Of a DNA stretch of 64,000 nucleotides, positions 1 to 64,000 are shown piece by piece. Source of the stretch: Mesaphorura yosii (taxonomy: Eukaryota; Arthropoda; Collembola; Poduromorpha; Tullbergiidae); assembly GCA_009869945.1 (NCBI GenBank), contig WIXG01000094.1, forward strand, positions 1 through 64,000, given 5' to 3'. A program made the translations under genes and the position numbers. Numbering within the stretch: the first letter of the stretch is position 1; the number at the start of each line of letters is the position of its first letter. A model generated the notes under the pieces. It was not told the origin of the DNA. It was given only the letters and a program-made list of their open reading frames with translations, and searched no databases.

Positions 1-458
1 TTCAGCAAAAGGAGATTCAAAAGGGAACCAATAAAAGTTACTTATGCAAAAGTGAGTCCAGACTCACTTTTGATTTGCTTTTACTGGTTCAAGTGCATCT
101 CCAGGTCGAACTTCTATTTATTTAAAATTCAGACTCTGGAATTGATTTGAGTTCGAACACTTATTTAGTTGTCCCCCAACTGAATTATCATGGAATCCAA
201 GAGAAAAACTCAAGATACCGGCAACGCATCCTCGAGTAAGAGGCAGAAGATCAATTACTCAGTTTAATTGAAGAGCAGACGATAAAGAACGAGGTACTGG
301 TGCGGTTCGGCTTCCAGTACTGCTTCAAAATGAAGCTCGAAATGTTTGCACTCACGATAGAATTCACTTTTACCAGTTTTACTTTTAGTAAAAGTTGCTT
401 TTGCTATAAGCAATAGAAATAGTGACAACAACAATGCGAATTGAGCTAATAATAATCA
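1..458. other. Left-edge sequence with no confirmed exon; contains an inverted repeat
   Basis: This should hold intron or 3' UTR of the ihog-like gene. I found no convincing continuation exon on the minus strand. It contains a near-perfect hairpin at 47-72 and several AAAAGT/ACTTTT-type stretches. A 25-codon plus-strand frame from 190 (beginning MESKRKTQDTG) looks like a scrap of a basic N-terminus and is probably not a gene. Confidence 0.4.
47..72. repeat. Perfect inverted repeat, 12-bp arms, 2-bp spacer
   Basis: CAAAAGTGAGTC at 47-58 and its exact reverse complement GACTCACTTTTG at 61-72 are separated by CA. It could be a transposon end, a regulatory palindrome or chance. Related ACTTTTAGTAAAAGT sequence appears near 384-398. 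Confidence 0.7.
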
Positions 459-3400
459 TCAATAGTGAAAGTCACTTTTTGTTTTACCTCTTCGTCGTTT
501 ACATTTGTAGCAAAGAAGGCAGCCAACACAGAGGAATATCCAAAACCCAACAAAGCCACACCCAAGCAAAACATAAACAAGACTCGATGACTTGTGCGGC
601 ACATCATCCGGAAGTATCAGTTCTTTATCGTGCTTTCCTCCCTTTCCGTCATCTGGCTTTTCGGTTGGTGGAGATCCCAATGTTTTGGCTGGGACAATGG
701 AGCTGAAGTTGGAGGCACCAGCTTTGTTAAATCCTTGTACTTTGATATCGTACGAGGTCCCCGGTTTGAGATGTGTGATGTAATGGTGATCAGCATTCGG
801 CCCTAAAACGGTGACTTTCGAGTAGTCACCGGCACTGGTGCCTTCCCGATAATAAATGAAGTAGCCATCTAGAGCACCAGCAGGAGCAATCATGTGCTGA
901 AATTAATTATGCTGATGAGTAAACCATTCAATTTCACGACCGTTCCAAATTTAAGATTTTACTGCACCTTCCATCGAAGAATAATAGTGGTTGTGTTGTG
1001 AGGAGCGGCCGTTGTGATCACAGGAGGTGCGACGGGGCGTCGCATCGACGTGTCTCTTTGTAGGAGGAATTTCTCGGAATTCGGACCAACTTTGTTATCA
1101 TTATTCGAGTAAACAGCAGCAATTCGAAACCTGATAAAGAAAGGACATGAATTATTACTGCGAAATCACACCATTGAAAATAGTCGAGTGTTCTTACTTG
1201 TACGCATGGCCAACCATAAGTTCGCCAACCTCATAGCTGTAAATGTGAGGAGGAATATCATCGTCGATTGTCATCCACCCTGCGTTGCCTTTAATGCTCA
1301 AGTCTTTGTACTGAATCTTGAAGAATTGGATTGGGTAGCCATTGTTTTCCGGGACAGACCAGCGGACCATGACAGACTAAAATAGCAAATAAATACAATA
1401 TTATATTCATCTTCAGTTTTACGAGTTTTTAAATGTGAAAATACGATCGTAAGTCACTGATTTCATACCTCATCCGAGATTCTATTCATGTGTGGCTTCG
1501 AAGGTGGTATCATGTCTGTAGAAATAGTAAATGAGAATCATTCATTACCGCTTTCGTTCCGCCTCATAACTAATTATTCTTTGTGTTTCAGAAATAATAT
1601 TTTGCAGGATCATTCGGTTTAGTGAGTCATGCTCAATGAAGCTCTAAAAGAAGCTAATTTTTTTAGTTCTGCATGCAGTTACTGCTTGATCTTTGTTGGC
1701 CAAAACAATTAACAATGGTGATCATAAATATTTCTCACCTTGTCCTTTGTGCTTTCTTCTCTTGTGCTTTCCGCGATGAAATTTATTGTTTTTGTGATGA
1801 TGGTCATGAAGATGATGCCGTGTTACTGGTGGAATGATGCTCGTTCTCCGTGGATCTTCAAAATCTGTATAGTGAAATTACATGTAGATAATATCTTGGG
1901 TTTATGACAGCCATCAAACATTTTCAATTTACTGTGAAATGGTTTTTACATTCCAACTGAGAAATGAAAAATACACGCTAATGATCACAGTAAAAAGTCT
2001 TGTTCGAGCCAACTTACCCGTGCTATCATTTGCCATTGCAGTTATTTGCTTGGGAAGCACTTTGAGCTCCGCGGGGCTTGTTACGGCGCCCATTGGATTT
2101 GTTGCGAAGCATTGGAACAATCCGGCATGCTTCTTTTCAACGTTGGCAATTTCCAAACCGGTATCTAGAGAAGACCACAATGATTTCAGATTCTCTAAAC
2201 CTTGAAATTAGGCTGCAAGGTGCCATACCAGTGATTTGCAGATTTCCATCGGACTGGACATTGTCTCCGTTAAATACCCAGTATACACGCGGTTTTGGCC
2301 ACCCCTCCACAAAGCAGTCCATGCTGGCCTTGCCACCTTCTTCCACAACAAGGTTAACTGGTTCTTTGGTGATATTCGGAAGACCTGAAGGTCAAAGCGC
2401 ATTTATTAGCTTGGTTCATTAATGGCCTTAGATTGGCTGGTACGCTGGTAGGGTGTCTATTGCTTACTATTGAGCACGACGGTTGTTAAAGATGTCAAGG
2501 AATCCCCGACCCCGTTGTACGCCTCGCAGATGTAGTCACCCTCTTGCGAGATTCCAATATTGTACAAGTGGAGCATGTTGCCTTTCACTGATTTTTGTCC
2601 ATTCGCGATTGTCCCTCGTAATTTTCGCCAAGTTGTGAACGGGGGAGGGTTGCCAATTGCAGCACACTCCAAGGTAATATTGCCATCTATTCAAGTTAGC
2701 CAATCAATAGTTACTTGATTCTGCTCTGGAACAACGTAGCTGTCGCTCTGTGCAACCGAAAGAGCATTACCTTGCGGCGCAACAAATGGCGTCTTGGGCT
2801 TGACGAGAAACTCGGGCGATCTCCGCGGCGCAGAATGTTGGGGCTGGACTATGAGGAGTGTTGCGGATGTCGCGGCGAAAGTCTCCGTCGTGATATGATT
2901 TGTGGCGGTACACCAGTAATTGCCCGCATCCTCGAAGGACACGTTGTGCAGGTGCAAGATGCCTGAGTCAAGGAGCACAGCGTTTCCTGCAAGGCAGAAT
3001 AGCGACAAGTCAAATAAAATCAATTTGTAAGATTTATGATTCTGCTCGCATCAACTTTCAACGGCTAAATTGACATAACACGCCTTGCCGACAAATACAG
3101 TACGGCGAAGGCATAAATTATCGTGCGATCTCAATGAACTCAATTGTGAGGAAAGAAACTAAGTAGCAACGACGCCAAACCACCAAATAAAGAATCTCCA
3201 AGAGTCTACCAGTTGCATGTCGGGCATTTTGTATTTATTGCAACCTGTTTAATTTACACCAAATAACTCACAAAAATCTGGACGGTGAGATTTGCTTTTC
3301 TGACGTTATCATTAACAATTCCATCTGCAAAACGTTCTCATAAATGTCGCCTCCAGCCAAAATGATGGAAAAATTGTATTATTATTGCTAATTCCTACTG

Positions 3401-6400
3401 AATTGGTTTTGCAGTCAAAACCGGTCACGCTCGGTTCAGCGCAGCGTGTGCATGCGAGAGTCAACGGGTACGCGTATGCTGATGCACGCAAGAAACATAA
3501 CATCAACAAACACAAGTTTACAATTGACTGAAGTGGTGAGTTCACGTCAGGAACTTCAAACATGCAAGAGCGTGAGACAAAAATCTAGTCGTATAAATTA
3601 ATTTAAGTTGAGCCGAAGTCAGCCGTCAGGGATGAGGCTGATTTTACTAATTTACGGCACGGCTCAACGAGCCAAGCCGACAAAATTTATGCATTTTCAT
3701 TGAGCACTCACCAACTTCGGATTCGACGGAGATTTCATCCTTGTAGAATTGAATAATAGGAATCGGATTACTGTACGGAGCATCACAAACAATGGCGACA
3801 GAACTTCCTTCCACGACGTGCAGTGTTTGATTGTTTCTCGGCTGGAAGGCGTCAATTCGAGCAATTGTTAGCTGAGCAGGAATCGAGCTGAGCGCTTCCG
3901 CTCCAAACTCAGCTACACACTGCAATAATCATAATGAATTCGTGAGCACAGTTGTAAACGGTATTGTGAGACTCATTACAGCATTAACTTAAGTACATGT
4001 TTTAGCATTTCACGTATGTAACGGAAACAGTTTCAAAAATTACGGATTTAATAGCATGGCATGTAAACGTAAACTGATCACACAGTGTGAAGCACATCTC
4101 GTATAATTTTCTGACTCACTCACCTGATAGTCGCCGACTTGCTGCAGATATTTTTCACTGTCTTCACTGACTTTGAAAGTGAGGAAATTCCCTTTGATTT
4201 GGATGTCTGGCTCCTTGGAAGTATCCAAGAATCTACCATTCAGTTTCCATCTCATCTGAGGAAGATGCAAAGGTTGGCATGAGTAAACGAACATCACACC
4301 AGTAATGATATCGGTAATCTACGCCTTAAATCTCAAATAGTCATTACACTACGAAAGTGTTCCAAAACACTTTCTCATCGGAATTCATGCTCGTAATACA
4401 CTTACTTTGCTAGCTGCTTGCTGTAGCCCCAAGAAAACTGAAAACCTGATTCATGATTGAATTTAATTTGCTCTTAAAGTCTGTGTTTTGAGACTGAAGC
4501 TACAGCAATCATCGTCCATTTACAAGCTGTAATTAAATATCCGTTGCTCTCACAGCTTCCAACGCGGCAGGCCGATTTGGCACTCGCACTCTCACGATTT
4601 GCGCAAATGAAAAACAAACATGTTCCATTGCAATTATTGTCGTGCACGTTATCAAATCAAATTCAAATATGACGAACGAATGGAATCCTTACTATAGAAG
4701 TCTACACAAACCTGTTCTGCTGGGATATTTGTCTCGCATTCAAAGGTGACTCGATCGCCCGGCGGTGCAACGAGTGAACTCGGGTTCCGTGTGAAATACT
4801 TTCCAATATCAGCTGTAATTAAGAAACACAAAACATAAGGCTTGGGCTTGAGTGTGAGGAAAGCGCATTATTATTAAGGTACTATACCATGAAATCATTT
4901 AAAGTCAGATTCAGCGTACGCGTACAACAGGATTCAATTTTTGTATTAAAAGCATGAAGATTCAATAAAAATGTTCGTTAGAAGTTCATAAAGAGTCATA
5001 AAAATGTACGACGGAGAGATGAGAGACTTCTTCGTAATTTTCTCATCAATTTGGGCAATGGCAATGGCACATTAATATACTTTGCCCATATCACCAACCT
5101 GCAGCCTGCAACGGGTCATAAATTGTGCCCGCAACTTCAAACACAAACATCAACGTTAATGAGAAAAGGAAGGTTTAAAGTCCGACTCAAAGATACCTCG
5201 CCATTTTACGCAGAAATTGTCGGCAAAAACAAACAATAAAAGCCTCGAGTTATTTCTTGTAAATTGTGGTTTACGATATTATTATCCTGTACCGTACGTA
5301 TTTTAGCCGGCAAATTATTACTTTACGCTGCGCTTTTTGAAATGAGATAGACACGACATTAATTCCCTAACGTTCTCGAAGATAATATTTTACGGGTGCA
5401 AGCAAAGCTACTTATTTATTGCTGCCAGTATAATTACAGCAGCAGCTAGGAGCAAGCATTAACCTTTCTCAGTTACCAAGCCGTACAATGCCGGCATTTT
5501 ATGTGCGTCTATGCCTTATCTCTTTGTGCGTTCGCAATCTGGACAAGATCAAGAGCTCAAACTGCCGCGTTCTTAGAGTAAGAGGGTTGTCTCTAGACTC
5601 TGCTTCATTCGCCCGACGCTTGAAGTTTGGGCGCTTCGGTGTTGTCGCCAAGAGTTCTAGAAGTTAATGAGATTATAGCGGCAAATAGTATGAACACGAA
5701 ACTAAGTACAAAATCGTAATTAACCTTTCACTTGACATAAGTCATAAAATCCAAGATAAAACTGTCTGGTTGAGCCGCAAATCGCATGACAGATTACAGC
5801 ATGCACTTAAAATCGGATTGAGATTGAAGATGGTCTTCCTTTCGATGAAGACGACCGTCTTGGCTTTAAATGTTGTAATCTTTTTGGCATTGGCACATGT
5901 GAACTCTGCTATCTTTTCCTGAGTTGATAAGTGAATTTATACCATCGACCGTCAGTGACCATTTGTCGTCGATCGGTCAACGACTGCATCACGACAGTTT
6001 GTACGCCAAAACTTCAAGTTAGAAATACGTTCATAACGAGACAAAAGAAAAGATAAAGGAATCATTTTTATGTATGTTTATGATTCGAGGCCCTGTCAAA
6101 GCCCATTCATCTTCGGTACTTCTTGTTTATACTTTTATTTGATAGGAGGAGCCAATAAAACGTGTAAATTTCATTTCTTGGCCTGCGTTTAAGATAACAG
6201 ATTTAAAGTCCAAACTTATCTCTTATGATGGCCGGCCACAGAAAACAACTTAAAACAGCATAAATGTATCTGAATCAATTAAACCTCGTATTTATTAATT
6301 GTCCATTCTCAATTGAATGTACTGTGCAAACTTTGTGTAACATCTTACTATGAATGCCAATGAAGATGACAGAATAATACCCATCAATACTTTGTCTTGT

Positions 6401-9400
6401 TACCTCTCACAACCAATGTTAAAAGTTTCTAACTGCAACTGCAATGTAGAAGAGTCCCGCAGTTAGTTTTTCTCTTTCCGTTCAATATACTTTGCAATGG
6501 CCTCGGTGAAATTTATTTTGCCAGCATTGCATTTGAATTGGTGGCGATGAAATGCATTGGTGGACATTTTATAACAATTCTAAATCCATTTATGATTCCT
6601 TATAAAGCGAGAAGAGTTTCTTTTATTGCCTGGGCTCTCTGACGTTGACGTACTACATTAGGTTGTCAAGCAGAAATCATTATCTCTCCCACGAAGTCCA
6701 TATAAATTGAATCGGTGGCATTCTCTGTCACTCAATTGCAGCACGGCAATGCATACGCATGGGCTAATTAAAATGTAAGCAAAGGCTCGTCCTTCAGAGA
6801 TGAACTTCATAGAATTTTGTTTACCAGCACCACGCACGTTTAACTGGCGAAGTCCGACATGAATTATTCATGCCATTGCGCGTACGCATCTGTTGTTGCC
6901 ATTGAATGACCATTTTTGTGTTGGATTTGTTGGTACACAAAAGATACAAGCTACAAGACTTTATTGTCAGCCTCATTAATCCATCCCTACTTTTAAAGAA
7001 CTTAAGCGCATCTCGCAATTGCCAGGAAATCTTTCGTCTTTTGTCTCATTCACATTACTTTCCCCATTACCAAATCGGAATGACCATGTAATCCTGAATC
7101 TTCCCATTAAACTACGTGTTATTGCCAATTCTTCAAGTGTCATACGCTGTCATTATTGCCAATGTCCATTCCTCACAGCTCAGTGAGCATGTATTCGCGA
7201 TTTTTTTGTCACAACAAATAACCATAAAGCTGACATTAACAAATGTAGTAATGGCACTAAGGAATGCTGATTGCAACCTGTATGAGAACGACGCGCATCG
7301 ACAAAGACAAATAACGATGACAGCAACAAGTCTGTCGTGGACAAGTGCCGTCGGTGTGGAATTTATGCCCGAGTTGAACCCAATGAACTGGTTAATCTTA
7401 ATCTCCATCCCGCAAATACGAGATGCCTCACGCATTCCACAAATCTTGATGACCGTTTTAATGACCCATGCGAACACTTAATTCCTCACCTGCGGCTGAT
7501 GTCTGATAAACACTGCCCGACTGCAGTGCACTTAACATTTTTTGCGGTAATTATAATAGTTTACTTAATGAAGGAGCTATCTTGATGAAATATTATTGTG
7601 ATCCCTCCGAGATTTTAAATCACGCTGTACAAAATTAAATTGGCAAATTATTCATCAGCTTCGTGAACGCAATAAATGCTCTCAATTCTGTGGTATTGAA
7701 TACTAAGAGTGAATGAATAGTAAAGACTTTGCTTCAAGGTAAGTAAAACAGGTTGATTTTTCAAATCTTATCAGATCCCAAAGATGCTTCAACAATTACT
7801 GGGATTTGTTTCAGTTTCCCTTGGAAAATCTCTTGGCCCTTCGTCAACATGTTGCGCAACAGTGCAGTGACAAGAGTTATCCATAAAAGGGAGTCGAAGT
7901 ATTCTAATGGAGGATTACACTGCTCTTACTTACACTTGCTCTGGAAATACAATGCACAGGACAGAGATGCAACTTGTTCACCAAATCCATTAATATCACC
8001 GCTTTAAGAGTGAAAACTCATATGTCTTGTCAGAAGCAACTTTTTAAGGTCACATGGCGTCCACGTCCACCTTCTCTTCAGGTGCTGCGGATAAATTGTT
8101 GCAACCAGCCAAGTTTTTTCTCCTGGCCTGAATGACTATGACGTTAGACAAATGCGTACATGGCATGTCGGCTCAATCTCAATAACTGGAGAGTCATGGT
8201 CGGTCTTTTGTCTTATGGTCTTCAATTTAATTCCAAACTCCCTCAGAAACCTTTTTCCTCCCTTCTAAGATTTCATAAACTGTAATTTCAGGTTATATTC
8301 AATTCCTTTTATTCCAACTCATTCTCCGTGCCCAGTTTGGTTTCGACTTTGACTTTTGGTTTCACACCTACACTCAAAAACGCTAATTTTTCATTTTTGG
8401 TGTTGTAAACCATCACACTGCCATAATAGCAATCAAGCGACGGCAGGCGGACGGCATGTTGAATGAAAACAATGTTCTTAACTGGAAAACCAGTACCAAT
8501 TGAAGACGGAAAATGGAAATTGGCTTCCTTTAATAAAGAACAAATGCGCCGCCAAGTTTTGTTATCCTTTTCTAAATTGGGTATTGCTGCTGGAAGTTGG
8601 TCGGTCGTTAGTGGCTCGTTTCGATAATGGGGAAGTGTGGAGCGCAGTTCACCTGCACACTGCACACACCAGACCAATCTACAATTGCTACTCGTTTCAT
8701 CTCTTTGAAGGGCTGGTCTGCATACAATCACTGCCAGAATCATCATCTTTTGATCTAAAGCATAAAAGCCATTACTCTAACGCATTACTCGCTAAGCCAT
8801 TCCATTCCATATACGCTGACACAAAGCAGAAACTCTTGTTCAGGCTCAAGACTAATGATGAAGAGAATTGTAATTGAGAAAGGAGGTGAACAAAAAATGC
8901 AGAACTCTTCCGACCCCGACGGACGTTCATACAAAGTGATGCTGCCTGATTTGAGATAATAAACAAAACACAATGCAATGCACAGAAGTCAGGCCAGCTT
9001 CAAATCTAATTAGGACTTGACTTGTATTCGGTTCCTCGGCATAGAGCGTCAGCTATCTTGCTTTCACTTTTGGAACCCAATAAATTAAATTTTGTTTCCT
9101 AATCTTGTCGCAGCAAATAAGCGGACGACAATAAATTATGTGACGTGTCACAGCGATACGGGTGACTGGAACCATTGCAGTGGGAGACAGAATACAGCGA
9201 CTTTTGTGTCTGTCTAGTCCAAGATTGTCTTATTAGTTCCTTGTTATTAAACGTCGCCTTGCACAAGTGACAAGAGCCTCCGTACAGATTTATTGTACAT
9301 CTCATTAGGTTGACATTTCGAGCTAGACAAAAGTCAAATCAAAATTCTAGGAAAGTGAATACAGTCCCCAAGTCCAAGTGCAAGAGTGCAACATGACCAA

Positions 9401-9638
9401 TTGTAAATTTTCAAGCTTCAAACAACACATTTGAAATGAACCCTTTCGTATTTTTCGATCTCTATGAGCTTAAAGTAAGTAAAGTTGACTTACCACAGGA
9501 GACAATGGAGCATAAGTAAAACAATGTGAAGAGTACAAATAGGTTTAAACTGGTGTCTAGTCTTCGTCGTCGTCTTTTTCGACGGCCGAGAATGGAATGT
9601 TGCATCATCAGAGTCAGCAACTGGAAGTAATTCATCAT
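459..9638 (-). CDS. ihog: Ihog/Boi-family Hedgehog co-receptor (Ig x4, FN3 x2, TM), 13 coding exons, tail probably beyond left edge
   Basis: Single-pass cell-surface protein; in flies Ihog and Boi bind Hedgehog and help Patched receive it. Exons in transcript order: 9638-9494, 4812-4712, 4255-4124, 3919-3712, 2986-2771, 2686-2468, 2384-2229, 2164-2018, 1864-1739, 1515-1469, 1376-1198, 1130-968, 896-488 (or to the stop at 459). All junctions are GT-AG and every phase matches. Domains: signal peptide to about residue 48; Ig1 (FECETN, cysteine partner in the CVAEF segment) ~50-130; Ig2 (IVCDAPYSNP, NYWCTATN); Ig3 (LECAAIGNPPP, YICEAYNG); Ig4 (MDCFVEGWPKP, LFQCFATN); a His/Lys-rich linker; FN3-1 with PPSKP and AVYSNNDNK, which I recall from fly Ihog; FN3-2 with GYFIYYREGTSAGDY; TM ~718-743, then KCKRRRG. 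About 750 residues are visible; fly Ihog/Boi are about 900-1000. Ihog and Boi cannot be separated here. Confidence 0.9.
4813..9493 (-). other. Large first intron of the ihog-like gene
   Basis: About 4.7 kb between the signal-peptide exon and the first Ig exon. The other introns of the gene range from 71 to 725 nt. No nested gene is convincing. A 145-codon open frame at 8309-8746 on the same strand has a plausible composition, but no recognisable domain, and overlaps another frame of similar length on the opposite strand. Large first introns often carry enhancers; nothing here proves that. Confidence 0.65.
9494..9638 (-). CDS. ihog: First coding exon of the ihog-like gene (signal peptide)
   Basis: Too short to stand out as an ORF. 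It begins with two ATG codons (9638-9636, 9635-9633) and an in-frame TGA lies 25 codons upstream at 9713-9711. It encodes 48 residues plus one base: an N-terminal stretch, an Arg/Lys cluster (RRKRRRRR), then a hydrophobic core (LNLFVLFTLFYLC) ending in SIVSC, and a strong GTAAGT donor at 9493-9488. The phase-1 end joins exactly to the exon at 4812, which needs two bases to complete an Ala codon before DIGKYFTRNP of Ig1. A long, very basic region before the hydrophobic core is unusual; use of a later Met is possible. The 110-residue open frame overlapping this exon is a shadow. Confidence 0.75.
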
Positions 9639-12600
9639 AATTGAAGTAAAGGGTTTGTTCTTCGAGGGTCGTTCGTCTGATTGTTGTTGTTTGTGCTGTG
9701 TGAGTGTCGATCAGAGCCGCAAACGACAAACTACAGTCCCAGTCTGGCAGTCCAAGTGTGCGTGTGCCGTATCTTCGTATTAATAAGGAAACGTTCGAAT
9801 TACAGACACAGAGGAAGTGCACCGCTTGTATTTTCTCAGAGCCGATGATGATGTCAATCTAGACAAACAATGCTTCTTTTCTTCCCGAGACAAAGACAGG
9901 ACGACGGAGACGACACGAACAGCATTCTTAAACTCCTGAAAGCAGAAATACAAAAAGAAAGAATTAAGACGTGTTCATATGAGATGAAAAACTATTTGGA
10001 CACAAATTAATTTATTTCTTGCATTGGCTTCAGTATAAAATTAAAATACAAAAGCATGATCTCAGTCGCGAGATACAAGTAGGCCCGAGTTTTCTCGTTT
10101 ATCTTCGGAGTCGGGATCAGAAAGCACAAAACCAGACTCAGACACAAGAGCCAAGGTCTTACGCGACACGTTGTCCGCACAAATCTGTCTCATGTCCACT
10201 ACCTGAGTAGAGGACAGGACAACGGATTGAAAAAATTAACTTGTTCAGATTTAATTTGCATTTTGCATCTTTGACATTTTTCTTTCTTGTTCCTGTCATG
10301 AGCCGAGACTCGAGACGTCGACGTCCTCTCTCCTAATATACAGTCTTGCCATGATGTAAGCAACTTCTTATTTTAAAACTGTAGTGTAATGGTAGATCGC
10401 AGACGGTGATCTTTCAGGAAATGCCATCGTGCAGGTTACTTACGATCAGGGTTGTTGATTGTCAAGAATCAGATTTGGCAGTACATTTGCATTTTCTACT
10501 TGCCTGAGCCAAGAACCAAGTCGAATTTAGTTAAAATCAGGGATTAGCCAGCAATATGACGCCAGAAAACTTGTGCCTCATCCGTCGCATCGCTTCGTGT
10601 TCTCACGCTTAATCTTAATCGGAACCAGGATCCAATGTAAGTTAGAGCATGGATAATGCACAAATGCCAACTGAAGTTATTGAAAATGTCTTGCCTTGAC
10701 GAATGTCGACAATTCTGGAAATTATGACGTTCCAGACACCATAAAATGAAGCCGATCCATTCTTTAACGAGCAACACTTGCTGTTGCGGCAAGTGTCAAA
10801 CTCAAACCGAATTGTACTGTAATATTAAGTGCCTGCAGTAATGTTAAAACTCTTTATTGACCGAACCATGACCGTAACAATAAACACGAGCAGTCCCAAC
10901 ACACATGGAAAAAGGAATTTTGTGTCAAATAAAATAGCGTCGTCAGCCGTGCTGAAGGCTCGCTCGGGTACCACACAACTTCGCTTTACGATTCAGTTCT
11001 TGGAACGAGTAAAATACGTGCCTTCTTCAACTCAAAGTCGAGCTCACAAACATAATAATTATAAATATTTGTATGATTGGTTGTAAAATTTGAAGCAGCA
11101 AACTTCTTTCCAGTTGTAAAAGGCGTTGATGCTAATAATTCAAGTCTAATCTGAAGTTTAGAAACTCGAATTCATGGCCCGATTTTTGAAGATGTACGGT
11201 ACAACCGTAACTGACACCATTTCTTACATTAAAGGGTAAAATCGGAGCCCGAACCGAAATTAAGATTGCTGGAATAAATCTCGTCCAATTTTCTTTACGA
11301 GTCGTGCTAACTGCTCACCGCTAAGCTCACTCAGTCATGCTCATGTAATAAATGTCAAAAGCAGCTGGAAGTATTTTTATTGTCTATTTGCTTTAATTCA
11401 TACAGCCTTGACCGGATGAGTACAATAAAATTTCGATTTAAAATAAATCATATTTTATCACAAAATTATGCTTTATATGAGATGAGATGCATTATCGTGG
11501 ACTAGTCGTAAATATAATTTGCCTCACAGTGCCTTCGGGGTTCTCTTGAATCAAGTCAAGTTAAAGTCCTGGTGAGACTTGTAACGTTACACGTTTTCAT
11601 GCCAAGCAGCGAGGGGAGCTCGCTGCACCGCCGCCGTGCCATGCAAATTAACAACCGACGCTTCAATCCATTCATTTAGCTTGTACCGTTTTGTATTTTT
11701 GGTTTGTGTCGTTTTGCTGTATTTTTCCAGGCGTTCCGGCTGCAGTTCTCGTTCTTACAAAATTCAGTTTACAATTTTTAGTCTGCGTTTTCTGTTCTAA
11801 CTATAAAGGCCAAGCTCTCATTCGCTCTATTACTTTGTAAATAAAGTACAAACAAAAGTTGATCTGAAACAGTCCGTCGTTGCTTTCGAGTTTTTATTAT
11901 TTTTCTGTGTGCTGCCGCTACGCCGAACTGAATCCAAGTTAGGCTCATTCTCTGTCGTCCGCTGCCCGGCCATTCGAGAGAAGCCCAATCATCTTGCCTA
12001 GGAGTGGTAATGTCGTTTATACTCTGATTTTTGACTAAGCATCAATTAATCGAGAGATGAATCGGATTTTCAAAGTCGCAGCCAGATTGCTTTCAGTATT
12101 TCAATCCGTTGCTCATTTACTAAGATTAACTCTGCATTGCATTCGCTCAGCCCCAGAATAGTTAAAGGAACACGCTCGGGACCGTCCGATCGTTTCCAGC
12201 GTTTGAAATCTACGAAGGCCAATTCAATCTTTCATGATCAAGTCGATCTCTCGCATTATAAACGCATAACCTGCATCTCGTATTTATAAGGCTCGCTCGT
12301 TACGCATTGGGAACTGAAACGACTTGCTGGTTGCATTCCACGACGAACTGCACCTTTTGGATAACGAGTAATTCGGTTGCACTATTCGGGCTAAACGCAC
12401 ATTCGATTACAGTAACCGCATTATCGGTTTCGAGTGTCGGGGTTGTAACGCGCTGCCGGTTGCAGACTAATTTAGTTCAACCCAAGCCAAGTTTCGGAGT
12501 TGCATTGTGGCATGCATCAAATTAGAAGAATAATTTGATAAGTTACCAGAATTTACATGTAATTTATAATTGCTTCATCCAACAGCCATAAAATGAATTT

Positions 12601-15600
12601 TAAAAATCATGGACACAGGACGCGGTTAATATTTCCGTAAATCAAAACAGTAAAGCTTCTCCAGAGCTGTGTCATCTTGTAGGTAGGGTAAAAAGGACTA
12701 ACACAATGCACAAGAGAGAAAATTTCTTTCTCCTTATCTCAGGGCATACAATTAGATTCTAATGCAGTAATTATGTAAATGAGAATTCCAAATTCATACA
12801 TTCCTTTCTCGGGATCGTTTTTTACTCTTTTTGAATTGTGACGCAGATGAACCACACCAGGTCAAACATGCAACCAACGCTGGCCCGTGGCATCCTCTTT
12901 CCTGTCAAAGCTGGAATCATGGCCATGGTGGAATAAACTGCTTGAAACAAAGAACTGAACTGGAGCTGGATTCTTCGATATTTCCTTTTGTAAATGCTGA
13001 TCTCAAAATTAGGACAAAGTGATTATTCAAAAGACTCAAGAGCAGCTTGAGTTGAGTCTTGAATCTCAGGTATTCTCAGAAAGTCATAGAGCAGGTGCAC
13101 GAAGAGAATATCGTGGTCATTAATCCAATAATAGAGTGCGAGTGTAAGAAATATAATTTGAGGAACGCCATGAGTGCTATTTCGATAATAATCAACACAA
13201 TAGCTGGCTGACAATTACACCCTGGCTACGTTGAGGCTGAAGTTGTCAGATCCAGTCCAATGGAGTGCGAGTGCACTGCAGACAAAAAATTACAGGTTAA
13301 GGTGGCACGTTTCATACTAAATTTTAACTAGACATGTAACCAAAAATATAAATACCAAAACGTCAGCAGCAGTTTAAAATGTTCACTTATTGGAATGAGG
13401 AGGCATGCGAAGCCAAGTCAGGAAGGATGGTGAGAAAAAAATTACTGTCTGCGTGCAAACGGCTCACAGGCTACATGCCAAGCAGTCAGCAACTTTAACC
13501 TGGCCTGGCTCATACCTCTGGTCAGAAAAATTAAAAACCTTTCAGATTTCCAAGCAGGCAACAACTGGCAGCAGCAGCAGGGACCAGACTCGTAACAAGA
13601 ACAATATATTTAGGAAAGGAACTTCTATTTGAAAATACAAATATAATTATTATGATGATTATTATGTGTTTAGTTTAACACAAAAAGGTAAGACATAAAT
13701 TTTGTTTTTCCACACTAAAGCAAACACTGACTGACCACGCTATGCTCGTTGGCTGCAGATGATGATCATGAGCAGCTTCTCGCACCTTTAATGCTCATAC
13801 GCTGCTGGCGTGTTGACCAGCCCTACTCAGCATGATTTACTCAGACAAGTCAAAATTCCAGAATTCAGGCAGAAAGTAATCATGAGGATGCGTGTGCGTA
13901 AGCATTGCGCTTAATTTTGCATATTATGGACAACAACGTTATATTCATAAGTCGAAAGCCAACAATGCAATCATGTGAGACTTGGATGGGACGGCCAACT
14001 CCCAATTGTTGTAGCCTAGCCCTAGCCCTTATATTCTCACTTGGAAATTCATCTCTTTTAATGTTTCTTGGAAATTATAAATTAGGATTATTTATAGCCC
14101 GAGTAAATAATACGCATCGGTGTACTCAAGGAATTAGAATTAGGCACAATTCGTCTCTCCATACACTTGAAAGCATTACACAAAGCAGCTGGAACGAATA
14201 AGAGAAGCCCGCAGAAGGCAAAGGCACGGTTCAACTACAATTTGAAGTCCTGAGAAAACTGAGAGAAAGATTACATGGCAAAATTTGCACTCTACGGGAC
14301 CCCTTTAGAAATTCGCATGCATGCAAGCATGAGTCTTGCAGTTTGCAAGACTGCCAATGTGCCAATACCTACCTGAAAGGAATTCTTTTCAGTTTTTATG
14401 GTTAAGTTTAGTAATTCTACAAAGCCAAAAGCGCCTCTCCAATTCACACAGGCCAGAGGCTGAGAAGAAACTGCAAGAACTGCATCTTGAATAGATTTTT
14501 TGCTTCTGCCACCAGAGAAGAATTTTTCGTTATTACTTTCAGCACATTTAACCATGAAGATTAAATAGCAAAAAATCACGAAAAACGACTGCTGTGGGCT
14601 ACGAAGAAAAGGCACCAATGGTGAGGTAAAAGAGGCACTGTTTTCTGCTGTGAAATGTAAAACTGTCGACTCATTATTGTACGAGTTGGAGGCACATGTG
14701 TGCGGTATCGGTATTCAAGTGAATACGTTCCTCAGACATGATTTTTCAAACAGAAATATTCACCCTGTGTCAAAGGGATAAAATGAAAAGACGAATATAC
14801 TGGAGCAGGAGCGTGGAATGAGTGGAATCGGCTCAGCATCCCGCTCTTCTTGTATCCCATCATAAACTGAAGTCAAACTCAAGTTCTTACCAACAGAAAT
14901 TCCTTGTCAACTTAATGTTTAAAGCTCCCAGGACATAATTTGCACTGAAGGCCGAATGTGTGACTGAACCAAGTAGCAGAACCAAGGAGGAACAAGTGTC
15001 AGAGCCTAATTAAAATGTCTTGAACAGGATACTCGTATCATTTTTGGATCCGGTTGGGTTCCAGTTCCAGTCAGTCCAGTTTAAAGCTCACTTCACTTTC
15101 ATTCACTCCCTTCCAGTGTTAATTTTGAAACAATGAGGAAGTGTATGAAAATGTGGTTGAAGGGATCAGTTTCATCCCCCAGCACTTATGAAACTCACAA
15201 AATCATCGCAAGCACGAGGATGAGATGATAGGTATGTATAATATCCCACTTCCTTTTCCCACAACCCAAGGAAAGCAGAAAGCTCGTGTCGAGCAACCCT
15301 TCAATTAAAATCCAATTTTAGAGATTAAAGTGTCGAAGAAAATGATGACGCTCTTGTCTTTGTCTCTAATAAACAAAAACTGTTCGCTGTACTCGGTTCT
15401 TAACTTTAAGCTGTTTAAACTTGCTCATGGCGCTCGCGGACAGAATTCTTTAGTGTACTGCAGGCACTTGTCTTTTGTTTTTTAGTTTCGAATTCTTAGA
15501 AAATCGGCAACTTCCTTTCCCGTCTGTCCCATATTTTATCCTGAACTACTTACTCGAGCAGATGAACACGTACACTTCGAGGTTTCGATGGCTGGTTACT

Positions 15601-18600
15601 TCAATAAGTACCGACCGACTACCAGATCACGACTGACTGATTGTAAGCAGACTGCTGTTGTACCTCGCTTAATGAGGGGCAATAATACGGACCTTTCAGG
15701 GCAGGCAGGCGAGGCACAGGCAGATCGAACCTCGATGACGAGAGGAAGAAAGGGACCAAAACTCCACAACTTGTTAAATGGGTAATTCATGCACCAGAAA
15801 ATGAAGACAAGGCAAAGGCAAGCTGGTTTCTTGGTGTAAAAGGTTATATTTATTATGGGTACATGATAATGTGGATTTTTAGGGCAGGCTACGATGGCTG
15901 GGTACTTATTGTTGTTGTGGCTCTCGGCGCGGCGCTGCCCGGCCCGTCATCATCATGTACACAGGATTTACAATAAATATCAACGTACCTCTTAAGGGCT
16001 CATGGGCTGATCGCCTCTCTCGCGCTTGGTGTTGGTGTTTAGTGTTTGTCCAACAACATTTTCTTATTATTCGTTTATTTATTATATTGCACACCATAAT
16101 ATGATTGTACTTGTCGAAATTCCAGCCAAGGAAACGAAACAAGAAATGACTATCACCAAAGTATTTTAGTACACGTTATTAATGGTCACCTAAAGGCTTT
16201 TCCATGTCTCGTCCTCCGGTTCCTCGCTCTCAGCCGGACTTATTTTTAAAAGGATACTTGTTACTTTACAATGATGTCGACAGTGAACGGAATTGTATAC
16301 AATTTCAACAACAAAGGCTACCGTATACCCGTCATCTTATAATTTAAGCTTCAGCTTATCTCGGACACGTTGAGGCTTGCTACGAAGACTTAAGATTTGA
16401 TGCTCATCAAGACAGACAAACCAGGTAAGAGTTTCACTGCGCCGACTGCGTACTATTTCAAGTGACCGAACAAATAAGATTTTCTGTAAAAATTACTTTC
16501 CGGTAAACTGAGGAAGAGGAGCTGAAGCCGCATCAGTACTCGTACAATTTTCTAGACAACAACAAATAGGAACACGGAACCCTTCAGAAAATGAATTATT
16601 ATGACAAAGAATAATCACTGGTCCGAAAAATCTTTCAAGACTGTTACTCTTGCAAGGCTGAAGCCGAAGCGATTCATGGTTGCAACATCCAGCCTACTTC
16701 AAGATGAACCTCAACTTAGCAGCGACCACGACGACTGACTGAGCTCATAATGAGGACTTTAGGCATTTTTTACAAATATGAAAACATCTTTCACCTTATT
16801 TAACCATTCCAACAATACACACGAGAGTACAGATTATAATTACAATCAGCTAACATCCTTTTCCTTATTCCTCGTCTTCAAGATTGTATGATGGAAAAGC
16901 GCACAGGCAAAAGAATTTGGTCGTACAACAAAGAAATTATACTACTGTGTAGCTTTGAGTATGGCTTTGACACAAAATTCCGCTGAAGCTTTATTCTCCT
17001 TGAGTTTAAAAATCAAAGCGTCCGCTCGTACTCAAGAAATCTCATTAGATTTTCAAATAAATCAAGCGTTCATTCATTTCAGGATTCCTGTATTGCTTTA
17101 TGCATCTAATCTACAGAAGTGTTTGAATACTTGTCGAGTTGACCAAATACCGTTTTTCTAATCTGCCCTTCAAGCACTTCTTGTGAAAAGTACTAAAATA
17201 TGGGTGACAAAATATTTCTTGGTCAAGTATCCTCAGGCATCAAGGTGAACGGCAAAGCAAAGGGATGGCTGGCTAAAAAGATTTTCTTCTCTCCCTGAGA
17301 AGCTTTCCATTGTCTCCAGCACGATCACGTCGCCCCGTCTTTTGGCCCAAATTCCGGTGTGACTAATTCGAATTTATTGAGTTGTTGGACTTAAGTAAAT
17401 ATTATTGCCAAATTCTAATGACTTTTATTAGGCGAAATAAAAAGCGAACCCAAGCGAGAGTCGGGGATACCTAACTCTGTTGTTCCAGTTCCAAGGCTCC
17501 AGCCCAGATATAAATCATAAATCAATCAGTGACTTTGATCTGACAAAGACAAGTTGAACTGACGATAATTGAACCTTAGTGAACTGGCAGCTGGCCCATT
17601 ATTGAGCTCGTCTGCCAAGAGCTTGATTGAAGCGTATGCAAATTATGCTGCCATCTTTTCAAGTTTTGATTACGGTTTGATTTAATCCTCACTTGATTCC
17701 CACGGGACAAAATTGAAGTGAACTGGAAGCCAGGCGCCCTTCATTCATTCAAACCAAAACTTCCACTTGAGTTTTTTCTGGATTCGAGATTTGAGTGGAC
17801 GTCACAAAAGTGGGAAATGGAAGGAAGACGTGAAAAGAAAATCCTCCTTTTTCATTTGATGGAAAAGATAAAAATTCATTCCATCAGTAACACCAGCGCT
17901 CATTGCTCATTGCGTCATGTCATCGAAGAAGAAAGAGAATAGTAAAAAGTGACTAACTTAAACGTAAAGAAAGAAAGGGTTGCCAGAAGCCCTTTAAGCA
18001 CACATTTCTGTCCATCTCATTTCATGACATCGCATCCATGCCACAAAGTACACAAAAACTACAAAGCAATGCGCAACAATAAGTAATGAGAAACAGGATT
18101 ACCGCTGGCGAGTGTGCAAGATTTTGAAGAAGTCCTTGAAATGAGTCAAGCACATTCCATTCCAGAGGTCTGGGAAATGTATTTTGCCAGCACGATGTAC
18201 ATAAAGTAGTAATACATGCGGATTGACAAGAAGGTGCTAGGACTAAAAAAAATTCAAGCGCTTGAAATTGCCTAAATTGCGAAGAGGAGAAAGGCGATTG
18301 TCACAAATTGATTTCTGATTTCAAAAGCTATTTACCCATTTCTCTATTTCTTAAGAATGTTGAAAAGTAGTTGGATTTCTGATTACGATTCACGCATTAT
18401 AATGAGCACTGAGCAAATGTAGTATTTGAGTGACAAAGCGACGTAACGACTGTCTGGCGGTGCAAGTTAGGGCTCAGGAGGAGGCAGTAATTTTATTGAA
18501 CAGTCTCAGGCCCCTTTGTTGATTTTGTACGTGACATTCAATATCTACAGGATCTCAGAAAAGCAAAAGATTCCTGGAAATCTTTTAGTCAGTAACGCCA

Positions 18601-21600
18601 ATTACGAGAACAACAATACACCAGGAACATGAAATGGAAGAATGCTTTAACGTTAACCGGAATTGTCGGCATTCAATAATTTGCTCGTCAGACAAACAAC
18701 TCTGGTGATTCTTGCGACTACGACTGCAAATTGCACTGCGGATCGTGACAGAATTTGGACTGCACCAGCAAGCATACGAATCCAGTCACAACAACAATAA
18801 CACTGCTGATACTGCTCAAACCTAAGCCGAATGGAATGTAACTCGTTAAGCAAGGCAGCAATGCGGCTCCTCCGTTTCCTGTTTCAAATTTGAAATATTA
18901 CTCAGATAAAAATGAGTGATATGTTTTACTACCTTGGAGCTAATTGAAAACGAATTCCAACAAAATCAGTTCTGAGAAATGTTCAAGACCGTGATTGACT
19001 TTCGAAGCAGTTCACATCAAAATAAAACAAAACCTCACGCAATCTGTCAGAAGTCAGACTCGACTGTAGTGTGGTTGAATAAATTTCTCGCAGAAAGTAT
19101 TGAAATGCAGCAAAAAATCGTTCATTTATTATTTCAAGTAATTCAAGTCTCACTGTCTCAGCCAGTCAGGTGAGCAACAACTAAAAATTGAGATGAGATC
19201 ATTTCACATGAAGCAAGTTTTAATCAATCTACATCTGACACGTCAAGATATCAGAATTTTCAGGCTCAAGACACCTTTGCAAACTAAAGCTATAAATTCA
19301 GGCAGGGCAGCATCAAGTTTCAAGGTGAGTTCGAGAAAGCCCAATGATGCTAATGAAATATGTGCATCGTAGAAATCCAGGTTTGAGAAACTGCGGCCAA
19401 TACCCACGAATATTTGTCACCCCTTCGTCATTACTCATTAATATTCACGGTGCAAGGTGATACGTCATGATTAAATTTAGCCCACGATTAAGCCTCAATT
19501 TGAATAATAATCCAATAATTCCGTCCATTACGAGTAAATGATTGCCCGTCTCCTCGCCGCGTCCTGTCGGCCGAACATAATCCGCACAATTCCACAATGA
19601 ATCAATTCATATTTCGTACTTAATAAATCAAACCACTTGCGTTTACAAACGACACGAAATTATCAGGATGACAAAGCATTTAATTCGTTCCCTTCGGAGG
19701 GCACAGAAGAGTATTTGTATACAGAGATAATATCCATTTATCTTTTCCAGCCCATGCATCGCGTCGTGTGAAGAAAGCATCCCAGCGTCCATAAATTCCA
19801 TGCCATTATCAACTGTCAAAAATGTCCGAGTACCAGACGTGCAACAGCTTTAATCTCTCAGAGCGTCAGTACCTGGAATACACTCTCAGTCACTTTTTCT
19901 CCCCTTTATCATTAATCTTTGAATACATTAGACGCATTCTCATTGAGCTCAGATAATAACAATAAAAGGCATTTCATTTCATCTGTTCTTATTCCTACTC
20001 GTGCTCTACTATTGATTGACCATGTGTGATGGAATTGAAGAATGCATCAATTCGTAATGATGCAAGAAGTGAGGATTGAAATGCTTCAAGTAAACGAAAT
20101 TTTGACTTCTACATGCACCGATCTGTTATCCGGGTGGGTCGTCTTCTACATAAAACTTAGACTTCGTTTCGTCTGGCTAAAATTAGGCTTTGACGAAATC
20201 TTTGAAAGTTTCGGAGCAGGATCTCAAGTTTCTTTGTTCACTTATAAACGTGCACAGCAATTACATGAACCCAGGCTCAGACCTTTAAATCGGATAGGAC
20301 TCGGCCTCGAGATGACTGAGCAGACAGTTTCCAGTTCCAGATTCAGGCACACGGTCAAGTCACACAACCTCTGGCACAGGCAGACGTCACCTTCGCAAAG
20401 CAAATACAAGAACACCAGACGGTGCACAGACGAGGACGACTGGATAACCATCAATCCCGAACAATTACCCAACTCCTGATTAATAGGACGAACCCCGTTT
20501 TTACGGTCATCGCATGCTACGAAATTGTCCCTTCCTCTGAAAAGATCATCTTATCATGTTCTGAGCAAGCCATCAGTTCTTTCATTCTTCCAGATGGGGA
20601 AGATAAAAGCTCATTCTTCCGTTTTGTGGCTCGCTCGCGTTCACCACCTGCTCATCCTCAAAATCGGGAAGCAGATCAGGCGAGACGCGGTGCAACTGCA
20701 ACGGGAAATCGAAATCGCATCTTAAATCTGAAGTGAAGGTGGAAGATGAAGGCAACGCATGCCCATGCCATGCAGTCAGCGGCAGAGTAATAATAGTAAA
20801 AACGAAATGTGGTGTGTGCTCAAGAAGAATGAATCAAACCTCCAACCAAGATTTTCAGGTAGGTCTTCAGGAATCCTTATAATTATCATTAAAAATTGGG
20901 GATGATAAATAAATTTAAGTGGCACGAACCCGGTAATATAACATTGTTACATCCTCTTTGGATGAGCCGAGTTCATCGTGATGCAGGAGCACGCAGGCGG
21001 CAGCAGCATCGGCAAGATGGTAATCGCCTCTTCAGTTTATAGGGAAGTCGTAGAAGTTGAAACCGACAAAATTACCCCAAAGATAGAAACAACTTAGTAA
21101 GTGAAAAAAGTGTGCACTTCACTCCGCCTCAGACGAGCTAGAAGCAAGGCTGGATGGGGTAATTACACCAGCGAGCACTGCGACCAGACTCTTAACGGTC
21201 CGTCAATCCAGTTACATCACGTCATAAGATGAAAATAACCAAATGCGTCCAAACTTTAACGAAGAATTTTATCGAGAAGTGGCAAGATCAAATGGAAATT
21301 GTAAATAGCATGTCCAGCAACAATAATGTACACCGTTTTGGCGCTCGATTCATCTGATTGATACAGTTTTCCTACCTCCGTGCATCGGTGCCGTTGTACC
21401 ACTCCGCTAATTTTAAAGATAAAAGTGTAACGTATGATCCTGAAATGCTAGAAGTATTATATGTAATCTGATGCCGTTCCATATTCCATAACAAGCGAGT
21501 GAAATGAAAACATTTGGTGATTACAGAGAGAAGCAAGAACTTGCAACAATACGCCATACTTGTTTACGAAAGTATAACATTGCACAACATTGAACGCTGA

Positions 21601-24600
21601 ACTACGTTGAACGAGAAATTAGTATGGGGCACCAGCCACCGCCACCAACATCACCAACCAGCCTTCTTTTATCGACCTTCGTGAAAGCCAATATCTCGCA
21701 CTTTAACTTGGACTTAATAGTACTACGAACAGCGTTGGCGCGGGGTTGTGTTAAAACCTTCAGCAATGCCGTGCATCGTACCATGGACCGATGACTGGTC
21801 ATGGTGGAGTGGTGTAAGAAAATTATTACTTATTATCATGCTTTCTTTACATGTTAAGGGAGACCACACATGATTTAATTACATTTTCACAGTAGTCGTT
21901 ATTTTTCCATTGCTTATTGCAATTGCAGCCGTGCCCTTGGTCTTCGTCTCCTCGCTCCTAGGACTGATGCTGGTCGTGAACAACTACAGGGAACAGCATT
22001 CAAGTCTTTACTCCGTCCCAACAGCATGACGATAAAAATCAGCATCATGGAAGAAAGACCAACCGTACAGTGCGTTCGGCAATGAATAATGACTTTATTC
22101 GGTTTACGCAATAAAAGAAGGCAAAGAAAAAACGAAGCACATGGCGATGGCACTGGCAGTGATGCATCACTTCAGGTAACAATGCAAATCAAATTAATTT
22201 CTTTTAGCAAGTTCATGAACGACAGAAATAAGAAATGTGGCACTTGCCGAATATTGTAGCTGCTGCGTTTTGAGGTGCGACGGGAGGGCAACACACAAGC
22301 AATGTGGTAATCGGGAATGATCGTTTGCACGTGGCTAAGTTCGGTCAAGCTTCCAGTACTTCAAGACCAGTCTGGAGAGCACGAGAGCAACAGTGCAAGA
22401 AAAAAGCTCAACACATGTCGCCATAAAATCGTCATCCTTATGAATGAAACAGAACGACAGATGCCACTTTTTGGTTTTATAAACCCAAACTTTGAGTGGG
22501 AGATAAATTCCAAGAAATGTATGGAATGAAATACATAACACGGAAGGATGGCGTATGAAGTATGGAGGAGGAAGTTGTGACAATGCATTCCTTTGCGATA
22601 CATTACATCACATTCATACGGTGGAAAGTCTGTTCATGCAATAGAAAGGACGAGCCACGCACGCTTTAAGGAATCCATCTGAATCTGGAGAACCTCTGAA
22701 CTCCGAATCCTGTGCTCTAAAAACATGGAATCCTGAACTTTGGGGGTCCCGACCAGCCTTATCCATTGTAACAAACCAACAAATTGCACCTCAAATGTGA
22801 AGGGCAAGTAAACGCAGAAGGACCCTTAAGAGAATGAAAGGAAAATTTCATCTCCGCACATAAATTCAGCATGACTTGAATCGTTCGACCCGAAGCCGAA
22901 AAAGCTACACCACCACCACAGCTGCCGGCCTCCAACTCGCTTCAGCCGTGTTAAGCGCCTCGGAAGGATTAGACCGAAGAATGAAGCCCGAACTTAAACT
23001 TCATAATACACACTTCATGATTTTAACTACCCACGACCTCCTACTTCCTATTCAATTCATCTTCAATATCCGAAAACGAAACGAAAATAAATCGTGCATC
23101 GTATTTAAAAGCCCATCGCTGAATTATTAGATCAACTCGGTCATCACACTGCTTTGAGCCAGGACCTAAACCGTACGCCTTGCACGTCCAGGTGTATTAG
23201 TGAATTTTTCACTAGGCTGGCATTGAAATGATAATGAGGCAGTGAATGAACTGTGCCCTTGCTTGCTCCAACGTCCGGCCCTCCGCAAAGGACACTATTC
23301 CTCCGTGCCAAGAATTCATTCATTCATTCTGCTCCCACTTTTCTTAGCACTTATGTCATCTCTGCCAATATTTGAATACGAATGTATGGAAAATATACAA
23401 TCGCTGTCTGTCGTCCGTGTGTCGTCCTCGCTGTTCGCCGCGCGGTAATTTGCAATTTCTATACCTTCACTTCATATACTTCATTGCAAAATTGCGAAAG
23501 ACAATTTGCAACATTAAAGCGATGATGAATGTGGCTCTTGCACCCTTGCCGCGTGCGTACAGGTTTGAGGTCAGTTCGGTCAGTGTCAGTAAATGCTGTG
23601 AACCTATCCTCCGCTAATTCATCCGGTCCTGGTCCGGTCAGCGTCAGAAAAGCTTTGTGGTCAGCATCAACGCGCTAAACGCCTTGTAACTTTTTTAATC
23701 CATAATAATAATGATGATGATATAATATTATTACGTGAAGTAAAGCAACAACAACAGGCTTTCGAAAATATTACAAGAAAATTGTAAAATTATGCACCGA
23801 AGAAGCCATAAAATGACGTTGAAGAAAAAACTTGTCAGAGAATCAAATCAAGTTTCATAGAAGTTTGAGTTTTCACAAGTTATGATAATGATTCTCTGGT
23901 TCAGAGTTTAATTCGCTATTTTTCCTTTGTGTAAAGAGCAATTTTTTATCCTGTATTGTATAAACAAGTACAAAAGCCAAAGATTTGAATGTATAATTAT
24001 AATATGATAGATAGTGCACTGCAGCAGGCAGGCAGACCGATGCGATGATGATCTTCGGTCATGTTACGCACGGCCGAAAGACTGAAGACGGAGTGAACGA
24101 TAAAACATGTCCACTGAAAGACAGGCAATGCAAAGGTATAACATAAAAAATGTGCGAGTATTGAGAGCAGGTGTGAGCCAACTCCAAGAAGAACACATGC
24201 ATGCAAGCGTACGTGTGCATAAATACGTAGAATAGACGCTTCACGGTGTCCATGACCAGCTCTCGAGATTCACCTCCCCAGGTGTTTCACTCGGGCCATC
24301 CACGTCTTGTTGTCTGTTGTGACAAAAGCTGAAGTATGATTTGTCTTGCGTAAATCTTGGTCGCATCTCATCGTCAGCAACAACAACAGCGTGGCCCAAC
24401 CCATTTTACAAGAGGGTAATTCACAATTCGCAAGTAATCAGTAACCCACCATTTGAAACACACAAACCGCACGAGGATTAAAATGGCAAAAAGCATGACC
24501 CGACGAAGTTGAAATTAATTAATTAGCGACTTGTAACGAGACTCGATAATATATTACTTAATGAGAGCCCGTTTCATCGTGCCTGTTGTCCGTCACCGGC

Positions 24601-27156
24601 ACCTCCTTAAACTGAAGTTGAACAATTGCAAAAAATTAACCAAAATCAAGGCGAATGGCAGTGTGACTGATCTTTATCTTACAACCGTGTGCTTGAACTC
24701 CGTATTGTTTACTTCTATGCAAATTTCATTCAAGAAAGGTACAAAATATGACTACATGCTGCTAGTTAGTGCGAAGCACGGTACAACTACATTTTGCATA
24801 AAATGTCAACTGTCAAGACTGTCGCAATTGATTTATTCCACGCGGTTTAAGCCGAAGACACAACAGCGAGGTTTGCTCCTTCATGACCTCAGTTTTAACT
24901 TCATTCAGAATTTCTTCATCGAGATTTATAACTCAAGTCTAAGCTTACGGAAGACTTCGTCTACATCGTATCATTAATTTAACAAAGACTTTTAAGGGCT
25001 GGAACCCAGACTGCTGGATCTCACAGCGAAATTTTCCCAGACATGGTGTCACCAACAAATTATTGCTATCTCTGGGAGTATAAATAGCAATAAATAAATC
25101 TGCACTGCTGCTGCACCCATGCAATTGTGGAATGGAAACATTTTTGGAATGCGTATTCATTACGATGAGAGTGATAACCTAGACTGAATCATTTGTAATG
25201 CGGTGTGTGGTGTCTATGAACTGTCTGCAAGCAAATGCAATGCAATTTGTGCATGCAGCCTTTGGATGACCGCCAAAATGTCAAAATAAAGTCAACTCGT
25301 CTCATTTAACACACTTACACTGCATAAAGGCCAAACGCGTCTCCGTCTGGGGCCTCTCACACGTGCGGAAATTCAAGACGAAGACTTCAAACCATTCCTA
25401 AATCTCGACTGACGCATGGTATGTTGATGTTGCATTTTGTGCTCACAACCAAGTTGTTTTGTACGACACAACATAAATGTTTTCATACGTGAAAAACTGC
25501 TAAATGCTAAAAATGAAACCGATACTTCTTGATGGCACTCTTTTCTTGTTTCTTTTGGCGTAGCGCGGGCTGTCGTGCTCTTAATCTCATCGCCAGTCAC
25601 ACCGCCACTGCTCGACAGACAGAATGGAACCTAATATTTTGGTTATGATGTAAGGATTACGACTAAATCCTGTAATAATAAGCAATCTGGACGACTAGCA
25701 ACTGACTGCGACGACGTTATACCGGGGTATAGCATCGCTATTGCTTATTGCATACGACGAAGCTACATTGCAAGACGCAAGATGCAGCCGACTCGTTTGT
25801 ACCTACTATACTAAGGAATGTTCATGTGTGGCCGGCCGTAAACACATGCATCACAAAAGCCATGCACTTGCATTTTTGTGCTACCTGAACTAATGAGTTA
25901 TTTAAATGCGCGTGTTTAATAAAGCAAAATCTACAGACCAGAAAATTGGATTCCTTTATAAATCGGCATGCAACATAAGACAGGAACAAAGGGGAGCTCG
26001 GTCACAACTCTCAACTGCACACTGCAACAATTCAGTAAAGTTTAGAGTCTTGTCTTAACTTTCAGACACCTCCAAGAGGCATAAAATTTGAACACAATGC
26101 GGACACCAGCACCTGCAGAAATTTGTTTCCACTGAATTCCTAATTGGAACAGGCAGCCAAATGCAACAGTGCAATGCATAAATGGAGTTACGAATAACTT
26201 CCGCTTCGTCATTCCGTCGACTTAATGTCGAAAACAGGGGCAAGAATGTGCACAGACGAAAAAGATACGTAACAGCAACAAAGCAACAATACACGTGTTT
26301 AATGTTCTGAGATTGATTCAATAATGCGATACGACATTGCAACACCATGCCAGTTGTTTGCTCTTGATCTTCAGGTGTTCCTGACTCATACACTCAAGAA
26401 TTTAGAATCGGCAACAACTCGCAGCCACATGCATGAAGGATCTGCTCTGTGCGTCTCGCAAAGGAAGTACTCGCACTCGAGTTTCAAGACGGCCGGCGTT
26501 TCTTTCTCACGAAATCCAAGTGCTCTGTGATTAACGAAACTTGCAACATCCTCCGTCCGAGTAATAATTTCAGGCTTGAATGAACATTCCTTTCTCGAAA
26601 CGTTTCTCAAAGATTATCAACTCGACATTATTCATTCTTCTTGCATTGCGTTGCCGACCGTCAAACAAGCCAAGCGCTCTCTCGCTTTTATTTACAGGGC
26701 GCACGGCGACAAATCACAAATGCACGGGCAAAGATGAAGGCGAAGGCACTTTGAGGTATTATGTTGATAAACTTCATCCTGAACTTAACTTGTGCTGGGA
26801 AGATGAAAAGTGAGTACATTTCTTGAACTACATAAATTAAAATTGTGCGCACATGCATGCACACCTACATTAAATCGTCTGAATCAAGATTCATGCCATA
26901 GCCAGCGAGGAAAGTCTCTCACAGATGCACATCCTTCCTACACGTACTCGTAGGAGGTCCTTTCTCGAATATTTATTCTCAGCAGAATTTCGTTTTCAAA
27001 AGAAAGAATCTCATTCCTAACTCTCGCATTGACATTGTCCAAGTCCAAAACGCCACGCCATGTGCGCTCACCTGAATACTTAAGCAGTCGCATTCATTTC
27101 ACAGAATTTCACGGCGATGGCGAATCTTAGCTTTGCAATTGTGTGGAATGATTTCA

Positions 27157-27174
27157 ATTACGATTACGATTACG
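27157..27174. repeat. Short tandem repeat (ATTACG)x3
   Basis: Three exact hexamer units, continuing into a CGCTGG sequence. Too short to be more than a microsatellite. Confidence 0.7.
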
Positions 27175-30100
27175 CGCTGGCTCTTTAGGTTATCCTAATC
27201 CTACCCGACCATTGTGTCCATATTACGAGACTAGGCAAGCGGGCAATAACAATGAGTAATAATAGTCATAACACATATTATGAATAGATGAGATGAGATA
27301 TTATGATCAGATAAACCTAATAAGGATGATGATAGGACAGAATTACTACTAAACAATGAAGCCAAGTAGTGTAATGCGATGCGAACTGCGGAAAAGACGA
27401 AGCGGACCACCATCACTCTGCCACTTCACTCCACCATCGCTCTGCGTTGTTGCAGTGTGCCAGTCATTTGTAATAAACCGAGCCATACTTTCTTTCTTCA
27501 GTAGTTGAGCGTTTGTTTAATAGCCAGAAGAGTTAAAATGTTTCAGCCACAATTACATACACAAAACGAGCGCACAGCTTTTTAAGAACGCTTCAGTGCC
27601 AAACTGCTGCATATTCGTCGGCCGGCCATTATTCCATTATTACGAGTTATTACATTTTACTGCCATGGCTTGGCTTGGCTTGCCTTAATAGAGATGAATC
27701 CTGTGTAATAATTCAAACTTCAGAATAGGAGGAAATGAGCATTAACAAACCTCCTCACGTCACCAGACAAGACGTTCGTTTGTGGCTCGAAGAGAATTAA
27801 CTAACCTGAGCCGGTGCAGACTACGCTTAAGCCCGAGCATCTCTCGGGTGGGCTTGGGCACAGTGCGCGCAGGCATAAAAGGGTTAATGTAATATGACAT
27901 ACCATGTGTACAGCTTCAAAAAAGTAATAACATGTTGGAAGGAATCTCGAATCTCGCCTAAGTACTTCCTGGACTCACACATTGCTCACTCTCATCCCAG
28001 TTTGCATTATTATTTTCTTCACTCTTTAATAAATTGTGTAATGAAGTTTTTAGGACGAATGGCGGAGGTGGGCTTAAGCAGTAAGCAACTGGCTGGGCTG
28101 GCCTGCTTGGCTACGGAACAACTTTCTTGATGTATCTTTGATTACCGAAAAACAGGACTTTTATTAATTTCTCTCGTAAATGTGCCAGGCAAGATTCAAG
28201 TACAGATTCGAAAGATAACGATAAACGCACAAACGCAAGAGTGCGTGGTGCGAAATGGTATCAGGTTACAGCTTATAAAATATGAAATGTATGACGAAGA
28301 TTGTGATCTCAACTGGTAACAGATTGCTTGCTGCTGGCCTGGCCACGCAATTAAGGCGAACATCCGCTCGGCATGCTGTCAAACCAGGCTGGGCCGGGGC
28401 CTGGATTCGAGTTCAAGTGTAATTTAATTACATCACTGTATCATAATGCAAATTTAATTATGCCGCCCTGTGCAAATCGTAAATCAGCTCTTCTTAGTTC
28501 TAATAAACTCATTAAAGTCGAGAATTGAGAACTTGACCTTTTTCGCGACGCGAGAAATGTGATGTACGCATTTTCCCACACTGGTCCTGCCAGCCTGCTT
28601 GGCTGTCGGAATGACCAGAAACCAGACACATAAATGACCAAACAAGTGTCATTATTATTGCCTCAAGACTGATTTATGCTCGCATGCCACGCAATTGCAA
28701 GAGGCAATTAAAGAATAATGACTTAATGATGTTTCGCTTCGTGGTGACAGGGTTAGTTCATGACACAAATGCACGTGCAAATCTTCGGAATATTGCGTCG
28801 GACGCCTATCTCAGTTCTCAAGTTCACATGCATATATTTTACCAAATTAAAATTGCTTAACTGTCTGTCTCTGATCGTTTGTGACCAATTGCGTCTATGA
28901 ACAAAGAAACCAGATTTCAAGAGCAAGAGACGACAAGCATTATCATTACTGCTCTCTGTCTGAAAATTCGACACAAGAATTTTTTGCTTTCGTGCTAATC
29001 TCCTTAGTCTTTCATGCTCGGTGCTCGTGGCTTTGGGATTAAACTTACAAAATCATTCTCCACACATTTGTTCAATCTGTGATAATTCCAGAAATTTCGA
29101 ATCGTCATGATTTTCTAAAAGCTGGAAAAGTAACCAAACCATTTATTATTTTCATTCGTGTAAACTGTATTTCAATTTCAATTCAGTCCGTCTGGACCAG
29201 GCTTATGATTTTTAACAGAAAGGCAAGAAAAAGCAAATAAAGCGCTTGACTACAAATTCCATTGCATTGTTGCTCGCGTCTTTATGTCCTGGCTCGAATT
29301 CCAGGGACTGCGCCTGGTCTGAATTTCGTAATCCTCGTGGAGGCTTCGCACGGCAATGCAATGACAGATTTCGGTACATCAAAGAGGACAGAAACGACAC
29401 CATTATTGCCATTGACTCGGCGACTCATGCCCAAATAAATATTATGGTTGCGATCTGCACTGCGTAGTTCACATCTGTCATGTCAAATATCGACTTAAAC
29501 TGTGAAACGAAACGATTAAGGTCGCTCGTGTTTTCTTTCAGAAATGGAATCTTTGCACTGCACGACAGAAAGGTGAAGAAATTCTCTTATGGCAGGTGTG
29601 ACAATTCGAGAACAAGAAAGGCGCAAGCTGCTGCTGCCAAATAAATACTTCTCCAGGCTCTTGCCTTTGGCTAATCAAAGGACCAGCAGGGCGAGCAGCG
29701 TAGGGCTGTATATACGCTAGTACGAGTGTGGAGTGTTTGTCAACAAAGACGAAATACGTTTAAGTCTTAAGACGATGGTTCTGAGTTTCCTTGGATTCAG
29801 TCTAGAGCCTAACTCCACGTAGTGGATTTAGTTGATTTCTGCCCTGATGTGTGGCATCAACAGCTAAAAGCTCATAGTAACACCAAAAGTCATTTGTTCT
29901 TATTATCTCTGTTCATTATGACATGAATTATCAATGTTGTACATACATCAAGCAGCCCAAAAGACAAAACATGCTTCTATTGTCCCGGTCAGAAACTAAT
30001 ATTATGGCTTTATAACTACTTAGAAATATTTGGGTTGAGTCGTTACCTAGTATTCAGTGAAATGGTTCCAATTTTGGTTTGCAGGTTTTCACACCAGACA

Positions 30101-32472
30101 GCTGGCGCATATTTCGTGCGCCCGTTCAAGACGTTCAGTCCCTGCCGGTCCCGTCCCAGTACACACCACACCCGACTTTCTTATTTCATATCTGATATCG
30201 AACTAAATAAGGATTTTATGTGTTTTGTAAATTATCTTGACTATTTAACAGTCTTACAAAATGATTACGGAGTACGACGCAGGCTGCGTGTGTCTGCGAG
30301 TCTGCCCCTGCACTCGGTGAGCGGCAGACCTCAATCTCAATCCCGCCAGAGTTCAATAAGGCAGACCCATTAACGTCTATGCGTCTTCTCTCACTTTAGT
30401 CTCGTCTTGCATGAGTCAGAGTTATGTGTATTGAGAATTCATTATCATCTTCAAACGAAACAAATTACACATTACATCGTTCAAAGACTCAAGTCTTGAT
30501 GTGAGCGACCTGCACGATCTTTAATCACAGAAAAGACACGACACACGACTTTCCACCGCCGGAGAGACGGAGACTCAGATTTATGCATCACACACACGCT
30601 TGGCTCGCACGTTTTGATAATAAACTTAGTTATGGTTCCTACCCAACGTCAAAGTCGTCGTTTTTGAATTGGCAAGACGAAATCTTTCCATGAACACAGA
30701 TTTACAACTAGACAGAACAGAGACCCGTGGAGAACTCAAGCTCTCAGCCTCGAGCTTTTCCTGAGTCAATTCAACGAAATTAAATTACGATTCGATTCTA
30801 CGCCTTGTCGGTATCTAAACTTAAATAAATTGCTTTTCTCACACGCACTACGCAGCCAATATTTCAAATTGTGAATAATTCACTCATTCGGTTTTTACGG
30901 CAGTACGCACTCATGCTCGCGCACGGTGCAGAAAATGGAATCTGACAACGATAATATTCAGATTTGGTAATGACACGTTTATAAGTTTATCTACTTTTTC
31001 GTGTCTATCTTGGCATTGCGATGTATCGAATAACGTATACCGTGCGAATGCGAATAGCGAATATTTACTGAATTCTTGCCAAGTTTTGCCTTTTATGTTT
31101 TATAGTACGTGACTGCGTGTGTCAACCTTAAGCAACTTGTGAAATCCGATGATTTTAATGGCCAAGCCATGTTGCATGGCATGAGAAAATACTTTCGAAC
31201 CCTCTGGAGAATGTAAATAAATCGTTGCAAAGGTATCGTAAAATACGCTTCACAGAAATCGTATTCAGTTTAATGGCTTTTTAAGCTATGACTTAACTGG
31301 TGCCGGTTTGTTGGACCATGCCTATGAATGACTCTAGAAAATTTCCTAAATTATCCTATTAAGATCATTCTGATAATCTTGAACGCACTAAAATGCATTT
31401 TGCTGCAATTCGTTATAAAATATGATGCCATAACTGCTGTTCATGCTTCATCCACTAAAATCACATTTTTACGGTTCACTTGCGTTCGAACTCGAAACCC
31501 GTTAAAGCCCCAACGGAGAAAACTGAAGCTGAAGTTGTCGAAGCCCTTAGTTGATCTTAAATCATGACGGTAACAAAAGGAGACATTAATTACCTGCACG
31601 CTTCCAGCAGTTTTTAGCCCGGCTCGCCGCGTCACGTCGGTTACTTAAAGCCCCGGATTCAGGGTTAAGTCTCAGCTTCTCGTGTGATATGAGAATTGTC
31701 CCTGGTGCAGTTGAAACTTGATCACTCCACTTTCAGTTCGACACTAACGTGAAGAGCCAAGTACTAATGTTATTTGTGGCTCTGACGCTTTAATCTCAGT
31801 GCGTTGCTTGTTGGATGTTTATGTATTAAATCTTCAGCTCAAAACGTTATAAATTAACACAGCAATATAGATAATTGTGATTCATCCACAAGTACAATAT
31901 GGTTCAACAAATGATGATGAATGATTGTTTTGTTTGTTAGAATGTAAACAATGCAATCAGAGTCCCAAGTCATTTGTCAAAGATCTCTCGCGCTTCGCCT
32001 TCGTCACTCCCCTGTGTATTACTCTGGACTCCACTCAATTCTCAATTAATATGATACAAAGGCGATGTCAGTGGCAAGTGAGTTCAATTGTTCTTTTCTT
32101 GAATTTGTTAGCTGCCGGTATCACGGCACCTTTTGGAATGATTTCTCCAAGCCGGCACTCGTTACGGTGACTGAAACGTCCTCTATAGCCTCAAACGCAT
32201 GTGCAGCAGTTTGTCCGACCTGTTGACTTTCTCTCCGTGTTGAATTAGTTAAAACGAATCTTGTGTCACGAATAAATGGGACATTGACGGTATGACGCAT
32301 AACCAGGAATGGAATCACAGCAGTTCAGATATGATTCGGGCTTCCAACGAAGATGAGATAATTGTTGCCGATGAGTTACTGGGGCTCAAATAACGCAGAC
32401 ACTGGGCGACAAAGATTAGCCCACCATTGGAGCAGCAATGGAGCACGAGAACTGGGCACTGAAAACGAGTCT

Positions 32473-32488
32473 ACTCAAATATTTGAGT
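32473..32488. repeat. 16-bp perfect palindrome
   Basis: ACTCAAATATTTGAGT is self-complementary over its full length and is followed at once by another ACTCAAA copy. No neighbouring gene explains it. It could be a site for a dimeric DNA-binding protein or chance. Confidence 0.6.
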
Positions 32489-35400
32489 TTACTCAAAGAT
32501 TAAACCACGTAACAACAACGTAGCTGGTATGCAACGAAGGAAAGTGTATAACTTTAAAGTGACTGACTTGACTTGACTCGGTGGTGGTGGTGGCTAATGC
32601 TCTCTTCTCAAGAGTTACATAACAACTGAAAGAAAAGTGCAGCTGAGTGCCAGTGCCAACGCAAGAGAGCCTCCTGTGAAACACATGGGATTCCAATCTT
32701 TGATGTTGACTCTACCTAAGCGAAGAAGGCAAGACAAGGGATGCGTGCTCTGTAATGTAAACCTGCATTCAGCACAAAAAACAACAACCGAGAGGCAAAG
32801 GCAACACATTTCTCGACATTCGACTTTTCATCTTGCTGGTCTGACTGAGTCTGGCTGCCTCATCTCCAACGCGAATGCAGTCCGAACTCCTTTAAAATAC
32901 TTTAAAGCAACTTGAAGTTGGGGATGATGGCTCGCTGACTCGCTGTTACACTTGTTTCTCTTCTCCAGAAAGGAGTTCTCTCTGTGCAGTCCATACATGG
33001 CATGGGCACATGGCTGTTGTAATGGACCTGCGACTGGAGACGAATCCATCTGGAAAGGGAAAACGGAGATTCTCTCAAGCAAACCCAGGCAGAGTTCAGA
33101 GTTATTGTACATTACAAAGTTTTATAACAATTATAGCTTCGAGCTGTCATGCCTGACTTTGTACGGCGCGGCGATGAACTATGGTACATTTCTGCTTCAT
33201 GGACACCCTTTTGAAAAGTAAGTTTACAATTTCATTGCAACCCCCAATCCCAATCCCTCTCCTCAACAATGTAATGCCGTGGAGTGCAGTGTGGTGGAAT
33301 TGGAGTCCTCCCTGGAATGCGAATGCAGTAGGATGTCTTCGCATTTTTATATGTACTATATCCCGGGAGAGCCTCAACAAACAATCCAGTTGATTTCTTG
33401 TCTTTTGTTTAGATTACGGAGTAAGCGTGAAGCAAAAGAGTGAAAAGGGCGTTTGATCTGGAAAGATTGGATCAAGCTGGTGTAGGCTCTTGTTTGACCA
33501 GACACACTTTTACTAAAATGAGGAGCCTAATTTAAATTGAAGCAGATTTCGATCCTCGGTACAACGATGACGAGTTGATGATTCATGATTTTAGCCCACT
33601 TGCTTGTCAAATTTGGTATTTTTGCCAAATGGGACGTGTAACGTAAATTACGTCAGAGCATTCCCCGATGGAAATTCCAAGTCGCAAGATGTGCAAGAAG
33701 TCAAGAAATAGATTTGAGCATGATATTCAAGCCGGGAAGACTTTCTTGATGCGGCGAATGACAAAAGTGTCTTCTGATGGCAGTCAATTTTTGGGATTAG
33801 TTCCCTTACTCTTTACTTTCGATGTGCATCAATTTCTCCAGCACTGAGCTTCTTAGCTTTCAATTATTTATAACAAATTCTTTTTCATTCTTCCATGAAA
33901 ATCCGTCGAAGCGAGCTGCACCTGTTGATTTTCCCACATTGAACAGATTTCGTCTCCATTATCATCATCTACATCTTTGAATAACAAAGCAAGGTTTTAT
34001 TATGTAGTCGTAATATGACATAATGAGCTCAAGCATTATTAAGTAAAGGAAGAAAAGAATAAACCACTTTCACACTCGGAGTCTCATCACTTCCTTTTGT
34101 AACAACTGCGCATCTTAAAACACATGACAAATTACTGGACAAGAAGCCCATTTCCTCGCGCTTCTCGAAGTCTTTTTAATCAGCCGCAATCATACTCTTC
34201 AATTGTTACTTTTCGCTGTGTAATTTAGAACTTTTGCCTCTCCATTGCTCACTCAGACAAATAACGAAAGAAAGTTTACTCCCTCGAAACAGCAGCGGAG
34301 GAAGCACTCGAGAAGCCTTTGTTACAAAACAGACCTAAAAAATGAGTTCTTTGCATTGTCCGTGAGAGAATCCAGATTCCAGATTCCATAAAATCATTCT
34401 GATGAAAAGGCGCTGACTCTGGCTTCTAGTAACCTATTTCAATTGTCTAATCATCTGTCATTATTTCGTCTCCGAATCTAAACTCAATGAGCAATCATTT
34501 AATCTAATCCACAGAATACATGCCACGCCAAGTAATACGGTGATTTCTCGCCTTTTTCTTGCTTTTCCACTTCACTCGAGGTGCCCGCTGTTCAATAGCT
34601 TCCATTGTGAGAATTTCAAACTGGAGAATAAGATGAGTCAAGAGGAATGCTCAAGACATTCGAAATCGGAATGATAATTGTGAGTTTATGCATCCATGAC
34701 GCATCTGAAAACGAACGCAGGCCGCAGTGAATACATATACAGAATGAGAAGTAGAAGGAGTGAAGTGAAGACGAGACATGGACAAATGAAATTCCATGAT
34801 TTGCTCAATTTCTTGGGTCGTGGTGTGAAAATCGTCGTCGGAATTCTTCCCTTTCTAATTTCTTCAGTTTTTATTTCCTATTTTATATTCCAAAAGACAG
34901 GTGAACAAAAAGTGAATTGACAATCATAATAAAAAGTCAGTGTGGTATTTTTCCTGCATGATTATCTTCTTAGCGCTGTCGATCTGCTTGCGCCTTGCCA
35001 TTACTATTGCCACGATCTTGGTCTCGGTTCACCGTAGCTGAGGAATGCTGTGGGAAGGATCCTGCTGCTGTAGCTTATAAGTAGCCTTTCTACGACTCAG
35101 GAGAATGAAGAATCTCGCCGTGCTTGTAAGGCAGTGTCAAGTTGATTTGTACGATGTAACGTCATGCCAGACGCAGATCACATGGATGTCTACGTTTTGT
35201 CGTTTCGGTAGGATTTCACATGAGACATAAGCAAAAGTGTAAACAAACCATTCGAAAAGGATGGATAAGTGCAAACTTCTCTGCACTCCAAGAACCCGAA
35301 AGAGTTTAATACACTTATTGACTGCTGGGAGGTTGATGTTGAGATCATAAAAATAAATGAATTTTCTTCATTAACTTTTATGCTAATGTCGAGATTTACC

Positions 35401-38400
35401 TTTGTACGTTGTTTATCCTCCTCGTTAACACCACTCGGGCGATGATTGCTCAAATAAATACAACATTAAGCCGATGTCGGTTCCAACGTGTAGGCTAGAC
35501 ACATGTCGCGGCAGCAGTCCTGGATGCTGACATGTAGGAATATTTCGGCAATTGACTTGCTTTTCCGTATTTCTAATCTCTATTGCTAGCATTTCCTTAA
35601 TTCGAGACACAAAACTCTGAGCTACGTGCTTTATAGCTCAAAACGAATTCTTGATAACAGAGTTTATGTGGTTTTTATTGCTCTTGTTAGTCAAGCTGCG
35701 AGAATTGATTTCAAATCGTAAAATTTGAAATTCTGTTTAGGCCTGGAATTTCCTCTCAGTTTCCAACTCATAAAATCTGTGCTGAATGTTAAGTCTTGAG
35801 CCAAGATCCTTCTATCGTACTTCCTGCTACACATTAGAATATTAGAAATTACATAAATCAGCACACTTCATGCAAATCATATAATTGAACCTTTGAAGCA
35901 ATAAATTCCAATTTAGCGGCGCTGAGTTTGACACGAGGTTGATATTCATGCCTGCTTTGCCTGAAGTGACAACCTTTGTCGACGTCTGTGCTCCGTACAT
36001 AATCAGCAAAGTGCAAGCAGTCAGGGCATGAAATCTCGGCACGAAACAATGTTTTGTTGCGCACTTGTTGGCTGAAGTTTTAATTGAAAGATAAAGTATA
36101 AAAGTGTCACATATTGCAATTTACAACCAGCCAGTGAAGGAATGCACATAAATATTTTTTGCAAGTGTTCAAACTCAAGGAAGGCTTGTCTGGTGTTGCT
36201 TCTCTTCGTTTCGCCAATCACAAGTTTATTGCAGAATTTTATGTTCCTGCTCTTTCGTTCTTCGTTCATTTCGTTGTGCACTGCTCTGCACTGGTGCCAA
36301 TGAACAATGTTGCGACGTTGCGAGTTACAACTTGCAACTTTGTACGCGAACAAAAACATTTAACAGCATGCGATACGCGAAACGCGCTTGTTTTGTTTTC
36401 GAAGATTTACAAGAGTTCAACTCTAACCATCTTCCTCCGGCCTGTACATTATCTGTTTTGTATCATAAAGCAGCATGGGTTACCATAAAATAATTCTTTC
36501 TCCGATGTAACTTCACACCTCTTTTAGCGAACAAATTCGCACCACACATCACGCAGTTCTCGAGTTCGATTGTTGTGCATTTAGTCGTGAGTTTTGCATT
36601 TTTGTTATTGTCAGGTTGAACTTTTACACTTGAATGCATTGTCTACCTGCCTGCGCGCCGAGCAAATACCACTGCGCATGTATTTACATCAGAGCTGAGT
36701 TGCACTTGCATACCTGTTCCCAATCTGCAACCTGCCAATTTCAGGCCAGGCAGCCGGAAGCAGAGTATTAAGTGCTCATTAGTTCACTTGCTCAGCGAAA
36801 AGTTCGCTCGGGATTCATGAACTCATACTTATCAACTCGTGCAACCTGCACCGAACACTGGTCATTCATTTAAAGCTGCATTCAAGACCACTATGTGATA
36901 CGAGATAATCTAGGAGATAAACATTGGCGTCCTCTTTTCGCACAGGATGTTGAATTCTAGATTCTAATGTCTGTCCCACCTCAAACAACTTAACAGGTTG
37001 GAATCAATAACCTCTCACTCCTTTGCCGGATGAGACACTTCGTTTTGTTTAGCTTTACTGCTTTGGCGATTAACTAGAAACACACACATAAATCCAACTG
37101 GGCCATACTCGATACTCAGCTCGGTCGGGATGTTTAAGTATGGAACGATGCAAGCTTCATTCGGAGAGCCCACGATGTATTCAGATATTTTCTCAAACCG
37201 TGATTTCTCGAGCACATTTCTCTTGATGATCATCTCGAGATCTCGATGTTTATGGCACAGCAGACACGATGCTGAGATGCGATGAAGATTCAACGTCGAA
37301 GAAGTCTCAAGAAAATAGATTCATGCTGTGAGTTGTTAGCATTCCAGTCCAGAAAAGATTTGAGCAAGCACCAGTAAAACGTATTTTTAATTATTTAACA
37401 TACACACGTTGCTCGAGGCGTCGTGAATCTATTTGCTATATCTTCGGTCCTTAAACATGAGGATTGCATAATTGCATTCCAGATACTGCTCAGCGGTCCA
37501 GGTTCAATCTGTCTCCACCTATAAACCTGTCAATCTCCGTCCGCTCCGTTTTATCCAGTTCCAATTTCTCATATCTGATTGGTATTTCGCACCCTAAATC
37601 ATACTACCAATTGAAGAATTTGTGTTCCTACATCTCAAGTGCAACATACCCGGTTCAGTTTGACACAATAGAACAACTCCACTGCAATTAACGACGCAGA
37701 ATACACAGAAACAGGGACCATTGAAAAAAAACAAATGATAATTAGCAGCCAGCAGATGATCAGTTTTGTACGACAAATAGCAACTGCCTGCGAAACTTAA
37801 CACAACACAATAAAAGCGCGGCTAGTTTTTTTCATTTCCACAGAACTCATTAAAGTTCGCTACAAACAAGAACAAAACATTGGCAGACATCGGCCAAGTA
37901 AAGCAAGAACAAATTGTAAGAATTGAGGTAATTTACTGCAATGCATTGTTGGCTTCGGTTGGTCATCCTCAAGCACCAAATCGGACGCTTTGCTTACTTC
38001 AGACTTCAGTCATCAATCTTCCCATAATTAATGATTCGATTAATAATTCTTGTACATGGCAAAATGTGTGCGTCTTCACGGACTCGGGAGAAGAGAAATT
38101 ATAAAAAGAGAGATGGTCAGAGAGAATAAAGTCTCCCACTGTGAACACTCCAAAATCCGAATGTCCATACTTCTTAAATGTCAGATTCAAACCAACTCAA
38201 GACTTTTATTTAAGGAAGGATATGCCTCTTTATGCAGAAATGAATTTCCAGCAATTCAATGCACAACTAACCTAAGTCTGACAGTTAACAGTTTGATTTC
38301 GAAGCTGAAATCTGAATGCGGAGAATGCAATAATAATGCGAGGTCGAGATTTCGATTTCGGGAATGCACTTGAAACGTGATATGATTGCTGGTTCTGCCT

Positions 38401-38642
38401 TTCTCTTGGTCCACAGATCGCCATCTGCTCCTTGTGAATCAAATAAAGTGGAGAGCGAAGAAAGTTGAAGCAAACCTCATAATGCGGCAAGGAATAGATT
38501 CAAAGTGTACATGATCACGGTTTCAGATTTCGCGAAGCTGTTGTTACCGTTTTGACCGACTAGACAACAACAGAACTACAGTTTTGAACATTAGAGTGCT
38601 GAATTGATTAGCAGGGGAGTATCCCCGACGTAGTCACTAGCT

Positions 38643-39824
38643 ATGAGATTAATTGGTCCAAGTATGCGGCTATTGTTTCGAGGCAATCTCCGCCTAGCCA
38701 AAGTGGCAACGGGTACAGCCGCTGTTGATGGAAATTCATTGAATGGTAAGTGGTCAAGTTTTTCCAGGTCACACTTTCGGCAGCCACTTTAACGGCACTC
38801 GTACTCTTTTGCCACGGAATGCTCTAATAAGTTTACGTTGATCTAGGTACGAACACACCGATCTTGAGAAATGTCCGAAGTAGTAGTAACCACGGCCCAT
38901 TGATAAGCTGTTTAAGTACTGAACAATTTGATCACGTAGAAGCAAGCCTTAACCAGAAACGCGCTTCCAATTCACCACATATGACGGTTAGTCTCTAATT
39001 ACATATAACTATTATCATAACTTCTCCACTGAATTGATAATTTGCCTTAAATCGAAGGTTCCTCAGGATAGCCCATCAATGGCTCATAATAATGCTACAA
39101 GGCACCTCTGCACAAAATTGAATCACCTGAAGCTGAGCTCAAGAGTATCCAGAGTAGAAAAGCTGCTTTTAAGTGGCACTTTATTTCCAAATGAAACACA
39201 AGTTTGTTCAAAACGTGCCCTCTCAACATGCACGTTGTCTTCAATTTTAAGCGGCCTTATGGAAAACCAATTAAGGTAATAATGTTTTGATTCAATTCAA
39301 TTACAAACAGCTAATTTATATTTCTGAAAGTTATGCCTCTATTTTCAGGGTGTCATCTAATGTACTGGCAAATCCAGTAGGCTGCATTTTTAGGAGAAAT
39401 AAGATCACGACGCTACAGATGATGCACCGGCGAGGACCTGTGAAGAAGTTCCGACCACCTCGGAAGCCTCTGGATGGTCGACCAATGATGAAAGGAGTCG
39501 TTTTGAAAACTCTCATAAAAAAACCCAAGAAACCAAACTCCGCTAATCGAAAGTGCGTCCTAGTCCGCTTGTCTAACGGCAAAGAGAAGGTCGCGTATGT
39601 TCCAGGAATCGGCCATAACTTGCAGGTAATTAATTCTATAATCCGTTAACTTCTGCCTAATTCCAATCGGTTGCAAGCTCTGATTTCATGAATGAACTTT
39701 TTAGGAACATAACGTGGTGCTGGTGAGGTGTGGCAGGCTTCAAGACGTGCCCGGAGTCAAGTTAAAATGTATTCGCGGTGTCTATGACTTACCGCATGTT
39801 ATTAAGCAGTCCCCAAACAAGTAG
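38643..39824 (+). CDS. mRpS12: Mitochondrial ribosomal protein S12 (uS12m), five exons, extended N-terminus
   Basis: Small-subunit protein of the mitochondrial ribosome at the decoding centre; the fly gene is technical knockout (tko). Exons: 38643-38745, 38847-38986, 39067-39275 (or from 39058, same frame), 39349-39625, 39705-39824; phases 1,0,2,0 all agree. The product is about 282 residues. The first exon reads as a mitochondrial targeting peptide ([19 protein letters not shown]). The conserved S12 core begins near residue 173 ([10 protein letters not shown]) and includes [31 protein letters not shown] and [12 protein letters not shown], all family hallmarks. The ~170 residues before the core are far longer than the ~30 in fly tko and have no domain I know. 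They stay open across three junctions, which supports coding, but a shorter isoform starting nearer the core is possible. Confidence 0.9.
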
Positions 39825-39850
39825 TTCTTCGTTTCGTCGTATTTACTGGC

Positions 39851-39856
39851 AATAAA
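39851..39856 (+). promoter_or_regulatory. Poly(A) signal of mRpS12
   Basis: AATAAA lies 27 nt after the mRpS12 stop codon, implying a very short 3' UTR. Confidence 0.7.
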
Positions 39857-41370
39857 TTACTACACACTTTCCAGCTTCGCCTTCTTGAATTTATCTTTTA
39901 GTCAGTTTGGCCGGTAAAAGAGGGAGACGGGGTCCACGGTTCGTGTTCGACAGGGACACTGAATATTTGGCTAGAAATATCCACAATCAGCAATCTTCAC
40001 CATTCATTCATTTTTCTCGCAAGGCCGGCGGCATCTCGTTCGAATTTATGAATGCGTGGCCATGAAGGTCAACGTTTGATCATGTAATCAATCATAGCAT
40101 GAATTATTACGCGCACAGTTGTGAAGAATTATATTCAATCCAACGACTTTGAATTCGAATTGGTCACTCAAGTGCAAGCATTCTGTTCCATATGCCTTCT
40201 TTTCATCATCTTTGAATAGAAAGCTCTAAATTTAAACACATGCATTGACATCGAACAACAATCGTCAAAAGTGCACAAAGCATCATGCATACGTAAGAAT
40301 GAATCCAGGTTGCATATTTGGCATTGAAAATTGAAACACGGTACTCGGGAATGGGAAACATAAGGCTTGCTTGTGAAGGATATGAGACTATTGTGTTGCG
40401 TTATGTTCATGTGAGAAGACAATTGATCAAGGTATTTCAAAAATAGCTAATGGTCTGGTTCATGACTGAATAACTCGAATAACTAGTGTATGGGCAGTCA
40501 GTTGGTCAGTTCCCATGCGGCAGCATTGCACCGACAAAACAAAACACGAACCTTTGCCTTGGCTGGAAAGGGTTAGATCATCGTTCGCCTGAACATTTCA
40601 TTCAACACCATGCGGTTGACCTCAATACGACCAAAACAAAGAAACATTTCTCCGGTGCTTAGAAGGGAGACAGATGAGAGATTGATTGTTCAAAGGTGGT
40701 ATTGGAATTTTCTTTTCTCGCTTAGCGTCTGGTTGCATAATTCGGAGGAAATTATGTCCATGCTGTTAAGGAACCAGTGGAGAGAATAACATGACTGCAG
40801 AGGAAATTTTTTGAAGGCATGGCAGAGCGTCATGGACTTCACCTTTGACTGCAGTCACTATCTTTTCGGTGGTAGATGCTTGCAACATGACTGTTTTGGA
40901 GGATTTGGTTGATCGGGCTTACCGGTCAAGGCCCGCTGTGAAATTATGATTACGACATCAATGAACTCGCGCTTGTAACATGAGAACCAAAAGTTACAAC
41001 ATGGGATTAAATAAGGCAAGCGAGATCTAGTTTAAGGCGCTAAATAAGTGCATGAATATCGTCTCAGGTCAATGACATCACTTCTTGGTGTGCTTGCCTG
41101 CACTTTTGAGCAAACTGGGGCTACATGTTGAACGACGGTGCTGATTCGAATGAATTTTGTTTCATTTGCACTTGCAATGATTTGATTCGACTACGTCCGA
41201 TTAATTAGTTGTCATCGGTTTAATTTGACCAGCACCCAAAAAGAGAGACCGGCGTAAACGCGCTGTCATATGACTTGAGGTGAGCGTGAGACTGAACTGG
41301 ATTGTTGATCCACACTCGTCCTGAGTCCCCATTCGGGACTCCTGAGTGAGGTCTTCTCGATAATCTTTGT
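39857..41370. other. Intergenic, no gene seen
   Basis: About 1.5 kb between the mRpS12 poly(A) signal and the probable 5' UTR of the HTH gene. No open frame has a recognisable product. Confidence 0.55.
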
Positions 41371-41405
41371 CTTTTTCTAGGATAGTTTGAAATTTGCACA
41401 CCGCC

Positions 41406-41978
41406 ATGGCTGTCCGACGAGCGTGGAGCCCGCATGATCTTCAGAAAGCTCTCAATTGGGTCCTGACTAACAAATATAAGACCAGGGAAGCCGCAAGAAT
41501 AGTTGGAATGTCCAGGGCCACGTTGTATCGCGCAATTCAGCGACACACTGGCCAGCAGTCAACAAGTACAAGAAAGAAGCCCGTCGAATGCGTCGAACAG
41601 TCAGCGGTACCAACGCGGGAACGGCTTGACCGAGCTGCTAAATCACGACCAAAGCTCAACGCTTCAGTCCTTATGCCAATTGCAGAAGACGTGATGGTGC
41701 AGGAAATCCTACGGCTGCATGCTGAAAATTATATTATTTCGTCAAAAGATGTTAAGAAGTTGTGTTTCCTGTACTGTCAAGATAACCCGGCGTATCTTAA
41801 TCTCGAAGGATTCGATCAGCGTAATCACCGTGCAAGTCATGAATGGTATTTGAATTTCTTAAAGAGGCATCCTGAAATTAAACCGCTTCTTCATTGTGAA
41901 AAGCATCGCCGAGTTCAGCCAGTTCAATCAACAAAGGGCTCAGATTCTGGCATAGCAGAGGATATCAACAAAGGTTAA
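41406..41978 (+). CDS. Pipsqueak-type plus CENP-B-like HTH DNA-binding protein
   Basis: A 190-residue protein, probably nuclear and DNA-binding. Residues ~6-48 match the HTH_psq pattern (DLQKALNWV, REAARIVGMSRATLYRAI). Residues ~95-160 resemble the CENP-B/Tigger second HTH, ending in HEWYLNFLKRHPEI. The start at 41406 sits in a near-ideal context (CACCGCCATGG). A pyrimidine-rich acceptor (CTTTTTCTAG) ends at 41380, so a spliced 5' UTR is likely. There is no DDE transposase domain downstream, so this may be a host gene derived from a pogo/Tigger-type element, or a transposon fragment. A second frame at 42055-42156 encodes a very basic tail (RPRRRPK) and might join by splicing. The target is unknown. 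Confidence 0.7.
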   Translation: MAVRRAWSPHDLQKALNWVLTNKYKTREAARIVGMSRATLYRAIQRHTGQQSTSTRKKPVECVEQSAVPTRERLDRAAKSRPKLNASVLMPIAEDVMVQEILRLHAENYIISSKDVKKLCFLYCQDNPAYLNLEGFDQRNHRASHEWYLNFLKRHPEIKPLLHCEKHRRVQPVQSTKGSDSGIAEDINKG

Positions 41979-42498
41979 TTTTTTTAGATTCCAATTCCAA
42001 CACGTCAAATCTCTTGATTTTAATTTCATTTATTCATGTCGTGATGCCTCATGCAAAATCTCCACGCCCACGCGTTCCGAACAGAAGTCGACCTCGACGG
42101 AGACCGAAGACCGTGACAGCGGTTAGGAAGAAATCCAAAACTTAAATTGTCCCTGTAAGGGACGAATACGGAAAATTTATAAAAAGAAGCTCAGCATGAA
42201 GAGGAAAATTAAGCGCCTGCGCCACTGGAAATTCGTCCATTTCAATTTCTTATGTCGCGCAAGTTCAACTTTTCAGTGTTACTCAGATTTTTAACCTGTT
42301 TTATTGCATTTCTCTTTGAAATTGAAACGGCTGAGTGAGTTTTAGCTGTCAGTCATATTTTTAGAAACTAGCTTAACCAATCAGAGCTCCGGAAGATGGA
42401 AATAGAATTAGAGAAAGAGGTTTTTTATGCTTCCTCAAATTGTAAGGAGTAAATTGTTCGGAATTTTAGGCAAGCATTGTTGCAAGTACTTTTATCAT

Positions 42499-42504
42499 AA
42501 TAAA
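42499..42504 (+). promoter_or_regulatory. Likely poly(A) signal of the HTH gene
   Basis: AATAAA about 520 nt downstream of the stop at 41978, followed by GTT-containing sequence. It would give the HTH gene an ordinary 3' UTR. Confidence 0.45.
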
Positions 42505-44500
42505 GTTCAGAAAAATATAATTATAACTACACTACGCTGTTTGTGATTTGTGAGTACTGTTGCTTTCACGCATAATACGAATCTAACCGTGCAGGATAAT
42601 ATATGACCAGCATAAAGTTTGTTCCTAATTTCCTGCATTGCAGCGGGGCGTCCGATTCCAAACTGTGCTGCTCTGCTCTGGACACTGGAAGACTGGACAA
42701 AGGGGTTCATTCACACTCATTTGCGTTTCGATCTATTTTCGGACACAAAGTAAAAGAAAATTACACAAAATATGGTCAAAAAACGGATTATGGATTATAT
42801 GGGCGATCGAACAGTTGTGGTTGCTGAATTCCGAATGGAACTGGAATTGTTGTGTCGCATTGCATGCAATGCATGAAGTTTCGCAGTAGCAATTGACCAA
42901 CATGCGCGACACGTTATGGACATGTCCATAATAATACGCATTATTTGTTAAGCAGACAGAGTGGACAACGTATTCACGAAGAAACGAATGCGTAGATGCG
43001 TCGCTGTCGCAGAACTGACAGCAATTGAAATACGGAAGAGACGGACACAAAAGGGTTGAGTTGACATTTTTGTTGTCATTTTCTTTCTCTCGCGACTGAC
43101 GAGCATGTGCATGATCCAAATTTAGATACGGAAGGGTTGGTTCGTCGGGGAATTAGTTTGCTTCAGTTTCTATTGTTGTCTTTTCTCTGTGAGACGCAAA
43201 ATGGTCCAAAGCGTTTTCCGGAAAGAATCAACAGCAGCAGCAGCAGCCCTTCTGGTGTTTGTTGCTCTTGCTCTTGGCAATCGCTGCGCTGGCGCAGTCT
43301 TTATTTTATTATGCATCAGCATCAGTTTGGGTTCTGAGTTTGCAAAAGCATGCATAAAGACATTTCATTGTAATGCTGTCTAATTATTGGGTCCATTCGT
43401 ATGCTGGAATACGAAATACGAGCACGATGCATGTCGCTTTGTGTTATTGATTATTGAGTTACTTCAAAACTATTTCAGGCGTACTTCTCGTCTCGAAATT
43501 AGGAGGACCGTGACCGGTGCTACTCATTTCATTCCCACTCGGCTCCATTCATGTGGTCTGTAGTCTGAAAGTGAGCAATAACAATATTTTCGGCTCGGCC
43601 CCACAATAATGTTATCGTGCCAGATCATTCTGGTGGTCGTGTGCTAGAGTATCAGAAAGGCGGAAGGCACGCTCCAAGCCACTTCTCACTCCCTTTATTC
43701 TACTTTTAGATATTTTTAATCCGAGAACGAATCCGTAATTTTCATCTTTCATGGTCATTTTTGGTTAAGTTTCAACTTGCTTTTTGAACGAATATGCTTT
43801 CAATGGTTGATATGTACGAACACTGAGCACGCGTGCAAGCAATATTTATGTTTATGCATGGACTGTGTCAGAATCTAGGCACTGCACTCAAGTGTTAGAA
43901 GAACGCAGGCCGAAAGAAAATAATTAATTCTCAACAACATGGCCGATATTAAAACAAAATTCTTATATTCTCGTTCATTCCCAGCTCCCTAATTTAATTT
44001 CATCATCATCAGCGCTTTCGTTTTCTCACCGTAACTTTCTAAAGCGATTGACTTTTCAAATTTCTGGTAGATGTGCATGGCAAGAATGAAAACTTTAAGA
44101 TGTGATTTTGCGTTATTGCTGCTAGCGTTTCATATTTGTCCTGCCAATTTGGATTTCATACTCATTTCGAAGTAGAAATGGTCAGCAGCTAGTGGCCGTG
44201 TTAATTATATATCTTAAATGCAGAGTTCACTGACCTCCACCTGTAAGCCTAATTTTAATCTTCAACAAGTGCCCAGAATGCTAATAATCCTTTTCTCAGG
44301 AGTCTCAGCGTGATAATTTCTTAGCAATTGTAATATTACGACAATGCAAGCGAACTTGGAGACTACGCTTCTATTAGATAATCGGATTACCGTAACTAAA
44401 ATGTCCTCCTTCGGTGTATTCAAAATGAGCACAATTCTGTAAAATTTTACCTGCGAAATAATTCTATCAAAATGCTCCTTATCAAAATACACGTCACTAA
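42505..44500. other. Intergenic, no supported gene
   Basis: Contains a 61-codon plus-strand frame (43201-43383) with a signal-peptide-like start created by a (GCA)n run. No partner exon was found. Nothing else is recognisable. Confidence 0.5.
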
Positions 44501-44664
44501 AGTTGACCGACATTTGACATTTTTACATGCCCTACCCCCTACTATATTCTGTCAAAATTGAAGTGAAATAGGGATTCCTGATTTCTCAGTTTTGATAAAG
44601 AAGCTCCAATTGTTACCATTAGTTGGCGAATTCAACTCCTCGCGATAGGAAATCGTTGTAGGAT

Positions 44665-44740
44665 GTTCTAAAAAAAATCGTAAAATAGTTAAATAGGTTC
44701 TAAAAATTACGAAATAAGTGATGAAATAGGTTCTAAAAAC
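44665..44740. repeat. Tandem repeat, 32/33-bp unit, about 2.3 copies
   Basis: Units start with GTTCTAAAAA at 44665, 44697 and 44730 and share the ending AAATAG. It lies just beyond the 3' end of the hAT remnant on the minus strand, a position where transposons often carry subterminal repeats. It may belong to that element. Confidence 0.7.
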
Positions 44741-44817
44741 CAAGATAATAATCCAACGGTGTTATTTATTTAAAACTCACAAATTTACAAATATAGATTA
44801 AAAAAAGAACTTAACGT

Positions 44818-45134
44818 CTATTTCGACAGATTAAAGTTTGAAACCAAAATCATTTCCACGTTTTCTGTAGTCAAAGAACGTCTAAGTTTGCTCAGCAATT
44901 CTTTTTCCATGCTGAAACTGCGTTCAACGTCAAAGGGGCAAATATGAAGGCCGCCATTTTAGCAAGAGCTAAGGCTAAAGTCGTGTCGTGATCATTATCA
45001 AATTCACCATTTAAAATCTTCACAATTTTCCGAATTTTCAACGCCTTGTTCAAAAGTGGATTGCAAAATTGCCATTCCACCTGCCCTCTTAACACTAACC
45101 CAAACCCAAAGATCAAATCTTCAGTCTTCGACAA
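44818..45134 (-). pseudogene. hAT-family transposase, C-terminal dimerisation remnant
   Basis: The minus strand ends with VERSFSMEKELLSKL, then RRSLTTENVEMILV and a TAG at 44820-44818, the classic hAT C-terminal dimerisation segment. The upstream part (LNKALKIRKIVKILNGEFD, then FAPLT) is in another frame, with the shift near 44927, so this copy is broken. Only the last ~100 residues are visible. The family moves by cut-and-paste with 8-bp target duplications; I could not place the ends. Confidence 0.75.
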
Positions 45135-45317
45135 CGTTCCATTGAAATGAAAGAAAATGTCTCATTAAGCCGGATGTTATGTTTCGTGCCATTATTGATG
45201 AACAGGGCTTGGAATTCGAGAGATTTTGCCGTTCAGACGAAATCCAAATTCAGATGCACGACAGGAAAGGAGAACGAGAATTGCATAAGGCAAAGTTAGT
45301 CATTGAGAATTGGCAGA

Positions 45318-46358
45318 CTAAATCGAATGCAAGAAGAATCTCGAATCATGCACGCTTGTTGGAAATCCGACTGTTATGTTCCTAATGCTGCGATCGTTGT
45401 CACATATGGCCTGCAATTGTATTCCATATTTTTGCTTCCTGCTGAAGTCGGACTCGTGGTCGTCGATGGGTGCTTCAAACAAGTTAATGTGCGTTCCATC
45501 TATATCTCCAACGCATTTTGGTAGACGATTTTCTATAAACTTAGAAATAAATATTTCTTGCGAATCTGGCCATGTGATGAAGTCCTTTTCCAAGATCAAA
45601 TAACGCCTGTAAGTTCAACAATAAGACAGAATCAGCTGAACCTGTTGAATTTTCGGTAATCAGCACTGCCAAGTACCTTCATCACCCTGTCGGCAGTATT
45701 TCTGATTGAGCCTTCGTCGCTGACACCAAAATGCTGACCATTTTCCAGTAAGAGGCAGAAGACCCATCACTACCGAAGCGATATTAGTTATTGCCGGTTT
45801 CTCGATGGGTGCCATTTTCCTATTTACAGTGCAACTGAAGTCTGTTGCTTGATATCAAGCCCAACACTTTGTCGAAATCATTTCTTGACATTAGAGTGCA
45901 ACTTCTGAATCGCTTATCATCATAATCTGGTAGAATGTTGACATACCATGCGTCGTACTTAGGAATCTTCGTGTCTCTTGGTCCCATATATCGTGTACTG
46001 AGTACGGAACAAATGTCTGCACTCACTTAACACTTTATCAAGATCAGTATCTTATGTAGCTAATAAAGATTCCGTTGTCCCGATCTCAAAGATGGTTTTA
46101 ACTAAACGTTCTCTATTGAACTGGGCCATCGCTTTGCACTATTTATGCTTATATTCTATTCAGATGATCAATGGACGGCCTGATCAACTTTTGACTGATT
46201 TCAATTTTTACCAACAACGCAGAAAGTAACCGTTCAAAATCGATTGCGTCATTCAGCAACTCTTTCAGACTTAACCGAAATACAGATGTACCGGGTTCAT
46301 TTTCAATAGACCGATTCTTTCTGGGCCAGGTAAAACGTAAAACATAGATAGAACTCAT
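45318..46358 (-). pseudogene. Harbinger/PIF-type (DDE_Tnp_4) transposase remnant
   Basis: In minus-strand order: a segment at 46358-46149, then 46026-45820 (YMGPRDTKIPKYDAWY, DYDDKRFRSCTLMSR), a frame-broken stretch with VSDEGSIRNTADRVMKVL, and 45599-45318 with the nuclease core. The first catalytic Asp is in GDIDGTHINLFEAP. The core continues with RKQKYGIQLQAICD, and the second Asp is in the TSVHDSRFFLHS segment. A stop follows, and the third acidic residue (normally in a GDxxY context) is absent. Several frame changes make it non-functional. It resembles ALP1/HARBI1-like proteins. Confidence 0.8.
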
Positions 46359-46379
46359 TATCTCATTTACTCAACACTG

Positions 46380-48125
46380 AATTAGATTTACCCGGAGTTG
46401 TATAATTGCATTATTCAATTCACTTGCATAATGAAAGAGTGGTCAAAAGTCGAAAGAGTCCAAGCTTTTATCGTCTAGACGATACATGAAATGAAAGATT
46501 CAGGTGGCTCCAGCGCACAACTTGCAGGTAACGTAACATTTAACATATTGCCAGTTGCAAGCCATGCAAGCTGCGATTGAATGGTTGATGGCTGCAAATG
46601 AAGGTTATTTTTAGGGCAAAAAGGTCCAAAATGGGAGTGGTTTCTAGTCCACTTGAATTTTGAACAGCAAAACTGCATAATGAGCTTGGTTCCTTCTATC
46701 CGGAAGAGTTTCGTTGTTGTTGGCCCCCAACAACAAAGCATCGTGTAATGTATTACCTCTAAATTATGCATATGCGTTATCGGAGCAATAAATAATCCAT
46801 ACAAAAGCGTAAGGTCATATTTTCAGTTTCTAACCCATTCTGCTCGTTTTCAGCCAGACTCGAAGCCCGCTGGCGTGGGCCAGTTCAATGCTCTGATGCA
46901 AACTGCGCGTCATTATTTCGTAAGACGTCGCCAGACCAAGTGTCAAGACTCAAGAGTTTTATCAACTTGACTTTAGAAGTAAGGTCTCAAGTTTTTGAGC
47001 CGTAGCTTAATTAGCCATTGTGTAGCCAGTATTTAGTGCAAGTGCTGTTGTAATTGTAATTTCTTGAGTTCCTTGAATTGGACACTTTTGTTTATCAAAA
47101 CCACAAAGAAAAGGACAGAAATTCATAAACACAATCATTCATCATATTTGCGGACGCTTTCATCTTTAATTTCGACAAGTACGGCGACCACAACAAGCCT
47201 TTTGCCGAAGTTCTTGAGAATTGAATGAATGGACTGCCGCTGAACGACTGAACGTAAGCAGCTTGCACGTACGCATTTATTTTTCTCATCAAAAATTTCA
47301 TTAGAGAACTCAAAGCAAGGGGATTTCATAACTTTAAAGTAATTAGCTTAGGACCTCGGGTAGCATTTGGAAACGGGAATGTGTCCAGACAGTCAGAGTC
47401 AGAATCGTGACGCCAAAATTTTGAAGTCGGATAGCAATCGGGCAATGTGAGACATGCCAAAGCCAATGCTGAGCGAGTTGTGCTGGCGAAATCATTAATA
47501 AATGCCATTGGCTGGATGGATCCATAATAGCTAACTTCTATCATCAATGACGCAAATGCTTTTTGTATTTTAATTCAGCATTTAATTGCCGAACGTTGGC
47601 CCACTTTGCTAACCTAGTTGAGACGACAACTTTGTCTCGACTCTCCTCTACTCAAAAGTCTCGAACTATGGCTAATTGATGTCTGCTCAATTCAGCAATT
47701 AGTTGCGTGGCTGTTGTGTTCGTAGCGTAGCAGGAAAGGGTTGGAAATTATGTAATAGCGTGCAGCTGAATCACAAGAAATGAAGCGCGTCGTCGTCCAG
47801 TCCACTTGCTTCTCTTTCGTGGTTCTTTCCGTAGCGAAAGGCAAGCTTTGGGGTTTATGAGGTAACAGTTATCCAAGTACGTTCAGCCAATCATACGCCG
47901 CACGCGGTAGAGGAGGAGTTGATCCTCTTTTGTGTAATCATAATAGCCACCGCATTCATTCTAGTTTCCAACTTGTTCCCTACAAAAATACATTGGGACT
48001 CACTCAAGTTATGCTGGTCTTGTAGGAAGAGTATCATTTCGTTCTGCTCTCAACTCAAATACCTCAGAAAGGGTTCATTTTCATTCCATCGTCGATAGTC
48101 TCAAAATTCCAACCATTTAATTTCA
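46380..48125. other. Intergenic upstream of the giant-like gene
   Basis: No supported gene. It probably includes the giant-like promoter and a 5' UTR exon, since a TTTAATTTCAG acceptor ends at 48126. The 109-codon minus frame at 46475-46804 has no recognisable content. Confidence 0.5.
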
Positions 48126-48354
48126 GAATTTTTATTACCGTGTGCCGCCGTCGCATCAGATGTTCGATTTCGAAATCTGTGAAGTAGTCAATTTGCATTC
48201 TGTTCAATTCAACAGACGTATTTCACCTGTCTGCAAGCCTAAGCCCTTGTTCAAAGTCTACACTGCACTACCACATGGAGTAAGCTTTCTCCTCTTCCGC
48301 CACACCACCACGACCCCGTGCTCGGCACTCAGCAGAAACAAGGAGAAAGCAGTA

Positions 48355-50571
48355 ATGGATCAAGTTATCCACATGGGTTTCTTTACTCCACTCGACTTCT
48401 CAACCAAGAAACCAAAACTTCACAACAATAGCTCCGCGTTGACTGATCATGATCATTCCGATAATGATGACAACGATAACGATCGCCACAGTTCGCACAG
48501 TATTGACATGGCTGACCAGGATAATATTACTTCAATTCCTGTGGCGCAGTCGCCGTGCAGCCAACTCAGAAATATTCTCAGTATGAAGTCCCCTGGAGCT
48601 AATGAGCTCAGTTCAACTTCACCTGACACAACTGCGACAGCCCTGAATTTAACGATGCCACAACAGGCTTCGGGAATTGGACAAAATTCAGTTACCACTT
48701 GGACAAATTCAATCCCGACAGACACCATTTCAGCCAGCCCAAGTTCGTCGTCCAGACTCCTGCGCAGGAAGCGGTCAGACTCACGCTCGCATTCGCTCAG
48801 TGATGACGACGATGATAATGACAGCGGGCGAAGTTGTACCAGCAGCACCAGCCCTCCCAGCAGCAATAACAGTGACTGCAGTTTCGGCATCAAGAAATCG
48901 CCACAACCACTCTCGACGTCACATGCGTCAGCAGCCTCGCAACAACATTTCTTGAACAACTCCGCCAATCAGCATAAATCTCATTATCATCAACCAAATA
49001 TTTTAAGCAGACAGAGACAGCAGCCGCAACAGCAGTCACACTTCGACGGTCCTAATTTAAAGATGGCATCTTCTCCCAAACTGGCCAGGAAATCTCTTTT
49101 GAGTTCTGAGTCTTCTACTGTTCCAGTGGTGACGCCAATTGCAACAAAACTTTCTCCTATGCAACTGAACTTTTCCCCTTATACAGCTTTCAGTCAAGCT
49201 GCAGCTAATCTGAGCCCGATTCCAATGTTGAGTCAGACAGTTCCAACATCCTCATTCGGCTTGCCACTTCAATTTCACCCAAATTCACCTTTCTTTCCGT
49301 CGACAACAATGTCAGGCTCGCCTGCAAGTGTTTCGGGGAAAAATGAGACTTCATTGTTGACAACGTTTGGAAATCATTCTTTACTCAGTCCGAGCACTTC
49401 AGCTGTGCATGGTGAAACCGTGACCACAAACTCAACCTCTGGTGGCAAGCCAAAGACAACGCGACCATTTAAGGTAATTAATATTTCTTTTTCAGATTTC
49501 ATAGACGAACATTTCCATGCAAGATACAGCAAATCTGAAATCTCATAAAAATTCATGATCCTTTCGCTGTAGTATGAAATTAATCGCGCTACGTATTATA
49601 ATGTGGAAGGTTCAAGGCAATTCAAACTCGATTTCACGTCTTTAACCATACATAAAGTTTTCCTCATGACACAAGCGGATTATGAATTTCAAATACTTTA
49701 TTGATTTATTCCTCATTTACATACGCATGCTTTTATTTATTGCTTATTGCAGGCATATCCAAAGGATCCATTGACTTTTCCAGCAGTTGGCCTTTACGGA
49801 CTTCCAATCAACACTCCACCACCAGGGTCAAACGAATCAATTATCCACCAACAGTCAAATAGCGCTTACGCTGAATTTAGAAGACAAATGTTGTCACAGA
49901 CTCAGGGCAAAGGCTCTAAACGCTTGAACCAGCATCATTCGCAAGGACACGCGGGTCAACAGCAGCTGCAGCCGACGAACCTCCTGAGTCCAATCTCAAT
50001 TCCGACATTGGCAACCTCGTTAAGCACATCACAACAAATGCAGCAGATACAGCAGCTCCTGCTGGCTTCCGAATCGCCCACCAACTTGTCATCGTCGGCG
50101 GACATGCTGAACTACAGGCTCAGTTTAATTGAGCGTGGAAACTCGAACGCTCGAACAAATGGTGGTCGAGCACGTGGAGGTACTACATCGAGTGGAGCAG
50201 AAGACAGCCACTCCAACTCCGACGAGGGGTTTGGCAGTAATGAAAAATCACGCTTAAATGGATCCAACAAGTCCGACCAGCAGGTACGTCTGTAATCCAG
50301 CATTCATATTGATTCATTAGACCAGTGTTTGCTGATACTGATTTCCTTCCGTTCTTATTCACATTCACAGTTAAAGGACGAAGCGTACTGGGAACGAAGA
50401 CGCAAGAACAACGAAGCTGCCAAGCGGTCACGAGATGCAAGACGGGCGAAAGAAGATGAAATTGCCATCCGCGCAGCATTTCTGGAACAAGAGAACCTAA
50501 AATTGAGATTCGAAGTTTGCACATTAAAACACGAAATCGAGAAACTCAAAACCATGATTTTGAAAAGATAG
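48355..50571 (+). CDS. gt: Giant-type bZIP transcription factor
   Basis: In flies Giant is a gap-gene repressor that patterns the embryo. Exons: 48355-49473, 49753-50283, 50371-50571, all phase 0, giving about 616 residues. The start (MDQVIHMGF) has G at -3 and +4; the frame is open upstream to 48142, so a longer start is possible. Early in the protein is PLDFST, close to the CtBP-recruiting PxDLS motif. An acidic/serine stretch (~150-200) and Gln-rich segments follow. The splice at 49473/49753 joins TRPFK to AYPKDPL, a motif I recall as typical of Giant homologues. The bZIP fills the last exon: [19 protein letters not shown], then [17 protein letters not shown] as the zipper. The protein ends right after the zipper. 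I rank Giant well above other PAR/NFIL3-like bZIPs because of the RPFKAYP segment. Confidence 0.9.
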
Positions 50572-50790
50572 ATACAGGCAGATAGGAGACAACAGGAGGA
50601 TAGTATTCAATTGTAGAATAATACCTTTTGATATTATGACCTTATTTAATAGTCCTTTGCGTCATCTTTGTTTTTGTTGCGGTACATTTATTAAGACAGT
50701 TTGTACATGAAGTTACATAGTACATTTAATTACCACTGTTGACAAATCAAGCTTAATTTAAATTATTGACGTCAACCACCATTCGGTTCG

Positions 50791-50796
50791 AATAAA
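50791..50796 (+). promoter_or_regulatory. Poly(A) signal of the giant-like gene
   Basis: AATAAA about 220 nt after the stop codon. A CRE-like TTGACGTCAA lies about 25 nt upstream of it. Confidence 0.6.
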
Positions 50797-53700
50797 GACT
50801 TTTCATTGCCTTTCATAGCCAAGCTTGCAATAGCATTTCTCATTGTGCATTGTGCTCGCTCAATTACGGCTGGCATTTCCCATTAGCGATTAGCCTATTG
50901 AGCTCTCGCCTCGCATAGAGCCAGCCGAAATTGGATTTTGCTAATAAAAAGGTCACGAGAAGCAATTACGTTCGTTAGCAGGTGTCTCTTCGTCCACAAT
51001 TTGTTTGAAATTCCACAATGCAATGGGAATGGGAGTGTGATTCACCTTTAAAAATTACGATGTGAGTGACAACAGCATGGCAAGTTGTCAATGAGGTAAT
51101 TGTGCTGTACGCTTTCCGCTTTCACCGGGTACGGGCCGCGATCCACGTACCGTTCGTGTCTCAGTTCGGTTATGCTGTTATGTGCTTAATGCTTCAATTG
51201 CATTGTGCCAATACCGATGATATTATGACAAGAAGGCACAAGGTAAGATAATTCGATGAATTCGATCACCATCAGATCACGAACGAATGGGAATCTGAAC
51301 AGGTGTTGAAACAATATAATTTTTCATGTGTCTAGCCATGTCATGCCTTGCCATAATCAAAGGCTTGAGCTCACCGCTTGCACGAGCTGAATTCACGTAT
51401 GGATTGATTGCCGCTTCTGTTTACTGTTTACACAAGGAAATGAGAAGCGATGATCATTTTTGAATTATAAGGCACAAGATAACAGGTCAATGCAATACTT
51501 CGTGTCTTCGCTCATCATCACCGATCATGCAACACAAACCGAAGCGATGAAAATGAAAAAGGAAGGGTGAATAAGACTAATATCGTGCGAAGAAATCATT
51601 CGTCTCAGCCTGCCTCCAAATTCCTTTGGCTTTCGGCAATTCTTTTTGGACTCGATAATGAATGGTTGCTTGGATTGCCTCGCATCGCATGGAATCACAT
51701 CGCATGTTTATTGCAAGAGAATAATTTCAGATTTCTGATATTAATACAAAAATTATGAATTCAGACCAATTCGTGGTGTAATGGTACAGCGTTGTACCAC
51801 GCCCGGCTGGCGGTGAATAACATTTTATGCAAACATAAACAGATGACTTTTCTCTGCAAATAGCAAATATAAATAACTGCCATAATAATAGGAACTGAAC
51901 TTGTTCGGAATCGAACGAATTTTTGGTATTATGATTATGATTACTGTTTGCATTGCAAGCTACAGCAATTGTTTCGAGACTGATACATCGCTTGAAGCAT
52001 TAAAACCAGTTAATAGACTTTCTCATTCTCATTCTATTCGTTTCGCTGTGTCAGGTCGGCGATAAATCGGTTTTCTTCTTTCACCTTGCCGATGATTGTG
52101 CTATTGATGTGCTCAGTTGATTATGCACAATAGCACAATTCTACATTCACCTATCACCAGGTTCGTAATGATTGCCATTGCCATAATGGAAGCATGCACA
52201 ACACAACATGTACACCCGTGTACACAATAATAATGAACATGGGATCACGGTGAAAACGAAGAAAGACAGAACTCCATCAGAAATAAAATGGTGGTATCAC
52301 GATACGATACGCCACGGGTACGAGCTGTTTCCCAACTGCACAACAGCCAAAATAAGACGAACTCGGGTACGAGTCACGGCTCATTTGAGGCAAGACTTTA
52401 AAAAGGAATGCTAAACTGAGAGCCGATGATCGAGTCTTATGGGATAATGGCTCTGTGGCCAGGAACACCTGGCGAAGATTTCGATAATGCTGTGATCATT
52501 TGCTTTCGTTTGATTTCAAAGTGATTAAACGTAGGTTGATTAGCTTGCGCGATGTATTATGCATTTGCCAATTCTGATGTTCATCAAAGCTTCGGTAAAT
52601 TCGTCGACCAATTAAACGCTCAGCGAAAGAATTGACTTCGTAGTTTCCAAGATCGAATCTGTAAAAGTAGAACTTAATCGAAATGCTCACGGCGGCCGAA
52701 TTACCTGAATGCATGTAAATGTTCTTAGAAAATGCCGATAATTTGTATTAAATACAAAGCCGATTCGAGAATTGTGTTTGAATTATTTAATAGTTAAGTA
52801 ACGCCAACTTAGACTGCTGCATTCTGAAACTTTTATGATTTTAAAATTATATTGCGTATGAATTATGGATATTCTTCGTATGTTTAGTCAGGACATTGAC
52901 AGTGACCAGAGTACAAGGCTGTGCATGCTTTGTATGGATCAGGATTCGCAAATTGCGTCTTGCGTACTAGCGTTTCAGCAACTTCAATGTTACGGTTGGA
53001 AGCTAGTGTGGCTTGGGTCAAGGAAAGGCAAGTTACTCAATTTATTGCGTTACTAAGCATCAGCACGACCAGACAAACTGACAGCTTCTGCAGGCACGCT
53101 TTGACAAATTTACATAATGCATGCTGGAGGTTATCCGGATTTTTAACTCCGACGAAAACAATATTATAATTTTGAAGAAGAAATTCTGAAGCGCAATTTC
53201 ATCTTCTCATCGAATGGGCAAAAAACTAGCAATGAGTTACGTTCGTGTTGCTCAATCATTTCAGTAACAAATGATGTCAAGCCGTGACTCTGATTCCGAA
53301 CATTGTCCATTCGTGGGATTCCTATTCCTTACACTCACTCGAGTGTAAAGTCAAGGCTAGTGGTCCAATTTGCAATTTCGATGGGGATTAGCGGCATCGG
53401 GTCAGGAACCTATTGCAGAAACGAGACAGAATAATGAGTGCGACCGGTGAATATGAGACAGCAAATTATTCCGCGTGTGCGGCTGGTACCGCAGCCTTTA
53501 CAGTTAATAATTCACACCAGCTTGGGTCTCTCAACACATATTGTTGGGGTGGTAAATGATTACCTGTGAGAAGTGGACTGTATATTAATATGGATGCAGT
53601 CGGAGGATCAAAATTTTCGTTGTTGGCCGTCCGGTCACTAATTAAAACTCTTGAATACAATTCTCATTGTAATTTGTGCTGACTGCACACTTTATTGAAC

Positions 53701-54980
53701 TCCAACAACTTAATGTTTACTGTACAAGAGTCTGGACCGCATTAAATCAGTTTTACAAAGGAACGCGTCGTCGTCAGTTCACAAAGACAAAATTACGACA
53801 AAGACGTTTTTACAAAGAAAGAATGACTTGCAGCCACGCAATGTGAAACTAGAACACTATTTACAAAACAGAAAAGTCTGAATCAAATTCCGTCAAAGTA
53901 AAGCACGAGTGATCAAAATTCATCTTTATTTCAAAGCTTTATGAGTTTATTTACATATGTTTATTTAAAGACTTATGCCATTATTGACCATCGAACAGCA
54001 ATTAAGCGGGCAAATGTCTCCTAAAGTGGATATAATTGACAAGCATTCAATCATCTTTGAATCACGGACGAGAAACGTGAAAAAGCCCTGAGTACGTTAA
54101 TGTCTGAATACATTCAGCGCCATCGATTGTTTCGGAATGCACTCTTTTCAGTTACGAGTCGCGAACATACTCTTATCGACAAATGTTTGCAAGTTTTCCT
54201 CAACGTTTTGCTTTTTCTTTGTTTGACGCTCTTTTCGTAGAATTGTCGGGAAATGACTTCTTATTCTTGATTCTGCGGAGGGTGAGGCTTTTATTTCTCA
54301 GAAGCTGTATCCTGATTATGATTGCGTTCTGTGTTTGCAATGGGTTGCAATTTTGCCCGTACAAGGGAAGTTGTCACATGCCTTGATCCATATTGTAAGA
54401 TACTTTGGGCTTTGTTGACTTGTTTTGTTGTTGTTTGAACTGGAATGGCTGTCGAAGATGATTTCTCTTTCGATTTTCGCCGATCCGTGCGTCAACTCCC
54501 AAAACACCTGTCAATTTGCGTGTGCGTGCGTGAGTAGAAATTCCATTAGCATTTGTTATTATCATTTAGTGCAACAATTTATAGCCTATGAGATGCAGAT
54601 CAGGTGCGCAACTAATTAGTATTCAGTCATTTCGATCAATGGACGCCTTGAGTCAATTAATCAGCATCTCATAAACACTGCACTGCCATTAAATACGTAT
54701 GCACCGACGACGTCACACGTCAGTCAACCGTTCCTCGTTCATTACATAATTGACTACCAAACAGGTTGGCAGAACAGAAATTCAGGTTCTGCATTCTGAG
54801 AACAATCGCACATCCATCTCTCACGAGAATAGCGTGCTGATTTGTGAGAGACTGAAGCTGAAGATCACAAAAACATGTTTTATGTGACATCATTAATAAC
54901 GTGTGTTACGACAAAAAATTAAATACACAACTTCAATAACCTTCTGCCTAAGTTCCACTTACATAGATTTATCCTTCCCC
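50797..54980. other. Intergenic, ~4.2 kb, no gene recognised
   Basis: No open frame has a recognisable domain. A tRNA D-arm-like sequence with nested short inverted repeats lies at 51772-51801. Confidence 0.5.
51772..51801 (+). repeat. Nested short inverted repeats in a tRNA-like sequence
   Basis: CGTGGT (51772-51777) pairs with ACCACG (51796-51801), and inside it GGTAC (51783-51787) pairs with GTACC (51794-51798); the two pairings compete. GGTGTAATGGTA looks like a tRNA A-box/D-arm, but I see no anticodon arm or T-loop GTTCRA box, so this is not called a tRNA. Confidence 0.4.
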
Positions 54981-54984
54981 GAAC

Positions 54985-54993
54985 TATATAATA
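54985..54993 (+). promoter_or_regulatory. Possible TATA box of the DUF4419 gene
   Basis: TATATAATA lies 161 nt upstream of the DUF4419 start codon. It would place transcription start near 55015-55025, with a 5' UTR of about 135 nt. Confidence 0.4.
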
Positions 54994-55153
54994 GGCCATT
55001 CTGGTTTCGAGTACCACATACAAGAATTGACAGCGACGCTGGTAACTTCGCCTCAACTGAACGAACTTTGGAGTTGGAACGTCTGAAGGTCGCCGTATGC
55101 ACAAATAGTTGGTGCAGAGTCAGTATTCATTCACGCAGTACAGCTTAACTAAC

Positions 55154-56558
55154 ATGGATCTCAAATTCAGTCTCAAGCAGTTTTATCTCCTGTGTACACT
55201 AATCACATTCGTTTCCTACGTCGCTCCAGTCCCCAACCGGAACTTGAGAGAAAGATTATCCGACAGAACCGGGGTAAGTTAAGTAATCATGTATTTATGC
55301 CTATGAATGTAGAAAGTGAGAAGTTATTAATGAATCTTTGCTTTGCTTCCAGGGATTTCCTTTAATCCGTGACCACCACCATGAACGCCATTTGCATCCT
55401 CCTAGATTACCGCAGCTCCTCTCAACCCTGGCAAATTCACGTTCTACACAACGAATAGCCGAGCCAACCGGGACCACAATCCATGTTTGTGACAAAAGCC
55501 CAGAGAAGGTCGTACCATCCAACTTCCCTGATAAGGGCAGCAATCTTGTTACCTACCTGCACGAATACAAGAAAAATCATTGCACACGAGTTATTCAAGG
55601 CACTGACTTCGCAACGAAGAACGTTGAGCCTAGTAGCAAGAATGGGTTCATCAGCACGGTCATTCAGTGCTACAATGGTCATCACAATCTCGTCATTCGG
55701 CCGGACGATATTTGGACAGCTATCATCTCTCAGTTTTCGCTGTACCTGAATGCGAATGCCGAAAGATTCCGTGGACGCTTTGTAAATTCCGATGGAAAGA
55801 AAACTCTTAAAGTTCATTTGGGACCTGGAACGTTGGTTTCGGTTTCGTACGAGAAGTTCGTGGAATTGATGACTGATGAGATTCATAAGCACATTGTGGA
55901 CAAAGAGGTTACGAATTGGATAATGCCAAACTTCACCACAACTACGCAAGACGATAAAATAACTGCCGGAGTCATATTTATGGCCAGCTTGAAGAAGTTC
56001 TTCAATTACGTCGGAACAATTGCTTGCGGCATTCCAAAGATCACATTGGAGGGTACAGTTGATGACTGGAAGAATATTGCAAACCGATTGACTAAGCTGC
56101 GCAGTTACAAACTCGAGTCCTGGGTGGATGACATGCTGCAACCAATCCTGGCGCAATTCATTCGTGCCAAGTCAGGAGACATCGATAAAGACTTCTGGAA
56201 TAGCATCGTGAAAGTGGAAACCGTGGGCTGCGGCAGCACAGACGTCAGCGGATGGATAACTGCGTTCAGTGTGTTTAACGACGAAGGGAAATGGCGCGCT
56301 TACGTGCCAGACAAACAAAAGTGGCCACAAATGGACATTGAGTCGATTGTGTCTGGCGTAGTTTATGTGGATGTCGTGATCGACGATAATGGAGTCAAGC
56401 ACGACACTGTGATGTTTGCCGGGCACTTGGGAAAAGAAATTCTCCCTGACTGGCTTACCCTGCAACCGAAAATCGGTTGGGCAATTGCACTGAAGAATTC
56501 AACCGCGGCGGCTCTTGAGGACGAGCAGAACGACTACATGGACCACCTGGACTATTAA
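55154..56558 (+). CDS. Secreted DUF4419-domain protein, two exons
   Basis: A 441-residue protein of unknown biochemical role. Exons: 55154-55273 and 55353-56558, phase 0, with a 79-nt intron (GTAAGT...TTCCAG). The first exon gives a signal peptide (core FYLLCTLITFVSYV, likely cut near residue 24-27). DUF4419 spans about 115-420: GFISTVIQCYNGHHNLVIRP then DDIWTAIISQFSLYLNANAE, CGIPKITLEGTVDDWKNI and VGCGSTDVSGWITAF, all family hallmarks. A large open frame on the opposite strand is a shadow. The family is best known from fungi, with scattered invertebrate members, so horizontal origin is possible; the intron and signal peptide show it is now a normal host gene. It converges on the kinase gene 172 bp away. 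Confidence 0.88.
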
Positions 56559-56712
56559 CTGTCCAAATGAATGCCCTTGCTACTTGTGTCATTAGTTAAG
56601 CGTTTAATCTGTAAGTGTTCTGCTTTGTTGTAGAAACTACAACTTAATACCATTAGTTAACGAAATGAATAGATACAATGAAAATATAAAAAATTATGAA
56701 TTCAGCAGATCT

Positions 56713-56718
56713 TTTATT
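56713..56718 (-). promoter_or_regulatory. Poly(A) signal of the receptor kinase gene
   Basis: AATAAA on the minus strand begins 13 nt after the kinase stop codon (56733-56731), so the 3' UTR is very short. On the plus strand the DUF4419 transcript probably ends in the same 170-bp gap, where AATATA occurs near 56683. Confidence 0.6.
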
Positions 56719-56730
56719 CTGATTGATTCT

Positions 56731-59700
56731 TCATACGCCTCGAAGTAAATTCTCGAAGAACGTCTCCAGCTCGCCAAAACTTGGCCTCTTGCCTGGCTTC
56801 TCATGCCAGCACCGAAGCATTTGTTGATATCTGAAAAATAATACTAAAACTTCTGTCTTCATCTGCCACTGAAGGAGTTCACATCACTCCACTCTATAAA
56901 GCCTAAGCCAACTTACATTTCATCGCTTGAATAGTTGGGAATATCCAATCGATGTCCGTTGGAAAGTTTGGTAGCTAATTCACGAGGATCCCGCACAGAT
57001 TCCCAAGGTTCATCACACAACGAGAACAACTCCCAAATGGTAACTCCGTACGACCAAACATCAGAGTTTAACGAACACTTGAGTGTCGTGAGTACTTCAA
57101 GAGCCAGCCATTGAAAAGGTAATGGATCCTGTAAAAAAAAGGCAAAACTTAAGATTCGCACTGATTCCATCTACAACAATCTAAAAGACACCTTACTTTT
57201 CTTTCTATTTTGTACGTGATATTCTCGTAAACCTTTCTTGACAGTCCAAAATCACCAACTTTAGCCACCAGATTGGAATCAAGCAGTACGTTTCTCGTTG
57301 CTAGATCCAGATGGACGATCTACAGTGAGGGTAACACTTTTACTCGATTTAGTCTGGAGGATTTAGTGAACTGGAGTAAAATTATGTCTTGCCTTGTGTG
57401 ATAAAAACTTCATTCCCGACGCGATTTGTACGGCCCAACGAATGAGTCTTTGAAGACAGTCAGAATGAAGGGGATATGGCGTTGGCAACGGCATCTCTTG
57501 CACCACAACTGAAGAATACTTGCTACATTAGGCATTAAAATTGAAGGTGTGGTATGGCCGCATGTATTGCTTTGCAATTATGAAGTTACCTGGAGATGCT
57601 CTGGTCTACCTGCAAGGCTGTCAACGATGGACCGCAAATATTGGTCTTAAAGTGAGCCCTATTCCAAGCAATGTAATCTTGAATATTCCCATTTTCACAA
57701 AATTCCAGTGCCACATACAGCATGCCTGTGGAAAACTCCCAATCATAGAAACAATGAAGCTGAATTATGATTCTTCAATCTTACGCTGTCGAACTCGTTG
57801 TGTATCTGCTCCAAGAAACCCGACGATGTTTGGATGTCCAGTGTCTCCAGCAGAGTCATGAATGTATTTCAAAATTTTGAGCTCAAGTAGTAATACTTTG
57901 AATGCATTTACTTGGATTGAAAGATTTGGGAATTTAATTGCAGCAGGTTTTCCATGTATAAATCCTTTCTTGATTATTCCAAAAGAACCTTTCCCTATTT
58001 GTGGTCCTTCAAAAATTTCACGAAATGAGCAAATGAAATCATTTTGATGTATAATTAAGTGCATTTCACCGAAAGTACACTGCGACGGGTCTTGCACAAT
58101 AAATTCCAGAGATTTTTCATAACCCCGGCGGCGAACAACTTCTGGACAAAAGTCGACGGCGGAATCGAGCGAAGGCCTCGTGAGTCGATCAAATTCGATG
58201 TATGGACCAACTTCGATGTTTTGATATTTCGGAGTCCCATCTTGTTGCATATTTTCTTCGTTAGCGGTGCCTACGCTGGTTTCTTCCATTTCCACCCCGC
58301 CTTCAAGTTGCAAATGGCGTTCTCCCTCAAAGAAGTCTATCAGCTCTTCTTCCGTTAAATCGCGCTATTTTGAGGTAAGATTTTAATCGAGTCATGGGAC
58401 AAGCTCAAAAACTTTTCCTAACCAAATTTCTCCGGCTTCTCAGGCCAAAGGCAATCACCAACGACGAGACGAATAACGCACAGGCTCCGACACCAATATA
58501 AATCCCTGAAATCCCGTACGTTGAAGAGTAAGGACAGTAAGGACGTAAAACGCGATGGTTATGACAAGTTGCTACATTGGAATAAAGAAGCTTCTTACAA
58601 ATTATAGGGAATTTTGATGCACAAAGCTCCGCATCTTCATCCTCGCCGTTTGGGCAATCTTCGACGCGGTTACAATTCTTTGCAACTCTTCCGGTTTGGG
58701 AGTCGATTGCTGGAATGCAATACTCTGCGAGCCCTCTTGAACATGTGAACTGATTTGCTTCACAAGCGCTGATAGCACCGCAGTAGTTGCTGTTCTGATC
58801 GGTCCCATCGTCACATTGATGCGTTTTGCCATCGCAGACTGTTTTCAGGTCTAAACACTTTGTTCCATTGTCACACGAAAATTTCTTGTGACCGCATCTG
58901 CGAGGGGCGAGAGAGAACAGACACGAATCATTTCTGATGGACCGCCATTGAAAAGTTCCCTATCATCATCACTCCAAACTTTCTTATTCTTACTTCATGT
59001 CAGCCTGCACCCACTCCAGATCCTCCAACGTCAGTAGCGAAACATAAATCAGACTTGACTCGTTGCATGTTTTAACTGTACTTTTTCGGCGCAAATTCTG
59101 AAAGCCAATTATGATCCTCTTGCCATTCTGCTCTATCACGCCTGCGCTGTCCCTTGCTATGCACGTTTTGTCTGGATTAATTGATGAAAGTTTTTAGACA
59201 AATTTATTGTTCACAATGGTTCAGCAGATCACAGGTAGTTATGCTTACTTGTATTTGGCCGAGTGATGGGTCCACAAACTCTGCTCCTGTAGCCGAATCT
59301 TTTCGTAACAGGGTCATCTTTCCAAAGTCTGTGACACCCCACGTAATCTTTGAGCTTGATGAGGTATGAAGTCTGTGTGACCCTCAGTTCAACTGTACCA
59401 TGGATAAGAACATCACTTAAGTTTGCCACTGTCTTCTCTTTTGAAAAGGTCAGATCTCTTATTAATGCTTCGCTAGGGAGGCAAGCTGGACCAAAGCCTT
59501 TGATGAACTGGATTGGCTCCTTCAAATAGATTAAGACCCAGTCATGCTCAAATGCTGGCCAGGAATTCGCTTTCGTTGGAACCTTCGGGTGAGGTTTGAT
59601 GTATGAAACCTACATTTGAAGTAGGAAACTAAGCCTTTTTTGCACAGAAGTTTGCCAACAAAGAATGAATGAAGAGGATTTCATCTTACATTTCCGATTT

Positions 59701-60085
59701 GGACGAATGCCTTATGGTCTGAAAAGTGAGCTCCAATTTGAATTGTGTAGTTGGCAAAGGGGAAAATCACGAATTTGGATTTAAGCTGCTTCTGACGAAA
59801 AGCTTGTCCGGCTAAAATTCGCACATAATGTTAGCGGAAGGAGCATATAAAAAATTGAAGAAGCTTACTCGCCAATATGGTTGTGTTATTGATGATCACT
59901 CCAACGAAAGTCTGACGTGGAAGAGGTCTGATTAACGCTGTCCACGGAGCAAAGCTTTCAGGAAAGCTGCTGCTGTATTCACACGTTGAGTCGTTTGCCT
60001 CAGCCTCCGCAGTCGTCGAGAACGACATTACGGCAATGCACCATAACATGGCGCTGACGGGAAACGGCCACAGTGACCGAATCAT
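56731..60085 (-). CDS. Receptor tyrosine kinase with trypsin-like pseudoprotease and LDLa ectodomain, 11 exons
   Basis: About 877 residues. Exons: 60085-59869, 59811-59690, 59609-59249, 59171-58994, 58897-58423, 58364-57785, 57725-57590, 57522-57393, 57319-57197, 57128-56917, 56830-56731; all phases agree. Signal peptide ~1-28. Residues ~36-292 follow the S1 trypsin fold: PWTALI, then IGAHF...[16 protein letters not shown] (Asp position), [13 protein letters not shown] (Ser position, normally GDSGGP), IIIGF, and a C-terminal LEWV helix. The TAAHC histidine and an IVGG activation site are missing, so it is probably inactive. Next come LDLa-type repeats (~293-331 and ~337-384; [18 protein letters not shown]), a TM ~421-445, and the juxtamembrane [12 protein letters not shown]. 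The kinase has [32 protein letters not shown] and [13 protein letters not shown]. The intron after 57393 appears to start with GC. Confidence 0.88.
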
Positions 60086-63000
60086 AGCGGCCTCAACGGC
60101 TGCAACTGCTTGGAAACGAAACTTCTAGTAGTTAGTGTTGCTGCCACCGCCACGTTTAGTCCAGCCGAGCCGCTGCTGTCCTGCTGCCGGAATGAAACTG
60201 GGCTCAATCAATGCAAGTGGAGTGATGATCGATCCAGATAAATTTTTCCATGAGCAGAAGGGCACACAAAAGAGGACCAATTCTTGTATGTATACTTCGG
60301 CATTGTTTATCATATGACGCAAGAGGAAGAAGAAGGTGATAACGAAATGTAGTTTTAATTTATGATTTTTTTTTTATTGAACAAGACGCGATTAGTCACC
60401 ATCATCAATCCCATGCGCGTAAATCCTGATTAGTGAACCAATTCGCACTTCTGTGTCTCCAGAAGCCAGTATTTTCAATTTGGATTCATTTTGAAGCAGA
60501 CATGAGCAATGAGTCAACTACTGACGATAAACAATCCATTAATTTGACACAGAATTTATAAATATCAATATGCTTCATATTTCAACTTCATACATATGAG
60601 CATTGAGGAAAAGGTTTTGTGTTTACTTAAGTCACGTTGTGTGCTTGTTCGAAATTCGTTCTGATAAGCGTGTTCATTATTGCTCTTAGTTGCAATAATT
60701 ATGTGGATGTGCCTCCGTCACTCGTATTTAAAAAATGCTTCTGTAACGCTGAATATTAGTTGTGCGGATAAATACTTCGTTCCATTGCTCTCGATGACAA
60801 TGCAAACCTAGACAAATGATCGGGCTTCATTTAACCCTGATGGCTGGAACTGGAGCTGACCCGAGGATTTATAAACTAATCAAAGAACAGCAGGGATGAG
60901 ACATCTGAATCAGGCATCATTCCACAGATGGAACCTCGATATTGTCGACATTCTATTCACTTGGTCGAGGTTCAGTTGGTTGGGGATGGTTTTGTTTTTC
61001 CCAAGTATAATGAACCAGGACCTTACTGATGTTAAGTCCAATGCGCGTCTGTCAACTATAGGTTGATAATGATCGTGTTGTCAGAAAATGATAATCAATA
61101 CATTCAATGAAGTCAATGATGGCGCAATTTTGAAGCGTTTCTATTCTCTGATGTGGTCGGATCGTTTCAAGGCAAACCGCGAATGCGAAAAATCCATGTC
61201 GTACACATGAGCTTGTCTTGAACTCTTAAAGACTCTTGACTCATAATTGCTGTCTGGGGAAATGAAATAAGGAAATGACAAATAAAAAGTGAACTTACAC
61301 TTATGCAACTTGTGCGTTTGCCAAAAATTCTATAAATAAGATCAAACAACTTAAAATTGCATGCTATGTATGCCCATGATCAGGCTATGCTAAAATCTTG
61401 AGTACAGAATTACACTGGAAGTAAAGCTTCCAGTATCGCCTGAATGACGTACCTGATACCAGTGATACGCAATACATACTGGTGAACTCCAAGACTGGAG
61501 AAACATGAAGCTCAGCACCGAAGAAGCTTAAGATATCATAGTACAGGTTTCTGCTTACACGGACAATTCAGGTTTACAACATTAATTTGTGGTTTTTGTT
61601 TTTGAAAATTAAGACAAGGCGAGGCGAGGCAGGGATTGAACTTGAGTGAGGAAGCCAATGTCAACATGCTCCTGGGAATGGGGATGGAATCGGTAGATGC
61701 GATGCAAGAGAAATCTTTAACGGAACAGGAGCCATTAAAGTGGCCGTAAAGATTGCATGGGAATGCGAAATATTCTGAGAACGCGAAGTGGATAGTGCAC
61801 AGACTTGATTCTTCGTCGTGCTACAATGGAAAATCAATGTACCTGATGTCTGATGTATCTGATGTCAGTTCATTTACGATTCAAATTCGGATGTTTTGCT
61901 TTCCTCTAAAACAAATTACAAATATAGACGTAGATCGAGGCATATGCTTTTCCAGCATTGCCAAATACGCACAAAATAGATAAGGACATTTACTGGCATC
62001 TCAACGAACACATTGCATCTAGCAATTAATCCCGAATGATGTATCGCGACTTACTTGTTAGAAAAACGTACAAAAGTTGTAGCGGCTTATCGGAAAAGCA
62101 AAAGCAAGAAACACAACCACCTCATGGAACGTTGCCTGCCAGCACTTAAATCAATTCTTCTTGAAGAAGAAGGACATTCTTGACTTTCTTGGATCGAATT
62201 CGGCAAATTTATTGCTCGAATGAATTTCTCCAAAAATGCAAAAAATCAAGATTGGTATTTTGTCTGCATTTGCACTTCCCTAATTTCTGCATACGAATAT
62301 GAATGCACATGGCAAAGAGCCAACACCAAATTTTATTGTAGCCTTGTCTGCCATCGTCACCGTCGCCTTTCCCGTCGCCTTCGGAACGAACAAAAGATTT
62401 TGTAGTTTAGATACCCTACGAAAGCTAACAGAATGCATTTCTGTAGTATGAACTGTTAGCTTCCGGTTTCGGTCCGACAGCTTATTGTGCTCGAACACGT
62501 GCAGATACGTGCTATGAGAGGTTTATTACCCTGCATGTGCCTGTGCCTGCTAATTTGCATGCAAATCTCATTTCACACTGGATGATTTTGTTATCCTATT
62601 ATCCAACAATTAGATCAAGAATGATAACGCACGTTCGAGGACATTAATCATTTCTTCCCTGTAGGCCGTGCAAATTCAATAAATGTGATTAGATCGCTGT
62701 TGCTGTTACCCTCCGTTAACTAAAGCTTTATGCAGCCACCACTGCTCTAACTTCAAGACATTTCATGGATGCAGAACTTTTGAACTCAATGCAATATGGT
62801 TATAACATTGGCTCCAGACACGACAGGTGTTCTTGGACGTTGTCGCTGGCATGTCATCTGTTTGACTCAACAATGTGAGAACACTGAACGCGATACGCGG
62901 CAGCGCAGCACGCAGCTGTACGAATGTCGTTTTACCACGCAACATTAAAGTAGCCATTATGGTCAGACAGACAGGAACAGAAACATGTCAAGCTGCCTCT

Positions 63001-64000
63001 TATCTAATCTAGATGAAGGTTTAATTACGAAACTTCTTTAACTTGAGCTCCTTCCAAGCATTCATGGCATGTTTGGCGGATTAAATTTTTATGAGGCCGG
63101 CGTCAACCGAAAACCTGCGGTTTGAAATTAATTGAGTCTGTCCACAAAAATGTGGCGCTGTCCAATCGGACGAAGTGAAATTTCAATTCGGCTATGAGTG
63201 CGCTGTGAATATCTCAATTACAAAGTCTTAATTCGATGCCATGTAGGAGCCATCGATGCGAAAAAGCGATCTGGGTTTGTCTTCTCTGAATTAATTCATT
63301 TCACACGAAACTGAGCATAAAAAGTGGTTAGTTGTCTTCAGATTTAATCGCAATTCATATTCGTGATTGATACTCGAAGTTGTTGACAAGATTTTTCAAA
63401 TCAGTAGTCAAATTTTTGGATGTTGGTAGCAGATTCATAATAATGAAATGTTTCTTTTACAAGTGTCACTTCAAATCTCCAATCTTTCAGGTTGCGTTAC
63501 GTGATCACCAAATCACCGTAGCAGGGTGGTGTGACGAAACCACATTCCAGTCATATTCTTCTTGGGCATTAATCGCACCAGTAGCTTATTAAAGCAGGTA
63601 AATCCGCATTAGCAACGATTCTAACATCTCAGTCAGTTAAACTGCCAGCGGACAAGGTCTCCGAACTCAAGGAGTTTTAGCGAATCTTCTACTACATTCA
63701 CAAGAAGTTAAGAACTCTTGGAATGTTGATCGTTTCTTTAATTCGCTGAAAGACGACTCAATGCAATGGAACTAAATTATTTGCAAATGCAAGGCAAGAA
63801 TGAGTTATTATCTTTTTAATCTAATTTACGTGTTGTTGACTCCAGCCTCTTTGGGATGGGAAATCTCCGTCATTCAAAGCCTCGACTCTTTTGTAATTGA
63901 CTGTACAGCCCAAGCACAATGAAACGTGTAATTACGGAATCCTTGCCCGTAATATTGTTCTTATCAAATCAGCTTCAGAAAGGAAGAAACTCAATTAATT
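60086..64000. other. Upstream of the kinase gene; no gene recognised
   Basis: Must contain the kinase promoter and 5' UTR. Open frames are under 80 codons, with no recognised product. Short direct repeats of CTGATGT occur at 61843-61866. A possible acceptor-led short frame ends near 63592, without supporting exons. Confidence 0.5.
61843..61866 (+). repeat. Short tandem repeat (CTGATGT, three units)
   Basis: Three CTGATGT units, the last after an AT insertion. Minor; no associated feature. Confidence 0.6.

Follow-up and report, generated by a model that had tools for sequence, protein, structure and literature searches.

The window, meaning the whole stretch of 64,000 nucleotides that was analysed, lies on contig C94 of an assembly that totals 93.0 Mb in 1,127 contigs (C-numbers denote contigs). 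Its minus strand carries a receptor gene of 12 exons, running from 60085 to 56731, that join in frame into 846 codons plus a stop codon. All 11 introns end in AG and have GT donors except for one GC donor after exon 9. The exons, with the evidence for each in brackets, are as follows.

59869..60085, minus strand: exon 1, which holds the start codon and encodes the signal peptide and, from the S1-like domain, the N-terminal Cys and PWTALI strand (splice model, alignment)
59690..59811, minus strand: exon 2, S1-like domain, with TGQA at the AAHC of active members, His57 lost (splice model, alignment)
59249..59609, minus strand: exon 3, S1-like domain with the Asp102 position (EHDWVLI), PACLP and the later Cys pair (splice model, alignment)
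58994..59171, minus strand: exon 4, S1-like domain with CIARDSAG and the C-terminal helix (splice model, alignment)
58599..58897, minus strand: exon 5, a pair of LDLa repeats, of which the second was placed by a weaker match and by eye (splice model, Pfam)
58423..58505, minus strand: exon 6, single transmembrane helix, residues ~394-414 (splice model, hydropathy)
57785..58364, minus strand: exon 7, juxtamembrane segment and kinase N-lobe (splice model, Pfam)
57590..57725, minus strand: exon 8, kinase domain (splice model)
57393..57522, minus strand: exon 9, kinase domain, followed by the GC-AG intron (splice model)
57197..57319, minus strand: exon 10, catalytic loop HLDLATRN (non-RD) and DFG (splice model, motif)
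56917..57128, minus strand: exon 11, kinase C-lobe (splice model)
56731..56830, minus strand: exon 12, end of the kinase C-lobe and stop codon (splice model)

Tail to tail with the receptor gene, a single open frame on the plus strand (55320-56558) contains a full DUF4419 domain (5e-93). Also on the plus strand, 41391-41978 holds a frame resembling a psq-type DNA-binding/CENP-B-like protein, and 48121-50295 holds two long low-complexity frames that look transcription-factor-like, both by eye. TTAGG repeats, which fit an arthropod, gave 21 overlapping matches on 5 contigs of the assembly, and the backward control gave 0. A search of the assembly for COX1 found no copy.

A sequence-only reading had joined four exons in phase ahead of the LDLa repeats, and the splice model returned the same coordinates and phases; the two junctions it had named, 58993-58898 and 58422-58365, are exactly introns 4 and 6. 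The combination it had proposed, S1, LDLa, a transmembrane helix and a tyrosine kinase in one protein, was recovered by Pfam, by hydropathy and in a single frame of the paralogue on C454 (see below). In the whole receptor protein, Pfam detected PK_Tyr_Ser-Thr (3e-60), Trypsin (0.0075) and Ldl_recept_a (3.8e-5; 24.2 bits, cut-off 24.1), the last in two stretches at E <= 1. The N-terminus is hydrophobic and signal-peptide-like by inspection, and the best hydropathy window (19 residues, mean 2.3) places the transmembrane segment between LDLa and kinase. The Pfam scan up to E = 1 contained no MAM, Sema, PSI, IPT or Venus-flytrap domain, and NCBIfam returned only prokaryotic kinase models, those listed for the window protein lying far under their cut-offs. 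The kinase, encoded by exons 7-12 (58364-56731), keeps the AAIK Lys, the helix-C Glu, the HxD Asp and DFG, and the Arg of HRD is replaced (HLD); this Arg is usual, not obligatory, in receptor tyrosine kinases. When five family members were combined in a profile, its best whole-kinase matches in PDB were VEGFR, PDGFR, KIT and FLT3 (VEGFR1, 1.9e-81), and fish VEGFR were the top matches listed among ~8,000 candidates sharing most words in a protein database.

The S1 piece of the window gene matched Pfam Trypsin at 9.4e-4 (19.5 bits, just under the curated cut-off of 20.6) and an HMM built from 11 paralogous S1 domains at 2e-42, where the best of 20 shuffled copies reached 0.025. Five of the 11 paralogous pieces, L049 among them, did not reach Trypsin at E <= 0.01 when searched alone. 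The profile of the 11 domains matched solved S1 proteases, of which complement C1s (1e-9, the best match) and protein C were the closest. Structure prediction for L049, a single-frame paralogue and not the window protein itself, gave an S1 fold with modest confidence (mean pLDDT 68); protein Z and SMIPP-S were among its top structural matches (ranks 2 and 4), and the beta chains of HGF and MSP also matched. The S1 pattern that had been read from the letters was thus borne out by profiles and by the fold predicted for a paralogue.

The window S1 domain was aligned with active S1 domains from its own genome, residues being given in chymotrypsin numbering. His57 is replaced by Gln and Cys58 by Ala, and Asp102 and Ser195 are present, leaving a Gln-Asp-Ser triad; in CIARDSAG of exon 4, which keeps Ser195, Gly193 is replaced by Arg and one residue is inserted after the Cys. 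Two active S1 domains of the genome have an activation stretch of IVGG type, which the window domain lacks. The earlier description of a recognisable Asp and Ser, with the TAAHC histidine and the IVGG site gone, agrees with this alignment. A full His57-Asp102-Ser195 triad was found in none of 15 S1 domains, and an active protease was ruled out by the catalytic residues. The alignment supports a window ectodomain predicted to be a catalytically dead, non-activatable S1 domain that has lost protease function. As judged from its sequence, the gene almost certainly encodes an intact single-pass receptor tyrosine kinase, the putative ligand-binding part of which is this dead S1 domain followed by two LDLa repeats.

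Across 11 S1 copies, nine columns, Cys and Trp included, are invariant, and the N-terminal Cys, PxCLP and later Cys pairs are mostly retained in the S1 domains of the family by eye. dN was lower than dS in all nine computable pairs printed, a test to which the window gene did not belong and in which dN/dS is rough because dS is near saturation. The S1 fold, as modelled for a paralogue, has been maintained.

A genome search with the S1 and LDLa part gave 27 matches, and 19 stretches were fetched. Counting the window, the family comprises 18 loci with S1 and/or LDLa sequence, on C94, C1030, C608, C444, C914, C666, C668, C646, C527, C779 (twice), C454, C876, C903, C254, C533, C320 and C297. A kinase match adjoins 17 of the 18, C533 having none in the stretch read; on C527 only part of a kinase was matched, and on C320 only the end of the S1 domain and the first LDLa were. 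On C454 one frame of 900 codons aligns to residues 26-835 of the window protein, and C444 and C903 each have one frame of 570 codons that passes from S1 through LDLa and the transmembrane helix to the kinase. Because these three are single frames, the architecture of the S1 receptors is independent of the splice model.

Dead S1 domains also occur without a kinase in this genome. C215 (L056) and C703 (L057), which match the S1 and LDLa query and were left out of the 18-locus count, have in common with the receptor a pseudo-S1 part and an LDLa-like stretch; they differ in that a full-triad S1 domain follows and that Pfam found no kinase in their frames. LDLa itself was not found by Pfam at E <= 0.001 in either. 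The receptor S1 HMM scored the pseudo-S1 part above the active S1 domain in C215 (29.1 vs 14.8 bits) and, by a negligible margin, in C703 (20.0 vs 19.2 bits). The window S1 piece likewise prefers the pseudo part of C215 (38.9 vs 23.5 bits), and the receptor S1 domains L042 and L044 prefer the active part. These scores weakly suggest the two proteins as candidate donors or partners of the S1-LDLa part of the receptors.

A kinase search of the genome gave 160 matches, from 125 of 284 scored candidates. When kinase loci were read upstream, differing ectodomains were found on the same kind of transmembrane segment and kinase, as follows.

Kelch: five (L011, L023, L027, L029, L038), of which Pfam identified L011 and L027 and the others were assigned by eye
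Ig-like: seven, all assigned by eye apart from L026, which has a sub-cut-off Pfam match
CLCA-like: four, C185 being identified by Pfam and the others by eye and kinase similarity
S8 subtilase: four, plus a fifth on the minus strand of C646; Pfam identified those on C789 and on the plus strand of C646
C-type lysozyme: two that read as fused, each identified by Pfam
GH17: one, identified by Pfam
Unassigned: the remaining ectodomains

S8 (6e-28) and kinase (5e-76) share one open frame on C789, as do kelch and kinase on C654 (L027). In a tree of 43 kinases and three outgroup rows, 16 S1 receptors formed one clade (99/96), with a single change in 100% of bootstrap trees. A second clade (100/100) united the CLCA receptors and a third (99/91) four S8 rows, to which the fifth S8 row (UNK_L045b) was sister (100/99). 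Two lysozyme rows fell among kelch rows, which indicates exchange of ectodomains; a single ancestor of all 43 kinases is not proved by this tree because it has only three outgroup sequences. Of the 43 kinase cores, 41 have another residue in place of the Arg of HRD (32 HGD, 4 HSD, 3 HAD and 2 HLD; the other 2 have HRD). These counts are no census, because the cores came from loci that either best match the window kinase or lie next to S1 loci, and because only motifs with a DF close by were searched for. Kinase loci are clustered in places, for example on C779 and C646. The window gene belongs to an expanded multigene family of an arthropod-like genome, within a wider, mostly non-RD set whose ectodomains have been exchanged and, in the examples read, include several other dead enzymes. 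This goes beyond the sequence-only reading, in that the S1 receptor is one of an 18-locus family inside a larger non-RD kinase set with other disabled-enzyme ectodomains.

Lysozyme domains were identified by Pfam (Lys) on C535 (L019 and L061, 2.6e-21) and C346 (L017 and L062, 1.6e-22), both fused to a kinase, and two more were read on C328 (L066) and C297 (L067), where a kinase match lies 0.9-1.1 kb downstream. The catalytic residues Glu35 and Asp52 are both replaced in all four domains, which were those examined from a genome that holds further lysozyme matches; C535 and C346 retain all eight lysozyme Cys. All five S8 domains examined beside kinases, out of 94 S8 matches in the genome, lack one or more catalytic residues, with motifs placed by eye.

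C646, plus strand (L046): S8, Ser replaced by Asp, His kept
C789 (L031): S8, His replaced by Ile, Ser by Asn
C981 (L015): S8, His replaced by Gln, Ser kept
C793 (L037): S8, Ser replaced by Asn
C646, minus strand (L046): S8, Asp, His and Ser all replaced

The loss is partial in places because one of these domains keeps its Ser and another its His. On C185 (L063 and L020), a CLCA N-terminus was matched by Pfam on two exons (9e-6 and 4.2e-18), and the exon between them has NLWLR at the presumed HEXXH position, where we would expect HEWAH; this was the one CLCA domain read. A GH17 ectodomain (Pfam, 2.1e-7) lies on a kinase on C175 (L032 and L060). At the GH17 motif, this receptor copy has GDSGWP, an adjoining copy on the opposite strand has GETGWP and a third copy (C154) has GDTGWP; a dead GH17 is not claimed, because C154 also has GDTGWP and the proton donor was not placed. 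Nor is a dead enzyme the rule for the whole kinase set, because kelch and Ig ectodomains are not enzymes.

HGF and MSP (HGFL) likewise use an inactive S1 domain in signalling through receptor tyrosine kinases, namely MET and RON, the ectodomains of which are Sema/PSI/IPT. The analogy with HGF in the sequence-only reading is fair for the fold because the HGF and MSP beta chains match the L049 model, but it does not extend to the role, as HGF and MSP use the dead protease as a secreted ligand, whereas in the window gene it belongs to the receptor. Dead S1 folds are likewise kept for binding in protein Z, in SMIPP-S of the scabies mite and in arthropod serine protease homologues; these are soluble proteins, and we know of none of them with a transmembrane kinase. 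The nearest precedent that we met for an unusual sensor on an invertebrate receptor tyrosine kinase is VKR, described in PMC3703292 as using a Venus-flytrap module, shared with other receptors, as its ligand sensor; the S1 receptor has no flytrap domain. P0041 (kinase and Pfam PF01094) and P0042, which we read as VKR-like, fall with the outgroup in the tree, and by eye both have HRD. In PMC8662651, ALK/LTK is described as the sole receptor tyrosine kinase family containing LDLa. It has LDLa in common with the S1 receptor (PMC8662651 and PMC9953206), and ALK differs in having MAM domains, which the S1 receptor lacks, and no S1 in the table of PMC9953206. That source assigns 16 ectodomain types to 20 human receptor tyrosine kinase subfamilies, none of them S1, and trypsin is unmentioned in its text.

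Residues 30-420 of the window protein matched no database protein at E <= 0.001 among 4,170 candidates. The five-member alignment matched at least 40 proteins from ~8,000 candidates, none listed with both trypsin and kinase (P0032 by a partial domain list), and the L049 frame matched at least five among ~8,000 candidates sharing most words, none with trypsin. Neither a receptor tyrosine kinase with a protease-fold ectodomain nor this family appeared among the titles and abstract openings listed from open-licence literature. Titles listed there on tardigrades, branchiopods, springtails and mites yielded nothing on the family, and those on Daphnia and novel receptor tyrosine kinases included two VKR papers.

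Taken together, these observations are best explained by a dead-S1 receptor kinase in which the S1 fold serves as a binding surface, an explanation to which, as a whole, we assign a probability of roughly 0.7. The protein quite probably functions as a receptor whose ligand is bound by the S1 fold. The fold would have been retained as a binding surface while catalysis was lost, and the bound partner may be a protein that normally docks on proteases, such as an inhibitor, another protease or a microbial factor. The LDLa repeats may form a stalk or co-binding sites, and binding would cluster the receptors and so switch on, position or present the kinase.

What the receptor might be for is more tentative, and a role in defence, as a decoy or pattern receptor, is a suggestion that we would make with less than even confidence. 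Pathogens secrete inhibitors of proteases and lysozyme, and integrated decoys exist in plants. In a comparable arrangement here, the dead S1 domain would mimic a host defence protease, so that inhibitors from pathogens or parasites bind and activate the kinase; receptors with a dead lysozyme or subtilase would respond likewise to inhibitors of those enzymes. This is conceivable, given that several enzyme folds, disabled where read, sit on related kinases, that the members are numerous and in places clustered, and that the S1 profile is closest to complement C1s and protein C. The kinases are, moreover, mostly non-RD, a type associated with innate immunity in plants and animals according to PMC8463890, but this link is a correlation, and the kelch, Ig and Cys-rich siblings misfit a pure enzyme-decoy model.

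Alternatively, the S1-LDLa ectodomain, which would be akin to the leading part of modular pseudo-protease proteins, could bind partners from an extracellular cascade of the host, either proteases or cofactors, and report cascade activity to the cell. The arrangement of C215 and C703 and the higher scores of their pseudo-S1 parts, including the preference of the window S1 for that of C215, speak for such an endogenous ligand. Against it stand the negligible margin in C703, the preference of L042 and L044 for the active part and the lack of a Pfam LDLa match in either protein. We hold it to be only slightly less probable than the decoy reading, and the two are our main proposals for the partner.

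It is highly improbable that the S1 domain is a relic, a decaying passenger without function. Its catalytic residues are gone, its sequence has diverged, its Pfam score is weak and C533 resembles a broken fragment, but the invariant columns, the intact frames, the excess of dS over dN and the mostly kept Cys pairs and PxCLP argue against decay. Least credible is a misjoining of two adjacent genes, one for a secreted S1-LDLa protein and one for a separate transmembrane kinase, an artefact that, with consistent splice phases and one clade of S1-locus kinases also against it, was ruled out by the paralogues on C454, C444 and C903 with the architecture in one frame.

Returning to the dead-S1 receptor kinase with its fold as a binding surface, the wider family hints at how new receptors could arise in general: an enzyme is disabled, its binding site is kept and a kinase is attached. 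An arthropod lineage may have put dead enzymes (S1, S8, C-type lysozyme, CLCA and perhaps GH17) on an expanding set of non-RD receptor tyrosine kinases, a generalisation that we hold to be less likely than not. If it is true, each dead enzyme would sense the binders of its living counterpart, be they inhibitor, substrate or microbe, and the set would be an animal parallel to the non-RD pattern receptors and integrated decoys of plants. It is now a testable question whether non-RD receptor kinases and enzyme decoys arose for defence in animals as they did in plants.
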